64,000 bases of DNA from Leucobacter luti (GTDB lineage Bacteria; Actinomycetota; Actinomycetes; Actinomycetales; Microbacteriaceae). Positions within the stretch are counted from its first letter, which is position 1, and the number at the start of each line of letters is the position of its first letter. The notes below the pieces were generated by a model. It did no database searches. It had not been told where the DNA came from and saw only the letters and a program-made list of their open reading frames with translations. The DNA is taken from assembly GCF_004217175.1 (NCBI RefSeq), contig NZ_SHKI01000004.1, positions 372,001 through 436,000 on the forward strand. Reading direction: 5' to 3'. The position numbers were made by a program, and so were the translations under genes. Of the stretch, positions 1-64,000 are shown in pieces.

Positions 1-165
1 ACGATGCGAAACGTGCGGGGGCGGGAAGGGGTCATACGTTCATCGTATCCGGCCACCGCTTCGGCATCTGGGTCATGCTAGAATCTGCTCCATACGTCTA
101 TTTGAATTGGTACTTGCCCCGCGGTGTATATAGCTGCGAGGCCCGAATGTGTAAGGGGGTCACGC

Positions 166-351
166 ATGGGGCGCGGCCGTCAGAAGGCAAAGCACACCAA
201 GGTCGCCAGGGAGCTGAAGTATTTCAGCCCTGACACGAACTACTCGGCGCTTGAGCGAGAGCTCGCATCAGAATCCGAGAAGCATTCGAGCGAGGAATCC
301 TGGGCGGAGTACGCAGACAAGTACAACACCGACGACGAGGACGACGACTAG
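166..351 (+). CDS. DUF3073 family protein
   Basis: A 61-residue, highly charged protein that begins MGRGRQKAKHTKVARELKYF, the hallmark of the small actinobacterial DUF3073 family. The N-terminal third is basic and the last ten residues are almost all Asp or Glu. The ATG at 166 follows a strong ribosome site (AAGGGGGT at about 152-159); a longer in-frame reading from 124 has no such site and adds residues foreign to the family. The function of the family is unknown. Upstream bases 1-165 contain no gene that I can see. Confidence 0.85.
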   Translation: MGRGRQKAKHTKVARELKYFSPDTNYSALERELASESEKHSSEESWAEYADKYNTDDEDDD

Positions 352-587
352 TTTCGTCGCTCCCTCTCGGCCGGTAGCGTACGGCTTGAGCGGGCACGCA
401 TCGCAGTGCGGTGTCGTGTCCGTTCGTTCGTTTGCGCGCCGCATTGGGCAATGCCGCAGTGAAGTGTGCGGGGGCACACCGGGGGAAGACGCCGCGCGTT
501 GACGTGCGCGGCGTCACCCGCGATTTGCCGACCCACTTCCGGTGATCCACGCTGCGCGGACCAGCCGTGCGCGGACGAGCGAACCCG

Positions 588-627
588 CGAACGCCCGAAC
601 GCCCGAACGCCCGAACGCCCGAACGCC
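588..627. repeat. 8-bp tandem repeat, five copies
   Basis: Five perfect consecutive copies of cgaacgcc lie at 588, 596, 604, 612 and 620. They sit in non-coding DNA 13 bases before the gpmA terminator hairpin. Such perfect short arrays are prone to slippage and may vary in copy number. Confidence 0.9.
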
Positions 628-639
628 GCAGGATACGAC

Positions 640-675
640 TCGGCCCCGCTGCGGTGACGTCCACAGCGGGGCCGA
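640..675 (-). terminator. Terminator of gpmA
   Basis: A perfect 12-bp inverted repeat (640-651 with 664-675, arm tcggccccgctg) with a 12-nt loop lies 22 bases past the gpmA stop codon. There is no long T run, as is common in high-GC actinobacteria, so this is a probable I-shaped terminator. Confidence 0.7.
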
Positions 676-697
676 ATCGAGCGGCGCGGTCGCGCGG

Positions 698-1441
698 CTA
701 GTGCTTGCCCTGCGCGGCAACCGCGGCGGCGCCGGCGGCGGCGGCCTCGGGATCGAGGTAGCGGCTCGGGCCCGCGGGGGTGCCGTCGGCGTTGATCTCG
801 TACACGAGCGGCATGCCCGTGGGGATGTTGACGCCTGCGATGTCCTCGTCGGAGATGCCATCGAGGTGCTTCACGAGTGCGCGCAGCGAGTTTCCGTGTG
901 CCGTGACGAGCACGGTCTTTCCGGCGTTCAGATCGCCCAGGATCTGCTGCTCCCAGTAGGGAACCAGGCGGTCGATCACGTCTTTGAGGCACTCGGTCTG
1001 GGGCTGCGTGCCGTCGATCCCCGCGTAGCGCGGATCGTTCGCCTGCGACCACTCGCTGGCGTCGTCGAGCACCGGCGGCGGGGTGTCGAACGAGCGCCGC
1101 CACTCCATGAACTGCTCCTCGCCGTACTTGGCGAGCGTCTCCGCCTTGTCGAGCCCCTGGAGCGCGCCGTAGTGGCGCTCGTTCAGGCGCCAGGACCGCT
1201 GCACGGGAATCCACAGCCGGTCCGCGGTGTCGAGCGCGAGGTTCGCGGTCTGGATCGCGCGGCTCAGCACGGAGGTGTGGAGCACGTCGGGCAGAATTCC
1301 CGCGGCGGCAAGCTGCTCGCCCGCGCGGGCGGCCTCTCCCCGACCCTGCTCGGTGAGTCGAACGTCAACCCACCCGGTAAAGAGGTTCTTCTGGTTCCAT
1401 TCGCTCTGGCCGTGGCGAAGCAAGATCAGCGTGTTCGTCAT
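698..1441 (-). CDS. gpmA: 2,3-bisphosphoglycerate-dependent phosphoglycerate mutase
   Basis: This 247-residue cytosolic glycolytic enzyme interconverts 3- and 2-phosphoglycerate through a phosphohistidine intermediate. The catalytic RHG motif appears at residues 9-11 ([20 protein letters not shown]), followed by the [12 protein letters not shown] segment and the second catalytic histidine in [11 protein letters not shown]. The length matches the usual 245-250 residues. A TAGGCT -10 box lies six bases before the ATG (1448-1453 on the plus strand), so the mRNA is probably leaderless. It is a single-gene unit ending at the hairpin 640-675. Confidence 0.95.
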
Positions 1442-1496
1442 ACTCCAAGCCTATCCCGTGCGACCCCACCCGCGCCGCGGGTGCGAGCCCGCGCCG

Positions 1497-2630
1497 CTAG
1501 AGGCGCTTGAGGCGGGGGATCTCGCGCGCCGCTCCGGCGTCTGCGGGCACGATGACCTCCTGCGCCGCCGCGATCGTCTCGGTGACCTCGGCCTTCGCGT
1601 CGTCGCCCGTTTCGCCACCGCGCACCTCAAGCTCGGCGTCCTCGGGCACCGAGCGCTTGAGCAGCGCCAGCGCGATGCCGCCCCACTCGTGGTGCAGCGC
1701 CGCGCGGGTCACACGTCCGACCGGGCGCGCGTCCGAGTCCGCGGCCGTGCCGGAGAGGTGCACGATCGCGCCCGGCACCGGCAGCTCGCCACGGGAGCCG
1801 TCGAGGTGCAACAGCACCAGCCGGCGCGGCGGGTGGCCCAGGTTGTGCACCTTGGCGATGGTCTCCTGGCCCCGGTAGCACCCCTTGGTGAGGTGCACCG
1901 AGGTGCGCAGCCAGTCAAACTCGTGCGGGATCGAGCGCTCGTCCACGTCAGCGTGCTGCGTGGGGCGCCAGGCCCGCACCTCGAGCGCGTCGAGCGCGAG
2001 CAGGCCGGCCGCGCGCACCTCGCCCGCGCCGACACGGGCCGCGAGGCCCGGGAGCGCTTCGCGCGCAAACACGAACTGCGACGCGGTCCACTCCGCGCCG
2101 GCGTGAGCTTCACCGCGCGCGTACTGCACGCCGCCGGGGAGCACCCCGGCCCACGGATCACGCCACTCAGCGGCGGGCCCCGCGGCGCGCAGCAGTTCGG
2201 CGGCCGGGCCAGCGAACGCGAGCACGGCGGCGAACTCGTCCGAGGCGTTGCGCACGCTCACGCGCAGCGCGAAGCGCATCCGCGTGAGGAAATCGGTGAG
2301 CGGCTCGGCCGACCCTTCGTCGACGAGTAGCCAGGCGCGCTCGCCATCGTCGACGATCCTGATCGCGCGCTCAATGCGCCCGTTCGGGTCGAGCAGCAGC
2401 GTCTCGGTGCTCTCGCCCGGTCGCAGCCCGGTCAGCTGCTGGCTCGTCATCGAGTGCAGCCAGCTGAGCCGGTCCTGCCCCTCAACGATTACCACGCCGC
2501 GGTGCGACAGGTCGACGATCGCAGCGCCCTCGTCGAGCGCGCGCTGCTCAGCCAACGGCTCGCCGTAGTGTGCGGCCACGCCAAGCTCGGGGACGAGCAC
2601 CGCCCCCGGGAGTTCGCTGAATCCTGTCAT
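1497..2630 (-). CDS. ygfZ: Folate-binding YgfZ/GcvT-like protein
   Basis: A 377-residue protein of the YgfZ family, which binds tetrahydrofolate and helps maintain iron-sulfur enzymes. The family signature KGCYRGQE with its conserved cysteine is seen in LTKGCYRGQETIAKVHNLG, followed by the C-terminal barrel segment with GRVTRAALHHEWGGIALALL. The N-terminal GcvT-like fold includes LSHRGVVIVEGQDRLSWLHS. It is somewhat longer than E. coli YgfZ (326), as is normal for actinobacterial members. It does not carry the full GcvT length or glycine-cleavage context, so aminomethyltransferase is unlikely. Confidence 0.9.
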   Translation of the reverse strand: MTGFSELPGAVLVPELGVAAHYGEPLAEQRALDEGAAIVDLSHRGVVIVEGQDRLSWLHSMTSQQLTGLRPGESTETLLLDPNGRIERAIRIVDDGERAWLLVDEGSAEPLTDFLTRMRFALRVSVRNASDEFAAVLAFAGPAAELLRAAGPAAEWRDPWAGVLPGGVQYARGEAHAGAEWTASQFVFAREALPGLAARVGAGEVRAAGLLALDALEVRAWRPTQHADVDERSIPHEFDWLRTSVHLTKGCYRGQETIAKVHNLGHPPRRLVLLHLDGSRGELPVPGAIVHLSGTAADSDARPVGRVTRAALHHEWGGIALALLKRSVPEDAELEVRGGETGDDAKAEVTETIAAAQEVIVPADAGAAREIPRLKRL

Positions 2631-2663
2631 CGGTTCACCGGAGTCCGGGAACTCGGCGCGGTG

Positions 2664-2774
2664 CTAGCGCTGACCCTTGAAGAGCTTGTAGATGACGGTG
2701 CCCGAGATCCAGGCGATCGCGAGCGACGCGAGGCCCAGGAGACCAATGAAGAAGAGTTCCAGCGCAAGCAACAT
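2664..2774 (-). CDS. Small single-pass membrane protein (36 aa)
   Basis: A 36-residue reading frame starts MLLALELFFIGLLGLASLAI and ends with the basic tail YKLFKGQR, giving one hydrophobic helix with a positive C-terminus. A TAGACT -10 box lies six bases before the ATG (2781-2786 on the plus strand), consistent with a leaderless transcript. It sits between ygfZ and another small membrane protein on the same strand. I do not recognise a named family; the promoter and the clean membrane topology are what support it. Confidence 0.65.
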   Translation of the reverse strand: MLLALELFFIGLLGLASLAIAWISGTVIYKLFKGQR

Positions 2775-2811
2775 GCTTCAAGTCTACCCGAACCGAGCCG
2801 GGATCACCGGG

Positions 2812-3117
2812 TCAGGAACCGAACAGCAAGTTTGCCACGTCGATCACGGCGATGACGAGCACCGATCCGGCAACGCTAAAGGCGACGCGCGTAATAAACC
2901 CGACACGCTGCGCCGTGCCGAGCTGCAGCGCAAAGGTGACGAGCGTGCTCGCCCCCACCGCGAACGCGAGCCAGGCGAACCGGTCGTCCGCCGGGACGAG
3001 GATCGTCACGAGCGTGCCGATGATCGCCGCGACCGCCCACGCAATAATGAGGCGCGGAATGTGCCAGGAGTGCGCGTCGGGCATCTCCGGGGCGTCGTCG
3101 TGAGTGGGTTCGGTCAC
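2812..3117 (-). CDS. Conserved small membrane protein
   Basis: About 101 residues with three predicted membrane helices (LIIAWAVAAIIGTLVTILV, FAWLAFAVGASTLVTFAL, VAFSVAGSVLVIAVIDVANL) after a short hydrophilic start. The GTG at 3117 is preferred because GGAAGA lies eight bases upstream. A GTG at 3135 would add six residues but has no ribosome site. The protein resembles small conserved actinobacterial membrane proteins without known function. Confidence 0.75.
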   Translation of the reverse strand: MTEPTHDDAPEMPDAHSWHIPRLIIAWAVAAIIGTLVTILVPADDRFAWLAFAVGASTLVTFALQLGTAQRVGFITRVAFSVAGSVLVIAVIDVANLLFGS

Positions 3118-3207
3118 GTCGTCATTCTTCCACACTCCGGGAATTGCGCGCCTGACCGGGTCGCAGCACGGCGTACTGTTGCGCGGAGGTTACGCTCGGG
3201 CACTCGC

Positions 3208-3225
3208 GTGAAACGGGTGTGAAAC
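3208..3225 (+). promoter_or_regulatory. GTGAAAC direct repeats in the glnR promoter
   Basis: Two perfect GTGAAAC boxes at 3208-3214 and 3219-3225 are spaced exactly 11 bp apart. They overlap the expected -35 position of a -10 box TACACT at 3237-3242. The pattern fits GlnR half-sites (GTNAC/GAAAC at 11-bp spacing), so autoregulation of glnR is a reasonable inference. Confidence 0.5.
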
Positions 3226-3282
3226 AGTTCCCGACATACACTGGGACTCAGCGTTATAGGGAACGATGAAGGGAGCGACGCG

Positions 3283-3957
3283 ATGCAGCTGCTCTGCCTC
3301 ACTGATCGCGATCCGGCCGAGTCGTTGCCCGGACTCGACCTGCTGCCGCACGACGTGCGCACGTCGCCGCTGTCGCTCCGGGTGCCGGAAACGCTGGCCG
3401 CACGCTACGACGCGCTGCTGATCGACGGCACGCTCGACGCTCGCCGCGCCCGCGCCGCCTGCCTTGGGCTCAAGGCCGGAGCGAACACCCCGCGCGTGGT
3501 CATCCTGCCCGAGGTGGCGCTCACCGCGCTCACGGTTGAGTGGGGGGTGAGCGAACTGCTGCTTCCCACCGCGAGTCCCGCGGAAATTGAAGTCCGCCTG
3601 CGCCTGCTCGAGCAGCCAGCATCACAATCACCTCCGCCCGCGGTCCAAGCCGCGGGCGTTGTCATTGATGAATCGAATTTCACGGCCAGGCTGTTTGGCC
3701 GGCCGCTCGATCTCACCTACAAGGAGTTCGAGCTGCTGCACTTCCTCGCAGGCAACCCCGGCCGCGTGTTCACGCGCGACCAGCTGCTCAGCGAGGTCTG
3801 GGGAACCGACTACTTTGGGGGGACACGCACGGTTGACGTGCATGTCCGACGGCTGCGCGCCAAGCTCGGCGACCACGAAGCGCTCATCAGCACGGTGCGC
3901 GGCGTGGGGTACGGGTTCGCGCGGTCTCGGATCGACGACGAGGAGGCCCCCGCATGA
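3283..3957 (+). CDS. glnR: OmpR-family response regulator, GlnR type
   Basis: A 224-residue transcription factor with an N-terminal receiver-like domain (residues 1-115) and a C-terminal winged helix (about 130-217). The DNA-binding part carries LTYKEFELLHFLAGNPGRVF and TRTVDVHVRRLRAKLG, and the N-terminal pattern (LIDGTLDARRARAACLGLK, VEWGVSELLLPTASPAEIEV) matches GlnR, the global nitrogen regulator of actinobacteria. The receiver keeps Asp48 but lacks the usual Lys-Pro pair at the end of strand 5, as in atypical orphan regulators. The start follows AAGGGAG. Its stop overlaps the mshD start (ATGA), the same glnR-mshD order as in Mycobacterium. Confidence 0.85.
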   Translation: MQLLCLTDRDPAESLPGLDLLPHDVRTSPLSLRVPETLAARYDALLIDGTLDARRARAACLGLKAGANTPRVVILPEVALTALTVEWGVSELLLPTASPAEIEVRLRLLEQPASQSPPPAVQAAGVVIDESNFTARLFGRPLDLTYKEFELLHFLAGNPGRVFTRDQLLSEVWGTDYFGGTRTVDVHVRRLRAKLGDHEALISTVRGVGYGFARSRIDDEEAPA

Positions 3958-4928
3958 TCACGCTGCACCGACTCGATGCGACCCCCGAGGCGGCACTCGT
4001 CGCGGCGCGGTCGGTGATCGCCGAGGCGACGGAGTTCGACGGCGCCTCACCGGTGTCGGATCAGGCGCTGCTCGCCGTGTCGCAGGGGAAGCGCGACCTC
4101 GCCCTCTTCGCTGACGCTCCCGGAGCCGAGCGGATCGTCGCGGTGGGGATCGTCGGCGAGGGCGAAGTCGACCTCGCCGTGCGTCCGGACGACCGCGGCC
4201 GCGGTGTCGGTACCGCGGCGCTCGCCGCGCTGCTCGATCTGGCCACCGAGGGCTCCGCCGCGCCAGCGGGTGCCGGATCGACGCCCGCCCCGGCGCTGCT
4301 CGCGTGGGCGCACGGCGAGAACCCTGCGGCCGAAGCCCTGCTGCGCGGGGCCGGATTCACGCCCGTGCGCTCGCTGTACCGGATGGCACTGGATCCCGCG
4401 CTGCTGCCGAGCGACGGCCGCGACCCGCTCGCCACCCCGCTCCCCGACGGACTCTCCCTGCACACCTTCGACGCGGCGCGCGACGCCGCCGAGTGGGTAC
4501 GCGTGAACGCCGCGGCGTTCGCGAGCCACCCCGAGCAGGGCCGCATTTCTCAGGCGGACTTCGCGCTGATGCGCGAAGAGGCCTGGTTTGACCCCGATGA
4601 CCTCATCCTGCTCACCGGCGCGCGGGATGAGGTCATCGGTTCTACCTGGGTGAAGACGGTGCGCGAGGGCGACGGCACCGTCGAGACGGAGCTGTACGCG
4701 GTGGGAGTCGATCCCGCGCACGCCGGGCGGGGCCTCGGAAAGGCGCTGCTCGACGCAACGCTCGCGCGCATGGCCCAGCACGATCCGGCGCGAGTGACAC
4801 TCTACGTTGACGGCGAGAACGAGCGCGCCGTGCGCATGTACGAGGCGGCCGGGTTCACCATTGATTCACGCAGTCGCCAGTGGTCACGGGCCACAGTGCC
4901 GGATGCAGGTGCCAGAATGGACGCATGA
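3954..4928 (+). CDS. mshD: Mycothiol synthase
   Basis: A 324-residue double-GNAT acetyltransferase that makes the last step of mycothiol, acetylating Cys-GlcN-Ins with acetyl-CoA. The N-terminal GNAT half has DDRGRGVGTAALAALL. The C-terminal half has FASHPEQGRISQADF, a diagnostic MshD segment, then PAHAGRGLGKALLDATL and LYVDGENERAVRMYEAAGF. The length is typical (300-320). It overlaps glnR by four bases and ppk by four bases, so it is translationally coupled inside the operon. Its presence marks the host as a mycothiol-making actinobacterium. Confidence 0.93.
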   Translation: MITLHRLDATPEAALVAARSVIAEATEFDGASPVSDQALLAVSQGKRDLALFADAPGAERIVAVGIVGEGEVDLAVRPDDRGRGVGTAALAALLDLATEGSAAPAGAGSTPAPALLAWAHGENPAAEALLRGAGFTPVRSLYRMALDPALLPSDGRDPLATPLPDGLSLHTFDAARDAAEWVRVNAAAFASHPEQGRISQADFALMREEAWFDPDDLILLTGARDEVIGSTWVKTVREGDGTVETELYAVGVDPAHAGRGLGKALLDATLARMAQHDPARVTLYVDGENERAVRMYEAAGFTIDSRSRQWSRATVPDAGARMDA

Positions 4929-7051
4929 GCGAAGACACGTCGGCGATCTCCACCGATCTCACGCCCCTGCCCGAGGATCGGTACATCGACCGTGAGCTGA
5001 GCTGGCTCGCGTTCAACCAGCGCGTGCTCGAACTCGCGGAGGATCCGACGGTGCCGCTGCTTGAGCGCGCCAACTTCCTCGCAATCTTCGCGTCGAACCT
5101 CGACGAGTTCTTCATGGTGCGCGTCGCGGGGCTCAAGCGCCGCATTGTCACCGGCCTCGCGGTGCCCACGAACGTGGGCCGGGCGCCGACCGACGTGCTC
5201 GCCGACATCAACCGCACCGCGTACGAGCTGCAGCGTCGCCACGCGGCGTGCTTCCGCAACCAGGTGCTCCCCGACCTCGCCGAGGCGGGGATCCGGATCG
5301 TGGGCTGGGAGCAGCTCGACGACGCGGATCGCGCGATCCTCACGGACTACTACGAGCAGCGCATCTACCCGGTGCTCATGCCGCTCGCGGTGGACCCGGC
5401 GCACCCGTTCCCCTACATTTCGGGGCGCGCGCTCAACCTCTCGATCCGTGTGCGCAACCCGCGCACCGACAAGACCGAGTTCGCCAGGCTCAAGGTGCCG
5501 CAGATGATCCCGCGCTACGTGCGCGTCGATCGGCGGGAAAATGAGGAGGACGTGCGGTTCATCCCGCTCGAGGCGCTCATCGCGAACCAGCTCGACGACC
5601 TGTTCCCCGGCATGGAGGTCATCGATCACCACGTCTTCCGCGTCACGCGCAACGAGGACATGGAGATCGAGGAGGACGAGACCGAGAACCTGATCCAGGC
5701 GCTCGAAAAGGAGCTGCTGCGCCGCCGCTTCGGACCGCCGATCCGCCTCGAGATCTCCGACGACATGGACGCGGCGACGCTTGAGCTGCTCGTGCGCGAG
5801 TTCGACATCGACGAGGAGCAGGTCTACACACTGCCGGCGCCGCTCGACCTGAGCGGCCTGTTCGCGCTCGCCCGCATCCCCCGGCCCGATCTCAAGTTCA
5901 AGCCGCACATCCCAGTGACGCACCCGCAGTTCCGCACGAACTCGCCCGGAGAAAAGCCGGACACGTTTGCGGCGATCGCGCGGCGCGAGATCCTCGTGCA
6001 CCACCCGTACGAGTCGTTCTCCACGAGCGTGCAGGCATTCCTTGAGCAGGCGGCGACGGATCCCGATGTGCTCGCGATCAAGCAGACCCTGTACCGCACC
6101 TCGGGCGACAGCCCCATCGTGGCGGCGCTCATCAAGGCCGCCGAGGCCGGCAAGCAGGTGCTCGCACTCGTCGAGGTGAAGGCGCGCTTCGACGAGGAGG
6201 CGAACATCACCTGGGCGCGCAAGCTTGAGCAGGCGGGCGTGCACGTCGTGTACGGCCTCGTCGGGCTCAAGACGCACTGCAAACTGGTGCAGGTGATCCG
6301 CGAGGAGGGCGGCCGGCTCGCCCACTACTGCCACATCGGAACGGGCAACTACAACCCGAAGACGAGCCGCATCTACGAGGACTTCGGCCTGTTCACATCC
6401 TCCCCCGAGATCAGCCGCGACGTCACGAAGCTGTTCAACGTGCTCTCCGGCTACGCGATCGAGACCGACTACGACCGGCTGCTCGTCGCGCCGCTGCAGC
6501 TGCGCAGCGGGCTGCTCGAACGGATTGAGCGCGAGGCGGACCACGCCCGCGCCGGTCGGCCGAGCGGCATCAAGCTGAAGGCAAACTCGATGGTGGACGA
6601 GGCGATCATCGACGCCCTGTACCGCGCCAGCCAGGCGGGCGTGCCGATCCAGGTGTGGGTGCGCGGAATCTGCTCGATCCGCGCCGGGGTGCCGGGCATG
6701 TCCGAGAACATTCAGGTGCGCTCGGTGCTCGGCCGGTACCTTGAGCACTCGCGCATCTACGCGTTCGAGAACGACGGCGAGCGCGACGTGTTCATCGGCA
6801 GCGCAGACCTGATGCACCGCAACCTCGATCGCCGCATCGAGGTGCTCGTGCGGATCACCGACCGGGAGCACCTCGCCCGCGTCGACCGGTTCTTCGCGTT
6901 CGCGTTCAGCGACGACGTGTCGTCCTGGCGCATGCTCCCAGACGGCACGTGGCAGCGCCGCGTGATCAGCGAGGAGGGCGAGCTGCTCCCGGATCTGCAG
7001 GATCTCGTGATGCTCGACCGCACCGAGGCGAGGGCCCGGCGAGCCAGGTGA
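4925..7051 (+). CDS. ppk: Polyphosphate kinase 1
   Basis: A 708-residue enzyme that reversibly transfers the ATP gamma-phosphate onto inorganic polyphosphate. It starts with the N-domain signature YIDRELSWLAFNQRVLELA. Two phospholipase-D-like catalytic domains follow, with LKTHCKLVQVIREEGGRLAH carrying the phosphorylated histidine and EHSRIYAFENDGERDVFIGS carrying the second. The ATG at 4925 overlaps the mshD stop; an upstream in-frame reading from 4880 lies inside mshD and is rejected. The gene overlaps mutT1 by four bases. Its place before pst genes links it to phosphate storage. Confidence 0.95.
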   Translation: MSEDTSAISTDLTPLPEDRYIDRELSWLAFNQRVLELAEDPTVPLLERANFLAIFASNLDEFFMVRVAGLKRRIVTGLAVPTNVGRAPTDVLADINRTAYELQRRHAACFRNQVLPDLAEAGIRIVGWEQLDDADRAILTDYYEQRIYPVLMPLAVDPAHPFPYISGRALNLSIRVRNPRTDKTEFARLKVPQMIPRYVRVDRRENEEDVRFIPLEALIANQLDDLFPGMEVIDHHVFRVTRNEDMEIEEDETENLIQALEKELLRRRFGPPIRLEISDDMDAATLELLVREFDIDEEQVYTLPAPLDLSGLFALARIPRPDLKFKPHIPVTHPQFRTNSPGEKPDTFAAIARREILVHHPYESFSTSVQAFLEQAATDPDVLAIKQTLYRTSGDSPIVAALIKAAEAGKQVLALVEVKARFDEEANITWARKLEQAGVHVVYGLVGLKTHCKLVQVIREEGGRLAHYCHIGTGNYNPKTSRIYEDFGLFTSSPEISRDVTKLFNVLSGYAIETDYDRLLVAPLQLRSGLLERIEREADHARAGRPSGIKLKANSMVDEAIIDALYRASQAGVPIQVWVRGICSIRAGVPGMSENIQVRSVLGRYLEHSRIYAFENDGERDVFIGSADLMHRNLDRRIEVLVRITDREHLARVDRFFAFAFSDDVSSWRMLPDGTWQRRVISEEGELLPDLQDLVMLDRTEARARRAR

Positions 7052-8001
7052 GCGCCGAGATTCTGGCCGCCGGCACCGTCTGCTGGCGGCGGGTGCCGAG
7101 CGCGGGCGGGGAGCGGCTGCACGTGCTCCTCATTCACCGCACCAAGCAGCGGGACGTGTCGTTCCCCAAGGGGAAGCTCGACCCGGGTGAGAGCATGCCG
7201 CAGGCCGCCGTGCGCGAAACACACGAGGAGACCGGGCTGCGGGTCTCGCTCGGCGTGATGCTCGGCACCATCAACTACAAGCTGAACGGCGGCAGTCGCC
7301 GCAAGACGGTGCAGTACTGGGCCGCCGAGGTCACGAGCGAGGCGGCGCTCGCGTCGACGTTCACGCCAAACAACGAGGTGCAGGCGCTCGAGTGGGTCCC
7401 CGCGGACGAGGCCCGCGCCCGGCTGAGCTACACAGCCGACCAGGAGCTCTACGACGTGTTTCTGCGTCTCGCCGAGCACGATCTGCTCGACACGTTCTCC
7501 GTCACCCTGCTGCGTCACGCGAAGGCGGAGCCGCAGGGGGCCGGCACCCCGGCGGACCACCTGCGCCCGCTCACCGCGGTGGGCACGGAGCAGGCGCAGA
7601 TCCTGGTCCCGATCCTCGAAGCGTTCGGGCCACAGCGGCTCCGCTCGTCAACCGCGCGGCGCTGCCTCGAGACGATCGCGCCGCTCGCCAAGCGACTCAA
7701 CAAGCGGGTGCGCGTCACCGAGGCGCTGAGCCAGGACTTCTGGGACGCCGGCGATCTGTCCCTCACGCGCAAGCTCGTGGGCAAGATTGTGAAACAGGGG
7801 AAGAACACCGTGATCTGCAGCCACCTCCCCGTGCTGCCGGATCTGGCGCGCGAGCTCGTGCTCGCAACGGGGAGCGTCCCCGGCGACTACCTGACGGCGT
7901 CGGCAGCGCTTCCGCCCGCCGGATTCTCGGTGTTTCACCTGTCCCGAACACGGCCGGGCGCAGGGATCCTCGCGGTTGAGACGTACCCGCTGAAGCACTG
8001 A
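7048..8001 (+). CDS. mutT1: MutT1-like NUDIX hydrolase fused to histidine phosphatase
   Basis: A 317-residue two-domain protein. Residues 1-140 form a NUDIX domain with the full box GKLDPGESMPQAAVRETHEE followed by TGL. Residues 150-317 form a SixA/PGAM-type phosphatase with VTLLRHAKAE and the late ICSHLPVLPDLARELV. Length and order match mycobacterial MutT1, which hydrolyses 8-oxo-(d)GTP and diadenosine polyphosphates and lies next to ppk there too. The start is a GTG that overlaps the ppk stop (GTGA); a longer frame from 6949 would sit inside ppk. Confidence 0.88.
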   Translation: MSAEILAAGTVCWRRVPSAGGERLHVLLIHRTKQRDVSFPKGKLDPGESMPQAAVRETHEETGLRVSLGVMLGTINYKLNGGSRRKTVQYWAAEVTSEAALASTFTPNNEVQALEWVPADEARARLSYTADQELYDVFLRLAEHDLLDTFSVTLLRHAKAEPQGAGTPADHLRPLTAVGTEQAQILVPILEAFGPQRLRSSTARRCLETIAPLAKRLNKRVRVTEALSQDFWDAGDLSLTRKLVGKIVKQGKNTVICSHLPVLPDLARELVLATGSVPGDYLTASAALPPAGFSVFHLSRTRPGAGILAVETYPLKH

Positions 8002-8088
8002 GTAGGGCACTCGTGCGGCCGGATGCTGAATCCGCGGTAACGATTGGGTACCGACGCCAGCGGTGGGGTCTCTCGCGCGCTCCCGCGC

Positions 8089-8132
8089 GTTCACCCGTTG
8101 TTCACCCGCTGGCAGACCGCGCTTCACGAAGC
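8089..8132 (+). promoter_or_regulatory. PHO box of the pst operon
   Basis: Two consecutive 11-bp units, gttcacccgtt (8089-8099) and gttcacccgct (8100-8110), match the actinobacterial PhoP direct repeat GTTCACC. A weak third unit (8111-8121) and a fourth with TTCAC (8122-8132) keep the same 11-bp register. A candidate -10 (TAGCGT, 8138-8143) follows. PhoP~P activation of pstS under phosphate limitation is the expected outcome. Confidence 0.8.
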
Positions 8133-8201
8133 CCGCATAGCGTGGGGATGTAGCCAGGAACGGCTACCACCCCATCCGCTCTCAGATTGGATCACACCCA
8201 A

Positions 8202-9305
8202 GTGAAGCTCTCAGCACTCACCAAGGTCGCAGCTATCGGCGGTCTCGCCGCACTCACGCTGACCTCCTGCGCCGCGAACGAGTCGGGGACGGCCACGCCG
8301 ACCGACGGCGGCTCCGCTTCTTCGCTCTCGGGCGAGCTCGTTGGTGCGGGCGCCTCGTCGCAGGGTTCTGCGCAGGAAGCCTGGGTTGCCGGATTCCAGA
8401 CCACGCACGCAGACGTCACGATCAACTACGATCCGACCGGCTCCGGCGCGGGCCGCGAGACGTTCCAGCAGGGCGCGAGCGCGTTCGCTGGCTCGGACCG
8501 CGCGTTCAAGGCCGAGGAGATCACCGCCGGCCCGTTCGAGGCCTGCGCACCCGACACCGGCATCGTTGAGTTCCCCGCCTACATCTCCCCGATCGCGCTG
8601 ATCTTCAACGTCGAGGGTGTCGACTCGCTGCAGCTCGACGCTCCCACGGTCGCGAAGATCTTCTCGGGCGCGATCACCACCTGGAACGATCCGGCGATCG
8701 CCGCGCAGAACGAGGGCGTTACGCTGCCCGATACGAACATCACGGCGGTGCACCGCTCGGACGAGTCGGGCACCACCGGGAACTTCACCGACTACCTCGC
8801 CGAGGCAGCGCCGAGCGACTGGACCGTCGGCTCGATCGAGTCCTGGCCCACCGAGTTCGGCGGCGAGGGCGCCCAGGGCACCTCGGGCGTCGTCGAGGCC
8901 GTCACCAACGGCGTTGGCACCATCGGCTACGCCGATGCCTCGCGCGCCGGCGACCTCGGCACGGTCGAGATCAAGGTCGGCGACGAGTACGTCGCGTACT
9001 CCCCCGAGGCCGCCGCCGCAATCGTCGACGCATCCCCCCTCGAGGACGGCCGCACCGACCACGACCTCGCGATCAAGCTCGACCGCACCTCCACCGAGGC
9101 CGGCGTGTACCCGATCGTGCTCGTGAGCTACCTCATCGGCTGCGAGAGCTACGCCGACCCGGCGAACTCCGAGCTCGTCAAGGAGTACTTCACCTACATC
9201 GTCAGCGAAGAGGGCCAGCAGGTCGCCGCAGACGCCGCGGGCTCCGCCCCGATCTCGTCGGACCTCCGCGACAAGATCACCCCGGCGATCGCCGCAATCA
9301 GCTAG
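8202..9305 (+). CDS. pstS: Phosphate ABC transporter substrate-binding lipoprotein
   Basis: A 367-residue periplasmic-type phosphate-binding lipoprotein. It has a lipoprotein signal MKLSALTKVAAIGG and the lipobox LTSC, with the acylated cysteine near residue 23. Phosphate-contacting segments are visible: LVGAGASSQGSAQEAW, DPTGSGAGRETF, HRSDESGTTGNFTDYL. The GTG at 8202 is chosen because it gives a clean signal peptide with Lys2; an in-frame TTG at 8187 would add five residues. No strong ribosome site is seen for either. A PHO box lies 90 bases upstream and pstC, pstA and pstB follow. Confidence 0.93.
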   Translation: MKLSALTKVAAIGGLAALTLTSCAANESGTATPTDGGSASSLSGELVGAGASSQGSAQEAWVAGFQTTHADVTINYDPTGSGAGRETFQQGASAFAGSDRAFKAEEITAGPFEACAPDTGIVEFPAYISPIALIFNVEGVDSLQLDAPTVAKIFSGAITTWNDPAIAAQNEGVTLPDTNITAVHRSDESGTTGNFTDYLAEAAPSDWTVGSIESWPTEFGGEGAQGTSGVVEAVTNGVGTIGYADASRAGDLGTVEIKVGDEYVAYSPEAAAAIVDASPLEDGRTDHDLAIKLDRTSTEAGVYPIVLVSYLIGCESYADPANSELVKEYFTYIVSEEGQQVAADAAGSAPISSDLRDKITPAIAAIS

Positions 9306-9312
9306 TCCGCAG

Positions 9313-9346
9313 CGTGCGGGGCGCGGCTCACGCCGCGCCCCGCACG
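9313..9346 (+). terminator. Intercistronic hairpin between pstS and pstC
   Basis: A perfect 15-bp inverted repeat (9313-9327 with 9332-9346, arm cgtgcggggcgcggc) with a 4-nt loop lies seven bases past pstS. Hairpins at this place in pst operons often act as partial terminators or protect the upstream mRNA, giving more PstS than membrane subunits. There is no T run, so attenuation or mRNA stabilisation is more likely than full termination. Confidence 0.7.
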
Positions 9347-9391
9347 TCGGGTAGCCTCATCACACACACCCGCTACAACCCAGGAGCCTGA

Positions 9392-10330
9392 GTGAGCGTC
9401 GCCTCCGCCCCATCAAAGCCGGTACTGAGCCTCGGCGATCGCGTCTTCTCGCGGTCGGCGCTCTTCGCGGGCAGCATGATCCTCGTCACCCTCGCCGCCG
9501 TCGCGATCTTCCTGATCGTGCGCAGCCTCCCGGCATTCGTCGCCACCGACGAGACCGCCTCGCTGCTCAGCAGCAACTTCTGGGCGTACGTTGGCCCCCT
9601 GGTCTTCGGCACCGTGTGGGCGGCAACGCTCGCGCTCGCGATCTCGCTGCCGCTCGCGATCGGAATCGCCCTCTTCATCTCGCACTACGCGCCCCGCCAG
9701 CTGGCACAGGTGCTCGGCTACGTCGTGGATCTCCTCGCGGCGGTTCCGAGCGTCGTGTTCGGCCTGTGGGGCATCGGCGTGCTCGCCCCCGCCGCGCAGC
9801 CGATCTACGCCTGGCTCAACGATCACCTCGGCTGGATCCCGCTCTTCGGCGGCGTCGTGACCGGAACCGGCCGCACGATCCTCACCGCGTCCCTCGTGCT
9901 CGCGGTGATGATCCTCCCGATCATGACCGCGATCTGCCGCGAGATCTTCCTGCAGGCCCCCATGCTCCACAAGGAGGCGGCGCTCGCGCTCGGCGCCACG
10001 CGCTGGGAGATGATCCGCCTCGCGGTGCTCCCGTTCGGTCGCCCCGGCATCATCTCCGCCGCGATGCTCGGCCTCGGTCGCGCCCTCGGCGAGACCATGG
10101 CTGTCGCGATGGTGCTCTCCGCCACCGGCATCGTCAGTTTCCGGCTACTCACCTCCGAGAACCCGTCGACGATCGCGGCGAACATCGCGCTCGCGTTCCC
10201 GGAAGCCTACGGCGAGAACATCAACGTGCTCATCGCCACCGGCCTGATCCTCTTCGTGGTCACCTTCCTCGTCAACGCGCTGGCACGGTGGATCATTAGC
10301 CGCCGCGCAGAGTTCTCGGCCGCAAACTGA
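9392..10330 (+). CDS. pstC: Phosphate ABC transporter permease PstC
   Basis: A 312-residue inner-membrane permease with six hydrophobic helices. The MetI-like permease loop is seen in EAALALGATRWEMIRLAVLP followed by GLGRALGETMAVAMV. It pairs with PstA to form the phosphate channel. The GTG at 9392 follows CAGGAG with good spacing. Its stop overlaps by one base an ATG at 10330 that could also be read for pstA. Confidence 0.93.
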   Translation: MSVASAPSKPVLSLGDRVFSRSALFAGSMILVTLAAVAIFLIVRSLPAFVATDETASLLSSNFWAYVGPLVFGTVWAATLALAISLPLAIGIALFISHYAPRQLAQVLGYVVDLLAAVPSVVFGLWGIGVLAPAAQPIYAWLNDHLGWIPLFGGVVTGTGRTILTASLVLAVMILPIMTAICREIFLQAPMLHKEAALALGATRWEMIRLAVLPFGRPGIISAAMLGLGRALGETMAVAMVLSATGIVSFRLLTSENPSTIAANIALAFPEAYGENINVLIATGLILFVVTFLVNALARWIISRRAEFSAAN

Positions 10331-10359
10331 TGCTGCAGCAGTCTGAACGGAAAGAAAAG

Positions 10360-11451
10360 ATGAGCACACCCGTGGCACTCACCGTCCGTCCCGTCAACGC
10401 GGGATCGGCCCTGGCCGGCAACCGGCTCTCACGCGCCACCCCGTGGATCGTGCTCGCCGCGAGCCTCGTCGGTGCGTTCGCGCTGTTCGGTCTCCTCGCG
10501 GCCGCGACCGGCGGCGCGTTCTCGCTCGTCGGCGCGATCATCGTGGGCGCACTCGCCTACGTCGCGGTCATCACGATCCTCTCCGGCTTCGTCGAGGGCC
10601 GGCGCCAGGCGGTCGACCGCTGCATCACCGCATTCGTCACGGGCGCGTTCCTGCTCGCCATGGTGCCGCTCGTCTCCGTCGCGATCACGGTCGTGAACAA
10701 CGGCATCGCCCGCTTCGACGCCGAGTTCTTCTCCTCGTCGATGCGCAACGTCACCGGCGAGGGCGGCGGCGCCCTCCACGCGATGATCGGCACGCTGCTC
10801 ATCACGCTCGCGGCCACGATCATCTCCGTGCCGCTCGGGCTCATGACCTCGATCTACCTGGTCGAGTACGGTCAGGGCCGCCTCGCGAAGATCATCACCT
10901 TCCTCGTCGACGTGATGACGGGCATCCCGTCGATCGTCGCCGGCCTGTTCGCGTTCGCCCTGTTCGCGGTGTTCCTCGGGCCGGGCATCCGCATGGGTAT
11001 CGTCGGCGCGGTCGCGCTCTCGGTGCTCATGATCCCGGTCGTGGTGCGTTCAAGCGAGGAGATGCTCCGCCTCGTCCCGAACGAACTGCGCGAAGCGTCG
11101 TACGCGCTCGGCGTGCCCAAGTGGCGCACGATCCTGAAGATCGTGCTCCCCACCTCGATCGCCGGCATCACCACCGGCGTGATGCTCTCGATCGCCCGCG
11201 TGATCGGCGAGACCGCACCGCTGCTCATCACCGCCGGCTTCACCGCCTCGATGAACTACAACCTGTTCTCGGACCGCATGCAGTCGCTGCCGGTGTACGT
11301 GTACACGCAGTTCGCAAACCAGGGCAATCCGGCCTTCGCGTTCATGGAACGCGCCTGGGCCGCCGCCCTCCTCCTCATCCTGATCGTCATGGCGCTCAAC
11401 CTCTTCGCACGCCTCATCGCGAAGTGGTTCTCCCCCAAGTTCGGCCGCTAG
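10360..11451 (+). CDS. pstA: Phosphate ABC transporter permease PstA
   Basis: A roughly 363-residue permease, longer at the N-terminus than E. coli PstA (296), with two extra hydrophobic helices before the usual six. The permease loop [20 protein letters not shown] and [15 protein letters not shown] are typical. The ATG at 10360 follows a purine-rich ribosome site (CGGAAAGAAAAG); an ATG at 10330 that overlaps the pstC stop would add ten residues. It works with PstC and PstB. Confidence 0.92.
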
Positions 11452-11500
11452 CGCGAGCCGCACTTTCCGCCGACCCGCCCCCAAAGGAAAGACACACCGC

Positions 11501-12280
11501 ATGTCGAAGCGCATCGAGGTCTCCGACCTCAACGTCTACTACTCGAAGTTCAAGGCCGTCGAGGGGGTCACGATGAACATCGAGCCCCGCAGCGTCACCG
11601 CGTTCATCGGCCCCTCCGGCTGCGGAAAATCAACCTTCCTCCGCACGCTCAACCGCATGCACGAGGCGATCCCCGGCGCGCGCGTCGAGGGCGAGGTACT
11701 GCTCGACGGCGAAGACCTGTACGGCGCCGGCGTGGATCCGGTGCTCGTGCGCCGCCAGGTGGGCATGGTGTTCCAGCGCCCAAACCCGTTCCCCACGATG
11801 TCGATCCGCGAGAACGTGCTCGCGGGGGTGCGGCTCAATAACCGCAAGATGTCGAAGGGCGATGCCGAGGCGCTCGTTGAGAAGTCGCTCTCGGGCGCAA
11901 ACCTGTGGAACGAGGTGAAGGACCGCCTCGACAAGCCCGGATCCGGGCTCTCGGGCGGCCAGCAGCAGCGACTGTGCATCGCGCGCGCGATCGCGGTCTC
12001 CCCCGAGGTGCTCCTCATGGACGAGCCCTGCTCGGCGCTCGACCCGATCTCGACGCTCGCGATCGAGGACCTCATCGACCAGCTCAAGCAGGAGTACACG
12101 ATCGTGATCGTGACCCACAACATGCAGCAGGCCTCGCGCGTCTCCGACCGCACCGCGTTCTTCAACATCGCCGGGACCGGCAAGCCGGGCAAGCTCATCG
12201 AGTACGACGACACCTCCACCATGTTCTCCACCCCGTCCGTGCAGGCGACTGAGGACTACGTCTCAGGTCGCTTCGGGTAA
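11501..12280 (+). CDS. pstB: Phosphate ABC transporter ATPase PstB
   Basis: A 259-residue ABC ATPase that powers phosphate import. Walker A is [19 protein letters not shown], the signature is [16 protein letters not shown], Walker B is [13 protein letters not shown] and the H-loop is [32 protein letters not shown] is characteristic of PstB. The ribosome site AAAGGAAAG precedes the ATG. It is the last gene of the pst operon; no phoU follows here. A terminator-like hairpin lies at 12338-12376. Confidence 0.95.
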
Positions 12281-12337
12281 TCTTCCAGGGTGGGATCGCA
12301 TGCCTCGCAGAGGCAGCGGAGCCCCGCAGAAACCGGG

Positions 12338-12376
12338 CGCGGGTCGATGGATTCAGGGGGAATCCGCCGGCCCGCG
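12338..12376 (+). terminator. Terminator after pstB
   Basis: A two-part hairpin: outer stem cgcggg (12338-12343) with cccgcg (12371-12376), inner stem ggattc (12349-12354) with gaatcc (12360-12365). It is followed directly by TTCTTTAT. It lies about 60 bases past the pstB stop and fits a Rho-independent terminator. Confidence 0.6.
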
Positions 12377-12408
12377 TTCTTTATGCCCGGGAGTCGCCTC
12401 GGCACCAC

Positions 12409-12438
12409 TTGCCGCGCGGGCACGCTCGGGCGTACTGT
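12409..12438 (+). promoter_or_regulatory. Promoter of the APC permease gene
   Basis: TTGCCG (12409-12414) and TACTGT (12433-12438) are separated by 18 bp. The GTG start codon lies six bases after the -10 box, so transcription should begin at or next to the start codon, giving a leaderless mRNA. No ribosome site is present upstream of the GTG, which agrees. Confidence 0.6.
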
Positions 12439-12444
12439 TACGCC

Positions 12445-14424
12445 GTGACCACCACCTCGGGGACATCGTCCCTCGAATTCCCTCCCACCGACCCGGCAGC
12501 GCGGCGCGGCCGTGCCGCGCTCGGGTCCTGGCTCCTTGCGGAAACCGCCGAGGCGCCCGGGGAGCACACCGGACCGCACGGCCGCCCCGACGCAGACCGT
12601 CGCACCCACTGGTTCCGGGTGATGTGTCTCACGGGCGTCGACTATTTCTCCACGCTCGGCTACCAGCCGGCCATCGCCGCGCTCGCTGCGGGAGCGGTGG
12701 CGCCGATCGCCACGATCCTGCTCGTGCTCGTGACCCTCGCGGGAGCCCTCCCCGTGTACCGCCGCGTCGCGCACGAGAGCCCCCACGGCACCGGCTCGAT
12801 CGCGATGCTCGCGAAGCTCCTCCCCCGCTGGGGCGGCAAGCTCACCATCCTCGCGCTCCTCGGGTTCGCCGCCACCGACTTCATGATCACCATGACGCTC
12901 TCGGCCGCCGATGCGACCGCGCACCTCGTCGAAAACCCGTTCGCCCCGGCCGTGCTGCACGGCCAGGAGGTGGTGATCACGCTCGCGCTGCTCGCCGGGC
13001 TCGGGATCGTGTTTCTCCGCGGCTTCCGCGAGGCGATCCGGGTCGCCACCGTGCTGGTCGGGCTGTTCCTCGCCGCGAACCTCGTGGTCATCGCGGTGGC
13101 GATCGCCCACCTCGTGGGCAACCCGATCGTGATCGGCGACTGGTGGACCGTGCTCACCACGCAGCACGGCAACCCGCTGTTCGTGATTGCGATCGCCCTC
13201 GTGGTCTTCCCCAAGCTCGCCCTCGGCCTCTCCGGGTTCGAGACCGGGGTCGCCGTCATGCCCCAGATCCGCGGCGACGCGAGCGACACCGAGGCGAACC
13301 CCGCCGGCAGAATCCGCGGCGCCAAGCGCCTGCTCACCACGTCCGCCCTCATCATGAGCGGCTTCCTGATCGCCTCGTCAATCACCACGGTCGCGCTCAT
13401 CCCGGCGGAACAGTTCGCGCCCGGCGGCCAGGCAAACGGCCGCGCCCTCGCGTACCTCGCCCACGAGTTCCTCGGCGAGGGATTCGGCACCGCCTACGAT
13501 CTCATCACCATCGCGATCCTGTGGTTCGCGGGCGCCTCGGCCATGGCCGGGCTGCTCAACCTCGTACCGCGCTACCTGCCGCACTACGGAATGGCCCCCG
13601 CGTGGGCGCGCGCCACACGGCCCCTGGTGCTCGTGTTCACGGCCATCGCGTTCACGATCACCCTCATCTTCCAGGCGAGCGTCGATGCACAGGGCGGCGC
13701 CTACGCCACGGGCGTGCTCGTGTTCATCACGTCTGCCGCGATCGCCGTCACCCTCTCCGCCCGAGCGAAACGGCAGCGCGCGGCGACGGTCAGTTTCTCC
13801 GTCATCAGCGTCGTCTTCGTCTACACCACGATCGCGAACATCATCGAGCGCCCCGACGGCATCAAAATCGCGGGCTGCTTCATCCTCGGGATCCTTGTTG
13901 TCAGCGTCGTCTCGCGAGTGAGCCGCGCCACCGAGCTGCGCGCCACCGCAGTGCGCTTCGACCCGGCGGCCTCGGCGTTCGTCGCGGAACGGCCCGGCAC
14001 GATCCGGCTCATCGCGCACGAACCCAGCGACCTCAGCTCGGAGCGCTACCGCGCGAAACTCGAGCACGCCAAGGCCGCCCACCACCTGCCCGACGAGCGG
14101 CCGCTCTTCATCGAGATCACCGTCTCCGACAGCTCCGACTTCGAGGGCGAGCTGCTCGTGCGCGGCGTCGAGCGCCACGGCGCGCGGATCCTCACCGTCG
14201 AGAGCAGTTCAGTGCCGAACGCGATCGCCGCCGTGGCACTCCACATGCGCAACGAACTCGGGTGCACGCCGCACATCTACTTCCGCTGGACCGAGGGAAA
14301 CCCGGTGACCCAGCTACTGCGGTTCCTCTTCTTCGGAGACGGCGAGATCGCGCCGATGACCCGCGAGGTGCTGCGCGAGGCGGAACCCGACCCGCGGCGG
14401 CGGCCGTGGGTGCACGTGGGGTAG
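12445..14424 (+). CDS. APC-family permease with cytoplasmic C-terminal domain
   Basis: A 659-residue membrane protein with about 12 helices from residue 60 to about 490, then a soluble tail of about 170 residues. The early segment [20 protein letters not shown] and [19 protein letters not shown] are typical of APC-superfamily amino-acid or cation permeases. The tail ([40 protein letters not shown]) may be regulatory. The substrate cannot be told from sequence; amino acids or potassium are both possible. The GTG at 12445 is chosen from its leaderless promoter; an upstream frame from 12409 would overlap that promoter. Confidence 0.8.
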
Positions 14425-14680
14425 CGGGGCGGCTGCCGGGCGGGCGGTTGCCGGGCCGGGCTACCGGGCGGGCGGTTTGCCGGGCTCGGACCGCCACCTT
14501 TCGGGCGGGCGGTTTGCCGGGCCGGGCGAGGGCCGCGGCTTTCCGGGCAGAAAAAGACCGAGCCGCAGAAACGCCTCTCGGCGGAAGGCCGCTCGAAGCG
14601 GCAAAAATTGGAGCCCGGGGTTACTGCGGCCCGGCACCTCCAGTGTACCGCAGCACCCGATTTCGTCGAGACCGCAGCGG
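14425..14680. other. Intergenic region with GC-rich direct repeats
   Basis: The 256 bases between the convergent permease and the next gene hold three imperfect copies of a segment built on cgggcgggcggtttgccggg (starting near 14436, 14464 and 14501). The second half carries a probable minus-strand terminator. No gene is supported. Confidence 0.55.
14551..14581 (-). terminator. Terminator of the 14681-15310 gene
   Basis: Read on the minus strand, a stem formed by ccgag and ctcgg (14577-14581 with 14558-14562) is followed by CTTTTT (14551-14556). It lies about 100 bases past the stop codon. The stem is short, so confidence is moderate. Confidence 0.45.
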
Positions 14681-15310
14681 TCAGGCGAGCGTGCCGTCCC
14701 GCCACCGGCGGGCCCCGGCGCTCAGCTCCTGCGCGAACGCCGAGTAGCGCAGGGCGCGCGTGGTGAGTTCGGCGGCGTGCGCGTCGTCGTGCGCGTCGCG
14801 AGTGTCGGCGAGGTCGGCCGCGCCCAGCGCCATCACCCGGCAGTAGCTCGCCGCGCGGTCGAGCGCCGCGCCCAGATCGCCCGTGAACACGCCCCGCAGA
14901 ATTGTGTCGCACAGCTCGATCACCGAGCCGGGGGTCACCGGTTCGGCGGCACCGGCCACGACCGGGTCGATGGTGTGGGCAACGCTCACCCCGCGCCGGT
15001 ACTGATCCGCCACCCCCGCGGGATCCGCGTCGGCGACGCGACGCAACAGGTAGAGCCGCCACAGCACCCCTGCGAGAGAATGGGCAGACTGCCCCGCCCA
15101 CAGCTCGGCCACATCGTGCAGCCCCTCGCCCGCCGCAAGTCCGACGACGCGCTCAACCACGGCGGGGTCGGTGCCGCCGCGGACGCGGTCGAGCAGCGCC
15201 CAGGAGGTCTCCTGGGCCAGGCGGTGCGCGGCCCCCGCTTCGTCGGAGCCGATGATCCAGTCGAAGCTCGTGCTCGGCTGCAGCACCGGGCGCATGTGTT
15301 CTCGGGTCAC
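14681..15310 (-). CDS. Conserved actinobacterial protein, function unknown
   Basis: A 209-residue, mostly helical soluble protein with the opening STSFDWIIGSDEAGAAHRLA. This opening recalls a conserved hypothetical protein of Microbacteriaceae; I cannot assign a function. No membrane segments, signal peptide or catalytic motif are visible. The GTG at 15310 follows GGAG with short spacing; the ATG at 15295 is the alternative. The gene is transcribed alone, away from tRNA-Lys. Confidence 0.75.
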   Translation of the reverse strand: MTREHMRPVLQPSTSFDWIIGSDEAGAAHRLAQETSWALLDRVRGGTDPAVVERVVGLAAGEGLHDVAELWAGQSAHSLAGVLWRLYLLRRVADADPAGVADQYRRGVSVAHTIDPVVAGAAEPVTPGSVIELCDTILRGVFTGDLGAALDRAASYCRVMALGAADLADTRDAHDDAHAAELTTRALRYSAFAQELSAGARRWRDGTLA

Positions 15311-15449
15311 GCGACTCCTCGAGGGTGATGGCGGCGGGAGCAGGCACTTGCGCGCGACGCCCCCGTGACGGACCCCGCGAGTCTACGCCGCACGGGTCGC
15401 GGGTGCGTGCATCGGGCGCCCGGAAAAACACGATAGATTAGAGAGGTAG

Positions 15450-15522
15450 GGGCCTCTAGCTCAGTTGGTAGAGCATCGGACTTTTAATCCGCGGGTCGCC
15501 GGTTCGAGCCCGGCGGGGCCTA
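15450..15522 (+). tRNA. tRNA-Lys (TTT)
   Basis: The cloverleaf folds completely: acceptor gggcctc with ggggcct, D arm gctc/gagc, anticodon loop cttttaa giving anticodon TTT, and T arm gccgg/ccggc around ttcgagc. G1 pairs with T72 as a wobble, and A73 is the discriminator. CCA is not encoded. It reads AAA and AAG lysine codons. Confidence 0.95.
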
Positions 15523-15529
15523 CTGCACG

Positions 15530-15568
15530 GAGCCCCGGTCCGCAGCGCGCAGCTGCAGGCCGGGGCTC
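15530..15568 (+). terminator. Terminator after tRNA-Lys
   Basis: A 9-bp perfect stem gagccccgg (15530-15538) with ccggggctc (15560-15568) begins eight bases past the tRNA. A pyrimidine-rich tail (tccccgttccc) follows. This is the expected position for the tRNA transcript end. Confidence 0.65.
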
Positions 15569-15633
15569 TCCCCGTTCCCGGGGTTGGCCCAGTCTGCGCG
15601 GTCCGGCCCTGGCCCGGGCGCGGGTCACCCGGG

Positions 15634-15690
15634 CGAGTGTAGGCAAAGTGCCCCTTCGCGCCCAGGGCAGGGGCGCTTTGCCTACACTCG
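15634..15690. repeat. 22-bp inverted repeat (near-perfect palindrome)
   Basis: The arms 15634-15655 and 15669-15690 are reverse complements except for one position. The left arm begins cgagtgtaggcaaagtgccc. The hairpin loop is 13 nt. It lies between tRNA-Lys and the SDR gene and matches no coding feature. A related, more degenerate element starting with the same ten bases is at 17111-17167, so this may be a dispersed intergenic repeat. Confidence 0.85.
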
Positions 15691-15733
15691 AGGGCGGCGC
15701 AGAGCGGGAACGGCGCGGGACAGCACGGGCGAG

Positions 15734-15778
15734 GCAGCGCGGGGCGGGGCAGCGCGGGGCGGGGCAGCGCCGGGCGGG
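15734..15778. repeat. 15-bp tandem repeat, three copies
   Basis: Three consecutive copies of gcagcgcggggcggg start at 15734, 15749 and 15764. The third has one substitution. They lie in non-coding DNA upstream of the SDR gene promoter. Confidence 0.85.
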
Positions 15779-15846
15779 TGGGGCAGCCCCCGCGCGCCGC
15801 GCACTGCATGTCACCGTCTCGGCGAGCCGCCCCCGATAATGAGGTC

Positions 15847-16545
15847 ATGCGAATTGTGATTGTCGGCGCAAGCCTCGGGCTCGGGCGCGCGCTGCTCGAC
15901 GGCCTCCGTGCAGACGGCCACGAGGTCACCGGGGTGTCGCGGCGCGCGCCAGTGGACTCGGACGCCGCGTGGATCGAGGCGGACTTCTCGCGCCCGAACG
16001 AGGCGGCGGCGCGTCTCGCTCGCGACTGCCCGCCCGAGATCGACGTGCTGATCTGGAATCTCGGCGTCTGGGAACCCGACGCGTTCTCCGACTCCTACGA
16101 TTACCTCGCGCAGTCGGCAGCCACCACGGAAGCGCTCGTCGCGCTCAACGTCACGGGGCCGCTGCTCACGATCCAGACCCTGCTGCCCCGGATCCTGCGC
16201 GCCGATCACCGGAAAATCATCCTGACAGGATCCACATCTGCGCTGGCGCGGAGCGGGCGCCCGGAGGTCGCATTCGGCGCCACAAAGAGCGCGTTGAACG
16301 GCCTCGCGGACGCGCTCCGGGAGGGCTTTCGCGCGCACCGGCTGGCCGTCACCACCCTGCAGCTCGGCAACCTCAATACCGAGGACGGACTGGACGTTCC
16401 GCGGGCCCGGGCGGCCGCTCGCGGCGCGGGCACGCTGATCCCGGTGCACGACGTCGTCGACACGGTGCGGCACACCCTGGCGCTCTCTGGCTCCGCATAC
16501 ATCAGAGAGATCGTGATGCCCGCGATCCTCGACGAGCGGTTCTAA
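15847..16545 (+). CDS. SDR-family oxidoreductase-like protein with altered catalytic site
   Basis: A 232-residue short-chain dehydrogenase fold. The nucleotide loop is VIVGASLGLGRAL near the N-terminus, the structural Asn is in LNVTGPLLTI, and the catalytic Ser is in ILTGSTSALARSG. The usual YxxxK motif reads FGATK, so the catalytic tyrosine is phenylalanine. The protein may be inactive as a dehydrogenase, act as a sensor, or use another residue. The ATG at 15847 lies seven bases after a GATAAT -10 box, suggesting a leaderless mRNA; the longer open frame from 15778 lies in the repeat region. Confidence 0.8.
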   Translation: MRIVIVGASLGLGRALLDGLRADGHEVTGVSRRAPVDSDAAWIEADFSRPNEAAARLARDCPPEIDVLIWNLGVWEPDAFSDSYDYLAQSAATTEALVALNVTGPLLTIQTLLPRILRADHRKIILTGSTSALARSGRPEVAFGATKSALNGLADALREGFRAHRLAVTTLQLGNLNTEDGLDVPRARAAARGAGTLIPVHDVVDTVRHTLALSGSAYIREIVMPAILDERF

Positions 16546-16590
16546 CGCGCAGCCCAGCCCCACCGCTTGGGATTTCACTCCAGGCCCACA

Positions 16591-16621
16591 TGCACTACAT
16601 TCGTAGTCAAACATTAGTGCA
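16591..16621. promoter_or_regulatory. Dyad symmetry upstream of the frameshifted HTH gene
   Basis: TGCACTA (16591-16597) and TAGTGCA (16615-16621) form a perfect 7-bp dyad. Inside the left half, CTACATTCGTAG (16595-16606) is a second small palindrome that resembles BlaI/CopY-type half sites. It lies 70-100 bases before the gene at 16690. Operator function is inference only. Confidence 0.4.
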
Positions 16622-16689
16622 TGGGGGGTCGCCGGGGGATGGTGTTCCGACAGTGCGCTGAGAATCTTCGAGAACTCAGAGGAGCCGCG

Positions 16690-17119
16690 TTGCGCACCAC
16701 CACACAGATCGCCGTCCGCGCGTCCCGGCAGGGTGCGGGCTGGGACCTCTGGCTCGACGGCGCGGTCGCGGCGCACGTTGCGAGCCCTGGGCAAGGCCGA
16801 GGCCCGGATCCGGGAACATCTCGACGCCGTGCACCCCGGGGTCGACCACTCGGACCGCGACATCACCATCGCCCCGGAGCTCGGCGAACTCGGCGAACGC
16901 GTGCGCGCGGCGCGGCAGGCGACGTCGGCTGCCGCGTCAGCGCAGGAGGAGGCCGCGCGGCGCTCCCGCGAGGTCGCCCGCGCACTCCGCGAAGCGGGGC
17001 TCACGGTCACCGAGGCGGCCGTGATCCTGGGGGTCTCACGCGGCCGCGTCTCGCAGCTCACCAGGGGCCAGCGCGGGTTGGCGCCAGTGTCGACGGAGGT
17101 CCTCCCGCGCCGAGTGTAG
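16690..17119 (+). pseudogene. Frameshifted small HTH protein gene
   Basis: Two overlapping frames together encode one recognisable protein. The first runs from a TTG at 16690 (ribosome site AGAGGAG) with QIAVRASRQGAGWDLWLDGA. The second, shifted by one base, continues with ALGKAEARIREHLDAV and ends in the helix-turn-helix VTEAAVILGVSRGRVSQLT. Intact relatives that I recall join a small HicB-like N-terminal strand pair to this C-terminal helix-turn-helix. The switch falls around 16765-16790. A real frameshift mutation, a sequencing error or programmed shifting are all possible; no slippery heptamer is obvious. Confidence 0.6.
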
Positions 17120-17167
17120 GTAAGGCCCCCGTGCGGGAGCCCCCACGGGTGTATTTGGCTCCACTCG
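17111..17167. repeat. Degenerate relative of the 15634 palindrome
   Basis: It begins cgagtgtagg, as does the element at 15634, and ends ccactcg, with further imperfect pairing (cccccgtg with cacggg) between. It overlaps the last codons of the frameshifted gene. Homology to the 15634 element is inferred from the shared start and inverted layout. Confidence 0.45.
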
Positions 17168-17226
17168 ACGGGGTGCGAGCGCGGGGCGGGGGCGCGGGCG
17201 CGGGTGCGCGGGCGCGCGGGCGCGCA

Positions 17227-17274
17227 CGCGGGCGGGCGCACACGCGGGCGGGCGCACACGCGGGCGGGCGCGCA
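17227..17274. repeat. 16-bp tandem repeat, three copies
   Basis: Three copies of cgcgggcgggcgcaca start at 17227, 17243 and 17259, the last with one change. The surrounding bases 17165-17290 are almost pure alternating G and C. They lie just downstream of the stop codon of the minus-strand MocR gene. Confidence 0.8.
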
Positions 17275-17290
17275 CGCGGGCGCGGGTGCG

Positions 17291-18925
17291 CTAGGGCCCA
17301 GGGACCGCGCCGAGCACCTCCGCGATCTCCGCAATCCCGCGCTGTAGCCTGGTCGTCGATTCCGCACCGTAGCCGACAATGAGCCCGTCCGCGCCCGGCT
17401 CAAGCCGATAGTGCGCCACGCGGTCGACGAGCACCCCGCGCCGCGCCAGCGCGGCCACCACCGCGTCACCATCGCGTTCGCCGAGCGGGATCACCACGTG
17501 CAGGCCGCCATCTGCCCCGTGCACGGGGACCCCTGCCGCGGCAAGCTGGTCAAGGAGCTGCGAGCGGCGGTGCCGGTACTCTCGCCGCGTCCGCGCAACC
17601 TCCCGCCGAAATCCCCCGCTCTCAAGGAACTCCGCGAGCGCGAGCTGCATCGGCAACGGCAGGGCCGGCCCGAGCTCGGCGCGTACCGCGCGCAGTTCGT
17701 CGCCGAGCCGGGCCGCGGCCAAGCTCCCCGGGCGACCCACACCGCCCGCAGCGCCCGGGCCGTCATCATCGCCAGCCGCGTCCCCGCCGCCAAGCAGGAT
17801 CGCCCCGCAGCGAATCGATGGCGACAGCACCTTGTTCAGCGTGGTGATGGTGGCGACACCTCCGCCGAGCGAGCCAATCGCCGGCAGCAACGCGCCAGCG
17901 TGCCGAAACTCACTGTCGTAGTCATCCTCGATCACGATCGCCCCGGACTCGTGCGCCCAGCCCAGGATGGCGAGGCGCTCCGCCGCGGGGATGCGCCCGC
18001 CAAGCGGGAACTGGTGGCTCGGGGCGAGCAGCACGGCGTCGATCGGCCGCGCCCCGCCGAGCTCACGCAACCCGGCGCCCGTCGCACCGTCCGCGCCCAC
18101 CGCGAGCGGCACGAGCTCGGCCCCCGCCCGCTCAAGCACCCGGCTGCCGTCGCGGTAGCCGGGATCCTCCACGGCGATACGCGGGGCGCGCCCGTGTACG
18201 GCGCGCAGCGCGAGCGCGAGCAGCAGGAGCGCCTCCGAGGTGCCGGTGGTCACCGTCACGTCGTCGGCAGCGCAGCCAATGCCGCGCGCCCGCCGAGCGT
18301 GCTCCGCGAGGGACCGCCGCAGCGCGACGTGTCCGCGCGGGTCGGGGGCGTCCGGTGACCAGGGGTGTTTCGCCGCTGCGCCGAGCGCGCGCACCCACGA
18401 GCGCGGCGGGGCCGGCGCGGCGTGCGGTCGGCCGGGGCGGAGGTCGATCACGCCGCCGGCAGGCGCCTGGCCCGCGAGAGCACGCGCGATCCCAGGGCCG
18501 GACACGGCCGCGGCGCCAGGGCCGGACGAAGGGCCGGACGCGAACGCGGTCCCAGGGCCGGACGCCGTCACGGCCGCGAGGGGAGGCGCGACCACGGCGG
18601 CGGAGTTGGAGCGGTCATCCCCCGTGTCGCGGCCGCGTCGCGCCCCCCGCCCCGGATCGGTGCGCCAGCCCGGCAGATCCGGGATCACCCGGGTGCCGGC
18701 GCCCTGGCGACTCTCAAGGAAGCCCTCGCCCACGAGGCGCTCGTACGCCGCGACGACCACCGCGCGCGAGACTCCGATTGTCGCGGAGAGTGCTCGGGTC
18801 GGCGGGAGCGTCTCCCCTGGCGCGATCCGGCCGGCGAGCACCGCGTCGCGAATCGCGGTCGCGAGCTGCTCTGCGAGCGGGGCACGCAGCGCCCGATCCA
18901 CACTGAGCTGCGGAAACAGGTCCAC
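17291..18925 (-). CDS. MocR-type GntR regulator with aminotransferase-like domain
   Basis: A 544-residue regulator. Residues 10-75 form a GntR winged helix (LAEQLATAIRDAVLAGRIAP, VSRAVVVAAYERLVGEGFLE). A Gly/Pro-rich linker (about 85-150) encoded by four copies of agggccggac at 18494, 18518, 18530 and 18554 follows. The rest is a fold-type I PLP domain with IVIEDDYDSEFR for the PLP ring nitrogen and the Lys in TLNKVLSPSIR for the Schiff base. Such proteins sense PLP or amines; PdxR and GabR are members. No pdx or gab genes are adjacent; a LysE-type exporter follows on the same strand, so its target is unclear. Confidence 0.85.
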   Translation of the reverse strand: MDLFPQLSVDRALRAPLAEQLATAIRDAVLAGRIAPGETLPPTRALSATIGVSRAVVVAAYERLVGEGFLESRQGAGTRVIPDLPGWRTDPGRGARRGRDTGDDRSNSAAVVAPPLAAVTASGPGTAFASGPSSGPGAAAVSGPGIARALAGQAPAGGVIDLRPGRPHAAPAPPRSWVRALGAAAKHPWSPDAPDPRGHVALRRSLAEHARRARGIGCAADDVTVTTGTSEALLLLALALRAVHGRAPRIAVEDPGYRDGSRVLERAGAELVPLAVGADGATGAGLRELGGARPIDAVLLAPSHQFPLGGRIPAAERLAILGWAHESGAIVIEDDYDSEFRHAGALLPAIGSLGGGVATITTLNKVLSPSIRCGAILLGGGDAAGDDDGPGAAGGVGRPGSLAAARLGDELRAVRAELGPALPLPMQLALAEFLESGGFRREVARTRREYRHRRSQLLDQLAAAGVPVHGADGGLHVVIPLGERDGDAVVAALARRGVLVDRVAHYRLEPGADGLIVGYGAESTTRLQRGIAEIAEVLGAVPGP

Positions 18926-19041
18926 GCCTCACCTCACCCCGATTGGACTCGTCAACCCGGGCTAGATTCCCGAACTGAACGATCCTATCCCGCGCCTCAC
19001 CGGCCGCGCCTCGCAGGCCGCCCGGCACCGATCGTGACGCT

Positions 19042-19662
19042 CTAGTGCACGAGCAGCAGGAGCCCCGCGACGGCGATAAACAGCGCCCCGAACACGGAGT
19101 TGAGCGTGCGCGCGCCGCGCGGGGTCGCCGCATAGCGCCTGAACGGCTTCGCCGCCGAGGCGAAAAAGCCCCACATGACGAGCAAATCAACGCCGACGAC
19201 GGTTGCCGTGAGGATGAGGTACTGCGGCGCGAGCGGCTGGTCCGGGCGGATAAACTGCGGCAGGAACGCGAGGAAGAAGACGATCGCTTTGGGGTTGAGC
19301 AGGTTGACCCAGAACCCGCGGCGCAGCAGCGCCCACGCGCTTGCGCCCCCCGCGCCCGCCGTCTCGGCCTGGGGCTGCGGCGTTGCGACGATCAGCCGGA
19401 TGCCGAGATAGACCAGGTACGCCGCCCCCAGCCACCGGATCGCGTTGAAGAGCGCGGGAGTGTTTGCGACGAGAACTCCCACTCCTGCGGCGACGATGGC
19501 GATGTGCAGCAGCAGCGCGAACTGCTGCCCCAGGACGCCCCAGAATGAGCGCCGCCACCCCACCGAGAGCGAGTTCGACATCGTGTTGATCGCCCCGGCC
19601 CCCGGGGTCAGGCTGATCACCACGGTCGCGGTAAACAGCGAGAACCAGAGCGGAAGAGTCAT
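19042..19662 (-). CDS. LysE/RhtB-family exporter
   Basis: A 206-residue integral membrane protein with about six helices. It opens with VVISLTPGAGAINTMSNSLSVGWRRSFWGV, split here only by the first helix, and contains the family segment WVNLLNPKAIVFFLAFLPQF. LysE/RhtB proteins export amino acids or related small molecules; the substrate cannot be read from sequence. It lies between a MocR regulator gene and an ArsR gene, all on the minus strand. Confidence 0.85.
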   Translation of the reverse strand: MTLPLWFSLFTATVVISLTPGAGAINTMSNSLSVGWRRSFWGVLGQQFALLLHIAIVAAGVGVLVANTPALFNAIRWLGAAYLVYLGIRLIVATPQPQAETAGAGGASAWALLRRGFWVNLLNPKAIVFFLAFLPQFIRPDQPLAPQYLILTATVVGVDLLVMWGFFASAAKPFRRYAATPRGARTLNSVFGALFIAVAGLLLLVH

Positions 19663-19677
19663 CAGGAAAGTGTAGTG

Positions 19678-20076
19678 CTACTCTTCCTCGGCGGACGACA
19701 CGACCCCGCTACCGTGCACCTTGCACAGCGCGACGATGTCTCCGGTCAGCGCAAGCAGGCGCTCCGCGGCGGCAAACAGATCCATCAGTTCCGCTGAGTG
19801 CCGAAGCGAGTACACGGAGGCGCGCCCCTGCGGCCGAGACGAGACCAGGCCGGCATCCTTCAGCGATGCGAGGTGCTTCGACACCGTGCTCTGCGACAGG
19901 CCGAGGTGCTGCGTGAGATCCACGACGCGGTGCTCCCCGAGCTGCAGGTGCTGCAGGATCACCAGTCGCGACGGATCGCTAAAGCTCTGAAATAGGTGCG
20001 CCGCGGGGGTCAACTCGACGGCCTCGCGCACACGCTCGCGCTCGTGCGGCGCTTCCTCCCCCGGGGTAGTCTCCAT
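19678..20076 (-). CDS. ArsR-family metal-responsive repressor
   Basis: A 132-residue winged-helix repressor. The recognition helix region is LSQSTVSKHLASLKDAGLV and the beta wing is QGRASVYSLRHSAELMDLF. The C-terminus has VALCKVHGSG, with Cys and His that could bind metal. The ATG at 20076 lies six bases after TATTAT (20083-20088 on the plus strand), so it is probably leaderless; a longer reading from 20178 overlaps the CDF gene and adds unrelated residues. It sits directly downstream of the CDF exporter and is its likely regulator, sensing zinc or a similar ion. Confidence 0.85.
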   Translation of the reverse strand: METTPGEEAPHERERVREAVELTPAAHLFQSFSDPSRLVILQHLQLGEHRVVDLTQHLGLSQSTVSKHLASLKDAGLVSSRPQGRASVYSLRHSAELMDLFAAAERLLALTGDIVALCKVHGSGVVSSAEEE

Positions 20077-20158
20077 GAGTCGATAATACTTCGGTGGCGG
20101 GTACCTGCGGGACCGGCGCCCGCCCCCACCGCCCGATCGCCGTACACCGCGCGCGCCA

Positions 20159-21187
20159 TCAGTGGCTGTGTCCGACATCTTGGCCGCCGCTCACGGATGG
20201 CGCCTCGTTCATCCCGGCGAGATCGCGGTGCATCGACCCCTCGTGCAGCAGGTGGTCGGCCTCTTCGAGCTGGAAGGTGCAGTGTTCGATGCCAAACCGC
20301 TCGCGCATGGTCTCGGTGAGCGAGTCGAGGAGCCGGGCATGGGTCACGCCCCCGGTGGCGTCGGGGTCCGGGACGATGTGCGCCGACATCACCGAGACAC
20401 CGCTCGTGAGCCCCCACACGTGGAGGCTGTGGACGCTCGCGACGCCGTGGGTCTTTTCGATCTCAAGCTCGACCTCCGCGAGCTCAATGCCGTTCGGCAC
20501 GCCCTGCATGATGAGGTTGATCGCCTGCTTCAGCAGCATGAACGCGCGCGGCAGGATGATCACGCCGATGGCCGCAGCCGCGATCGCGTCGCCCTGATTC
20601 CAGCCGTACAGCAGATTCAGGATCCCGGAGATAATGATGGCCGCCGCGCCGATCCCGTCGCTCATCACTTCAAGGAACGCGGCCTTCACGTTGAGGCTCT
20701 CCTTCGAGCCACGGCTCAGCAGCGTGAGCGAGATGCCGGAGCCGATGAGCCCCACGACCGCGAAGAGGATCACACCGCCGCCCGCGACCTCGTCCGGGTT
20801 GAACCAGCGATCGACCGCCTCGAACAGAATGTAGCCGCCGAGACCGAACAGCAGCAGGCAGTTGATCAGCACCGCCACGATCTCTGCACGCATCATGCCG
20901 AAGCTCCGCCGCTTCGTTGCCGGCCGGGTGGCGAGGTAGGTGGCGATCAGCGCGATCAGGATCCCGCTCGCGTCCACGGCCATGTGGAGTGCTTCTGCGA
21001 GCAGCGCCAGGCTGTTCGTGAGCCAGGATCCGATCGCCTCGGCGAGAATGATCGTCACGTAGATTGAGAGCACAATCTTGAGACGCCTCCGGTGTGCGGT
21101 GGCGGCGGTCTGAGCACCCGCGAGCCCACCGGGGGCGTGCGCGCCCGCGGCTCCGCCGGTGACGTCGTGATCGTGTCCGATTCCCAT
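20159..21187 (-). CDS. Cation diffusion facilitator (zinc/cobalt-type exporter)
   Basis: A 342-residue membrane exporter with six helices and His-rich ends (GHDHD near the start, GHSH at the end). The metal-site helix carries LALLAEALHMAVDASGI, where the canonical HxxxD is present, and a second site is in FLEVMSDGIGAAAI. The cytosolic domain contains HSLHVWGLTSGVSVMSAHI. This fits CzcD/ZitB-like export. An in-frame GTG at 21196 would add three residues. A dyad ATCGT-N6-ACGAT at 21227-21242 lies upstream. The ArsR gene follows at 83 bases. Confidence 0.87.
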   Translation of the reverse strand: MGIGHDHDVTGGAAGAHAPGGLAGAQTAATAHRRRLKIVLSIYVTIILAEAIGSWLTNSLALLAEALHMAVDASGILIALIATYLATRPATKRRSFGMMRAEIVAVLINCLLLFGLGGYILFEAVDRWFNPDEVAGGGVILFAVVGLIGSGISLTLLSRGSKESLNVKAAFLEVMSDGIGAAAIIISGILNLLYGWNQGDAIAAAAIGVIILPRAFMLLKQAINLIMQGVPNGIELAEVELEIEKTHGVASVHSLHVWGLTSGVSVMSAHIVPDPDATGGVTHARLLDSLTETMRERFGIEHCTFQLEEADHLLHEGSMHRDLAGMNEAPSVSGGQDVGHSH

Positions 21188-21304
21188 ACTGTCCACTCAA
21201 ATTCTGCATCGCCGCAAATCGCTAGCATCGTCTACTGACGATGATAGTCACAATGCACGAAGAAACGCTAGCCCCGGGGCGCTGGGCGCGCAGCCGGGGC
21301 CGGG

Positions 21305-21358
21305 GCAGGACACGGGAGCGGAGCAGGACGCGGGAGCGGAGCAGGACGCGGGAGCTGA
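21305..21358. repeat. 18-bp tandem repeat, three copies
   Basis: Three consecutive copies of gcaggacgcgggagcgga start at 21305, 21323 and 21341 with one or two changes. They lie in the non-coding gap between the CDF promoter and the end of the methyltransferase gene. Confidence 0.85.
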
Positions 21359-21434
21359 GCGGGGCTGGACCCGCGCCCGGAGTGCGGACCGGGATTCGCA
21401 GGACTGATCCAGTGGCGGATCCGAACCGTGGCGG

Positions 21435-22574
21435 TTACGCGCCGACCCGGAGGCGCCAGAGTGAGGTGACCTCGCGCGAGCGCGCGGCGTGCAGCAGATC
21501 GTCGGCGTCGCTCGCGCGCCGATGGGTGGGGACCGTGTCGATCCGATCCACCACGCGGAGCCCGGCGCCCGCGACTGCGTCGAGGAGCAGCTGTCGGCTG
21601 CGCAGCCCCAGGAGCTCGGCGAGATCGGAGAGCACCAGCCACCCCTCGCCACCCTCGGTCAGGTGCGCCGGGAGCCCCGCGAGAAACTGGAGCAGCATCG
21701 CGCTGCCCGGGTCGTAGACCGCCGCGTCGAGCGTGGTGGTCGCGCTCCCCGGAAGCCACGGCGGGTTGCACACGATCAGCGGGGCCCGGCCCTCCGGGAA
21801 CATGCTCGTGCGCTGCGCTGTGGCGATCTCGCGGATCCCCAGTCGGGTGAAATTGTCGTTCGCGCAGTCAACCGCGCGCTGGTGAATGTCGGTGCCCACC
21901 ACCCTGCTCACGCCACGCTTCGCGAGCACGGCCGCTAGCACGCCGGTGCCGGTGCCGATATCGAAGGCGAGCGACTCGGCCGGCAGCGGGGCACCCGCGA
22001 CGAGGTCGACGTACTCGTGCCGCGTGGGAAGGAAGGTGCCGTAGTGCGGGTGGATTCGCGCGCCGAGACTCGGCACGTCGACGCCGTTCAGATACCACTG
22101 GTGCGCGCTCAGCACCCCGGTGAGCTCCTGCAGGCTCACAACGGCGCGGACCGCACCGGGACGCCCCCCGTACGCGAACGCCACAGCCTCGGCCACTCGC
22201 GGGGCGCGGGGCAGCGGCAGCACGACACCGCGGCCGGCAGCGTCGGCTTCGAGCGGGACGAGGATCAGCGAGAGCATGCGAGAGCGCTGGGCGCGCGCCT
22301 GCCGGATCCGGTAGAACTCCTCGGCGTCACTGAGAGGCGCACGCGCCGCGGGCTTCTTTTTCTCGCGCGAGAGGCGGCGGTCAACGGCTCCGATCAGCTG
22401 CTTCGCGTTGTGAAAATCGCCCAGCCACAGCATCGCCGTACCCTGCGCGGCGTACTTCACGGCCTGGTCGGCGGTGAGGCGATCGTCGACGGGCACCACT
22501 CGTTTGGGCGCGGGCCGTCCGTTCGCCGACCACCAGAGGGCGGACTCGGCAGCGCCCGCGGCATCCCAGCGCAC
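21435..22574 (-). CDS. Class I SAM-dependent methyltransferase (RsmC/MTS-like)
   Basis: A 379-residue protein with an N-terminal domain of unknown role and a C-terminal Rossmann methyltransferase domain. Motif I is AFDIGTGTGVLAAVLAKRGV and motif IV is IVCNPPWLPG, the NPPW form found in enzymes that methylate exocyclic amines of bases or glutamine. A ribosomal RNA or protein target is inference. The GTG at 22574 is the first plausible start; the frame stays open only to 22610 and offers no better codon. Confidence 0.8.
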   Translation of the reverse strand: MRWDAAGAAESALWWSANGRPAPKRVVPVDDRLTADQAVKYAAQGTAMLWLGDFHNAKQLIGAVDRRLSREKKKPAARAPLSDAEEFYRIRQARAQRSRMLSLILVPLEADAAGRGVVLPLPRAPRVAEAVAFAYGGRPGAVRAVVSLQELTGVLSAHQWYLNGVDVPSLGARIHPHYGTFLPTRHEYVDLVAGAPLPAESLAFDIGTGTGVLAAVLAKRGVSRVVGTDIHQRAVDCANDNFTRLGIREIATAQRTSMFPEGRAPLIVCNPPWLPGSATTTLDAAVYDPGSAMLLQFLAGLPAHLTEGGEGWLVLSDLAELLGLRSRQLLLDAVAGAGLRVVDRIDTVPTHRRASDADDLLHAARSREVTSLWRLRVGA

Positions 22575-22784
22575 CAGCGGAGCGCCTGTAGCCGATTCGT
22601 GAGCGATAGTTCACCGTCCTCGTGTGGTGTGGGGCCGTGCGCGGAACCGAGCGCGGATCCCTCAATCCTACGCCGAGCGCGCGTGGCGCTCCGGCCCAGG
22701 TCGCACCGGCAATGGCACACCCTCAATGCCCGTCCCGAAACGCCGCTCGCGCACGAGCCTTCGCGCGATTCCCCGAAACGAAGA

Positions 22785-22881
22785 AAATCCCCGCGAACGC
22801 GGAGCTTTTCAGAGTGGATCTGAGGGGCGCGGAATCTTCAACGGAAACGCGCCCGCGTTTCCAGATTCCGCGCGATTCCCC
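22785..22881 (-). ncRNA. tRNA-Ala-tail structured repeat, unit 1
   Basis: Read on the minus strand: ggggaatc, a 47-nt hairpin (22827-22873), then cccctcagatccac (22814-22827), which equals the 3' end of tRNA-Ala, then a Rho-independent terminator ending in TTTTC. The hairpin has an 11-bp and an 8-bp stem separated by a 5-nt bulge, closed by a 4-nt loop. No open frame explains it. Whether it is transcribed is unknown; read-through from tRNA-Ala is the simplest source. Confidence 0.55.
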
Positions 22882-22885
22882 GAAG

Positions 22886-22985
22886 ACAAAAGGCCCCGCT
22901 ACTGCGGGGCCAAAGTGGTGGATCTGAGGGGCGCGAGATTTTCAGATGAAACGCGTCAGCGTTTCAAAATCTCGCGCGATTCCCC
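22886..22985 (-). ncRNA. tRNA-Ala-tail structured repeat, unit 2
   Basis: Same layout as its neighbours, with hairpin 22931-22977, tRNA-Ala tail copy 22918-22931 and a different terminator (ggccccgc at 22892-22899 with gcggggcc at 22904-22911, then TTTTGTC on the minus strand). Its hairpin differs from units 1 and 3 at ten arm positions, yet the stem is intact because four substitutions on one arm are matched by four on the other. Confidence 0.55.
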
Positions 22986-22992
22986 GAAACGA

Positions 22993-23092
22993 AGAAAAGC
23001 CCCGCGAACGCGGAGCTTTTCAGAGTGGATCTGAGGGGCGCGGAATCTTCAACGGAAACGCGCCAGCGTTTCCAGATTCCGCGCGATTCCCC
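22993..23092 (-). ncRNA. tRNA-Ala-tail structured repeat, unit 3
   Basis: Hairpin 23038-23084, tRNA-Ala tail copy 23025-23038 and a terminator identical in stem to that of tRNA-Ala itself. Its hairpin arms equal those of unit 1; only the loop differs (gcca against gccc on the plus strand). It is the unit nearest the real tRNA gene. The unit spacing is 107 bp from here to the tRNA and to unit 2, and 104 bp to unit 1. Confidence 0.55.
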
Positions 23093-23101
23093 GAAACGAA
23101 G

Positions 23102-23127
23102 AAAAGCCCCGCGAACGCGGAGCTTTT
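23102..23127 (-). terminator. Terminator of tRNA-Ala
   Basis: An inverted repeat aaaagccccgcg (23102-23113) with cgcggagctttt (23116-23127), one mismatch, begins six bases past the tRNA 3' end on the minus strand and ends in GCTTTTC. The same stem recurs in structured repeat units 1 and 3. Confidence 0.75.
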
Positions 23128-23132
23128 CAGAG

Positions 23133-23205
23133 TGGATCTGAGGGGAATCGAACCCCTGACCTTCTCATTGCGAACGAGACGCGCTACCAACTGCGCCACA
23201 GACCC
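23133..23205 (-). tRNA. tRNA-Ala (CGC)
   Basis: A complete cloverleaf on the minus strand: acceptor gggtctg with cagatcc, D arm gcgc/gcgc, anticodon loop ttcgcaa giving anticodon CGC, T arm agggg/cccct around ttcgatt, discriminator A. It reads GCG codons. G3 pairs with T70, the identity element for alanyl-tRNA synthetase. CCA is not encoded. Copies of its 3' end recur in the adjacent repeat units. Confidence 0.95.
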
Positions 23206-23254
23206 TTACAGCGATCCAGCATAGCAATCCAGGGCCACTGACGCGAAATCGACG

Positions 23255-24289
23255 CTATCCGGCGTTGCGGCGGCGGCGCAGGGCGGCGTCGAGATCGGGC
23301 ATCCCCTGGCTGGTGTCGCCGATCACGCCCATTCCGCGGAGGCGCTGCTGCGCGGCACGCTGTTCGGCCGCGGCCGCAGACATTGGGGCGCGCTTGGGCG
23401 CGGGTGCTTCTGCGGCGGCGCGCTCGGGCTGCGACACCGAGGGCGCGGCGGGCGCGGGGGCAGCCGGCGTGGTTTGTGCGCCGGCGGCGCGCTCGCGTGC
23501 CACCTGCTCGCGAACCTCGCGGAGCAGGATCGAGTCGGTCTGGTTTTCCTGGGCGCTCGGCCGTTCAGCGCGGGCACGGGCCATGGTGCGGGCTCGTGCG
23601 ATGCGCTCGGCAGCCGCACGCTGGGCGGCTGCGTGAGCCGCCGCGGCATCGCCGGTTTCCCCGGTCGACGCCGGGGCCTGGGTGGGGATCTCGGCCGGGG
23701 CGGCGTCCGCGATCACCTGCTCCGCCTCAATCTGCGGCACCTGCACGCGGCCCGGGGCCAGCAGCACCAGTCCGCCGACGGACGCGACCGCGAGCAGGGC
23801 GGAGCACACGAGCAGCATTGGACCGCTGCCGGCGACCGCGAGGCCCACGCCAACGAGCGTTCCGAGCACCCCGGAGAGCGCGGCAAGCGCGGCTACGGCG
23901 CGCAGCCTGCGCGCGCTGGGGCGGCGGAGTCGTGCCGAGCGCTTCGCGGCAGCCTCTCGGCGACGCATCTCTTGCGCCCGGATCTCGGCTCGCACTGACG
24001 CGGCGCGGGCTTCGGCGAGATCGGCGGCGCGCTCGGCCTCCTGCTGGCGCTGTGCGGTCCGCAGCAGCTTCTCGTGTGCCAGCGCCTCACGCGCGTTCGC
24101 TTCGATCCGCACTTCCTGGGGCACCTCGGAGGTCTCCGCGAGCACCCGCAGCGTGCGTTGCAGCCGCAAAGCGTTCTTCTCGGCGGCCTGGAACTCGCGC
24201 CGCCGGGTCCACGCCGGCACCAATACGGCAGCCCAGAGGAGGGCCGCAACCAAGAAGATCACGCCACCGCCGAGAACACCGCCTGTCAT
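23255..24289 (-). CDS. Coiled-coil membrane protein, function unknown
   Basis: A 344-residue protein with an N-terminal membrane helix (GGVIFLVAALLWAAVLVPAW), a long Ala/Glu/Arg-rich coiled coil (about 30-115), two further helices (about 130-185) and an Ala-rich tail that ends in a basic RRRRNAG. The layout resembles a conserved actinobacterial membrane protein often found near galU and formyl-THF ligase genes. No catalytic motif is visible. The ATG at 24289 is chosen because the frame upstream runs into a minisatellite. tRNA-Ala lies just downstream. Confidence 0.75.
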   Translation of the reverse strand: MTGGVLGGGVIFLVAALLWAAVLVPAWTRRREFQAAEKNALRLQRTLRVLAETSEVPQEVRIEANAREALAHEKLLRTAQRQQEAERAADLAEARAASVRAEIRAQEMRRREAAAKRSARLRRPSARRLRAVAALAALSGVLGTLVGVGLAVAGSGPMLLVCSALLAVASVGGLVLLAPGRVQVPQIEAEQVIADAAPAEIPTQAPASTGETGDAAAAHAAAQRAAAERIARARTMARARAERPSAQENQTDSILLREVREQVARERAAGAQTTPAAPAPAAPSVSQPERAAAEAPAPKRAPMSAAAAEQRAAQQRLRGMGVIGDTSQGMPDLDAALRRRRNAG

Positions 24290-24439
24290 GTGCCTCACTG
24301 TACGGCGTCGCCGGGCCGTGGAGCCGTCGGCACGCCGCAACCCCGCATCGGAGGGCCGCGCGGCCGGCTCGGGCGCCTGGATTTCCGACCCCAAGCCACA
24401 CATCCGACCCGCTTCCCCGGCGGCCTGCCCGCGCGAAGC

Positions 24440-24667
24440 GGGTCGGATCTGGGTGGGCGGGTCGGATCTCTCCCACAGGGTCGGATCTGGGCGGGCGGGT
24501 CGGACCGGGCCCACCGGGCCGGATCCGGGCGGGCGGGTCGGATCTGGGCGGGCGGGTCGGACCGGGCCCACCGGGTCGGATCCGCGCCACAGGGTCGGAT
24601 CCGCGCCACCGGGCCGGACCCGGCCGACCGGGTCGGACCTGAGCCACCGGGTCGGACCCGCGAGCCG
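24440..24667. repeat. 19-bp minisatellite, 12 units
   Basis: The core gggtcggatc or a close variant starts at 24440, 24459, 24478, 24497, 24516, 24535, 24554, 24573, 24592, 24611, 24630 and 24649, an exact 19-bp period. The core is conserved and the other nine bases vary (ctgggcggg, cgcgccacc, cgggcccac types). The last unit ends at the stop codon of the GNAT gene. Because 19 is not a multiple of three, it has no stable coding frame. The bases from 24290 to 24439 show no gene. Confidence 0.9.
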
Positions 24668-25270
24668 CTAGCCTCGCGGCAGCCGCGAGATCATCGGCCC
24701 GTCCTCGCGCAGCGCGACGAAGCAGTCGTGGTCGCGCCACGCCCCGTCGATGTGGATGTACGCGGCCCGCCGCCCCTCCGGGCGCATGCGCAGCTTCTCC
24801 ACCACGCGCAGCGAGGCCGCGTTCTCGGGGCGGATGCAGATCTCCACCCGGTGGAGGCCGAGCGTGACGAACACATAGTCGATCGCGAGCGCCACCGCGG
24901 TGGGCGCGATGCCGCGCCCGGCCGCGTGCTCAGACACCCAGTACCCGATCTGCGACGACTGGAGGGCGCCGCCCGAGAGCTCGGAGATGCTGAGCTGCCC
25001 CACGATCTCGGTGTCGTAGAGGATCACAAACGGCACGCCGCTGCCGGCCTTGAGCTGACGCCGGTACGCGCGAATGGTGGGCCGCATCGGCACCGAGCCG
25101 GGCTCGATGCTGCGCCCGGACGGGTGGGTCGCCTCCCAGCGCCGCAGCCAGTCGCGGTTGCCGCGCAGCAGCGCCCGCAGCGCCTCAGCGTCGCCCGCCC
25201 GGACCACGCGCAGCGTCACCCGGCCCGCGGTGAGCGGGGCGGGGACGTCGATCACGCGGCCGAGCGGCAC
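24668..25270 (-). CDS. GNAT acetyltransferase (RimJ/RimL-like)
   Basis: A 200-residue acetyltransferase with the RimJ-like layout: LRVVRAGDAEALRALLRGNR, the late strand IGYWVSEHAAGRGIAPTAVA with the acetyl-CoA binding AAGRGIA loop, and IRPENAASLRVVEKLRMRPE. Members acetylate N-termini of ribosomal proteins or other amines; the substrate here is not known. It begins six bases after the galU stop, so the two are co-transcribed. Confidence 0.87.
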   Translation of the reverse strand: MPLGRVIDVPAPLTAGRVTLRVVRAGDAEALRALLRGNRDWLRRWEATHPSGRSIEPGSVPMRPTIRAYRRQLKAGSGVPFVILYDTEIVGQLSISELSGGALQSSQIGYWVSEHAAGRGIAPTAVALAIDYVFVTLGLHRVEICIRPENAASLRVVEKLRMRPEGRRAAYIHIDGAWRDHDCFVALREDGPMISRLPRG

Positions 25271-25276
25271 GCTCCG

Positions 25277-26203
25277 CTAGCCTTCGCGTCGCGCGCGCAG
25301 CTGTTCGGCGAAGTCGATCACCCAGTTTGAGATCTCGGTGCCGAGCTCGTCGTGGTCCACCCCGAGCAGCACGTTCGCCTTGATCCAGTCGGCACGGTCG
25401 CCCGTGTCGTAGCGGCGGCCGCGGAAGATCACGCCGTAGACGGGCGCCTCGCCCTTGCCCTCGGCGAGCTGGTGCAGCGCGTCCGTGAGCTGGATCTCGC
25501 CGCCGCGGCCGGGCGGGAGCTCGTCGAGGATGTCGAAGATCTCGGGGCGCAGCACGTAGCGGCCGATCACGGCGAGGTTTGACGGGGCTTCCGCGGCGGC
25601 CGGCTTCTCAACGAGGCCGGTGATGCGCACCACGTCGGCGTCGTCCGTGGCCTCGACGGCGGCGCAGCCGTAGAGGTGGATCGACTCCTGCGGCACCTCC
25701 ATGAGCGCGATCACGGTCGCGCCGCGGGCGTCGTGCTCGGCGATCATGCGGTCGAGCAGCGGATCGCGCGCGTCGATCAGGTCGTCGCCGAGCAGCACGG
25801 CGAACGACTCGTCTCCAACGTGGCCGCGCGCCCGGCCCACCGCGTGGCCCAGGCCGAGCGGCTGACCCTGGCGGAGGAAATAGACCTCGGCGAGCTCGCT
25901 CGACTCGTGCACCTTGCCGAGCTTGCCGTCGTCGCCCTTTCGCTCGAGCGAGTACTCAAGCTCGGGGACGCTGTCGAAGTGGTTCACGAGGTTGTCTTTG
26001 TTGCGCCCCGTGATGATGAGCACGTCGCCGAGGCCGGCCGAGGCCGCCTCTTCGACGACGTACTGGATCGCCGGCTTGTCGACGATCGGGAGCATCTCTT
26101 TCGGCATCGCCTTCGTCGCGGGGAGGAAGCGAGTGCCGAGGCCCGCTGCCGGGATCACAGCTTTGGTGACGGCCGACTTCTGGGCGCGCTGAACTTCAGT
26201 CAT
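25277..26203 (-). CDS. galU: UTP-glucose-1-phosphate uridylyltransferase
   Basis: A 308-residue nucleotidyltransferase that makes UDP-glucose from UTP and glucose-1-phosphate. Diagnostic segments are VIPAAGLGTRFLPATKAMPK near residue 17, ADIVDKPAIQ-type PIVDKPAIQYVVEEA, and VEKPAAAEAPSNLAVIGRYV. The protein length is standard. A TAGGCT -10 box lies seven bases before the ATG (26211-26216 on the plus strand), so a leaderless mRNA is likely. It diverges from the cyclo-ligase gene across 79 bases. Confidence 0.94.
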   Translation of the reverse strand: MTEVQRAQKSAVTKAVIPAAGLGTRFLPATKAMPKEMLPIVDKPAIQYVVEEAASAGLGDVLIITGRNKDNLVNHFDSVPELEYSLERKGDDGKLGKVHESSELAEVYFLRQGQPLGLGHAVGRARGHVGDESFAVLLGDDLIDARDPLLDRMIAEHDARGATVIALMEVPQESIHLYGCAAVEATDDADVVRITGLVEKPAAAEAPSNLAVIGRYVLRPEIFDILDELPPGRGGEIQLTDALHQLAEGKGEAPVYGVIFRGRRYDTGDRADWIKANVLLGVDHDELGTEISNWVIDFAEQLRARREG

Positions 26204-26282
26204 GCAGGCCAGCCTAATGATGTGCGCGTCCCAGGCAAAGTTCCCCCGCGGATTCGAGCCGTGGCCGAGCTAGGCTGTGGCT

Positions 26283-26888
26283 ATGGGTGCGGCCACGAGT
26301 GCGGCGAGCGGCGAGCGCAAGCGCGAGGTGCGCGCGACGGTGCGCGCGCGGCGGGCGGCGCGCTCCCCCGAGCGACGCGAGCGCGACGCCGCCGAGCTCT
26401 CTCACCACCTGATCGAGCTGGTGCGCGCGGCGGGCGCCCGCACCGTGACCTGCTACCTCCCGATGGCGGACGAGCCGGACCCGAGCGGCTTCCTCGACTG
26501 GGCGCTCGGCGCCGGCGTGGACGTGCTGTTGCCAGTGTCGTTGCCGGATCGGGGGCTTGCCTGGGCGCGGCACTCCGTCGCGCCGCAGGTCGTCGGTCGC
26601 CACGGGATCCGGGAGCCCGCTGGGCCGCGTCTCCCGGGGAGCGCGGCCCGGGACGCCGAGCTCCTGCTCGTGCCCGCCTGCGCGGTCGATGTGACGGGCA
26701 CCCGACTGGGCTGGGGGCTCGGCTACTACGACCGCGTGCTCGCCACGCTGGATCCGCGCGTGCCGGTCTTCGCGGTCGTGTTTGCCGAGGACGTGCTCGA
26801 CCGTCTCCCGCGCGACCCGCACGATGTCCCCGTCGACGGCGCGGTCACCCCGGCGGGCACCCGGCGTTTTCCCGATCAGAGGCACTAG
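26283..26888 (+). CDS. 5-formyltetrahydrofolate cyclo-ligase
   Basis: A 201-residue enzyme of the MTHFS family that converts 5-formyl-THF to 5,10-methenyl-THF with ATP. The ATP-site segments are the basic KREVRATVRARRAARSPERR start and the signature LGWGLGYYDRVLATLD near residue 145; DVPVDGAVTPAG closes the fold. A TAGGCT box ends six bases before the ATG at 26283, supporting a leaderless transcript and this start. fmdB follows 11 bases downstream. Confidence 0.9.
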   Translation: MGAATSAASGERKREVRATVRARRAARSPERRERDAAELSHHLIELVRAAGARTVTCYLPMADEPDPSGFLDWALGAGVDVLLPVSLPDRGLAWARHSVAPQVVGRHGIREPAGPRLPGSAARDAELLLVPACAVDVTGTRLGWGLGYYDRVLATLDPRVPVFAVVFAEDVLDRLPRDPHDVPVDGAVTPAGTRRFPDQRH

Positions 26889-26899
26889 GATGGGTAATT

Positions 26900-27151
26900 G
26901 TGCCTACCTACGCTTACCGGTGCGCCGACTGCGGCCACGCGTTCGACGTCTACCAGTCGTTCTCAGATGACGCGCTGACCGTCTGCCCCGAGTGCGAGGG
27001 CACGCTGCGCAAGGTGTTCGGATCGCTCGGCGTGACGTTTAACGGCTCGGGCTTCTACAGCACCGACTCGCGCTCCGGCGGATCCGGATCCGGATCGTCG
27101 AGCTCAGGCTCAAGCTCATCGAGCAGCTCGAGCTCCTCCAGCAGCTCCTAG
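26900..27151 (+). CDS. FmdB-family zinc ribbon protein with polyserine tail
   Basis: An 83-residue protein. Residues 1-45 form the FmdB zinc ribbon with YAYRCADCGHAFDVYQSF and CPECEG, giving two CxxC pairs. The last 25 residues are almost pure Ser and Gly, encoded by agc/tcg/tcc codons. FmdB proteins were named for a formamidase operon, but their role is unknown. The GTG at 26900 gives the conserved MPTYAY start and follows AGGA. Confidence 0.9.
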   Translation: MPTYAYRCADCGHAFDVYQSFSDDALTVCPECEGTLRKVFGSLGVTFNGSGFYSTDSRSGGSGSGSSSSGSSSSSSSSSSSSS

Positions 27152-27191
27152 CCGCGCACCTCCTCCGGGGCACCGCGAGGTGACGCCCGGG

Positions 27192-27398
27192 CTACCCCCA
27201 GTGCGGGGGTTTGTCGCGGCGCAGCCGCTCCTCGTTCGCGCGATCTGCGGACCCCGGTGCGGCGTCGCCGTCGCCCCAGCCCGCCGCCTGGTCTTCGCCG
27301 GCCTGCGCGTCGAGCGGGTGCTCGGACGGCCGCGGGTCCACGCCCGCGGGCGCGGGGCGCTGCGCGCGCCGCGAGCGGCGCGGCTGCTGCTCGGTCAC
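27192..27398 (-). CDS. Small hydrophilic protein coupled to the helicase-like gene
   Basis: A 68-residue charged protein (start TEQQPRRSRRAQRPAPAG, end ANEERLRRDKPPHWG). Its GTG overlaps the stop of the upstream 1260-residue gene in the form GTGA, a classic translational coupling. The C-terminal ERLRRDKPPHWG motif looks conserved in related actinobacteria by recollection. The function is unknown. Confidence 0.6.
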   Translation of the reverse strand: MTEQQPRRSRRAQRPAPAGVDPRPSEHPLDAQAGEDQAAGWGDGDAAPGSADRANEERLRRDKPPHWG

Positions 27399-30300
27399 GC
27401 GCGGCCCGCGGCCGCGGCGGCCTCCCCGGCCTCGCGACCGACGATCCGCGCGATGCGGCGCGCGGCCTCGTCGGGGTCGGCGAACAGGTCGAAGCTCTGC
27501 ACCCGGTGGTAGTGCCAACCGAGACGGCGGAGCACGGCCGGCCGCAGGCGCAGCGTGTCGCGCAGGCTGTCTGAGCCGTCACCGAGGTCGATCTCGATGG
27601 CGATCGCGCGCCCCGCGTACGAAGCGGCGAGCGGGATCACGCCGCGGTAGTCGAGCGCCACGGTGAGCCCGAGGGCCTCAAGCCGGTCGGCGAGCTCCCC
27701 CACCATCGGGTCGCGCTCCGCCGGCAGGGCGGGCGGCTCGGGGGCCGGGTGCTCAAGCGCGAGCAGCTGCGCCAGCTCAACCACGCCGTGCTTGATGCGG
27801 GCGGAGTCGAGATCCTCGGGCTTAAAGCAGCTCACGATCGTCATTGCGCGGCGGGCGCGGGTCATCGCGACCGCGAGCAGCCGCTCGCCGCCGGGCCGAC
27901 CGAGGCCACCGAAGTTTGAGAGCACCCGGCCGTGCGGGGTGCGGCCGTAGCCGATCGAGAAGATCACGCGGTCCCGGCTCTGCGCGGTCGCCTGCTCCAG
28001 GGTGAGCACCGCGAACGGTTCCGCCCGCTCCCCGAGCAGGAAGTCACGGTACTGCGGGAACTTCGAGAACGCCTGCAGCACGGCCTGGTACACGCGAACC
28101 GCGTGCCGCTCGCTGGCCGTGATCACCATGAGCGATTCGCCGGCGCGCTCGGAGGCGTGCTCAAGCACGAGCTGCACGACCCGATCAACCTCGGCGTCGG
28201 TGCTCTCCACCGCGCCGGTCTGCTGATCGGGCAGCCCCTGGCCGCCGCGCACGAACTCGTACGTGAGGCTCGAGTGGCCGAGGAAGCTGCCGGCCCACGG
28301 CAGCGACTGGATCGCGCCGTCGTAGAACCGAGTGTTGACCAGCTGCGTGAGATCCTCGCCGCCCGCGCGGTAGCTGCGCGTGAGGGTGAGCGTGGGCAGC
28401 ACCTCGCCGAGCTCCGCAAACGCGGAGCGGCGGTGCAGCGCTTCGGCGTCGCTCGCATCGTCGACCGGTGCGCCAACGGAGATCTCGAAGTGGGCCGGAG
28501 TCTGCGTCATGGTGTCGCCGAACGCCACCACCTGCGTGGCGCGGCGGATCGCTCCGAGGTTCTCCACGAGCGTGGTCGCTCCCGCGTCGACGAGCAGCAC
28601 GGTGTCGAAGCGCATGCTGTCGGGCAGCTGTGCCACCTCGTACGGGGACATGGTCCAGACGGGGGCGAGCACGCCAAGCAGGTGCGGTGCGCCCTGCGCC
28701 AGCGCGGCCACCGAGGCGTCGGGCCGGCGCAGTGCCTCGCGCATCGCAAGCGCCTCCTGCTTGTGATCGAGCACGGCAACCCGCCACGCGTCGGCGAGGG
28801 TCGCCGCGAGCAGCGCGCCGTTCGCGCCAGCGTGCGCGTCGTCGACCAAGCGGAAGTCCGCTTCAAGGCGCTCAAGCACCCCGGTGTTGGCGCTCAGCAG
28901 TGCCGGGTTGGTCTGCAGCATCCGCTCAAGCGCCGACTGCCACCAGGCGAGCTCAAGCTCGCTGGCGACGTCCTCCGCGGGGACGTGGCGCGCCGAGAGA
29001 TCGTCGAGCAGCGGCTCGAGGTGCGCGGCGCGCATGCGCTCCACGATCGTGGTGCGCTCCTGGATGTTCTGCAGCACCTCGGACTCGCGGGCGAGATCGG
29101 AGATCCGCGTGGCGAGCGCGCCAAGCGAGCGGTTCTTGAGCCGATCCGGATCCGCGGCGACGCCGAGCACGCGGTCGAGCTCGTCGAGATCCTGATAGGC
29201 GGACTGGTAGGCGACAACCACGTCGGCGATGCCCAGCGGCACCTCCGGGCGCGCGCCGACCACCGTGGTGTAGCGCTGCCACAGCACGCGCTGCTGCTGG
29301 ATCTGCACGAGGCGGGAGTACATGTCGGTGATGTGCACGCCCGGGCGCACGTACTCGCGGGCGAGCTTACGCAGGCGCCGCTTGTTCGCCGCCGACATCT
29401 CATCGCCGCCACGCGGCGCGTGCGCCGCGATCACCTCGGTGAGCGAGCGGTCGTAGACGGCCGGGGTGAAGCGATCGAGCGTGTCGCGGATTCCCATGAG
29501 GAGGCGCAGGTACACGCCCAGCTCGGCGATCGTCTCGTAGGGCCGCATCGATGTCTGGCCGATCACCTCGTTGGCCATCGAGATGAGACGCGGCAGCTGC
29601 GACTCGGCGAGGTCCACCGCGAGACCGTACGCGGTGCGCGCCTCCTCGGTCGTGCCAAAGTTGACGCCGTACCAGGGCGAGTCCTCGGGACCGTACTGGA
29701 ACTGGCCCAGCCGGGCGACCTCGGTGAGGGCCTCGGCCATCGAGCTGCGATCGAGCGTGAGCTGGCCGAGCGCCTGATCGTCGAGCCGCACGGTAGTGCT
29801 CGGCGGCCGCTCGCTCAGCGACAGCACCGTGAGACGGCGCAGCGCGTCGAGCGGGGAGACCCCGTAGCGCGGATCGGCGCCCGACAGCGCGCCGCGGTAG
29901 TCGCGGAGCACGCCGCGCAGGCGTGTCAGGGCAGCGTCGACCTCGCCGAGCTGTTCGGCCCTGGCGTTCTCGTTGCGGCTGATCGACTCGACCAGATTGC
30001 GGCGCAGCCGGCGCGGGCCGACCGAGAGGCCAGCGAGCCCGGCGCGCGTGAGGCGGTGGGAGATGCCGTCGAGCGTGGCCCGGCGCGGCGAGACCACGAG
30101 CACGCGCTTGCCCTCGCGGGCGAGGCTCCCGATGGCGTTGACCACGGTCTGCGTGCCGCCCGTGCCGGGCAGCGTGTGGACCACGATCGAGTGGCCGGCG
30201 TCGATCTGGGCGAGCACGTCGTCCTGCTCGGCGTCGGCGTCGTAGAGGAAGCGGTCCACGTCGGGTGAGCGCTCATCTGGGTGCGTGGCACTGACCGGGC

Positions 30301-31177
30301 GGTACGCGGCAAGGAGCTGCTCGCGCGCTGGCTCACTGCCGCAGACGGCCGCGAGGATCGGCGAGTCGAGATCCTTCACCGCGGCGGCCATGCCCTGCGA
30401 CACGCTGGTGAACGAGGACACGACGAGGCGTGGCTGCACCACGAAGCCCGCGACACCCGCGACCATCTGGCGCACGCGGTCGATGACCGGCTGCGGCTTG
30501 AATACGCCCTCGGACTGCGAGAGCTCGATGAGCGAGCGCGCGTCGATCGCGATCCCGAACTGCGCGTGCAGCACGCGGATCAGCTCCGGGTTGACCACGG
30601 GGAACTGCTTGAGCTTCAGCTCGAAGTCGCGGCCGTAGCGGCGGATCGCGAGCGGGCGCAGCAGCACGGGGGCGCAGAACTCCTCCCCCTCGAAGCTCCA
30701 CTTTGCGATGCCCACACCGAGGTTGACGGTCTCGATCCCGCGCACCGTGCGCATCTCGATCGCCTTGTCGGTCACCCGACCTGCGGCCGCGCGAGCGTGC
30801 CGCAGCGCGAGATCGTCGCGGATCAGGGCGGAGAGCAGGATCTTGTTGCCCGTGATGAACTGCGGCAGGCCACCGGGGTGGGTGGTCGAGAGCTCGATGC
30901 GGTTCGCCGGGCGGTCGTCGAAGTGCAGCAGCGGATTGCGGCCGCCGATGCTCGCGGCCTCGCGCCGCCAATCAGCGTGCTCGTCGGCGTACGCGTCCAC
31001 GAGCGACACCGGCCCCGTGAGCTGCGCCGTCAGATCCGGCTCCGGTCGCGGGCTTGGATCGGGCGCGGTTGCGAGCGCGCCCTCGTCACGAGGCGTCACC
31101 GCCTCGGGGGCCACGCCCTCCGCCTCATTTTCGCCGCGCACCGCTCCCGGTCGCTGACGCCGATCTACACTCCACAC
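27395..31177 (-). CDS. Superfamily 1 helicase-like protein with C-terminal nuclease-like domain
   Basis: A 1260-residue cytosolic protein. Residues about 330-480 hold the first RecA-like half, where the Walker A position reads LPGTGGTQTVVNAIG, so the usual lysine is missing. The Walker B position near 861 reads FDTVLLVDAGATT, without the DE pair. The second half keeps LTRSYRAGGEDL and the motif VI arginines in VAMTRARRAMTIVS. Residues about 1165-1250 (AIEIDLGDGSDSLRDTLRLR, LGWHYHRVQSFDLF) resemble the MTES_1575-type restriction-endonuclease-like fold. It may bind nucleic acid without normal ATPase activity. A TAGGGT box six bases before the GTG suggests a leaderless mRNA. Confidence 0.75.
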   Translation of the reverse strand: MWSVDRRQRPGAVRGENEAEGVAPEAVTPRDEGALATAPDPSPRPEPDLTAQLTGPVSLVDAYADEHADWRREAASIGGRNPLLHFDDRPANRIELSTTHPGGLPQFITGNKILLSALIRDDLALRHARAAAGRVTDKAIEMRTVRGIETVNLGVGIAKWSFEGEEFCAPVLLRPLAIRRYGRDFELKLKQFPVVNPELIRVLHAQFGIAIDARSLIELSQSEGVFKPQPVIDRVRQMVAGVAGFVVQPRLVVSSFTSVSQGMAAAVKDLDSPILAAVCGSEPAREQLLAAYRPVSATHPDERSPDVDRFLYDADAEQDDVLAQIDAGHSIVVHTLPGTGGTQTVVNAIGSLAREGKRVLVVSPRRATLDGISHRLTRAGLAGLSVGPRRLRRNLVESISRNENARAEQLGEVDAALTRLRGVLRDYRGALSGADPRYGVSPLDALRRLTVLSLSERPPSTTVRLDDQALGQLTLDRSSMAEALTEVARLGQFQYGPEDSPWYGVNFGTTEEARTAYGLAVDLAESQLPRLISMANEVIGQTSMRPYETIAELGVYLRLLMGIRDTLDRFTPAVYDRSLTEVIAAHAPRGGDEMSAANKRRLRKLAREYVRPGVHITDMYSRLVQIQQQRVLWQRYTTVVGARPEVPLGIADVVVAYQSAYQDLDELDRVLGVAADPDRLKNRSLGALATRISDLARESEVLQNIQERTTIVERMRAAHLEPLLDDLSARHVPAEDVASELELAWWQSALERMLQTNPALLSANTGVLERLEADFRLVDDAHAGANGALLAATLADAWRVAVLDHKQEALAMREALRRPDASVAALAQGAPHLLGVLAPVWTMSPYEVAQLPDSMRFDTVLLVDAGATTLVENLGAIRRATQVVAFGDTMTQTPAHFEISVGAPVDDASDAEALHRRSAFAELGEVLPTLTLTRSYRAGGEDLTQLVNTRFYDGAIQSLPWAGSFLGHSSLTYEFVRGGQGLPDQQTGAVESTDAEVDRVVQLVLEHASERAGESLMVITASERHAVRVYQAVLQAFSKFPQYRDFLLGERAEPFAVLTLEQATAQSRDRVIFSIGYGRTPHGRVLSNFGGLGRPGGERLLAVAMTRARRAMTIVSCFKPEDLDSARIKHGVVELAQLLALEHPAPEPPALPAERDPMVGELADRLEALGLTVALDYRGVIPLAASYAGRAIAIEIDLGDGSDSLRDTLRLRPAVLRRLGWHYHRVQSFDLFADPDEAARRIARIVGREAGEAAAAAGRA

Positions 31178-31210
31178 ACCGCCACCCTAGGCGCTGCGGG
31201 GCAAAATGAA

Positions 31211-31246
31211 CGCAACCGCGGCGGAGTTTCGCGCGCCGCGGTTGCG
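31211..31246 (-). terminator. Terminator of the uracil permease gene
   Basis: A perfect 13-bp stem (31211-31223 with 31234-31246, arm cgcaaccgcggcg) with a 10-nt loop lies 37 bases past the permease stop. On the minus strand it is followed by TTCATTTT. The stem stands upstream of the helicase-like gene and insulates it. Confidence 0.8.
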
Positions 31247-31282
31247 TGTGGGGTTCAGGGAATTCGGAGGGTGTGACCCCGG

Positions 31283-32647
31283 CTACGGGGTGTGGTCCTC
31301 CGCCGGAGCGGTCACCACCGGATCCGCCACCTGCATTTCGCCGCCCCGCACCTTCGCCAGCACGCGCATCAGGTGGTACACACCGATCGCCGCGATCGTG
31401 CCGAGTGCGATGCCGTTGAACACGACCGACCCGAAATTGATCGTGAAGTCGGCGATGCCCACGATGAGCGGCACTGCCGCGGAGAACTGGTTGATCGGCT
31501 TCGAGAAATCGACCTTGTTGTCGATCCAGATCTTGACGCCGATCAGGCCGATCAGACCGTAGAGCGCTACGGTGACGCCGCCGAGCACGGCCGGCGGGAC
31601 GGAGAAGATGATCGCGCCGACCTTCGGGGAGAAGCTGAGCAGCACGGCGATGGTGCCGGCGACCCAGTACGCGGCCGTTGAGTACACGCGGGTCGCGGCC
31701 ATCACGCCGATGTTCTCGCCGTAGGTCGTGGTGCCCGAGCCGCCGCCGAAACCGGCGAGCATGGTCGAGACGCCGTCTGCGAGCAGCGCGCGGCCGGTCA
31801 CCGGATCGAGATCGCGGTTGACCATGAGGCCCACGCTCTTCACGTGACCCACGTTCTCGGCGATCAGCACGAGCACCACGGGCAGGAACGCGGGCAGCAG
31901 GCCCCAGAGCGACGGATCCGCGAACGGGTTGCCCACGGCGTGGAAGGCGGGCAGACCCACCCACGCGGCGTCGCCCACGGCTGAGAAGTCCACGAGGCCG
32001 GCGAAGAACGCGATTGCGTAGCCGACGGCCATGCCGAGCACGATCGAGAGCCGCCCGATCAGGCCACGGAACAGCACCGTGATGAGCAGGATCGCGATCA
32101 GCGTGGCGAACGCCACCCACGACGAGAGCACCTGGTCAACATCGGGGTTCGCGCCCGGGTTGCCGGTCCAGTTGTTGCGCACCGCCGGGGCGAGGTTGAA
32201 GCCGATGAGGGCAACGATGCCGCCCATGACGACGGGCGGCATGAGCGCGTTGATCCAGCCGGTGCCGAAGCGGTGCACCACCAGGCCAACGATGGCCATG
32301 AGCACACCGATCGCGAGGATGCCGAACGATGCACGGCCGAGGTCGTCGCCACCCGCGGTCGCCGCGAGGATCGGCGCGATGAACGCGAACGACGAGCCGA
32401 GGTAGCTCGGCAGGCGGTTGCCCGTGAGCAGCAGGAACAGCAGCGTCCCGAGGCCCGAGAAGAACAGCGTCGCCGTCGGGCTGAAGCCCGTGAGCAGCGG
32501 CACGAGGAAGGTGGCGCCAAACATCGCGACGACGTGCTGCGCGCCGAAGCCGATCGTGCGGCCCCAGCTCAGGCGCTCATCCGGGAGGACGATCGCCTCG
32601 GGTGCGACGTGCTTGCCGTCGCCGTGCAGTTTCCAGGGCAGGGCCAT
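31283..32647 (-). CDS. Uracil permease (NCS2 family)
   Basis: A 454-residue membrane symporter with 12-14 helices. NCS2 signatures are WGRTIGFGAQHVVAMFGATF near residue 28, LIAENVGHVKSVGLMVNRDL, and FGGGSGTTTYGENIGVMAAT. The last is the UraA-type substrate motif, favouring uracil over xanthine. The ATG at 32647 follows AAGGAG with good spacing; the longer frame to 32713 lacks a ribosome site. It is a single gene between the cupin gene and the helicase-like gene. Confidence 0.9.
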   Translation of the reverse strand: MALPWKLHGDGKHVAPEAIVLPDERLSWGRTIGFGAQHVVAMFGATFLVPLLTGFSPTATLFFSGLGTLLFLLLTGNRLPSYLGSSFAFIAPILAATAGGDDLGRASFGILAIGVLMAIVGLVVHRFGTGWINALMPPVVMGGIVALIGFNLAPAVRNNWTGNPGANPDVDQVLSSWVAFATLIAILLITVLFRGLIGRLSIVLGMAVGYAIAFFAGLVDFSAVGDAAWVGLPAFHAVGNPFADPSLWGLLPAFLPVVLVLIAENVGHVKSVGLMVNRDLDPVTGRALLADGVSTMLAGFGGGSGTTTYGENIGVMAATRVYSTAAYWVAGTIAVLLSFSPKVGAIIFSVPPAVLGGVTVALYGLIGLIGVKIWIDNKVDFSKPINQFSAAVPLIVGIADFTINFGSVVFNGIALGTIAAIGVYHLMRVLAKVRGGEMQVADPVVTAPAEDHTP

Positions 32648-32797
32648 GCTGGCTCCTTCGAGGGGCGGTCGTTCACAGTGTGCTGCGCGTCCACCCCGAA
32701 AGCGCGCGACCAAGGAGTTATCTTACAGCGAACGCTCAGGATCGCGCGAGAGCCGCGTGCGGGCGCCCCGGGCCGGGAGCCGGGCGCCCGCCCGCGC

Positions 32798-33196
32798 CTA
32801 CTCGGCGGCGATGTAGATCTTGCGGATGTGGTCGGCGACCGTCCAGCGCGTTCGCGTGCCGGCGACGAGGCGCATCACGTCGCCCTGCGCCACCTCGACG
32901 GTGCGCGGGGACTCCTCCGGCGCGACGCCCGGCTCGCTGAGCAGCTCGATCGTCGCCCCACCCGAGAGCACGACGAAGAGCTCGTCGACCTCGGTGTCGG
33001 TGACGGTGCCGCCGCGCAGCTCCCAGATCCCGGTCTCGGCGCCACCGATCGCGCCGAGCTCGACGATCCCCTGCGTGGGCGCACCCGCGACCACGTCTGC
33101 GGCGTCGACGGCCTCGTGCTCAACCACCACGGCCGTCGCGTGCACCAGGTCGTTCGCGCCGTCGGGCAGCTGCGCGGCCCCCGCTTCGGCGCTCAC
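32798..33196 (-). CDS. Cupin-domain protein
   Basis: A 132-residue single cupin with the barrel strands TGIWELRGGTVTDTEVDELF and VVLSGGATIELL, and RWTVADHIRKIYI at the end. It resembles the EutQ/DUF861 group that often accompanies flavin amine oxidases. The usual histidines of metal cupins are largely replaced, so a metal-free binding role is possible. The GTG start overlaps the upstream oxidoreductase stop (GTGA), so both are made together. Confidence 0.8.
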   Translation of the reverse strand: MSAEAGAAQLPDGANDLVHATAVVVEHEAVDAADVVAGAPTQGIVELGAIGGAETGIWELRGGTVTDTEVDELFVVLSGGATIELLSEPGVAPEESPRTVEVAQGDVMRLVAGTRTRWTVADHIRKIYIAAE

Positions 33197-34614
33197 GAGT
33201 CGAACCCGAGCCCGAGCGCGTCGAGCGTCTTGAGGAGCACGTTGCGCTTGCCCTCGTTGTGGTCGGCACGATCCAGTGCCCAGCGCGTGAGGTTGATCCC
33301 GATCGACGCGGCGGGCTCCGGCGGGAACGGCAGCGGCACGTCCTTGACCATCTTGAGCTCGGTGCGCTCGGTGACGCGGCCCTCAAGCCGGTCGACGATC
33401 ACGTCGGCCGCGAAGTGGGTGGCCCCCACGCCCAGCCCGGTGAAGCCGGCGACGTACTGCACCCGGCCGCCGTGCGCCTGCCCGAAGAACGCGCAGAAGC
33501 GGGTGCTGGTGTCAATGACCCCGGCCCAGCGGTGCGAGAACTTCACTCCGGCGAGCTGCGGGAAGGTGGTGAAGAAGTGGCTCGCAAGCTTGCGGTGGCT
33601 CTCCATCCTGTCCTCGTGCTCGGGGTTGATCTTGCCGCCGGCAAAGTACACCGCGTCATAGCCGCCCCAGAGGATCCGGTTGTCCTTGGTGAGGCGCGAG
33701 TAGTGGAACTGGTTCGCCATGTCGGCGAGGCCCTCGCGACCCGCCCAGCCGATCGAGGCGAGCTGCTCGTCGGTGAGCGGCTCGGTCATCAGCACGTAGT
33801 CGTAGACCGGGACGGTGTGCAGGCGGTACCGCTTCAGCAGCGACGGGAACACGTTGGTGCACAGCGCGACGCGCTCGGCGGTGACCGTGCCGCGCTCTGT
33901 GACGAGCTGGATCGGAGCGTCCGATCCCCCGTCAAGGCGCTTCACGGGCGTGCGCTCGTAGATCTCGACACCGATCTCCGCCGCGTGCCGCGCGAGCTCG
34001 GCGGCGAGCTTCGCCGGGTGCAGGTTGGCGTTCTCGTGCGGCGAGAACTCGCCGCCGAGGAAGGTGGGCGAGGCGATGCGCTGCTGCACCTGCTCGGCGT
34101 CGTAGACCTCGACTGCCGGATCGTCGCTCTCGCCGAGCCACTCGACCTGGTGCGGCGCGTTTGCCACGGACAGGGCACCGTTGCGCTCGAAATCGACGTC
34201 GAGCTTGTGCTCGCCGATGAAGCGCTCGATCGCGTCGAGGTTCTCGAAGCCGAGCCGGGACAGCGTGCCGGTCTCGTCGGGCCACCGCGCCTCGGCGTTT
34301 GGCTCGCCGTGGGTGATGCTCGCCTCGCAGAAGCCGCCGTTGCGGCCCGACGCCGCCCAGCCGATGCGCACCGCTTCGAGCAGCACGACGCGGCGCTCGG
34401 GGTGCTCCGTCTTGAGCTTGATCGCGGTCCAGAGCCCGGCGTAGCCGCCGCCGACCACGGCGTCGTCCACGCGGGTGTCGCCGGCCAGCGGCTCGTAGCT
34501 CGCGGCGTGGCCCGCCACGTCGTCGGTCCAGAAGCAGCCGAGCTTGGTGTCGGCGAGCGCGTCTTCGACGATTCGTGCCGCGGGGCGGTTGGTCTCAAAA
34601 ATTGTGGGGTGCAT
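33193..34614 (-). CDS. FAD-dependent amine oxidase (PuuB-like DAO family)
   Basis: A 473-residue flavoprotein of the D-amino-acid oxidase family. The FAD-binding Rossmann loop is DDAVVGGGYAGLWTAIKL near residue 48, and VRIGWAASGRNGGFCEASIT matches gamma-glutamylputrescine oxidase-type proteins. The C-terminal half has GLGVGATHFAADVIVDRLEG. It likely oxidises a secondary or primary amine such as a putrescine derivative; the exact substrate is inference. The ATG at 34614 follows GAGGA. The coupled cupin gene and an upstream dyad suggest a two-gene unit under a dedicated regulator that is not encoded nearby. Confidence 0.82.
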   Translation of the reverse strand: MHPTIFETNRPAARIVEDALADTKLGCFWTDDVAGHAASYEPLAGDTRVDDAVVGGGYAGLWTAIKLKTEHPERRVVLLEAVRIGWAASGRNGGFCEASITHGEPNAEARWPDETGTLSRLGFENLDAIERFIGEHKLDVDFERNGALSVANAPHQVEWLGESDDPAVEVYDAEQVQQRIASPTFLGGEFSPHENANLHPAKLAAELARHAAEIGVEIYERTPVKRLDGGSDAPIQLVTERGTVTAERVALCTNVFPSLLKRYRLHTVPVYDYVLMTEPLTDEQLASIGWAGREGLADMANQFHYSRLTKDNRILWGGYDAVYFAGGKINPEHEDRMESHRKLASHFFTTFPQLAGVKFSHRWAGVIDTSTRFCAFFGQAHGGRVQYVAGFTGLGVGATHFAADVIVDRLEGRVTERTELKMVKDVPLPFPPEPAASIGINLTRWALDRADHNEGKRNVLLKTLDALGLGFDS

Positions 34615-34665
34615 AGCGTCCTCGTTGTCGATGTCCGCTCCGATCATCGCACACCGAGCAGCGAT

Positions 34666-34694
34666 TGTAAATGCCTATGTCAACGACGTTTACA
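34666..34694. promoter_or_regulatory. Operator-like dyad upstream of the amine oxidase
   Basis: TGTAAA (34666-34671) and TTTACA (34689-34694) are an inverted pair. Within it, TGTCAACGACGTTTACA (34678-34694) is a 17-bp palindrome with one mismatch. It lies 52-80 bases before the oxidase ATG, at a promoter position. A LacI- or GntR-type operator is plausible. Confidence 0.45.
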
Positions 34695-34778
34695 TCAGGG
34701 TGAATCCCAGCTCCCCTCAGCGATGCACCGCACCGCGCCGCACCGCGCCCCGGCGACTGCGGCACCCCCGGCGGCGGA

Positions 34779-35003
34779 CTACTCGGCCGGCGGCTTCATG
34801 ATGACGCCGGTGGCCAGCCCGAGTGCGAGGCCGGCGGGCAGCCACAGCCAGAACTGCGTCAGCGCCGCGATGAGCACGCCCATCGCCGCGCCCATGACGA
34901 GCCCCACGATGACCTGCTTGCGCCGGGCCTGCGGTGAGGGCGCGTCTTGCTTCTTCTTCGCGCGATCGTTTCGCGACTTGCCAGATTTCGGAGCCTTGCT
35001 CAT
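34779..35003 (-). CDS. Small two-helix membrane protein
   Basis: A 74-residue protein with a basic N-terminal 30 residues (MSKAPKSGKSRNDRAKKKQD) and two membrane helices (VIVGLVMGAAMGVLIAALTQ, WLPAGLALGLATGVIM). Its ATG overlaps the stop of the upstream EamA-CYTH gene as ATGA, so the two are translationally coupled. I do not recognise the family. Confidence 0.75.
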   Translation of the reverse strand: MSKAPKSGKSRNDRAKKKQDAPSPQARRKQVIVGLVMGAAMGVLIAALTQFWLWLPAGLALGLATGVIMKPPAE

Positions 35004-36628
35004 GCGTCAAGCCTACGCGCAGCCGCCTGATCGGACGCGTCGAGTTCGGCGAGCGCCGCGAGCTGTGCGGGTGCGGCCCCGCGGGCACGCGCGAGCGCGG
35101 TCAATTTGCCGGTTGCCCGCGCGATCTTCGCGGGGCTCGCGGACGGCACTGCCCCCGCGGCGCGCAGCACCGGCTCAAGCGCGTCGAGGTGTGTCTCGGC
35201 GCCTCCGGGCAGCAGCTCGGCCTCCCACTCGCGCCAGGCCCGCCGCACGCCGTCCGCCAGGTCGGCGGCACGCACGCGGTCGTCCGCGAGTTCCACCACC
35301 GGCGCGCCCGCGGAATCGCGCAGCACGACGACCGTGCGCTCGGTCTCGAGCGTGGCGCGCGGCGCAACCTCGGCAACGGCGTCGCCGATCGTCGCGCGCA
35401 GGTCCTCGCGCAGCGCCGCGGGCATCTCGGCGCCGAGCGGCCACTGCAGCTCGCGCACCCCGCCCGGCTCACGCCGCTTGATGTGCCACCCGGCGTCCGA
35501 GCCGCCCTCGCGCACGCGCACCGCGATCCCCGCGGCGGCGAGCGCCTCGGAGGGGGTGTCAAAGTACGTCGCCACCAAGCGATAGGTCACGGGAGCGTCG
35601 GCGGTAAAGCCGGCGCCCGCAAACTGTCCGGGGGTCGGCACCGCAGTGTCGACCGCGACCTCGTACTTCCGCTCGATCTCGAGTGCTTCGATCCCCGCTG
35701 CTGGCGCCATTCCTCCAGCGTACGCCGTGTCGTCGGGAAGGTCCGGAGCGGGTTCGGCGGCCGGCCCGTGCCCGCCCGCAAGCCACACGATCCCCGCCCC
35801 GGCCGCGACGACCAGGCAGACGCCCAGCAGCGCAATGGGAGTGAGCACCTGGTCGAGGAAGATCGCCCCGAGGATGGTGCCGACCACCGGGTCGAACGCG
35901 AAGAAGACCCCGAGCACGCGAGCGGAGGTGAGGCGCCCCGCAATCGTGTCGACGGTGAACGCCAGCGCCGTGCCGAGCAGGGCCGATGCGATGAGGGGCA
36001 CCAGGTGCTCCACGCGGATCAGCGGGATCACGGGGGCAGAGAACGGGAGGGTCAGGATCGCCGCGATCGTGACGGAGAGCGCAACGCTCGGCAGTCCACC
36101 CTCGGACTGGCCCACGTGCGCCGCGAGCAGGGTGTAGAGCCCGAACGCCGCGCCCGCGAGCGCCGCGAACAGCAACCCGAGGGGATCGAGCGCGCCGCCG
36201 AATCCGGCGATGAGCGCGACGCCGAGCAGCGCGACCATCGCGAGCGCCCCCTCGCGCGCGCGGCGCGAAGCGAGCAGCGCGACCAGGCACGGGCCGAGGA
36301 AGTCGATCGTGGTCGCCACACCCAGCGGAAGCCGCGAGAAGGCGAGGTAGAGAAACGCGTTCATCGCGGCCATCGCCACGCCGTAGAGCACGATCCCGAG
36401 CCACTCGCGCCGCGTCCGCCCGCGGAGCCGCGGCCGAAAAATGAGCAGCAGGATCACTGCGGCGATGAGCATGCGAACGGCGCTCGTGCCCAGCACCCCG
36501 AATGCGGGGAAGAGCCCGACGGCGATGACCGCCGAGAACTGCATCCCCAGCGAGCCAACGAGGACAAGCAGCATGGCGCGGATGGTGGCGCCGCGCGTGA
36601 ACCGAGAGGCATTCGACGATGAGCTCAT
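35000..36628 (-). CDS. EamA-type transporter fused to a CYTH domain
   Basis: A 542-residue single frame. Residues 1-290 form a ten-helix EamA/DMT permease (FLYLAFSRLPLGVATTIDFL, TALAFTVDTIAGRLTSARVL). From about residue 307 the protein is a CYTH triphosphate tunnel domain starting ALEIERKYEVAVDTAV with the ExExK metal-triphosphate motif, then GWHIKRREPGGVREL and TLETERTVVVL. No stop separates them. An internal ATG at 35710 directly follows GGAGGA and lies six bases after TACGCT, so the CYTH part could also be made alone (236 residues). The main ATG lies seven bases after TACAGT (leaderless). Confidence 0.8.
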   Translation of the reverse strand: MSSSSNASRFTRGATIRAMLLVLVGSLGMQFSAVIAVGLFPAFGVLGTSAVRMLIAAVILLLIFRPRLRGRTRREWLGIVLYGVAMAAMNAFLYLAFSRLPLGVATTIDFLGPCLVALLASRRAREGALAMVALLGVALIAGFGGALDPLGLLFAALAGAAFGLYTLLAAHVGQSEGGLPSVALSVTIAAILTLPFSAPVIPLIRVEHLVPLIASALLGTALAFTVDTIAGRLTSARVLGVFFAFDPVVGTILGAIFLDQVLTPIALLGVCLVVAAGAGIVWLAGGHGPAAEPAPDLPDDTAYAGGMAPAAGIEALEIERKYEVAVDTAVPTPGQFAGAGFTADAPVTYRLVATYFDTPSEALAAAGIAVRVREGGSDAGWHIKRREPGGVRELQWPLGAEMPAALREDLRATIGDAVAEVAPRATLETERTVVVLRDSAGAPVVELADDRVRAADLADGVRRAWREWEAELLPGGAETHLDALEPVLRAAGAVPSASPAKIARATGKLTALARARGAAPAQLAALAELDASDQAAARRLDA

Positions 36629-36635
36629 CAGACCT

Positions 36636-36655
36636 ACTGTAGTGCCGGATACACT
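36636..36655. promoter_or_regulatory. Divergent leaderless promoters
   Basis: On the minus strand TACAGT (36636-36641) lies seven bases before the EamA-CYTH ATG. On the plus strand TACACT (36650-36655) lies six bases before the ATG at 36662. The 33-bp gap has no ribosome sites, so both genes are probably translated from leaderless mRNAs and their polymerases would compete for the same DNA. Confidence 0.55.
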
Positions 36656-36661
36656 GTCCGC

Positions 36662-37213
36662 ATGGCAGTGGACCCCGGACTCGCGGCGGCGCTGCAGCGC
36701 GCCGCGGACGCGTGCGCTTCGACCGCCGCAAGCCTTGCCGCTGCCGGGGTCGCCTCCGAGCACCTCGCGGAGCTCCTCGCCCCGAAGCGGGTGCTGCTGT
36801 GGACGCGCCCCGCGCGGATGCAGCAGCGCGGCCGCGTCTGGCGGATCGGCACGCTGCTGCTGGGAGACGACGGCGCGCTCTACGCGGCGAGCCGGGCGAC
36901 GCGGGCCGCCGAGCGCGGCCGCCCCGGCTACCAGTCAGTGTCGCGCGAGGAGCGGCGCGAGATCGCCGCGGCGGCGCTGCGGGGCGGGTTTGAGCCGGGC
37001 ACCGCGGTGAACTTCGATGCGACGCCGATCCCGCTCAGCGCAGCGGACCCCGAGGCCGCCACCGCGCTCGGTGATCCCGCGCTCCCCGTGGGGTTCGCCG
37101 ACGGGGAGGTGCGCGTGCGCTGGCGCGCGGGCGCACCGCTCAGTGGCGCTCCCTCGCTGGCAGAGTTTCTCACCGATCGCACCGAGCTGCTGCGCACGCC
37201 GCGCGGCGCGTAG
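36662..37213 (+). CDS. Conserved hypothetical protein
   Basis: A 183-residue soluble protein. The first 40 residues are helical (LAAALQRAADACASTAASLA), the middle is beta-rich (RVWRIGTLLLGDDGALYAAS), and the middle carries a short basic segment (SREERREIAAAALRGGFEPG). I do not recognise a domain. Its leaderless promoter and good codon use support a real gene. It diverges from the EamA-CYTH gene. Confidence 0.72.
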   Translation: MAVDPGLAAALQRAADACASTAASLAAAGVASEHLAELLAPKRVLLWTRPARMQQRGRVWRIGTLLLGDDGALYAASRATRAAERGRPGYQSVSREERREIAAAALRGGFEPGTAVNFDATPIPLSAADPEAATALGDPALPVGFADGEVRVRWRAGAPLSGAPSLAEFLTDRTELLRTPRGA

Positions 37214-37518
37214 CCGCGGGCACGCAAGAACGCTGCACCGACCGCGCAATCGATAGGGGGGGGTGATCGCGCGGTCGATACAGCAGGGGTGAGGCCTCGG
37301 AACCGCCGGTGATCGGGGGGACAATCACGGGCGGCGTACCACCGGGACCTCTGCGTTGTGTCTCACAACCCACCGCTGGGGTGGTGATTTCAGACTATGG
37401 GCCGCGCGGCCCCCGTCACGGCAAACCACCCCAGCTACAGTGCTCGACGGCGCAAATACCGTGCTGGGGACGACAGGCTCAGTAGTGCGCGGCCCCCTGC
37501 CACAGGCGCACCCCCGAT
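37214..37518. other. Intergenic region with nested inverted repeats
   Basis: 305 bases between convergent genes with no coding evidence. It holds a 9-bp inverted pair cgaccgcgc (37239-37247) with gcgcggtcg (37269-37277). An 11-bp perfect pair gctggggtggt (37375-37385) with accaccccagc (37425-37435) encloses a smaller G/C palindrome around 37399-37412. Part of this must terminate transcription; the long nested structure is more than a simple terminator. Confidence 0.5.
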
Positions 37519-38031
37519 TCACTCGGATGCGGCGCCAGAATCGGAGTCCTCAGCCGCGGCCCGAAACGCCCAGCGCATGTGGTCGCTCGTGAGGAAGTCG
37601 GCGATACCGATCATGATCAGGCTGAACACGATCTGCTCGGTGACCATCCACACCGGGTAGAGGCCGGGGATCGCTGCCATGACCAGGGTGACCACGGGGA
37701 AGATCTGTGCGAACAGGCGCAGCCGCTGGTACGCCCAGCGCCAGCCGAGGGCCGCCCGCCACGCAAAGTAGCCCAGCGTGAGCGTCATGCCGAGCACCAC
37801 GACGGTGCGCATCCAGACCGCGAACGGCACCGATCCGCCCGAGCTGGCGATCACCACGGCAGCGACCACGGCCCCGACGCCGAGGACCACCTCCGCGCCG
37901 AGCAGCCACCAGATCCACGCGAACGCGCGCCGCGTCTTCGGGTGGCGCCGCGCCGAGTCCGAGATTCGCACGCCCGCCTGGCGCCCGCCAGCGAGCCGGT
38001 CGAGGCGCAAGAGCCAAGATTCCCACATCAT
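37519..38031 (-). CDS. Membrane protein, function unknown
   Basis: A 170-residue protein with four membrane helices (FAWIWWLLGAEVVLGVGAVV, VWMRTVVVLGMTLTLGYFAW, IFPVVTLVMAAIPGLYPVWM, and a fourth at QIVFSLIMIGIADFL) and an acidic C-terminus. The ATG at 38031 lies six bases after TACGCT, again a leaderless arrangement; a second ATG follows directly. No family is recognised. Confidence 0.72.
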   Translation of the reverse strand: MMWESWLLRLDRLAGGRQAGVRISDSARRHPKTRRAFAWIWWLLGAEVVLGVGAVVAAVVIASSGGSVPFAVWMRTVVVLGMTLTLGYFAWRAALGWRWAYQRLRLFAQIFPVVTLVMAAIPGLYPVWMVTEQIVFSLIMIGIADFLTSDHMRWAFRAAAEDSDSGAASE

Positions 38032-38120
38032 GCCGCCAGCGTACGCCCGGCTGAGCCCCCGGGTCGCGCGGGCCCGCAAAGATCAACCAAACGGCTGAGC
38101 CGCTCGCTGCGCCCCCGGGC

Positions 38121-39464
38121 TCAGGCGTGGGTCACGACGAGTCGCTGGTTCGCGAACTCGCGCAGCCCGAGGGCGCCGAGCTCCCGGCCAATTCCCGAGC
38201 GCTTCACGCCCCCGAACGGCAGCCGCGGATCGCCGCCCTTCAGCCCGTTCTCGGCGTACATGCCGCACTCGATCTCGGAGCGGAACAGCACCAACTCTTG
38301 GGGGTCGCGCGCGAACACGGTCGCGCCGAGCCCGTACGCAGAGTCGTTCGCGAGCGCCACCGCGTGGGCGGCGTCGCGCGCGCCCGCGATCACCGCGACG
38401 GGCCCGAACAGCTCCTCGGTCCACGCCGCGTGCCGCCGGTCCGGGTTCACCACGATGTGCGGTGCGAGCGCCCGCCCGCTTCGGTCAAGGTCTGCCGCGT
38501 CGCCGAGCACGGTTGCCCCACTGTCGCGGGCGTCGCGCAGCACGCCGCGCAGCTCGTCGGCCGCCGCCGCGCTCGCGAGTGGGCCGAGCTCGGTGTCTTC
38601 GCTGAGCGGGTCGCCGGGCGCCACCGCGAGGAAGCGCTCGGAAAACACGTCGAGGAAGCGCGGCAGCAGCTCCTCCCGCACGATGATCCGCTTCGGGGAG
38701 ACACACGTCTGACCGGCGTTCGACAGCCGCAGCTGGGCGGCGAGCGCCGCGAGTTCGTCCACCCGATCCGCGTCGAACACCACGAACGGGTCGTTGCCGC
38801 CGAGCTCGAGCACCACCTTGGTGAGGGCGGCGCCGGCGGCCCGCGCGATCGCAGCGCCCGCGCGCTCACCCCCGGTGAACGACACCCCGGTGACGATCGG
38901 ATCCGCGATCGCGGCGTACGCCTGATCGTGCGTAAACGCGCTGTCGCTCACGAGCGCCTCGGGCGCACCGGCGTCCGCGAAGAGTTCGGCGACCAGGCGC
39001 GCGGTCTCCGGGCAGATCGCCGCGTGTTTGAAGACCACGGCGTTGCCGAGCAGGAGATTCGGGGCGATCACGCGAATGAGCTGGTAGTGCGGGTAGTTCC
39101 ACGGCATCACGCCGAACACGACCCCGGTCGGCGCGAGCTCGACGGCGGCGCGCGGCGGCTCGGTGCCCGGCGCCGCGCCCCCACCGTGCAGTGGCACCGG
39201 CTCCGGGCGCAGCAGTTCCTCGGAGTGCTCCGCGTAGAAGCGCAGGATCGCCGAGCAGCTGCGCGTCTCGGCGCGGCCCTGGCGCACGGGCTTGCCCATC
39301 TCCCGCGCCATCACCTCGGCCAGGTGCTCCGCGCGGGCGTCGTAGAGCTCCGCCGCCCGGGCGAGCACCGCCGCGCGAGCGGCCGGGTCTTCCCCGCGCC
39401 ACGCGCGGTAGGCGGCGTGCGCCGCGTCGAGCGTCGACCGCACGGCCGCGTCCGCGACGCTCAT
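38121..39464 (-). CDS. NAD(P)-dependent aldehyde dehydrogenase (succinate-semialdehyde type)
   Basis: A 447-residue aldehyde dehydrogenase. The catalytic Glu is in VVLELGGNDPFVVFDADRV, the catalytic Cys in LRLSNAGQTCVSPKRIIV, and the cofactor loop in GVSFTGGERAGAAIA. MPWNYPHYQLIRVIAPNLLL matches succinate-semialdehyde-like members. The ATG at 39464 overlaps the stop of the ThDP enzyme gene, so an aldehyde made by that enzyme is its likely substrate. It is the last gene of the minus-strand catabolic operon. A frame that stays open to 40760 is read-through over the ThDP gene and not real. Confidence 0.88.
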   Translation of the reverse strand: MSVADAAVRSTLDAAHAAYRAWRGEDPAARAAVLARAAELYDARAEHLAEVMAREMGKPVRQGRAETRSCSAILRFYAEHSEELLRPEPVPLHGGGAAPGTEPPRAAVELAPTGVVFGVMPWNYPHYQLIRVIAPNLLLGNAVVFKHAAICPETARLVAELFADAGAPEALVSDSAFTHDQAYAAIADPIVTGVSFTGGERAGAAIARAAGAALTKVVLELGGNDPFVVFDADRVDELAALAAQLRLSNAGQTCVSPKRIIVREELLPRFLDVFSERFLAVAPGDPLSEDTELGPLASAAAADELRGVLRDARDSGATVLGDAADLDRSGRALAPHIVVNPDRRHAAWTEELFGPVAVIAGARDAAHAVALANDSAYGLGATVFARDPQELVLFRSEIECGMYAENGLKGGDPRLPFGGVKRSGIGRELGALGLREFANQRLVVTHA

Positions 39465-41119
39465 CGCGCCACCAGCCCGGTGCCGTCGTGCAGCCCCGAG
39501 CCCGCGTTGAGCTGCGGCAGCCGCACGGTGAAGAACGTCGACGCGGGGCTCGCGAGCGCGCCGTCGAGCAGCGCCTCGAAGCCGTCGAGCTCGGTCACGG
39601 TGTGCGCCGCGATCCCATGGGCGCGCGCGATCATCGCGAAGTCTGGATTGTTCAGGTGCGTACCCGACGGGCGGTCGGGGTACGCGCGCTCCTGGTGCGA
39701 GCGGATCGTGCCGTACCCGCCGTTGTCGAGCAGGATCACGATGACGCGGCAGCCGTACATCTGCAGGGTGGCGAGCTCCTGCCCGTTCATCCCGAAGCAG
39801 CCGTCGCCGGCGAACGCCACGACCGTGCGCTCGGGCGCGAGCAGCGACGCCGCGACCGCGCCGGGAACGCCGAGCCCCATCGCGCCGTTCCTGGGCCCCA
39901 CGAACGAGCGCGGGGTGTCGTGGTGCAGGTAGCGCAGCGCCCCGATCACGTAGTTGCCCGCGCCGACCGAGACAATCGTGTCGGTCGGGAGTCTGCGCTG
40001 CAACACCGCGAACAGCCCCTCGACCGTCACGGCACCGGTGACGGGGCTGGGCACGCCCGGGTCGCTCCAGGCGAGGTAGCCGTCGCGCAGGCGCCGCAGC
40101 CGCTCGGTGCGCGCCGCCGCCGGCGGCTCCCCCGCGTGCGGGTACGCCGCGAGCCACTCGGCCGGGTGCATCACCCAGTGCTCGGAGAGCAGGCCCGTGT
40201 GCTCGTGCAGCTCCGCGTCGGCGTGCACCACGACGACGTGCTCGGCGCGGTCTCCGATAGTGAACCCGTCCGAGAGCACGTCCTTGCGCGAGGTGCCGAC
40301 GTAGCAGACGAGGTCTGCCTCGTCGTACGCCGCCAGAGCCGCGTCGTTTCGGCCGTACCCCAGGCTCCCCACCCACGACGGGGAGGAGTGGGGGTACGCA
40401 TCGTGTGCGCGGAAGTCCGAGACCACCGGAACTCCGGTGTCCTCGGCGACGCGGCGCATCGCCGCGGCGGCCTGCGCGTCCCACCGGTCGCCGCCCACCA
40501 CGAACACCGGTCGCTGCGCGTTCGCGATCAGCTCGGCGGTGCGGCGCATCGCGGCCGGATCCGGAACCGCGCTGCGCGTGCGCGGTGGCTGCAGGGTGCG
40601 CGGCTCTGCCACGCGCCGTGCAAGCAGATCTTCGGGAAGCCCCACGATCACCGGTCCCGGCCGGCCGGCCGCCGCGATGTCGAATGCGCGCGCGACCCGC
40701 TCCGCGGCGCTCTCGGGATCGTCGAGAACGAACACCGCTTTCGCGGTGCTTCCGAACCACGCGTGAGGATCGAATTCCTGGAACGCCTCGCGCGCCCGCT
40801 CCCGCGTGGGGATCAGACCGACAAACACCACGAGCGGCGTCGCGTCCTGATAGGCGGTGTGGATCGCGATCGAGATGTTCGCGGCACCGGGCCCGCGCGT
40901 CACCATCGCGACGCCCGGTTCGCCACTCAGGCGCGCCTCGGCGAGGGCCATGAACCCGGCCCCGCCCTCGTGGCGCGCGGTGACGATCCTGGGCGCACCG
41001 TCGCGCAACGCGTCGAGCAGCCCCAGGAAGCTCTCGCCCGGAACCTGGTACACCCGCGGCACGCCGCGAGCCTCAATCTGCCGCGCTATGTCCTCGGCAA
41101 CCGTCGTACCCACACCCAT
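39461..41119 (-). CDS. Thiamine diphosphate-dependent enzyme (decarboxylase/lyase type)
   Basis: A 552-residue protein of the acetolactate synthase/benzoylformate decarboxylase superfamily. The catalytic Glu is in VYQVPGESFLGLLDAL, the Pyr-domain loop is TARHEGGAGFMALAEA, and the ThDP-Mg motif is GDGCFGMNGQELATLQ, closing with LLDNGGYGTIRS. The EGG after the active-site His differs from acetolactate synthase, so a dedicated 2-oxo acid decarboxylase or C-C lyase is more likely. The ATG at 41119 is preferred over a GTG at 41146. It is coupled to the aldehyde dehydrogenase gene and follows an ABC transporter. Confidence 0.82.
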   Translation of the reverse strand: MGVGTTVAEDIARQIEARGVPRVYQVPGESFLGLLDALRDGAPRIVTARHEGGAGFMALAEARLSGEPGVAMVTRGPGAANISIAIHTAYQDATPLVVFVGLIPTRERAREAFQEFDPHAWFGSTAKAVFVLDDPESAAERVARAFDIAAAGRPGPVIVGLPEDLLARRVAEPRTLQPPRTRSAVPDPAAMRRTAELIANAQRPVFVVGGDRWDAQAAAAMRRVAEDTGVPVVSDFRAHDAYPHSSPSWVGSLGYGRNDAALAAYDEADLVCYVGTSRKDVLSDGFTIGDRAEHVVVVHADAELHEHTGLLSEHWVMHPAEWLAAYPHAGEPPAAARTERLRRLRDGYLAWSDPGVPSPVTGAVTVEGLFAVLQRRLPTDTIVSVGAGNYVIGALRYLHHDTPRSFVGPRNGAMGLGVPGAVAASLLAPERTVVAFAGDGCFGMNGQELATLQMYGCRVIVILLDNGGYGTIRSHQERAYPDRPSGTHLNNPDFAMIARAHGIAAHTVTELDGFEALLDGALASPASTFFTVRLPQLNAGSGLHDGTGLVAR

Positions 41120-41185
41120 CTCCCCGTCTCGTTCGTACGTGTGCACCGCGAACCGGGGCCGCGCGCGTGCGCGGCCCCGCCCCGG

Positions 41186-42289
41186 CTACTCCGTGTAGTT
41201 GCGTGCCTGCTCGCGGATCGCTTCCGGATCGAAGTCGTTGATCGCGGGAATGAGGCTGTAGTCGAACAGTTCGCTCACGTCTGGGACCTCGCCGTCCGCC
41301 TCGATTACTCCGTACTCGGTGAGGAGGTCAACGGTCTTCTGCATGTCCTCATCGGTCTGCTCGCCGTAGGTGCCGGCCGAGCCTTCCCCGCCGGTGAGCT
41401 CAAGGCGCACCTCGAGCTGGCGCACGGCGAGGGCGAGGCGGTCCTCTTCGCTGCCGTCGGTCGGCTTCGCGGAGGGGAACTTCTCCCAGTGCAGCTTGAT
41501 CGCTGCCTCGGGGTTTTCAAGCGAGAACACTGCGCCCTTGAAGAACGCGCGCCAGATCCCGGCAACGGTCTCGGGCTCGGTGTCGACGGCGTCGCGCGAG
41601 CACACAAAGATCGAGGTGCCGTTCAGGTCGTTCATCACCGAGTCGAGATCCACGAGCTCTTCGCCGAGCAGCGACTCGATGACCAGGTTGGGGCTGTCCC
41701 ACGCGGAGTACGCGTCGATCTGGCCCTGCTGGAACGCGAGTGCCGCCTGCGCGCCAAACCCAACCGGCAGGAACTGCTCCGTGGTCGCCGTCGCCCCGGC
41801 GGCCTCCATGCCGCCGATCGCGTAGTTGATCCCGGTCGCGGTCGCCGAGTTGCTGCCAATGGTCTTGCCTTCAAGGTCGGCAACGGAGGTGTATCCGCTC
41901 GACTTCGGCGCGACCACCCGGAACATGTTCCCCTCGGTCGATCCCACGAGCGCGAGCGTCGGGTCGGACGCCGCCGACGGCACGGCCGTCGCCGCGGAGG
42001 CGTAGGTGCACACCGCGTTCCCAGCGGCGACCGCCTGCACCCCGGAGAGCGCGGTCTCGACCGGCTGCATCGTCACCTCGAGGCCCTCCTCAGCGAAGTA
42101 GCCGAGCTCCCCCGGCACGGTCGCGTAGCTCGCCGTCGCGGCCGAGAGCGTCTGGTCGGTCACCGCGAAAGTGACTTGCTTCAGTGATTCCCCGGTGTCG
42201 TCGCCCTCCGCGGCGTTTCCCCCGGCCGAGCAGCCGGCGAGCGCCACCGCGCTCAGGAGCGCGATCGTCAGTGTTGCGGTCCTCTTCAT
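41186..42289 (-). CDS. ABC transporter substrate-binding lipoprotein (NMT1/SsuA-like)
   Basis: A 367-residue lipoprotein with signal MKRTATLTIALLSAVALAGC, where the Cys is the lipidation site. The fold is of the NMT1/ThiY/SsuA type: PGELGYFAEEGLEVTMQPVE near residue 59, TIGSNSATATGINYAIGG, and QIDAYSAWDSPNLVIESLLG. Such proteins bind sulfonates, nitrate, taurine, thiamine precursors or aromatic acids. The ligand here is unknown and is probably the substrate of the operon. The ribosome site lies within AAAGGAAACAC. Confidence 0.88.
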   Translation of the reverse strand: MKRTATLTIALLSAVALAGCSAGGNAAEGDDTGESLKQVTFAVTDQTLSAATASYATVPGELGYFAEEGLEVTMQPVETALSGVQAVAAGNAVCTYASAATAVPSAASDPTLALVGSTEGNMFRVVAPKSSGYTSVADLEGKTIGSNSATATGINYAIGGMEAAGATATTEQFLPVGFGAQAALAFQQGQIDAYSAWDSPNLVIESLLGEELVDLDSVMNDLNGTSIFVCSRDAVDTEPETVAGIWRAFFKGAVFSLENPEAAIKLHWEKFPSAKPTDGSEEDRLALAVRQLEVRLELTGGEGSAGTYGEQTDEDMQKTVDLLTEYGVIEADGEVPDVSELFDYSLIPAINDFDPEAIREQARNYTE

Positions 42290-42346
42290 CTGTGTTTCCT
42301 TTCGAACTTCGTTGTTCCTGCAAGCGGGTAAATCGTGTGCGTCGGG

Positions 42347-43198
42347 TCAGCGCTGGTAGCGACGCAGAAGGTAGTTGAGGCCGGCCATGACGAGCCAGAT
42401 CACCACGCCGAAGCAGCCCAGCACGATCAGCAGCGCGAACGTGGTGGAGACCGAGCCGGTCTGCACGGCCGCCTGAATCGCGAAGCCCATGCCCTCCCGG
42501 GCCGAGACAAACTCCGCGACGATCGTGCCGATTAGCGCCAAGACGGCCGCGCTCTGCAGCGCGGGGAGCAGGTACGAGACCGCGTTGGGGATCCGAAGCT
42601 TGCGGATCACCTGCCACGGCGACGCGCCAACCGACTTGAACAGGTTGAGCTGATCCTGGTTGATGTTCGTGAGGCCAACCAGCGCGTTCACGAGGATCGG
42701 GAAGAACGCCATGAGTGCCGCGAGGATCACCTTCGGGGTCGTACCGTAGCCAAACCCGGCGATGATCAGCGGCGCGATCGCGACCTTCGGGAAGGTCTGA
42801 ATGATGATCAGGAACGGGTAGACGGCCTTGCGGAGCGACTCGGAGAACACGAACACGAAGCTGATGAGCAGCGCCGCGAGGATCGCGATGCCGAGCCCGA
42901 GCAGCGTGATCTGTGCGGTCGCCGCGAGATTCACCCAGATCGTGCCGTCCGCGAACATTTGCCCCAGCACGTCCATCGTCGCGGCGGGCGGTGCGACGAG
43001 CAGCGGCGAGATCAGCCCCGAGGTCGCGCTGTAGTTCCAGAACCAGATGGTGCCGCCGAGGAGGGCGATCGCGATGATCACCGCCCGCGTGGTGGTCGAG
43101 GCGAAGAACGCGCGCACGTCGGCGGCGCCCCACCGCGGTGCACGGGCCGTGTGGTCCGCGGCGGTCACCGGGAGCAATTGTGTGGTCTGTGCACTCAT
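42347..43198 (-). CDS. ABC transporter permease (SsuC/TauC-like)
   Basis: A 283-residue permease with six helices. The coupling loop is FKSVGASPWQVIRKLRIPNA, followed by SAREGMGFAIQAAVQTGSVS. It belongs to the family that serves NMT1-type binding proteins. The ATG at 43198 follows ACGGAA and lies 16 bases past the ATPase stop; the substrate-binding protein gene follows at 57 bases. Confidence 0.9.
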   Translation of the reverse strand: MSAQTTQLLPVTAADHTARAPRWGAADVRAFFASTTTRAVIIAIALLGGTIWFWNYSATSGLISPLLVAPPAATMDVLGQMFADGTIWVNLAATAQITLLGLGIAILAALLISFVFVFSESLRKAVYPFLIIIQTFPKVAIAPLIIAGFGYGTTPKVILAALMAFFPILVNALVGLTNINQDQLNLFKSVGASPWQVIRKLRIPNAVSYLLPALQSAAVLALIGTIVAEFVSAREGMGFAIQAAVQTGSVSTTFALLIVLGCFGVVIWLVMAGLNYLLRRYQR

Positions 43199-43214
43199 CG
43201 TTTCCGTCGCCTTC

Positions 43215-44027
43215 CTAAGCATGTGCGGCTGTCTCGTGTTCGGCTTTCGCTGCCTCGAGGCTGATGCGCCCGAGGCGCACGAGCTCGTTGAACTCGGCGG
43301 AGGTGCGGATCTCGGGGGTGCGCGGGCGCGGCAGATCGACCTCGATTACGTCCGAGATCCGGCCGGGGCGCGCGGACATGACCATGATGCGGTCTGAGAG
43401 GAACACCGCCTCGGAGATGCTGTGCGTCACGAAGACCACCGTCTTCGGCTCGGCCTCCCACAGCTTGAGTAGCTCCTCGTTCAGATCCTCGCGGGTGAAC
43501 TCGTCGAGGGCGCCGAAAGGCTCGTCCATGAGCAGGAGCTCCGGACGTGTCACCAGCGAGCGCGCGATCGCCGCGCGCTGCTCCATGCCGCCCGAGAGCT
43601 CCTTCGGGTAGTGCGACGCAAAGTCCTGCAGCCCCATCATCTCGATGAGCTCGTGCGCGTACGCCCGGTCGGCCCGTGAGGGTCGCCCGTCCCGGATCTC
43701 GACCGGCAGCAGAATGTTGTCGAGCACCGTGCGCCAGGACAGCAGCGTCGGCTTCTGGAACGCGACACTCGCGGTGCGGAGCGGGCTGCGCACCGGGTTC
43801 CCCCCGACGCGCACCTCCCCGCTCGTGGGCGTATCCAGGCCGGCGATGAGCTTCAGCAGCGTCGACTTGCCGCAGCCGCTCGGGCCGATCAGCGAGACAA
43901 ACTCGCCCTCACGGAAGTCAACGCTGGTCTCGCTCAGCGCCTGGATCGCCAGCCGGTTTCGCTTGAACACCTTGACGACCGAGTCGATCTCTACCGCGCC
44001 AACGCCGGCGCGTGCTGCGGCGCTCAC
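43215..44027 (-). CDS. ABC transporter ATP-binding protein (SsuB/TauB-like)
   Basis: A 270-residue ATPase. Walker A is [18 protein letters not shown], the signature is LSGGMEQRAAIARSLV, Walker B is LLLMDEPFGALDEFTRE and the H-loop is VTHSISEAVFLSDRIMVMSA. VAFQKPTLLSWRTVLDNILL is typical of the nitrate/sulfonate subfamily. The GTG at 44027 overlaps the dipeptidase stop (GTGA); a GTG at 44045 would lie inside that gene. Confidence 0.9.
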   Translation of the reverse strand: MSAAARAGVGAVEIDSVVKVFKRNRLAIQALSETSVDFREGEFVSLIGPSGCGKSTLLKLIAGLDTPTSGEVRVGGNPVRSPLRTASVAFQKPTLLSWRTVLDNILLPVEIRDGRPSRADRAYAHELIEMMGLQDFASHYPKELSGGMEQRAAIARSLVTRPELLLMDEPFGALDEFTREDLNEELLKLWEAEPKTVVFVTHSISEAVFLSDRIMVMSARPGRISDVIEVDLPRPRTPEIRTSAEFNELVRLGRISLEAAKAEHETAAHA

Positions 44028-45028
44028 GCGGCGCTCACCGACCACGCGGGGCGCACCGAGCGCTCCTGATCGATCACGCGGTCGTAGAACCGATGCCAGT
44101 TCCCGCCGAGCAGCAGCTGCAGCTCGGCGTCGGCGAAGCCGCGCTCCGCCAGGGCGTCACCGAGACGCCCGAAGTCCTGCGGGCCGGCAAACCAGTCGGG
44201 CCGCACTGACGGCGGGGTCCCCTCTGGCGGCGCGGCCCCGAGCTGCGGGCGGCGGCTCCACCGGCCGCGGCGCATCCACTCCCGGTACTCGTCGGTGCCG
44301 CGCTGGTTCGCGTCGGTCCCGATCCCCACGCCCTCAACCCCCAGCTCGTCGACGGTGCGCGCGACCATCTCGGCCCACTCGGCCGGCGTGCTGATGAAGC
44401 CGCGCGTGAGGTTGTGGTACGTCGTGACGCCCACCACGCCGCCACGCTCCACGAGCGGGCGCAGCACCTCGAACGGCTTGTTTCTCGGGTGGGCCACGAG
44501 CTCGAACGCGTTTGCGTGCGTCACCGCCACTGGCACGCGCGACGCGTGCACCGCGTCGAGCGAGGTCCGGTTACCCACGTGCGACAGGTCGACCACCATG
44601 CCGTGCGCGTTCATCTCGGCGACGACCTCTTCACCGAACCGGGTGAGCCCCGAGTCGGTGGGGTCGTAGCAGCTCCCACCAATGTCGTTCTGGATGTTGT
44701 AGGTGAGCTGCGCCACGCGGACACCGGCGTCCGCGAACAGCTCGACGTAGCCGAGGCGCCCCTGCAGGAACGAGCTGTTCTGGAAGCCCAGAACGATCCC
44801 GAGCCGCCCGGCCGCCCGCGCCGCGGTCATCTCCGCCGCGCTCGTCACAATTGCGGTGATGTCCTGGTTCTCCGTGACCAGCTCGCGCCACCGCACGAGC
44901 GAGTCGAGCGACTCGGCCGCGTCTTCCCAGAACCCGCAGGTCACGGTCACGGCGTCGACGCCGCCCGCGCGGAGTTCTTCGATTCCTCGCCGATCAAGCC
45001 GGGAACAAATCAGACTGTCAATTCTCAT
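44024..45028 (-). CDS. Membrane-dipeptidase (M19) family protein with altered metal site
   Basis: A 334-residue TIM-barrel protein of the renal dipeptidase family. It keeps DLSHVGNRTSLDAVHASRVP and VTHANAFELVAHPRNKPFEV with the two later metal histidines. The N-terminal HxD ligands of normal dipeptidases are replaced (IDSLICSRLDRRGIEEL), and the bridging Glu region reads LGFQNSSFLQ instead of EGG. It belongs to a divergent subgroup that may bind one metal or act on a non-peptide amide. The ATG at 45028 follows AGAGG; a GTG at 45049 is possible. It sits between the DUF3726-like gene and the transporter. Confidence 0.8.
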   Translation of the reverse strand: MRIDSLICSRLDRRGIEELRAGGVDAVTVTCGFWEDAAESLDSLVRWRELVTENQDITAIVTSAAEMTAARAAGRLGIVLGFQNSSFLQGRLGYVELFADAGVRVAQLTYNIQNDIGGSCYDPTDSGLTRFGEEVVAEMNAHGMVVDLSHVGNRTSLDAVHASRVPVAVTHANAFELVAHPRNKPFEVLRPLVERGGVVGVTTYHNLTRGFISTPAEWAEMVARTVDELGVEGVGIGTDANQRGTDEYREWMRRGRWSRRPQLGAAPPEGTPPSVRPDWFAGPQDFGRLGDALAERGFADAELQLLLGGNWHRFYDRVIDQERSVRPAWSVSAA

Positions 45029-45049
45029 GAGCCTCTTCGTCTCTCTCAC

Positions 45050-45757
45050 TCACACTGCGTAGTGGAGCTGTGTTTCACTCACGCCCGTGTGGGTGCGTGA
45101 GACCTCGGTCTCTTCGCTGAGCGCGAAGTTCGAGGGTTGGTAGATCCGCCACCACTGCTCGCCGCTCAGCAGCACGCCGCGGCTCAGCCGCTGGATCGGC
45201 TCGGAGCTGAGATCGCGGGGCACCGCTGCCGCGCGGATCGCCAGCGAGCCGGCGGTGGCATCGACGACAACGCTGAGCGAGAAGCCGTGGAATCGCGCCC
45301 GCGCGTCGAGCCCGGCCACCCCCGCCGCGTTGGCGAGGCCGCGAACGTGGAACTCGCCGGCGGGGCTGTCCGCGAAGAACGCGAGCAGCGCGTTGACCAC
45401 GGTGTTGCCCACCAGGATCAGTGGACCGCCGGCGCAATCGATCGCGTCGGCGCCCACCGCGCGCACCCGCGGCCACGCGGCGTGCGCCGCACGCGCAAGC
45501 AGCGCGTCTTCCAGGTAGCCCACCCCGTCGGCACCGCACTCAGCGATCGTTTCGAGCACGTAGTCGCGCGCGCCGGGCCACATCCCCTGCGGGCAGCCGG
45601 AGGCCATGAGCAGGCGCTCCACGATCAGCGACAGCTCGCGGCGCGATACGTGCACCGCATCCGGCACGAAGTCGGTCACCGGTAGCGTCTCCGGATCCCT
45701 GTCGACGAACGCGGCGAGCAGCGACCGCTCCGTGAGCTCAATCGTCTGGTCTGTCAT
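45050..45757 (-). CDS. DUF3726-like protein
   Basis: A 235-residue soluble protein. Its start VSRRELSLIVERLLMASGCP and the later GNTVVNALLAFFADSPAGEF resemble DUF3726 proteins, which have an N-terminal helix bundle like the malate/L-lactate dehydrogenase 2 family. No catalytic motif is identifiable. It lies three bases from the IclR stop and 21 bases from the M19 start, inside the catabolic operon. The family assignment is from recollection and only moderately secure. Confidence 0.6.
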   Translation of the reverse strand: MTDQTIELTERSLLAAFVDRDPETLPVTDFVPDAVHVSRRELSLIVERLLMASGCPQGMWPGARDYVLETIAECGADGVGYLEDALLARAAHAAWPRVRAVGADAIDCAGGPLILVGNTVVNALLAFFADSPAGEFHVRGLANAAGVAGLDARARFHGFSLSVVVDATAGSLAIRAAAVPRDLSSEPIQRLSRGVLLSGEQWWRIYQPSNFALSEETEVSRTHTGVSETQLHYAV

Positions 45758-45760
45758 CGT

Positions 45761-46513
45761 TCAGTTCCCCGCTTCCAGCTGGTGATTTACCGCTTCGGTG
45801 GCCTCGATCATCGCGGCGATGAGCAGCTCGTCGGTCTGCGCACCGCGCTCCACGATCACGCTCAGCGCGCCCACGCAGACGCCGCCGCGGAACACCGGCG
45901 CCGCGACGGCGGTGATCAGATCGCCCAGCCACTGCGAGTGCACCACCGCGTAGCCGCGCTCCCGGATCTCGTCGTACACGGCGTCCTCAAGCGCCTCGCC
46001 CTCCTGGGCGAGCGAGTGCCGCACGGTGGGCGGGGAGAACGCGAGCAGCACCTGGCCGGACGCCGACGACCGCGGCGAGACGCGCGCCTCGAAGCCGCGG
46101 CGGATGAACATCGCGCGCATCGGCTCGACGCGCTCGACGATGATCGGCGAGTTCTGTTCGAGCACGGCGAACGATACCGGCGCGCCGAGCGCGTCAACGG
46201 TGCGCTGCATCACCGGGAGCAGCGTGGGGCGGATCTCCTCGGCCGGGTTGACCTTCGCGGCGATCTCGGCCACGTGAAAGCTCAGGCGGTACGCCTGGTT
46301 CTTGTCCTGGTAGGCCCACCCCGCGGCGACCGCCGTCTGCAGGTACTGGTGCGCGGTTGCGCGCCCCCAGCCCATGAGCTCGGCGAGCGCGGAGACGGTG
46401 GTCCCGGCGCTCTCGCGAGACATCGCGTCGATCGCCGCAAGCATCTTCACGCCCGTCTGCAGCACCGGGGTTCCCCCCTTCGCCACACGGCCCTCGGGTG
46501 TATCTCCGCTCAT
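45761..46513 (-). CDS. IclR-family transcriptional regulator
   Basis: A 250-residue regulator with an N-terminal winged helix (TVSALAELMGWGRATAHQYL) and a C-terminal IclR effector domain (RPTLLPVMQRTVDALGAPVS, SPRSSASGQVLLAFSPPTVR, VAAPVFRGGVCVGALSVIVE). IclR proteins often regulate degradation of aromatic or hydroxy acids. Its ATG overlaps the stop of the 560-residue gene (TAATG). It is thus the second gene of the operon it probably controls, through the dyad at 48234-48264. Confidence 0.9.
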   Translation of the reverse strand: MSGDTPEGRVAKGGTPVLQTGVKMLAAIDAMSRESAGTTVSALAELMGWGRATAHQYLQTAVAAGWAYQDKNQAYRLSFHVAEIAAKVNPAEEIRPTLLPVMQRTVDALGAPVSFAVLEQNSPIIVERVEPMRAMFIRRGFEARVSPRSSASGQVLLAFSPPTVRHSLAQEGEALEDAVYDEIRERGYAVVHSQWLGDLITAVAAPVFRGGVCVGALSVIVERGAQTDELLIAAMIEATEAVNHQLEAGN

Positions 46514-48195
46514 TACCGCACCTCCCAGCGCCAGTCGTTTGCATCGCGTTCGAGGTCCACCCGGAAGTGGGCGCCCTCAAAGATCAGTCCGCGCAGATTG
46601 CGCTGTTTCACGTCGTGCGTCTTCTCGAGTCCGAAGCAGAACGCGTTGAAGAGCCGGATAATGTGCGCGGGGACGAAGTGTTCGTCTCGAACGTCCACCA
46701 GCGGCACGGCGTACGGCAGATCCGCGAGACTCTGCACGTAGCCGACCGTCTGCTCAAGCTCCGGGTGCCTGGTCACGAAGGCGCCCACGCGCGTCGAGGC
46801 GGGCTCGGGGCGGAGCAGCGTGGCGACGGCCCCAACGTTCGATAGGAGGTCGATCGCCAGGTCGCTCGTGCCGGCGGGCACCTCGGCGACCGGGCCGCTG
46901 CGCGGCTCCTCGGAGTTGCGCGATTTGTACCAGACCCGCGTCTGCGCCGAGTGCGCGGTGCGCGGCAGCTCAGCGGTCCATCCGAAGCTCTCCGAGATCT
47001 GCGCCGCAAGCTCGGCGACGGTCGCCGTCGGATCGACCTGCTTTCGCTCGCTCACGAACAGGGAGCGAAGCACCTCGTCGACCGCGCCGACGGGCGCGAG
47101 CTCGATGAGCAGGGCGCGGTAGAGCTCCACGGCCTCCGGCAGGGTGGACGAGGGCAGGCGATCCAGCACGTCGCCGAGGGTCAGCTCGGTTTCGCCGGCA
47201 GCGTTTGACTCGGCCGACTGGCGCAGCACGCGCTGGATCAGCCGGAGGTCAACCGCGAGGGCCTCGCCCGTGGGGAACACCCCGTAACGGGTCGCGTCGT
47301 GCGCCTTGTACTCGATCGCCTGCGCCAACCGGCGCTCGAGCTCGCCGAAGTTCTGCGCGTCGATGCGCTCGCTCGCAACGCCGGCGGCGAGCGCCTCGTA
47401 CCCGCCGAGCCACGCGTTCACGATCTGCGGGCGGTTCATCGCCAGCAGCACCAGCCCGAGCGCGGAGCCGTTGCCCACGGCGATCGTGCGCCGGGTGGTC
47501 GCGTCGACCTGCGCGGCGTCGTCCCGGCGCTCACGCGCCATGAGGTTTGCCAGGTCCACCGAGATCTCGCGCATCATGTACGCGGTAAAGAGCTGGGCGT
47601 GGAATGGGACGCCGAGCGGGTGCCCCTCTCCGTACTCCTGGAAGTCCTTCGTGCCGAACGTGCCGTTGCCGTCGAGCCCGGTGTTTCGCAGCAGGTATCC
47701 CACCTCTGCGATCCGTTCGAGGTCTGGCTGCTCGCCGGCGACGAGCGACTCGACAACGTGGTCGAACAGTCGGATGCTGCGGTTGGCCCGGAACCAGATG
47801 AGCGTTTCGGGTGTGGCCCGCCCCGCGTAGAGACGCGGGATCGCCTCGCGTGTGTGGCGAAGATCCTCGGCGGTGACCTCGCCGTCGATGAGCGCGCCCT
47901 CGATGTCCCAGCTCGACCCAATGATGCGCGGGCTCCGGTTGACCAGCTTCGGCTCGTAGGAGAATGCCACGAGGTGCATCACGTGCGCGCCGGCCTCAAT
48001 GCGGTAGACCAGCTGGCCTACGCCGGCGGCGGTCACCTCGGCGCTCGCGAGCGTGATCCGCCAGCCCTCGCGCACCATCTTCGCGTAGACGCTTCGGGAG
48101 GCACTGATCCTGGTCGGCTGGAGCGCGCCCAGCCTCCTGGGGTCCATCACCACCTCGGTCGGCCGCATTCTGGATTCTCGCAATTCGGTAGTCAT
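46513..48195 (-). CDS. Large conserved protein of unknown function, first gene of the catabolic operon
   Basis: A 560-residue soluble protein with no domain that I recognise. It starts MTTELRESRMRPTEVVMDPR, has an internal GLDGNGTFGTKDFQEYGEGH and an Arg-rich REISVDLANLMARERRDDAA, and ends FRVDLERDANDWRWEVR. No signal peptide or membrane helix is visible. The ribosome site AAGGAA lies seven bases before the ATG at 48195; a start at 48216 would lack one. It is the promoter-proximal gene, which suggests that it is central to the pathway. It could be an oxidoreductase subunit, a hydrolase or a structural partner. Confidence 0.75.
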   Translation of the reverse strand: MTTELRESRMRPTEVVMDPRRLGALQPTRISASRSVYAKMVREGWRITLASAEVTAAGVGQLVYRIEAGAHVMHLVAFSYEPKLVNRSPRIIGSSWDIEGALIDGEVTAEDLRHTREAIPRLYAGRATPETLIWFRANRSIRLFDHVVESLVAGEQPDLERIAEVGYLLRNTGLDGNGTFGTKDFQEYGEGHPLGVPFHAQLFTAYMMREISVDLANLMARERRDDAAQVDATTRRTIAVGNGSALGLVLLAMNRPQIVNAWLGGYEALAAGVASERIDAQNFGELERRLAQAIEYKAHDATRYGVFPTGEALAVDLRLIQRVLRQSAESNAAGETELTLGDVLDRLPSSTLPEAVELYRALLIELAPVGAVDEVLRSLFVSERKQVDPTATVAELAAQISESFGWTAELPRTAHSAQTRVWYKSRNSEEPRSGPVAEVPAGTSDLAIDLLSNVGAVATLLRPEPASTRVGAFVTRHPELEQTVGYVQSLADLPYAVPLVDVRDEHFVPAHIIRLFNAFCFGLEKTHDVKQRNLRGLIFEGAHFRVDLERDANDWRWEVR

Positions 48196-48233
48196 CTTTG
48201 ATTCCTTGCTTATCACTCATCTGTGCAGCGATT

Positions 48234-48264
48234 CGGATATACCAGACGGCGTCTTGTTTATCCG
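48234..48264. promoter_or_regulatory. 31-bp interrupted palindrome, probable IclR operator
   Basis: CGGATA (48234-48239) pairs with TATCCG (48259-48264), and AGAC (48244-48247) pairs with GTCT (48251-48254); both pairs share the same centre at 48249. The right half covers the -35 element of the divergent plus-strand promoter. It lies between the two arms of the catabolic divergon, where the IclR protein encoded at 45761 would be expected to bind. Confidence 0.55.
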
Positions 48265-48282
48265 TATTTGCGATGCTAGCAT
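48254..48282 (+). promoter_or_regulatory. Promoter of the flavin dehydrogenase gene
   Basis: TTGTTT (48254-48259) and TAGCAT (48277-48282) are 17 bp apart. The -10 is part of a perfect 12-bp palindrome, gatgctagcatc (48272-48283). The start codon is 34 bases further, behind the ribosome site AAAGGGGA. Confidence 0.6.
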
Positions 48283-48315
48283 CACTCAAACACCGAACAC
48301 AAAGGGGAATTCGAC

Positions 48316-49827
48316 GTGAGCCACTCCGTGCCCGCCGCAGCGCCGTGCGCGCCGGATGCGCCCCCCGCACACCCCACCCCAGACGTGCTGCTCCGGGCGG
48401 AACGGCTGCTCGCGGCACGCCTGCCGCACCTCGCGGCTCACGCGATCATCACCGCCGACCCCGAGCTGCTCCGCGACGAGTCCCCCACCCCGGCGACCGC
48501 CCCCGCCCTCATCGTCGCGCCCGGCACAGCCGCGGACGTGCAGGCGCTGGTCGTAATCGCCGGTGCACTCGCCCTCCCAGTGGTGCCGCGCGGCGCGCGC
48601 ACCGGGCTCGTCGGTGGGTGCGTGCCGCGCTCCCCCAGCCTCGTCGTCGACACCTCCCGCATGCGCGAGGTGCACCGACTCGACATCGCGGGTCGCACGC
48701 TGCGGATCGGCCCGGGCGCCACGCTCGGCGAGATCGAGGAGCTCCTGCGCCCGCACGGCATGATGTACCCGCCCGACCCGGCGAGCTATCGCCGCGCTAG
48801 CATCGGCGGCACCGTCGCCACGAACGCCGGCGGGCTCAGGTGCGTGAAGTACGGCGTCACCGACCGCTGGGTGCGCACCCTCGACGTGGTGCTCGCCGAC
48901 GGCTCGCTCGTCACTCTGGGCCACGACGTCGCGAAGGACGCGACCGGCTACGACCTCACCCGCCTGTTCGTCGGCTCCGAGGGCACGCTCGGGATCATCG
49001 TCGGCGTTGGGATCACGTTCTGCCCGGCCCCCGCTGAGTCGCGGCTCATGCTCGCCGCGTTCGCGAGCGCCGCCGGCGCTGCCGCGGCCGTCGCCACGCT
49101 CTGCGCCCGGGTCACCCCGGCAATGTGCGAGCTCCTCGACGCCGGCGCACTCGGCAGCCGCGACACCGGCGCGCTCGTGCCGGCGCTCGGCAGTCCCGCC
49201 GGCTGGGGCGCCGACCCAACGCTGCTCATGGTGCAGGTCGACGGCTCACACGCGGAGGCGGAGGCGGAGGCGATCCTCGCGCGCGCGGCGCTCGAACTGG
49301 CGGGCGGGCGCGTGGTCGAGGTCGCTGCGGCGCACACTGACGCGATCCTCGACATGCGCCGCGGCGGCTCGGCCGTGCGCACCGCGGGTGGCGAGCCGAG
49401 CGCAGAGGCCCTCGTCGATCCAGGCATGCCCCAGCCGACGCTGCCGCAGGATCTCTCGGTGCCGGTCGCGCGCCTCGGCCAGACGATCGCCGCGATCCGC
49501 CGGATCGCCAGCACTCACCGAGTGCAGACCAGGATCGCCGCGCACGCCGGAGACGGAAACCTGCACCTCCTGCTACTCACCGACGCCGCCGGGGCGGAGG
49601 CGGGCGCCGCCGCGCGCGCCGGGGCGGCACAGCTGCGAGGCGCGATGGGCGAGATCATCGACGCCGTGCTCGCGTCCGGTGGCACCGTGTCCGGTGAGCA
49701 CGGCATCGGCTCGCTCAAGCGCGACTGGGCGGCGCGCGACCTCGGCGCCCGCACCATCGAGCTGCACCGCAGCACACAACGTGCATTCGACCCGCACTCG
49801 CTCATGAACCCCGGCACGGGGTTTTGA
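48316..49827 (+). CDS. GlcD-type FAD-linked 2-hydroxy acid dehydrogenase
   Basis: A 503-residue flavoprotein of the VAO/PCMH family. The FAD pyrophosphate loop is VVPRGARTGLVGGCVPRSPS, then SIGGTVATNAGGLRCVKYGV and FVGSEGTLGIIVGVGITFCP. The C-terminal FAD-oxidase cap has RIAAHAGDGNLHLLL and GTVSGEHGIGSLKRDW. Relatives oxidise glycolate, D-lactate or D-2-hydroxyglutarate to 2-oxo acids. A 2-oxo acid product would suit the ThDP enzyme of the opposite arm. The GTG at 48316 follows AAAGGGGA. The RidA gene follows. Confidence 0.88.
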   Translation: MSHSVPAAAPCAPDAPPAHPTPDVLLRAERLLAARLPHLAAHAIITADPELLRDESPTPATAPALIVAPGTAADVQALVVIAGALALPVVPRGARTGLVGGCVPRSPSLVVDTSRMREVHRLDIAGRTLRIGPGATLGEIEELLRPHGMMYPPDPASYRRASIGGTVATNAGGLRCVKYGVTDRWVRTLDVVLADGSLVTLGHDVAKDATGYDLTRLFVGSEGTLGIIVGVGITFCPAPAESRLMLAAFASAAGAAAAVATLCARVTPAMCELLDAGALGSRDTGALVPALGSPAGWGADPTLLMVQVDGSHAEAEAEAILARAALELAGGRVVEVAAAHTDAILDMRRGGSAVRTAGGEPSAEALVDPGMPQPTLPQDLSVPVARLGQTIAAIRRIASTHRVQTRIAAHAGDGNLHLLLLTDAAGAEAGAAARAGAAQLRGAMGEIIDAVLASGGTVSGEHGIGSLKRDWAARDLGARTIELHRSTQRAFDPHSLMNPGTGF

Positions 49828-49847
49828 GCCTCACCCGAAAGGACCCA

Positions 49848-50252
49848 GTGGCCTCGTCACGACTCACCCGCACCCCCGCCGACACGGGGGACGCGCTCTC
49901 CGCGCAGTTCACCACGCTCGACGGCGTCGCGTACATCACCGTCATCCCCACCGTCGCGGGCGGCGCGCTCGCGCCGGGCACCGACAGCGACCAGGCCGAG
50001 GCGATCTTCGACAATCTTGAGCGCAAGCTCGCCGCCGCCGGGGCCTCCCTCGCAGACATCGCGCAGTTCACGGTGTACCTGTGCGACATCGCAGACACGC
50101 TTGCGCCGTTCAACGCGGTGTACGCGCGCAGGATGCCCCGCGGCCTGGCCCCCATGCGCTGCGCGGTGGGCGTCGCCGCGCTCGCGCGCCCCGCGATGCG
50201 CGTCGAGGTGAGCGTCGTGGCCGCGGTGCCCCGCGCCGCTGCGGCCGAGTAG
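49848..50252 (+). CDS. RidA-family (YjgF) protein
   Basis: A 134-residue trimeric-barrel protein of the RidA/YER057c family. Core segments are GGALAPGTDSDQAEAIFDNL, GASLADIAQFTVYLCDIADT and PFNAVYARRMPRGLAPMRCA, with an Arg near position 110 where RidA binds the 2-imino acid. RidA proteins hydrolyse reactive enamines or imines to 2-oxo acids. Next to a flavin dehydrogenase this hints that an amino acid or imine is an intermediate. The GTG at 49848 follows GAAAGGA; a TTG at 49824 overlapping the upstream stop is less likely. Confidence 0.82.
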   Translation: MASSRLTRTPADTGDALSAQFTTLDGVAYITVIPTVAGGALAPGTDSDQAEAIFDNLERKLAAAGASLADIAQFTVYLCDIADTLAPFNAVYARRMPRGLAPMRCAVGVAALARPAMRVEVSVVAAVPRAAAAE

Positions 50253-50471
50253 GCGGCGCGCGACAGCACCGGCCGCGCAGCGGTGCGGACTGGGCGCCGC
50301 GCAGCGCCGCGCCGCGGTGCGGTGCGGGCGGTCCGCCGCGCGGGACGATACCCACGTGGCATCCGAGCTCGCGATTGTTCCCGATACCGCGATCAGCCTC
50401 GAACCCGAGCGCCCCGGCCCACGCTCGCGGCTCCCTCCCTGCTGCAGCACGCCGCCAGTTATCTTGGAGAG

Positions 50472-50759
50472 ATGACCGAGAACCCTGAAATCAGCGAAGA
50501 GGCGCGCAAAGCAGCGCGCGAAAAGTATGGCGTCGTGCCAGACCCGACGAGAAAGAACCGATCGCTCTCGAAGCTCGGCTGGATCTCACCAATTGGTTTT
50601 ACTCTCACTCTCATTGCCATAGTCATGGTCACCACCACGGACAGCATCGTCACTGCAACAATCTGGGGCGGTCTCATCACCGCGAGCGCAACGGCCGGCT
50701 TCCTGAGCCTCATCGTCTATCTCGCGGCCAAAGCAATCATTACGAGCCGCGACCAGTAG
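50472..50759 (+). CDS. Small two-helix membrane protein
   Basis: A 95-residue protein with a charged N-terminus (MTENPEISEEARKAAREKYG) and two membrane helices (ISPIGFTLTLIAIVMVTT, and a second at ATAGFLSLIVYLAAKAI). The ribosome site GGAGAG precedes the ATG. No family is recognised. It follows RidA after 219 bases of GC-rich DNA with no gene that I can support. Confidence 0.7.
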   Translation: MTENPEISEEARKAAREKYGVVPDPTRKNRSLSKLGWISPIGFTLTLIAIVMVTTTDSIVTATIWGGLITASATAGFLSLIVYLAAKAIITSRDQ

Positions 50760-50852
50760 GTACACCGCCACAGCGGGCCCGCAGGTCGAAGCCACGGGAC
50801 ACCCCGGCACAAAGGTTTGTCACTCGGCAAGGCGCACGTCCGCCACCGCGCG

Positions 50853-51083
50853 CTACGGCGCGCTCGGTTGCCGCAGGTACGGAGCGGACCCGTCGATGTG
50901 CCGATACCCGAGCGGGAAGCTCGCATAGCTCACCCCGTCTTCATACAGGTGCGAGACCTCGTCTGCGTACCCGGCGGCTTCGGACTGGCTCGCGAAGACA
51001 CCAAGAACCGTGTTGTGCGGAGTCTCCTCCTGGCACACGAGCCACACGGCAGTGACTACCTCGGGCGCTCGCTTTCGGACCAT
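50853..51083 (-). CDS. Small hypothetical protein
   Basis: A 76-residue soluble protein: VRKRAPEVVTAVWLVCQEET then GVFASQSEAAGYADEVSHLY. It resembles short proteins with a beta strand followed by an FxSxxEAxxYA helix. The ATG at 51083 lies seven bases after TATGGT, consistent with a leaderless start. No function can be given. Confidence 0.62.
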   Translation of the reverse strand: MVRKRAPEVVTAVWLVCQEETPHNTVLGVFASQSEAAGYADEVSHLYEDGVSYASFPLGYRHIDGSAPYLRQPSAP

Positions 51084-51283
51084 TGCACCCACCATAGCGC
51101 GCGGGTGGCAGCGCCGTCGTGCGACTGCGACTCTCGGAGCGAAGCCCGCGATCAGGCGCGTCCGCGCCTCGGGGAGCATCCCGGAGCAGCGGGGTGAACC
51201 GGGAGAATGCCAGGCCCGATTTGGGTCCGGATCTCACCAAAGCGCCGCCTCCGACCCTCGCATCCGCTAGTGTTCACAGCACC

Positions 51284-51433
51284 ATGAAGAACACGCTGAA
51301 GTATGTTGCCATCCTCGCATCGTTCATTTCCGCGGGGTTCGCGTTCTCGGGGGACGGGACCATCGCGGGCGTGCTCGCGGTCGGAGCCGGCATCCTGATC
51401 GCGGTCACAGTCCCCAAGGGCGACCCGAAGTAG
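51284..51433 (+). CDS. Small membrane protein (49 aa)
   Basis: A 49-residue protein, MKNTLKYVAILASFISAGFA followed by a second hydrophobic stretch (GTIAGVLAVGAGILIAVTV) and the tail PKGDPK. Two membrane helices are predicted. A TAGTGT box (51268-51273) lies ten bases before the ATG. No family is recognised. Confidence 0.6.
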   Translation: MKNTLKYVAILASFISAGFAFSGDGTIAGVLAVGAGILIAVTVPKGDPK

Positions 51434-51541
51434 CCCGCTGCGCGGCGATCCAGGCTCGGGCTCTGCTGCAGCGGCCCGGCGCCAGTCTTCCCCGCTGCGG
51501 GAAGCAGAAGCACAAGCAGAAGCACAGTGTGATGCGCGTTG

Positions 51542-51614
51542 TGCCCTGGAGAGGAATCGAACCTCCGACACCTTCTTTAGGAGAGAAGTGCTCTATCCAC
51601 TGAGCTACCAGGGC
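51542..51614 (-). tRNA. tRNA-Arg (CCT)
   Basis: A complete cloverleaf on the minus strand: acceptor gccctgg with ccagggc, D arm gctc/gagc, anticodon stem cttct/agaag around ctcctaa giving anticodon CCT, T arm with ttcgatt, discriminator A. It reads AGG arginine codons, which are rare in this GC-rich genome. CCA is not encoded. Confidence 0.95.
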
Positions 51615-51737
51615 GCGGGCCGCGCGAGGCGACCTCTGGGAGTCTAGCGCACGGGCGGCGGGGCCCGTGACCCGCGGGAAGCGCGGGGAAATGCAAAACG
51701 GGCGGGGCCGAAGCCCCGCCCGTTTCACCACACTCGC

Positions 51738-52469
51738 TTAGCCGAGACGAATCACGTCCGGGGTGGCGCTGGGTGACGCATACGTGCTCACCACGGTCTG
51801 GTTTCCGCCCCAGCCGCCGTGCACGGCCTGGCCGTTGCCGATGTAGACGGCCACGTGCGGGGCGCCCGCCCAGATGAGGATGTCGCCCGGCGCGTAGTTG
51901 CCGTCGGTCACCGGGGTGCCGTAGCGGTAGAAGTCTGAGACACCGTGGTCGTAGCCGCCCTGGTCGCGGCGCTCGGTGAGGCCGATCGCTGCGAGTGCGT
52001 TCTGCACGAGGTCGGTGCAATCCTGCGAGACGCCCACCTGCGCGAGCGCGGCAGCAACGAGGCCCTCAGCGCCAACGCCAGCGGGCACGTCGGTGCCGCT
52101 CTTTCCGGCGGGTGCGGCAGCGGCGGCCGAGGTCGTGGCGAGCAGTGCTGCCTCAGCAGCAGCCTTCTCTTCCGCTTCCTTTTCCTTGCGCTCCTGCTCG
52201 ACGATATCCGCGCCCACTTCGCCGTCAAGCGACAGAACGGGCGATACCTGGATATCTGCGGTGCCGGTGACCAGCTGCTGCGCGATGTCGGCGTCGGGCT
52301 GGCCCTCGACCGCGGGTGCGACAGCGTACGCGGGGAGCCCAAACGCGCCAACCAGCCCGAAGCTCAGGACGACTGCTCCGGCCATCTGCCCGATGCGCTT
52401 CGCCTGCGATTTTGCGGGCTTCGCAGCGTCGACCGAAACCGCGACCGCCGTGCTGGGGTTCTGATTCAC
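51738..52469 (-). CDS. NlpC/P60-family cell-wall hydrolase
   Basis: A 243-residue secreted endopeptidase. The first 50 residues give a basic region and a signal helix (MAGAVVLSFGLVGAFGLPAY, cleavage near AYA-V). A Glu/Lys/Ala-rich coil (about 90-120) leads to the C-terminal NlpC/P60 domain with the catalytic Cys in VGVSQDCTDLVQNAL and His in WAGAPHVAVYIGNGQAV. Such enzymes cut peptidoglycan cross-bridges during growth or division. The GTG at 52469 is chosen; a GTG at 52487 would add six residues. MtrA-like boxes lie about 90 bases upstream. Confidence 0.85.
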   Translation of the reverse strand: MNQNPSTAVAVSVDAAKPAKSQAKRIGQMAGAVVLSFGLVGAFGLPAYAVAPAVEGQPDADIAQQLVTGTADIQVSPVLSLDGEVGADIVEQERKEKEAEEKAAAEAALLATTSAAAAAPAGKSGTDVPAGVGAEGLVAAALAQVGVSQDCTDLVQNALAAIGLTERRDQGGYDHGVSDFYRYGTPVTDGNYAPGDILIWAGAPHVAVYIGNGQAVHGGWGGNQTVVSTYASPSATPDVIRLG

Positions 52470-52549
52470 GAGAATAATCTGCCTCACGTTGTGGGGATGT
52501 AGGTCTGGGGCGCCCCGTGTGGGACGCGATCGTTCAAGGGTAACTGATG

Positions 52550-52577
52550 ATCACGGGAATGTCACGCTCAGGTCACG
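52550..52577. promoter_or_regulatory. MtrA-like direct repeats upstream of the NlpC/P60 gene
   Basis: ATCACG (52550-52555), GTCACG (52561-52566) and GTCACG (52572-52577) are spaced exactly 11 bp apart, start to start. MtrA of actinobacteria binds direct GTCAC-type repeats at this spacing and controls cell-wall hydrolase genes. The link is inferred from this pattern and from the neighbouring gene. Confidence 0.55.
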
Positions 52578-52695
52578 AAACCCTCAACCTTCCTTGAAAC
52601 ATCAGGGAAGTCGGGCCCTGGGCGACCGGGGAGTTCGCTTCACGTCGAGCAAGTTTTCGAGCCTGCTCACGAGCGATTCCCCGGCCCGGGGTGGT

Positions 52696-54102
<1,407 letters not shown>

Positions 54103-54138
54103 TCATGTTCCAGCCGTCGCGTGAGGCGGCGGGTGTCT

Positions 54139-54831
54139 CTACTGCGAGACGAAAATGTGCGCGGCGATCTCGAACGGGAGATCGATCGCTTCATTCGAAC
54201 CCTCGACCTCGACGTGGACGGTCTGCCCGCGTCGGACGAAGGAAGCACTGTTGCCGGGGACGACCCCGGCGGCTGAGAGCTGCTCAAGGAGCTCGGGGTC
54301 GACCTGCAGCGGCTCAGCGAGCCGGCGTACCCGGGCGGTGAGCTCCTGGTCGAACTCCATGAGCAGGTCGCCCACGCCGGTGACACCGGTCTGGAACGAG
54401 CCGGCGCGCATGTTGCCGAGCTCTTCGAGGCCGGGGATCGGGTTGCCGTAGGGCGACTCGGTGGGGTTGCCGAGCATGTTCATCAGCTTGCGCTCGACGC
54501 GCTCGCTCATCACGTGCTCCCAGCGGCACGCTTCCTCGTGGACGTACGCCCATTCGAGGCCGATGACATCGGCGAGCAGGCGCTCAGCAATGCGGTGCTT
54601 GCGCATCACTCGCACGGCCTTGGTGCGCCCGTCGTCGGTGAGTTCGAGGCGACGGTCGTCGGTCACGACCACCAGGCCGTCGCGTTCCATGCGGCCAACG
54701 GTCTGCGACACGGTTGGCCCTGAATGGCCGAGCCGCTCGGAAATTCGCGCGCGCAGCGGGACGATGCCCTCTTCTTCGAGCTCCAGGATCGTGCGCAGGT
54801 ACATTTCCGTCGTGTCGATCAGATCAGTCAT
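54139..54831 (-). CDS. DtxR/IdeR-family metal-dependent repressor
   Basis: A 230-residue repressor in three parts: winged helix (MTDLIDTTEMYLRTILELEE, GHSGPTVSQTVGRMERDGL), dimerisation and metal domain (VHEEACRWEHVMSERVERKL), and a C-terminal SH3-like domain. Met10, Cys near 102, Glu and His of the primary metal site are present, together with RKHRIAERLL. It responds to iron or manganese. The ATG at 54831 gives the family start. It diverges from serC. Confidence 0.9.
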   Translation of the reverse strand: MTDLIDTTEMYLRTILELEEEGIVPLRARISERLGHSGPTVSQTVGRMERDGLVVVTDDRRLELTDDGRTKAVRVMRKHRIAERLLADVIGLEWAYVHEEACRWEHVMSERVERKLMNMLGNPTESPYGNPIPGLEELGNMRAGSFQTGVTGVGDLLMEFDQELTARVRRLAEPLQVDPELLEQLSAAGVVPGNSASFVRRGQTVHVEVEGSNEAIDLPFEIAAHIFVSQ

Positions 54832-54907
54832 TGCCACCCTCTCGTCATTCAGAGTCAAGCTTAGGGCATTGAGCTGCGTGGGCTCTGCCCCGAGTAGAAT
54901 CGCCAGT

Positions 54908-56026
54908 ATGGCCGACATTTCGATCCCCTCCAATCTTCTGCCCGCCGACGGACGCTTCGGGTGTGGCCCGTCGAAGGTGCGCGACGAGCAGCTCGCGTTC
55001 CTCGCGTCGCTGCAGCCGGGAGTGCTCGGCACCTCGCACCGCCAGGCGCCCGTCAAGGATCTGGTCGGCAGTGTCCGTTCCGGGCTCGCCGAGCTGTTCC
55101 GGGCGCCGGACGGCTACGAGGTGCTGCTCGCAAACGGTGGCGCAACGACCTTCTGGGACTCGGCCGTACACTCGCTCGTCGAGCACCGCAGCCAGCACCT
55201 CGCGTTTGGTGAGTTTGGCGCGAAGTTCGGCAAGGCCGCCGCTGCCGCGCCGTTCATCGACGCACCGGACGTGCGAAGCGCGGACGCCGGATCGCGCTCG
55301 CAGTCCGAGCCCGTTGCGGGCGTGGACGTGTACGCCTACCCGCACAACGAGACCTCCACCGGCGTCATGGCTCCCGTGACCCGTGTCGCCGGCGACGCGG
55401 GCGCCCTCACCGTGGTCGACGCAACGAGCGCCGCGGGCGGCATCGACTTCGACGCGAGCGAGACCGATGTCTACTACTTCTCCCCGCAGAAGAACTTCGC
55501 CTCGGACGGCGGGATCTGGTTCGCGCTGGTGTCCCCCGCCGCGATCGAGCGGATCGAGCGCGTCACGTCCTCGGGCCGCTACATCCCCGAGACGCTGAAC
55601 CTTGCCGGGGCGATCGAGAACTCACGCAAGAACCAGACGCTCAACACCCCGGCACTCGCGACCCTCGCGATGATGGACGAGCAGGTGCGCTGGATCAACG
55701 CGCAGGGCGGGCTGAGCTGGGCGTCGGCGCGCACCGCCGAATCGTCGGGCGTGCTCTACGACTGGGCCGAGCGCACGCCGGTCGCCACCCCGTTCGTGTC
55801 GAACCCGGACCACCGCTCGCAGGTGGTCGTAACAATCGACTTCGACGACACGGTCGACGCCGCCGCTATCTCGGCAGCACTCCGGGCAAACGGGATCGTT
55901 GACACGGAGCCCTACCGCAAGCTGGGCCGCAACCAGCTGCGCGTTGCCACGTTCACGGCGATTGAGCCCGACGACGTGCGGGCGCTCACCGGCGCAATCG
56001 ACTACGTGCTCGAGCGTCTGAGCTAA
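54908..56026 (+). CDS. serC: Phosphoserine aminotransferase
   Basis: A 372-residue PLP enzyme that makes 3-phosphoserine from 3-phosphohydroxypyruvate and glutamate. It has RFGCGPSKVRDEQLAFLASL, GTSHRQAPVKDLVGSVRSGL and the PLP lysine in YYFSPQKNFASDGGIWFALV. This is the actinobacterial form of SerC. A TAGAAT -10 box lies seven bases before the ATG, so the mRNA is probably leaderless and the start is secure. Two strong hairpins follow the gene. Confidence 0.93.
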   Translation: MADISIPSNLLPADGRFGCGPSKVRDEQLAFLASLQPGVLGTSHRQAPVKDLVGSVRSGLAELFRAPDGYEVLLANGGATTFWDSAVHSLVEHRSQHLAFGEFGAKFGKAAAAAPFIDAPDVRSADAGSRSQSEPVAGVDVYAYPHNETSTGVMAPVTRVAGDAGALTVVDATSAAGGIDFDASETDVYYFSPQKNFASDGGIWFALVSPAAIERIERVTSSGRYIPETLNLAGAIENSRKNQTLNTPALATLAMMDEQVRWINAQGGLSWASARTAESSGVLYDWAERTPVATPFVSNPDHRSQVVVTIDFDDTVDAAAISAALRANGIVDTEPYRKLGRNQLRVATFTAIEPDDVRALTGAIDYVLERLS

Positions 56027-56028
56027 CA

Positions 56029-56060
56029 CTGCCGGCCGGGGCAGTCGCCCCGGCCGGCAG
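56029..56060 (+). terminator. Terminator after serC
   Basis: A perfect 13-bp stem, ctgccggccgggg (56029-56041) with ccccggccggcag (56048-56060), loop of six, starts three bases after the serC stop. No T run follows, which is usual in GC-rich genomes. Confidence 0.75.
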
Positions 56061-56086
56061 CCCGGCTGCGGCGAGCAGTCCGGCCC

Positions 56087-56134
56087 AAACGAAACGGCCC
56101 ACAGAGCTAGCTGGCTCTGCGGGCCGTTTCGTTT
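56087..56134. terminator. Bidirectional terminator between serC and the sortase gene
   Basis: A perfect 14-bp stem, aaacgaaacggccc (56087-56100) with gggccgtttcgttt (56121-56134), encloses a second 6-bp stem cagagc (56102-56107) with gctctg (56114-56119). It overlaps the sortase stop codon and ends in T-rich DNA on both strands, so it can stop both convergent genes. Confidence 0.85.
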
Positions 56135-57101
56135 AGGCCGCGTGCACGCGGCGGGGTGCTGCCCCGCCGCGCACCCGGCACGACGCGACCACGTAGCCGC
56201 CGATCCCGAGCACCGCGGCCGCAGACCAGACGGCCCACCACGGGAAGCCCGGGACCGTGGGCGCTTGGCCCGCCGCGTCGAGATCGGCGACCGGGGTGGG
56301 GGTCACGCGCTCGCCGGTGACGAGGATGCGGTGGGAGTTGATGCCGAGCGGGGTGCAGGTGACAAGGGTCGCGAGGTCCTTCCCCTGCACCGGGTAGAGC
56401 GACTGCGTCTCGTCCGGCTTCACCACCCGAGTGTCACTCACGCGGTACGTGAGCACCTGGCCCCAGACCTCGATTGTGAAGGTGTCCCCGACCACCAGCT
56501 GGTCGAGGTTGTTGAACATTTCCGCCTGCGCGAGCCCGCGGTGGCCGGTGAGCACGGTGTGCGTGGTGTCGCCGCCGACGGGGAGCGCGGTGCCCTCAAG
56601 GTGACCCACCCCCTGTTCGAGCACCCGGTCGCTCGTGCCGTGGTAGATCGGAAGGTCGACGTCGATCTTCTGAATCTTGATCCGGGCCATCAGCCCGGTC
56701 GAGTCGGTGGCGAGGAGCCGGTCGTAGGCGGAGTCCGCCGGGTTGTCTGAGGCCTGCGGGATCCGCTCCCCCGGCGCGACAACCGCTGCGCCCGTGAGCT
56801 GCTCGTTGTATGCGTGCGCGGCGGCGAGCTCCGCGGCGCGATCCGCGGCGGAGCCGTTCTCCGCGTGGTTGAGCCCGATGATCTCGCGCGAATACTGCAG
56901 CTGCGAGAACCAGGTTGCGATGCTCGGCAGCTGCAGGAGCGCGACTCCAGCGAGCGCCAGCACGGCGACGAAGAGAACCACCGGGCTCGGTTTCCGCCAG
57001 CGGCGGCCCGAGCCCGGTGGGGTGGGAGTCTGCGCGGCCTGGTGGCGGACGTGGGTCGAGGCGACAACGGCTGGGGCCTCGTCCAAAGTCTGCTGCGGCA
57101 C
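56133..57101 (-). CDS. Class C sortase (pilus assembly)
   Basis: A 322-residue membrane transpeptidase. It has an N-terminal helix (VVLFVAVLALAGVALLQLPS), a catalytic core with His in TVLTGHRGLAQAEMFNNLDQ near 184, Cys in LVTCTPLGINSHRILVTGER near 247 and the Arg in the same stretch, and a C-terminal helix typical of class C. It polymerises LPxTG pilins through lysine isopeptide bonds. The GTG start follows AGGGAG. It is the last gene of the pilus operon. Confidence 0.92.
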   Translation of the reverse strand: MPQQTLDEAPAVVASTHVRHQAAQTPTPPGSGRRWRKPSPVVLFVAVLALAGVALLQLPSIATWFSQLQYSREIIGLNHAENGSAADRAAELAAAHAYNEQLTGAAVVAPGERIPQASDNPADSAYDRLLATDSTGLMARIKIQKIDVDLPIYHGTSDRVLEQGVGHLEGTALPVGGDTTHTVLTGHRGLAQAEMFNNLDQLVVGDTFTIEVWGQVLTYRVSDTRVVKPDETQSLYPVQGKDLATLVTCTPLGINSHRILVTGERVTPTPVADLDAAGQAPTVPGFPWWAVWSAAAVLGIGGYVVASCRVRGGAAPRRVHAA

Positions 57102-57122
57102 TGTGGCAATCTCCCTTGTTGT

Positions 57123-57160
57123 GGGGCGGTGAGGTGATGGGGAAATCCACTCACCGCCCC
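57123..57160 (-). terminator. Hairpin between pilin and sortase genes
   Basis: A perfect 11-bp stem, ggggcggtgag (57123-57133) with ctcaccgcccc (57150-57160), lies six bases past the pilin stop. It has no T run and the sortase gene lies just beyond, so partial termination that keeps sortase levels below pilin levels is likely. Confidence 0.65.
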
Positions 57161-57166
57161 GGCTTG

Positions 57167-58702
57167 TTACTCGACCCGGTGTGACCGGCGACGGGCGACG
57201 ATCAGCGCCGCGCCTGCCGCCGCGATGAGCAGTGCTCCACCGGCGATCGAGAGGATGAGTGCGCCCGAAGAGCCCGTGAGGGGCAGTTCCGGGCCGTCCT
57301 GCTGCACGTTCTTCACCGTGACGTCGACGTCGGTCGTCGCGCCGGTGTGCACGGTGACGGGGGTCAGCGCGGCAGCGCCCGTGGGAGTCACGTAGCCCGC
57401 GGGTGCCGCAATCTCCTTGATCACGTAGCAGCGCTGGCTCGCGTTCGTGGGCGCGTTGACGCTGTCGCTCACGAACAGCCCGGCGACGGTGATCCGACCG
57501 TTTGCACCGGTGGTGAACTCGGAGGCGCCGGAGACCGCAACGCGGCTGCCGGAGACGGTCGCGGTGGAGCAGTCGGCGGCGTAGGGATCCGCGGCAGCGT
57601 ACACCTCGAACTTGGCGCCGGCGAGCGTGTCGCCCGGGGTGCGGGAGTTCACCTTCTCGATCACGAGGTCACCCCAGTTCGAGGACACCGTGTTCGAGGT
57701 GATCGCGCTGCGGTGGTTCGGGTCGTTGACGAAGTCGGACGCCGTGTTGGTGATCGTGCCGTTGCCGAGCGACGTGACCGTGCCCTGGAACGTCACGACG
57801 ACCTGCTGTCCGGTGCGCGCCGCGAGCCACGCGTATCCGGCTGCCGGAGTGAACGCCACCTGCACAGACTGGCCGGATCCGGTCACCGCGTAGTTCGCGG
57901 CAGGCACGGCGACGCCGCCAACGGTCACGCTCTTCACGCCGAGTCCCACGCCCGCGGAGGCCGCGGTGGGGGTGAGGCGCGGATCGAGCGTGTCGAGCAC
58001 GTCGAAGCCAGTGAAGCTGCGGCCGAGCGCGAGCGTCGGGATAGTGGCGGTCACGGGGAACTCGATGACGCTCCCCAGGCCGAAGCCGAGGCCGCTCTGC
58101 GGGGTGATCGTCTTAACGATTGAGGTGACGCCGTTCTTGGGGTACACGTTGACGTCGTAGAGCCAGCCGTCCTCGTAGGGGTACGGGATCGTCACGATGA
58201 AGGGCGCGGCACGGTCGACCACGTTCGCCGGCGCGGCGGTCTCACAGACCACGTAGACACCAACGGAGGTCGGGATCGTCGCCGTGCCGTCCGCGTTGGT
58301 GGTCACCGGGGCGAGTGCGGTGCCGAGGGTGTACCCGGCCGGCGCGGTGCAGTCGGCGCCGGGCTCGAGGCCCTGGAGCGCGTCCCAGGCCGCGGGGTCG
58401 TTCAGGTCCACCGGTTCGCCATCCTGCAGCAGCGGCGCCGCGGTGAACTCGACTCCGGCGATCCCCGGCGTGGGGATCGCGGTGCCGGTCCCATCCGGGT
58501 TCTGGGTGACCGGGCTCGTGCCGGTCTGGTGCTCGTGCTTGTGCACGATGATCGACCCGGGCGCTGAAACGTCGATGCTCCCGTACGTCGGGGCGGCGAC
58601 CGCCGGCGTGCTTGCGGCGACGGCGCCGAGCAGCGCGATCGCGGCGGCTGCGAGCGCGGCGAGCGCTCGGTTCGGGGTTCCCCCTCGGCCTGTGTTTCTC
58701 AT
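57167..58702 (-). CDS. Major pilin (SpaH/EbpB type), LPxTG-anchored
   Basis: A 511-residue surface protein. It has a signal peptide (residues 1-37, ending STPAVA-AP), the pilin motif WLYDVNVYPKNGVT near 187 whose Lys is the polymerisation site, and a D2-type isopeptide domain (GFDVLDTLDPRLTPTAASAG). A Cna-B-like domain carries the E-box CYVIKEIAAPAGYV near 428, and the C-terminus has LPLTG near 473, a helix and RRRSHRVE. It forms the pilus shaft. The ribosome site is AGAGGA. A frame open to 59788 extends into the next gene and is not real. Confidence 0.9.
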   Translation of the reverse strand: MRNTGRGGTPNRALAALAAAAIALLGAVAASTPAVAAPTYGSIDVSAPGSIIVHKHEHQTGTSPVTQNPDGTGTAIPTPGIAGVEFTAAPLLQDGEPVDLNDPAAWDALQGLEPGADCTAPAGYTLGTALAPVTTNADGTATIPTSVGVYVVCETAAPANVVDRAAPFIVTIPYPYEDGWLYDVNVYPKNGVTSIVKTITPQSGLGFGLGSVIEFPVTATIPTLALGRSFTGFDVLDTLDPRLTPTAASAGVGLGVKSVTVGGVAVPAANYAVTGSGQSVQVAFTPAAGYAWLAARTGQQVVVTFQGTVTSLGNGTITNTASDFVNDPNHRSAITSNTVSSNWGDLVIEKVNSRTPGDTLAGAKFEVYAAADPYAADCSTATVSGSRVAVSGASEFTTGANGRITVAGLFVSDSVNAPTNASQRCYVIKEIAAPAGYVTPTGAAALTPVTVHTGATTDVDVTVKNVQQDGPELPLTGSSGALILSIAGGALLIAAAGAALIVARRRSHRVE

Positions 58703-58803
58703 GCTGGGTGTCCTCTCGTGCTGGTCTGTCAGTGTGTGGCCCGGGGTCCGGGACACGCGGGGGCGTGCTCCACGCGGGAGCCCCCTGGTCTGTGCGGCGC
58801 GCA

Positions 58804-61800
58804 TTACGCGCTCGGTTCGGTGTGGCGGCGTCGGCGCGTCCAGGTCACGGCGCCGAGCAGCAGGGCGAGCCCGGCGATTCCGGCCCCGGCGATTCCGAGT
58901 GCGTCTGAGCTGAGTCCGCCGGTGAGCGGGACCTCGAGTGCCGGCGCGGATCGGTTCACGAAACGGTAGACCGCGTGCTCGCCGACCCCCACCGAGACGG
59001 GGGCCGCTTCGTCGACGCGGCTCCAGTCGCAGCCGCCCGTGGTCGCCGCGTTCGGTACACAGAACTCGACGCGGTCGAGGAGGTATGCGAGCGGGGCGGC
59101 CGGGTCGTGCGGCAGCTCGGAGAGTTCGTAGTCGTGGTCCGCGGTCACCGCGAAGGTGTTGCCCGCGGAGCGGGCGTTCGACCCAGAGACCGTGAAGGTC
59201 TGCGGCGTGGTGCCGCCGTTCGCCCTCAGGTCCCAATTCGCGGGGCTCGCCGTGCCGTCCTCGACGGACTTGAGCAGCGTGAGCGTGGTGGTGCAGGTGA
59301 CCGTGTTGGTGATGGTGAACGTGTTCGGTCCTGGGGCAAGCGTTGTCGCGTACGGGAGGGTCTCGTTCAGCGTCGTGGTGCCGCGCTGTGTGAGCGCGCT
59401 CGACATGAGCGTGCATCCCGGCAGGAGCGTCTGGTCGATCCCCGTGGTCTCGTTGATCGAGAGGTTGCCGCCGGCCTGGTAGTTCGGCCGCACCACACCC
59501 CAGTCCTGGTTCGTCGCGCCGGCGGCTGCCGGCCCGGTCAGCGTGAGCTGGCCGGTGAGCCCCTCGGGGAGCGAGCCCTCGTCGCCGGGAATGTTGTAGG
59601 TGCCGATCGCGGTGCCGGATCCGTCGAGCACCCGCCAGGTCTTGTCTACGGTGACGGTCGATGTCTGGGGGGCCGCGCGGTTGTAGACCATGCAGTTCAC
59701 GGTCTGGCCGTTCGGCACCTGGACGGTGAAGCCGTTGACGGGGTTTCCGGTGGGAACCACCCCGGCACCCGTGACGAGGTTGGTGCACACAGCATTGCTC
59801 CCGTTGACGGGTTGCAGGGTGTACCCCGCCTGCTGGGTCTCAGTGACCGTCACCCCGGCGCTCGTGGTGCCGCCGGCGAACGAGAACGGGAAGGTGATCG
59901 TTCCGGTGCCGTCGTTCTGCGTGGCACGCACCGGCGTCGACGGGAGGGTCATACCCGGACCGGGGTTCGAGGCGGTGAACTCCCAGCCGCCCACGGCAGG
60001 CTGTGCGCCCGCGATCGAGCCGGCCGGAGCGGTGTTCGGCACAATCATCTTGGTGACCGTGAGCTGGCTTTCGCAGGCACCGAGGGCGAGCTGGCGCAGC
60101 AGGCTGCCGACCGTGCTGTAGTTACTGGTCTGGAAGTAGTCGGTGCCGGCGGTGGGCCCGGAGATCGCGCGCAGGTTGAGCGCGTTGTTTGCCCCGGTGG
60201 CGCCGGCGCCCACGCCGAACGCGATTACCCGCGTGCCGGTCTGCTTGAGCGCGTTTGCGGAGAAGATACCGTTCTCGGTCTCAATGAACCGCGACGCGTT
60301 CCCTGGCCCGGAGGGGCCAGTGCCGTAGTAGGTCGGGTTGCCGTCGGTGATGACGACCGCGATGTCGTACGGGTTGGTTGCGGCAGCGGTGGCCGCGACG
60401 CCGAGGCCGCGATCCCAGTTCGTGCCGCCGTCGGAGCCCCACCCGGCGTAGCGGCTCTTGAACGAGGTCGCCTGGGCCTGGGTCGACACCGAGGTGAGGG
60501 CCGGGTAGTTCTGGCTGGCGAGCGTCGCGGGCGAGCTCGTTGAGAATGAGAACAGCGACATCCGTGACTGCGTGCCCACGAGGGAGTCGACGAACGTGTC
60601 GGAGGCTGAGCGGAGCGCGGTGACCGAGTCGCCCACGGAGCCGGACAGGTCGAGGATCAGCGCGACGTCGATGCCGCAGCCCTGCGGCGCGGTCGGGTTG
60701 ACGCGGGATTGAGCCCACACGCCGCCGGATGCCGTTGCGTCTTCGGAGTCGGGAGCGTACATGAACTGCTGTGCGGAGCTGTAGAGCTGCCCGGAGCGCA
60801 GCTGCGTGCCGGTGCGGAACCGGTACACGGTCGAGTCGCCGGCGCCGCTGCCGTCGCCGGTGCGCAGCGAGGTGTTGGTGAACCAACCGGCCGGTGCGCC
60901 TTCGGGGCGCTGCACCACCCAGTAGCGCGCGTCACGGTTCGCGCCGCCGCTCTGGGTTGCGGGGACATTGAAGGTGCACTCGCCGTTTGCGTCGGACACG
61001 CAGCGCGCCCAGCCGGCGGCCACGCCGCTCACCCCGTCGGGGCGGGTGCTGCTCGGGGCAGAGGTGCCCGTGTACAGGAACAGCTCGACACCCGCGAGGG
61101 TGGTCACCCCGGTGGTCCCGGTGCGATCTCCGCCGGTCTTGACCACGATCTTCGCGGGCGGGATCGCGGCGGTCGTGTACGCGCCAAAGTTGTACGTGGT
61201 GCCGCCCCAGTTGCCGGTGTTGCCGTTTCCGCTGCTGGGGGTCACGCGCCACGCGGTGTCGCTCAGCGTGTATCCCGCGGGAGCGGCAATTTGCCGCACG
61301 CGGTATACCGAGTTTGTCGAGACGCCGTTGGCGGTCGGGTTCGTGGCCGGGGTGAGGAACTTCACCTGGAACTCGCCCGGATCAGGATCGCGGTCGGCCC
61401 CGGTGCAGGGCGCGGAGACGCAGTCGGTCACGGTGACCGTGCGGGTCCAGCTGTTCCCGTTCTGGCGCGGGCCGGCCAGCTCGAAGGTTGCGCCGGGGAG
61501 GAGTGCGCCGTTGCCGTCGACGGTGGTCCAGTACACATACGGTGCAACCACGCCGGGGCCGTCGGGGCCGAGCGCGAGCGGTGTGATCTCGGCAGCGCTG
61601 GCGGCGGCGCGCGCGGCAGGGGCCGGGTCACCCGCCGCGTCCGAGGGCGCCTCGGGGGCGGGATCCTCCTGCGGCGCTGCGGTCTCCGGAGTTGCCGATT
61701 CGGGGGCCGCCGGTGCAGACGTCGCGGTCTCGCCCGCGGCGGGGATCGTGAGCTGCGGGATCGGGTCGTCGGTCGAGCCGGGGACGGTGATCGTCTGCGC

Positions 61801-62301
61801 GGCCGCGTCCGGGGTCTCCCCCGCCGCCGTCGCGGTCATGCGGATCTGCACGGCGTCGCCCGCGGCGAGCTCGTGCGTCCGAGCAGGATCTCCCGCGTCG
61901 ACCAGGCTCGTGATCTCGAAGGCACCCGGTGTTGGATCCAGGTCGAGGCCCACATAGTCAGGCTCGCCCGCGTTGTCGGTGAGCAGGGCGGTAATGGGGG
62001 CACGCCCCGCGACCGCGTCCGCCGTGTTGAGCGGACCGCTCACCTCGAACGACACCCCGGACTGCAGTGCGCCCGCGGCATCGATTGCGCGCCAGCGCAG
62101 CGAGACGGGAGCGGGCGTATCGACGGCTGCGGCCTCGGCGCCGTCGGAGACGCCGGCGGACTGATCGGCCAGCGCCGGGGTTGCCCCCAGCAGGCCGATC
62201 GCTACCGCCGCAACGGCAGCAATTGCAGCCCCGCGTCGGCGCCCCGCGCCGTTCGAGCCAGCCCGCCGTTGTCGCGTTTCAGCAACGCCTGAGTACCCCA
62301 T
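58804..62301 (-). CDS. Pilus tip adhesin with von Willebrand A domain
   Basis: A 1165-residue cell-wall protein. It has a long signal peptide (cleavage near ALA-DQ), a Pro/Ala/Glu-rich stalk (about 150-230), Cna-B-like domains, then a vWA domain with MIDAS motif DVALILDLSGSVGDS near 550 and ITDGNPTYYGTGPSG. Further Cna-B and Ig-like repeats follow (TVTETQQAGYTLQPVNGSNA), and the sorting signal is VPLTG with a helix and RRRRHTEPSA. The order adhesin-pilin-sortase matches SpaA-type operons, so this is the probable tip protein. The ATG at 62301 follows GGGGAAACG. Confidence 0.88.
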   Translation of the reverse strand: MGYSGVAETRQRRAGSNGAGRRRGAAIAAVAAVAIGLLGATPALADQSAGVSDGAEAAAVDTPAPVSLRWRAIDAAGALQSGVSFEVSGPLNTADAVAGRAPITALLTDNAGEPDYVGLDLDPTPGAFEITSLVDAGDPARTHELAAGDAVQIRMTATAAGETPDAAAQTITVPGSTDDPIPQLTIPAAGETATSAPAAPESATPETAAPQEDPAPEAPSDAAGDPAPAARAAASAAEITPLALGPDGPGVVAPYVYWTTVDGNGALLPGATFELAGPRQNGNSWTRTVTVTDCVSAPCTGADRDPDPGEFQVKFLTPATNPTANGVSTNSVYRVRQIAAPAGYTLSDTAWRVTPSSGNGNTGNWGGTTYNFGAYTTAAIPPAKIVVKTGGDRTGTTGVTTLAGVELFLYTGTSAPSSTRPDGVSGVAAGWARCVSDANGECTFNVPATQSGGANRDARYWVVQRPEGAPAGWFTNTSLRTGDGSGAGDSTVYRFRTGTQLRSGQLYSSAQQFMYAPDSEDATASGGVWAQSRVNPTAPQGCGIDVALILDLSGSVGDSVTALRSASDTFVDSLVGTQSRMSLFSFSTSSPATLASQNYPALTSVSTQAQATSFKSRYAGWGSDGGTNWDRGLGVAATAAATNPYDIAVVITDGNPTYYGTGPSGPGNASRFIETENGIFSANALKQTGTRVIAFGVGAGATGANNALNLRAISGPTAGTDYFQTSNYSTVGSLLRQLALGACESQLTVTKMIVPNTAPAGSIAGAQPAVGGWEFTASNPGPGMTLPSTPVRATQNDGTGTITFPFSFAGGTTSAGVTVTETQQAGYTLQPVNGSNAVCTNLVTGAGVVPTGNPVNGFTVQVPNGQTVNCMVYNRAAPQTSTVTVDKTWRVLDGSGTAIGTYNIPGDEGSLPEGLTGQLTLTGPAAAGATNQDWGVVRPNYQAGGNLSINETTGIDQTLLPGCTLMSSALTQRGTTTLNETLPYATTLAPGPNTFTITNTVTCTTTLTLLKSVEDGTASPANWDLRANGGTTPQTFTVSGSNARSAGNTFAVTADHDYELSELPHDPAAPLAYLLDRVEFCVPNAATTGGCDWSRVDEAAPVSVGVGEHAVYRFVNRSAPALEVPLTGGLSSDALGIAGAGIAGLALLLGAVTWTRRRRHTEPSA

Positions 62302-62443
62302 CGTTTCCCCTGTTCCCCACGGATCACGGGGAACTCGGGCGATCACCACAGATCCCCGAGACCGTTCCCCGTCCCACGGGATTACGCTACGAAAGCTCGG
62401 CGGCGGGGGGATCCGGGAAAATTACCTATCTTTCGGCGCGGCG

Positions 62444-62511
62444 GCTCTTTTCGCGCGGCTGCTCTTTTCGCGCGGCTGCTCGTTCTGCGCGACTGCTCGT
62501 TCGTGCGGCCG
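62444..62511. repeat. 17-bp tandem repeat, four copies
   Basis: gctcttttcgcgcggct occurs twice perfectly at 62444 and 62461, followed by two diverged copies at 62478 and 62495. It is non-coding and lies in the leader or promoter region of the pilus operon. Confidence 0.8.
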
Positions 62512-62540
62512 CGGCCTCGCAGCAGCGCGCGGGAAAACAA

Positions 62541-62580
62541 CAGCGCGCGGCGGCCCGGAAATCCGGACCGCCGCGCGCTG
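62541..62580 (-). terminator. Terminator of the cold-shock/DUF3027 unit
   Basis: A 19-bp stem with one mismatch (62541-62559 with 62562-62580, outer arm cagcgcgcggcgg) closed by two bases, so the true loop is larger. On the minus strand it is followed by TTGTTTTCCC. It lies 24 bases past the DUF3027 stop. Confidence 0.8.
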
Positions 62581-62604
62581 CCTGCGGGGCTGAGCTCCGC
62601 CGCG

Positions 62605-63336
62605 CTACTCTTCCTCGTCGTCCGAGTCGTCGTCGAACAGCTCGGTGTCGTCAGCCTCGTCGTCGAGATCCTCGTCGTCGTCGCGATCGTCGTCGTCATC
62701 GTCATCGTCGCTGCCGTGCAGCGCGTCGATGTCCACACCGTCGAGCTCGTCGTCGAAGTCGCTGAAGTCGTTGTCCATGAGGTCGTCCGCTGCGTCGTCG
62801 TCAAGTTCGGCGGCGGCGTCCTCGGCGGCCGCCGACTCCTCGGCGGCTTGCCGCGCCTGGCCCTCGCGGTACTGCGCGAGGCGCTCAGACCAGGGCACCC
62901 AGTCGGGGGCCACCACTGCGCCCTCGCCGGGCAGCAGCTCCACCTCAAGCACGGTCACGGGGGACGCCTCGTCCACGCGAGTGAGCGCCGCGGCCCAGTG
63001 CCAGCCCGGGTAGCCCGGCAGGCGGCACTCGAAGAACAGCGTCACGAGGTGCTCGTCGTGCACTTCGAAGCCACCGTCGGCACCGATCGTATCGGCGCCT
63101 GTGATCTCCTCGAGGGCGGCACGCGCCTGGCTGCGCGCGGCCAGCAGCGCCGGATCCGGCTCGCTGGGAGTCGCCGGCTCCTCGGGGACAGCGGCCGTTT
63201 CGGATGCGTCCTCCGACTCCGGTGCGGTTTCCGTCTCGGGCCCAGCTTCCGTCTCGGGTGCGAGCGCCGCAGCCTCGACCGGTGCGGCCTCCGTGGTCTG
63301 CGCCTCGTCGAGGGCGCCCTCGTGCGGCTCAGACAT
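62605..63336 (-). CDS. DUF3027 family protein
   Basis: A 243-residue protein. A Glu/Pro/Ala-rich N-terminus (about 1-55) precedes the DUF3027 core with PGYPGWHWAAALTRVDEASP and EGAVVAPDWVPWSERLAQYR. The last 60 residues are almost all Asp and Glu (ELDDDAADDLMDNDFSDFDD). The acidic tail resembles that of RNA-polymerase- or nucleoid-associated actinobacterial proteins, but the role is unknown. The ATG at 63336 overlaps the cold-shock gene stop by eight bases, so the two are coupled. Confidence 0.88.
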   Translation of the reverse strand: MSEPHEGALDEAQTTEAAPVEAAALAPETEAGPETETAPESEDASETAAVPEEPATPSEPDPALLAARSQARAALEEITGADTIGADGGFEVHDEHLVTLFFECRLPGYPGWHWAAALTRVDEASPVTVLEVELLPGEGAVVAPDWVPWSERLAQYREGQARQAAEESAAAEDAAAELDDDAADDLMDNDFSDFDDELDGVDIDALHGSDDDDDDDDRDDDEDLDDEADDTELFDDDSDDEEE

Positions 63337-63706
63337 CGAAATCATCCGCGACCGCGCGCAGCATCGACGCGAGCTGACGCGACTGCGCCCGCTCCGGGTA
63401 CTGGCCATTCTTCAACCGACCGCCGAGCCCATCAAGCAGCTTCACGAGGTCCTCGATGATCACGGCCATCTCGTCAGCGGACTTTCGGCTGCGCTTCGCG
63501 AGCTTGGGAGTGTCGAGGATCCGGACCGACAGCGCCTGGGGTCCGCGGCGCCCATCGGCGACGCTGTACTCGACGCGAGTCCCCGGCTGCACTTCCTGCC
63601 CCTCGGGCAGCACCGACGCGTGCAGGTAGACCTGTTCGCCGTCCTCGCCCTGGATAAAACCGAAGCCTTTCGCCTCGTCATAGAACCTGACCTTGCCGTT
63701 CGGCAT
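63329..63706 (-). CDS. Cold-shock domain protein with C-terminal extension
   Basis: A 125-residue protein. Residues 1-65 form a cold-shock domain with GKVRFYDEAKGFGFIQGEDG (RNP1-like) and VYLHASVL (RNP2-like). A helical extension of about 55 residues (KSADEMAVIIEDLVKLLDGL) follows and is typical of this actinobacterial subgroup, not of CspA. It binds single-stranded nucleic acid. The coupled DUF3027 protein may act with it. Confidence 0.92.
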   Translation of the reverse strand: MPNGKVRFYDEAKGFGFIQGEDGEQVYLHASVLPEGQEVQPGTRVEYSVADGRRGPQALSVRILDTPKLAKRSRKSADEMAVIIEDLVKLLDGLGGRLKNGQYPERAQSRQLASMLRAVADDFDV

Positions 63707-63842
63707 GCCTCGTCCCTTCCGTCTCGGCGGGCGTTATCCCGCCAACGCGCTTCGTGGCGGACGGCAGGCGCCCGCATATCCACACGAGTCTACCGTTCAT
63801 TCATCCGCCCGCGATGAGGAAGGACCCGGTAAAATATGACGG

Positions 63843-64000
63843 ATGTCCACTGAAGCAAACTCCCCATCGCTGATTGAGCGGATCCTGGCGTACGCGTCGC
63901 TCGGGATCATCGCCGTCGCGCTGCTCTCGTTTTTCGTCACGCTGATCGTGGGGATGAACGACCGGCAGGCAATGGCGGACGGCCTGTGGCCCGTCGTCTA
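63843..64000 (+). CDS. Small membrane protein, start only (cut by window end)
   Basis: The frame starts MSTEANSPSLIERILAYASL and runs into one membrane helix (IIAVALLSFFVTLIVG) and is still open at the last base. A TAAAAT box (63830-63835) ends seven bases before the ATG, so it is probably leaderless. Short proteins of this kind stand beside the cold-shock gene in related actinobacteria by recollection; no function is known. Confidence 0.65.
   Translation, partial: MSTEANSPSLIERILAYASLGIIAVALLSFFVTLIVGMNDRQAMADGLWPVV

What the first reader, a model, noticed from the sequence alone, without database searches (positions are those of the whole stretch)
22767..23205. Array of three tRNA-Ala-tailed hairpin units with compensatory base changes
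Three tandem ~105-bp units follow tRNA-Ala on the minus strand. Each has ggggaatc, a 47-nt bulged hairpin, cccctcagatccac (the 3' end of tRNA-Ala) and a terminator. Unit 2 differs from units 1 and 3 in the hairpin arms, but four paired positions changed on both sides (G:C to A:T, A:T to G:C, C:G to T:A, G:C to T:A), so the stem is kept. That pattern implies selection on structure. Only the acceptor and T-stem strand of the tRNA is copied, never the 5' half. A remnant fourth unit (gattcccc at 22767) lies further out. Possible roles are a family of small RNAs mimicking the tRNA 3' end, a mobile repeat that targets tRNA ends, or a processing decoy. I know of no described element with this layout.
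Basis: partly seen in the sequence, partly recalled or inferred. Interest (0 to 1): 0.75.

Follow-up and report, generated by a model that had tools for sequence, protein, structure and literature searches.

The report
tRNA-tail arrays seeded by bulged hairpins
Downstream of a tRNA gene in a Leucobacter genome lie three tandem copies of a hairpin plus the tRNA's own 3' end, and the hairpin belongs to a family found behind several tRNA genes in the genus; the arrays likely grew by copying errors at palindromes, as a similar array in E. coli may have, and a role as small RNAs is untested.

Summary
In detail: three 104-107-bp units plus a remnant follow tRNA-Ala(CGC), and four stem pairs of unit 2 changed on both sides. 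Three things were missed. (1) Each unit carries an inverted piece of the host tRNA T-arm against the hairpin, and it follows the host tRNA (GGGGAATC, GGGGATTC, GGGGACTC). (2) The 47-nt bulged hairpin belongs to a Leucobacter-centred family, found in 39 of 54 genus genomes; in a sample biased towards tRNAs, 53 of 134 copies lie at tRNA genes, others overlap stop codons. All seven detected copies in the window's genome lie beside tRNA tails. (3) E. coli tyrV has the same layout: three 178-bp units, each with 19 nt of tRNA-Tyr and an inverted T-arm. So the layout is known; the hairpin family, host-matched motif and spread over several tRNAs appear new. No IS200/RAYT-type transposase was found in 54 genomes. 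Most likely these are REP-like palindromes, and the tRNA arrays grew as micro-scale tandem inversion duplications at palindromes. Paired changes show maintained pairing, not that RNA is the molecule; a small-RNA role is untested and weakened by the decayed tRNA-like helix here.

The parts
23132..23205 (-). tRNA-Ala(CGC); last 14 nt CCCCTCAGATCCAC are the copied tail, GATTCCCC (23142-23149) is the segment copied inverted
   Evidence: ARAGORN; Rfam tRNA
23101..23128 (-). terminator hairpin behind the tRNA (type A)
23085..23092 (-). GGGGAATC, inverted copy of the tRNA T-arm, unit 1
   Evidence: local alignment p 0.02 against shuffles
23038..23084 (-). 47-nt bulged hairpin, unit 1
   Evidence: core model 63.9 bits
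23025..23038 (-). copy of tRNA 3' tail, unit 1 (first C shared with hairpin foot)
22994..23021 (-). terminator hairpin (type A), unit 2
22978..22985 (-). GGGGAATC inverted T-arm, unit 2
   Evidence: p 0.01
22931..22977 (-). 47-nt bulged hairpin, unit 2, four compensated pair changes
   Evidence: 60.1 bits
22918..22931 (-). copy of tRNA tail, unit 2 (followed by CA, so CCA is encoded here)
22892..22911 (-). terminator hairpin of a different type (B), unit 3
22874..22881 (-). GGGGAATC inverted T-arm, unit 3
   Evidence: p 0.02
22827..22873 (-). 47-nt bulged hairpin, unit 3
   Evidence: 59.7 bits
22814..22827 (-). copy of tRNA tail, unit 3
22783..22810 (-). terminator hairpin (type A, one change) of the truncated fourth unit
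   Evidence: (as 22789-22804)
22767..22774 (-). GGGGAATC inverted T-arm of the truncated fourth unit
22741..22766 (-). decayed remnant of a fourth hairpin (GCGCG...CGCGAGCGGCG), by eye
   Evidence: sequence

Best explanation
The array is made of tandem copies of tRNA 3' tail, terminator, inverted T-arm and a bulged hairpin of a Leucobacter-centred palindrome family, and it likely arose by template switching at two neighbouring palindromes (a micro-scale tandem inversion duplication) and then probably grew by unequal crossing-over, rather than as a set of dedicated small RNAs. Shown: the direct-inverted-hairpin-direct order at Ala(CGC), Ala(GGC) and Val(GAC) loci (at Thr the order is looser); the inverted motif follows the host tRNA; inverted copy, hairpin and tail are all missing together from ten array-free Val loci; the hairpin family also sits at protein-gene ends. 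Inferred: that the hairpin came first as a REP-like element behind the terminator; that terminator hairpin and bulged hairpin acted as the two turning points (the unit drawn as a circle is a dumbbell); that tails stay close to the tRNA because the tRNA-proximal unit keeps seeding the others. The hairpin's stem is kept by selection or by palindrome correction on DNA; which of the two is open.
For: 47 of the 53 tRNA-linked units were tested for an inverted copy of a reference host tRNA beside the hairpin: 40 of 47 at unadjusted p<=0.05 (300 shuffles each; related units are not independent), abutting it in 39 of 47. Ten array-free Val loci: 0 of 10 at p<=0.05, 0 of 10 with a tail copy, 0 of 10 with a hairpin better than E 0.4. 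Motif tracks host: GGGGAATC/GATTCCCC, GGGGATTC/GAATCCCC, GGGGACTC/GAGTCCCC. Tails: Val 19 of 29 and Ala 14 of 19 identical to one reference tail. Copy number differs between relatives: 3 units here, 1 plus a remnant in G001, which contig length identifies as L. chromiireducens LYC-2. Same topology in E. coli tyrV. [quoted passage not shown] Hairpin family: 39 of 54 genus genomes at E<=0.01; 7 of 7 listed copies of the window's genome beside tRNA tails.
Against: No event was caught in action; one genome per species. The inverted copy is long in some species (24 of 25 nt in L115) but 8 nt in the window, where chance or selection could contribute. 7 of 47 units miss p<=0.05, and at Thr loci the match lies 22 nt away. 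The fold-back model does not say how the hairpin itself got behind each tRNA. In the window the order of terminator types A, A, B, A and hairpin types a, b, a does not fit one simple round of duplication.
Confidence: 0.5

Rival explanations
1. The hairpins are selected RNA elements: terminator read-through would yield small RNAs ending in the tRNA tail, acting as sponges, decoys or 3'-end stabilisers.
For: Stem kept by paired changes across 41 hairpins: 123 cells with both sides changed, 3 one-sided, 94.1% of 648 cells paired against 31-61% slid. At protein genes the longest ORF ends 5-24 nt into the hairpin on one strand in 28 of 81 copies against 6 of 81 on the other (my count from the listing), and genes with alike C-termini in different genomes keep the hairpin (L109/L215; L196/L209/L224; L113/L126/L179/L182/L229). 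A promoter-like site lies in unit 2 on the tRNA strand (1 found, 0.0 expected). E. coli annotates an sRNA, RttR, in its analogous array.
Against: The hairpin strand that is sense at protein genes is antisense at tRNAs: 48 of 49 copies with a tRNA in reach have it on the other strand, so the same RNA is not made at both. The acceptor/T-stem-like helix is decayed in the window. No one-sided changes in the tRNA-Ala set, where RNA selection would tolerate G-U.
Confidence: 0.22
2. A mobile element proper: an unknown single-strand enzyme would insert units at the tRNA, the short motif at the hairpin foot acting as a guide that pairs with the target (GATT|CCCC in Ala, AGGTCA|CTGG in Val), as in IS200/IS605.
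For: The motif is complementary to the sequence just 5' of the copied tail in Ala and Val units; guide tetranucleotides 5' of a hairpin foot are described for IS200 and REP (PMC6006769, passages); dispersed family with up to 29 hits per genome; mispairs lean to one strand, 85 A.C against 37 G.T.
Against: Y1_Tnp in 0 of 54 genomes, controls rang in 5 of 14; Y2_Tnp in 1 of 54, but no control genome rang; RVT_1 in 8 of 54 and not in the window's genome. The strand lean is 74:37 in a stricter recount and 55:33, p 0.025, without one shared position, on related copies. Units of 104-138 bp leave no room for an enzyme gene.
Confidence: 0.18
3. Accretion by tRNA-targeting integrative elements: each tail would be an att site left by integration and deletion, or the array would serve as spare att sites.
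For: In the window's genome tRNA-Val is split from its unit by about 9.6 kb bounded by tail copies, with a 407-aa phage-type integrase (PF00589, E 1.6e-14) beside the right tail; a closely similar hairpin and terminator recur in L121, where no tRNA was found in 2.6 kb.
Against: Units of 104-138 bp hold no integrase; integration alone gives direct repeats, not an inverted T-arm, nor bulged hairpins at protein-gene ends.
Confidence: 0.1

Closest known systems
E. coli tyrT/tyrV distal repeats (RttR / rtT RNA, tpr)
   Same: tRNA followed by three tandem units, each with an exact copy of the tRNA 3' end (19 nt at +160, +338, +516) and an inverted T-arm piece (22 nt at +60, +238, +416, 19 of 22 matching; tested against shuffles in unit 1 only, p 0.003)
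   Different: Units are 178 bp; only tRNA-Tyr was looked at; the inverted piece lies about 80 nt before the tail, not against one hairpin; the Leucobacter hairpin family also occurs away from tRNAs
REP / CGTC repeats (PMC3733652)
   Same: Short palindromes in many copies downstream of genes, with stem-changed subfamilies, often supplying the stop codon, sometimes nested inside larger palindromes; CGTC repeats lack a dedicated transposase there too (passages)
   Different: No GTAG/CGTC tag on the hairpin itself, a conserved 4-5 nt bulge, no Y1 transposase in 54 genomes; the passages list CGTC repeats in five phyla without Actinobacteria
Tandem inversion duplication / ODIRA inverted triplication
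   Same: Direct-inverted-direct order with inverted repeats at both turns (PMC10766183, passages); small inverted triplications are reported too (PMC13334657, search listing only)
   Different: Here the copied piece is about 14-35 nt, recurs at several tRNAs and carries a family hairpin at one turn; the term tandem inversion duplication is recalled
IS200/IS605 ends with guide sequences
   Same: Short target-matching motif at the foot of a hairpin (PMC6006769, passages)
   Different: No Y1 transposase in the genus sample

Membership tests
REP/RAYT system | dispersed short palindrome, many copies, 3' of genes | tested here: met
   39 of 54 genomes; ORF end inside hairpin in 28 of 81 non-tRNA copies against 6 of 81 on the other strand (my count)
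REP/RAYT system | RAYT (Y1_Tnp) in the genome | tested here: not met
   0 of 54 genomes; controls rang in 5 of 14
REP/RAYT system | GTAG or CGTC tag next to the hairpin foot | tested here: not met
   by eye: tRNA units show host-tRNA-derived motifs instead; CGTC occurs in an enclosing palindrome of some gene-end copies
E. coli rtT/tyrT repeats | tandem units behind a tRNA each ending in its 3' end | tested here: met
E. coli rtT/tyrT repeats | match to a curated RNA family | tested here: not met
   Rfam at gathering threshold finds only the three tRNAs in the window; that an rtT family is in the library is recalled
E. coli rtT/tyrT repeats | stable RNA released from the tRNA transcript | not testable with these tools
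   no transcript data
Tandem inversion duplication / ODIRA | direct-inverted-direct copies with palindromic turns | tested here: met
   inverted copy in 40 of 47 units at p<=0.05; array-free loci 0 of 10
Tandem inversion duplication / ODIRA | the event seen forming from an empty locus | not testable with these tools
   one genome per species held
IS200/IS605 | Y1 HUH transposase | tested here: not met
   0 of 54
Integrative element att array | integrase inside the repeated unit | tested here: not met
   units of 104-138 bp leave no room for a gene; an integrase lies in the 9.6-kb stretch at tRNA-Val only

The most novel reading that the evidence does not exclude
A self-spreading hairpin that copies the end of its host gene: the bulged palindrome carries a short guide made from the host tRNA, and with it an unknown enzyme of Leucobacter copies tRNA 3' ends, forward and backward, into growing arrays; the hairpin and terminator would cap a dumbbell-shaped circle of about 105-138 nt that is rolled out in tandem.
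Probability: 0.12. Interest if true: 0.85.

Novelty: new variant of a known kind. Interest (0 to 1): 0.52.

Why it matters
As far as I recall, the E. coli tyrT repeats have stood as a curiosity of one locus. Finding the same direct-inverted-direct layout at several tRNA genes in a distant genus, with the inverted piece matching each host tRNA, points to a recurrent process at tRNA 3' ends. Because copy number differs between close relatives and stems change mostly in pairs, the Leucobacter arrays make it directly testable whether such palindromes are kept by selection on RNA or by copying between the arms of DNA, and how REP-like repeats persist without a transposase.

Tried and rejected
RAYT/IS200 origin: Y1_Tnp in 0 of 54 genomes. 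Y2_Tnp: 1 of 54, without a ringing control. RVT_1: 8 of 54; 6 of those 8 have hairpin hits, so no exclusive link, and the window's genome has none. A strand preference of the hairpin looked clear at first (85:37); a stricter recount gave 74:37, and 55:33 (p 0.025, related copies) without one shared mispair, so I keep it only as a lean. The crude folding also counts 118 other mispairs against 2247 Watson-Crick pairs: stems are not perfect in all copies. GNA/GNNA loops on the strand opposite to the tRNA, 82 of 127 (my sum), were noted; that such DNA loops are very stable is recalled. CRISPR and TIGR arrays were considered from memory and dropped: the arms here are complementary, not independent. 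Integron attC was considered, not tested. Paper searches; none listed a paper on rtT/RttR or on such arrays in Actinobacteria in this open-access library, so 'not in print' is not claimed. Sampling: loci were fetched from the best hits, whose listings were cut, and the first of those models was built on tRNA-Ala units, so the tRNA share of 53 in 134 is biased upward; on the other side the script missed some tails that differ (L097, L103 by eye) and a copy abutting tRNA-Arg (L116). Rows dropped: two of the 136 hits (the reverse-strand duplicate of L120 and one short L230 hit); identical hairpins before (134 to 127); six of 53 tRNA-linked copies were not tested (no tRNA in reach, or tRNA-Leu/Ser).

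Full report
Observation. Reading the minus strand from tRNA-Ala(CGC) (23132-23205), the window has four terminator-like hairpins, four GGGGAATC motifs, three 47-nt bulged hairpins and three copies of CCCCTCAGATCCAC beyond the tRNA's own, with unit spacings 107, 104 and 107. Unit 2 differs from units 1 and 3 in the stem by four changes that each alter both sides and by none that alters one side. Over nine tRNA-Ala units from four genomes (G000, G001, G009, G015), 28 cells changed on both sides, none on one side only, 4 of 207 cells were unpaired, and no shuffle of 500 reached the covariation score.

The hairpin is a family. A model of nine units and a core model of 41 hairpins were searched over 54 genus genomes; the core model found hits in 39 of 54 at E<=0.01, up to 29 in one genome. 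Names came from one DNA pattern scan of named genomes, which gave L. chromiireducens (two records), L. sp. 7(1) and L. massiliensis. In the family sample of 150 genomes 6 had a hit at E<=0.001, one of them the window's own and five from other genera; in an order sample of 297 only the window's genome had one, at the stricter E<=1e-4. So the family is centred on the genus. Of 134 hairpins in fetched loci, 44 were followed by a tRNA tail and 9 more lay near a tRNA; where a tRNA was in reach it was Val(GAC) 26 times, Ala(CGC) 11, Ala(GGC) 7, Thr(TGT) 3, Leu(CAG) 1 and, on the other strand, Ser(CGA) 1. The sample is biased towards tRNAs because it grew from a tRNA-Ala model. One Val case is in another genus (L236). 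All seven listed copies of the window's genome lie beside tRNA tails.

The inverted copy. Ala and Val units hold, abutting the hairpin, a piece of the host tRNA in reverse: GGGGAATC where the tRNA reads GATTCCCC, GGGGATTC where it reads GAATCCCC, GGGGACTC where it reads GAGTCCCC, and CAGTGACC for tRNA-Val GGTCACTG. Of 47 units tested, 40 match the reversed reference tRNA at p<=0.05 and 39 do so touching the hairpin; in L115 the match runs 24 of 25 nt. The seven misses are both L098 units (scored against another version of the tRNA; their own tRNA fits), both L214 units, L101, L129 and L195. Related units are not independent. Ten Val loci chosen because no hairpin was listed there have no inverted copy at p<=0.05, no tail copy and no hairpin better than E 0.4.

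Copies at protein genes. Of 81 copies without a recognised tRNA, 28 have an ORF on one strand that ends 5-24 nt into the hairpin, against 6 on the other strand (my count from the listing, which gives only the longest ORF per strand). Genes with alike C-termini in different genomes keep the hairpin, for example EDGSVTSMFEGAA (L109, L215) and AARVREWARNFQG and kin (L113, L126, L179, L182, L229); orthology is inferred from these ends alone. Some of these copies sit inside a larger palindrome starting CGTCATCCTGCG (by eye).

E. coli. The K-12 record annotates tyrT, tyrV, RttR and tpr there. The script finds exact 19-nt copies of the tRNA-Tyr 3' end at +160, +338 and +516 behind tyrV and a 22-nt inverted T-arm piece (19 of 22 matching) in each of the three units, p 0.003 against shuffles in unit 1. 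I recall, but could not find in the library, papers on rtT RNA and the stringent response.

Mechanism. Tail-terminator-inverted tail is one palindrome, inverted tail-hairpin-tail another; the unit closed on itself is a dumbbell. [quoted passage not shown] This would explain why inverted copy, hairpin and tail appear and vanish together. It does not explain the first arrival of the hairpin, for which a REP-like element is the best guess; but no Y1 transposase was found in the 54 genomes, so membership in REP/RAYT is not claimed. REPs that supply stop codons and CGTC repeats without a dedicated transposase are known (PMC3733652: passages seen).

Small RNA or decoy? The helix that would mimic the tRNA acceptor and T-stem is near complete in L047 (GTGGAT...ATCCAC plus GGGG/CCCC) but only GGGG with CCCU in the window. 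The hairpin strand that is sense at genes is antisense at tRNAs. These points speak against, but do not exclude, an RNA role; one promoter-like site in unit 2 and the RttR annotation in E. coli speak for it.

Integrative elements. In the window's genome about 9.6 kb with a phage-type integrase (PF00589) lie between tRNA-Val and its unit, bounded by tail copies, so tails may serve as att sites.

Noticed in passing
L094 (G000:C7) 1765-11346: About 9.6 kb between tRNA-Val(GAC) and a tail copy, with a 407-aa phage-type integrase (PF00589) next to the right tail; a further 2.4 kb with a 439-aa ORF (AAA_16, below Pfam's cut-off) lies between two hairpin-tail units.
   Followed up: partly
L253 (E. 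coli K-12 1286600-1287800): The three repeat units behind tyrV contain an inverted T-arm piece (22 nt, 19 matching) besides the 19-nt direct tail copies.
   Followed up: yes
L123, L125, L130, L133, L186, L218-L222: Gene-end hairpins nested in a palindrome beginning CGTCATCCTGCG or close to it (by eye), resembling CGTC-tagged REPs, which the passages seen of PMC3733652 list in five phyla without Actinobacteria.
   Followed up: no
L095 2603-3615: The Gly-Cys-Val tRNA operon of G015 is duplicated together with its hairpin array (713-bp spacing).
   Followed up: no
window 22916-22931: The tail after hairpin 2 encodes CCA (GATCCACCA) while the tRNA itself does not; most array-bearing tRNA-Ala genes seen lack encoded CCA, several array-free ones have it.
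   Followed up: no
hairpins: Loops on the strand opposite to the tRNA are mostly GNA or GNNA (82 of 127), and the bulge on that strand starts with T in 110 of 127.
   Followed up: partly
L058 (G006) tRNA-Ala(GGC): A single decayed hairpin behind terminator and GGGGATTC without any tail copy, a possible one-copy or dying state.
   Followed up: no
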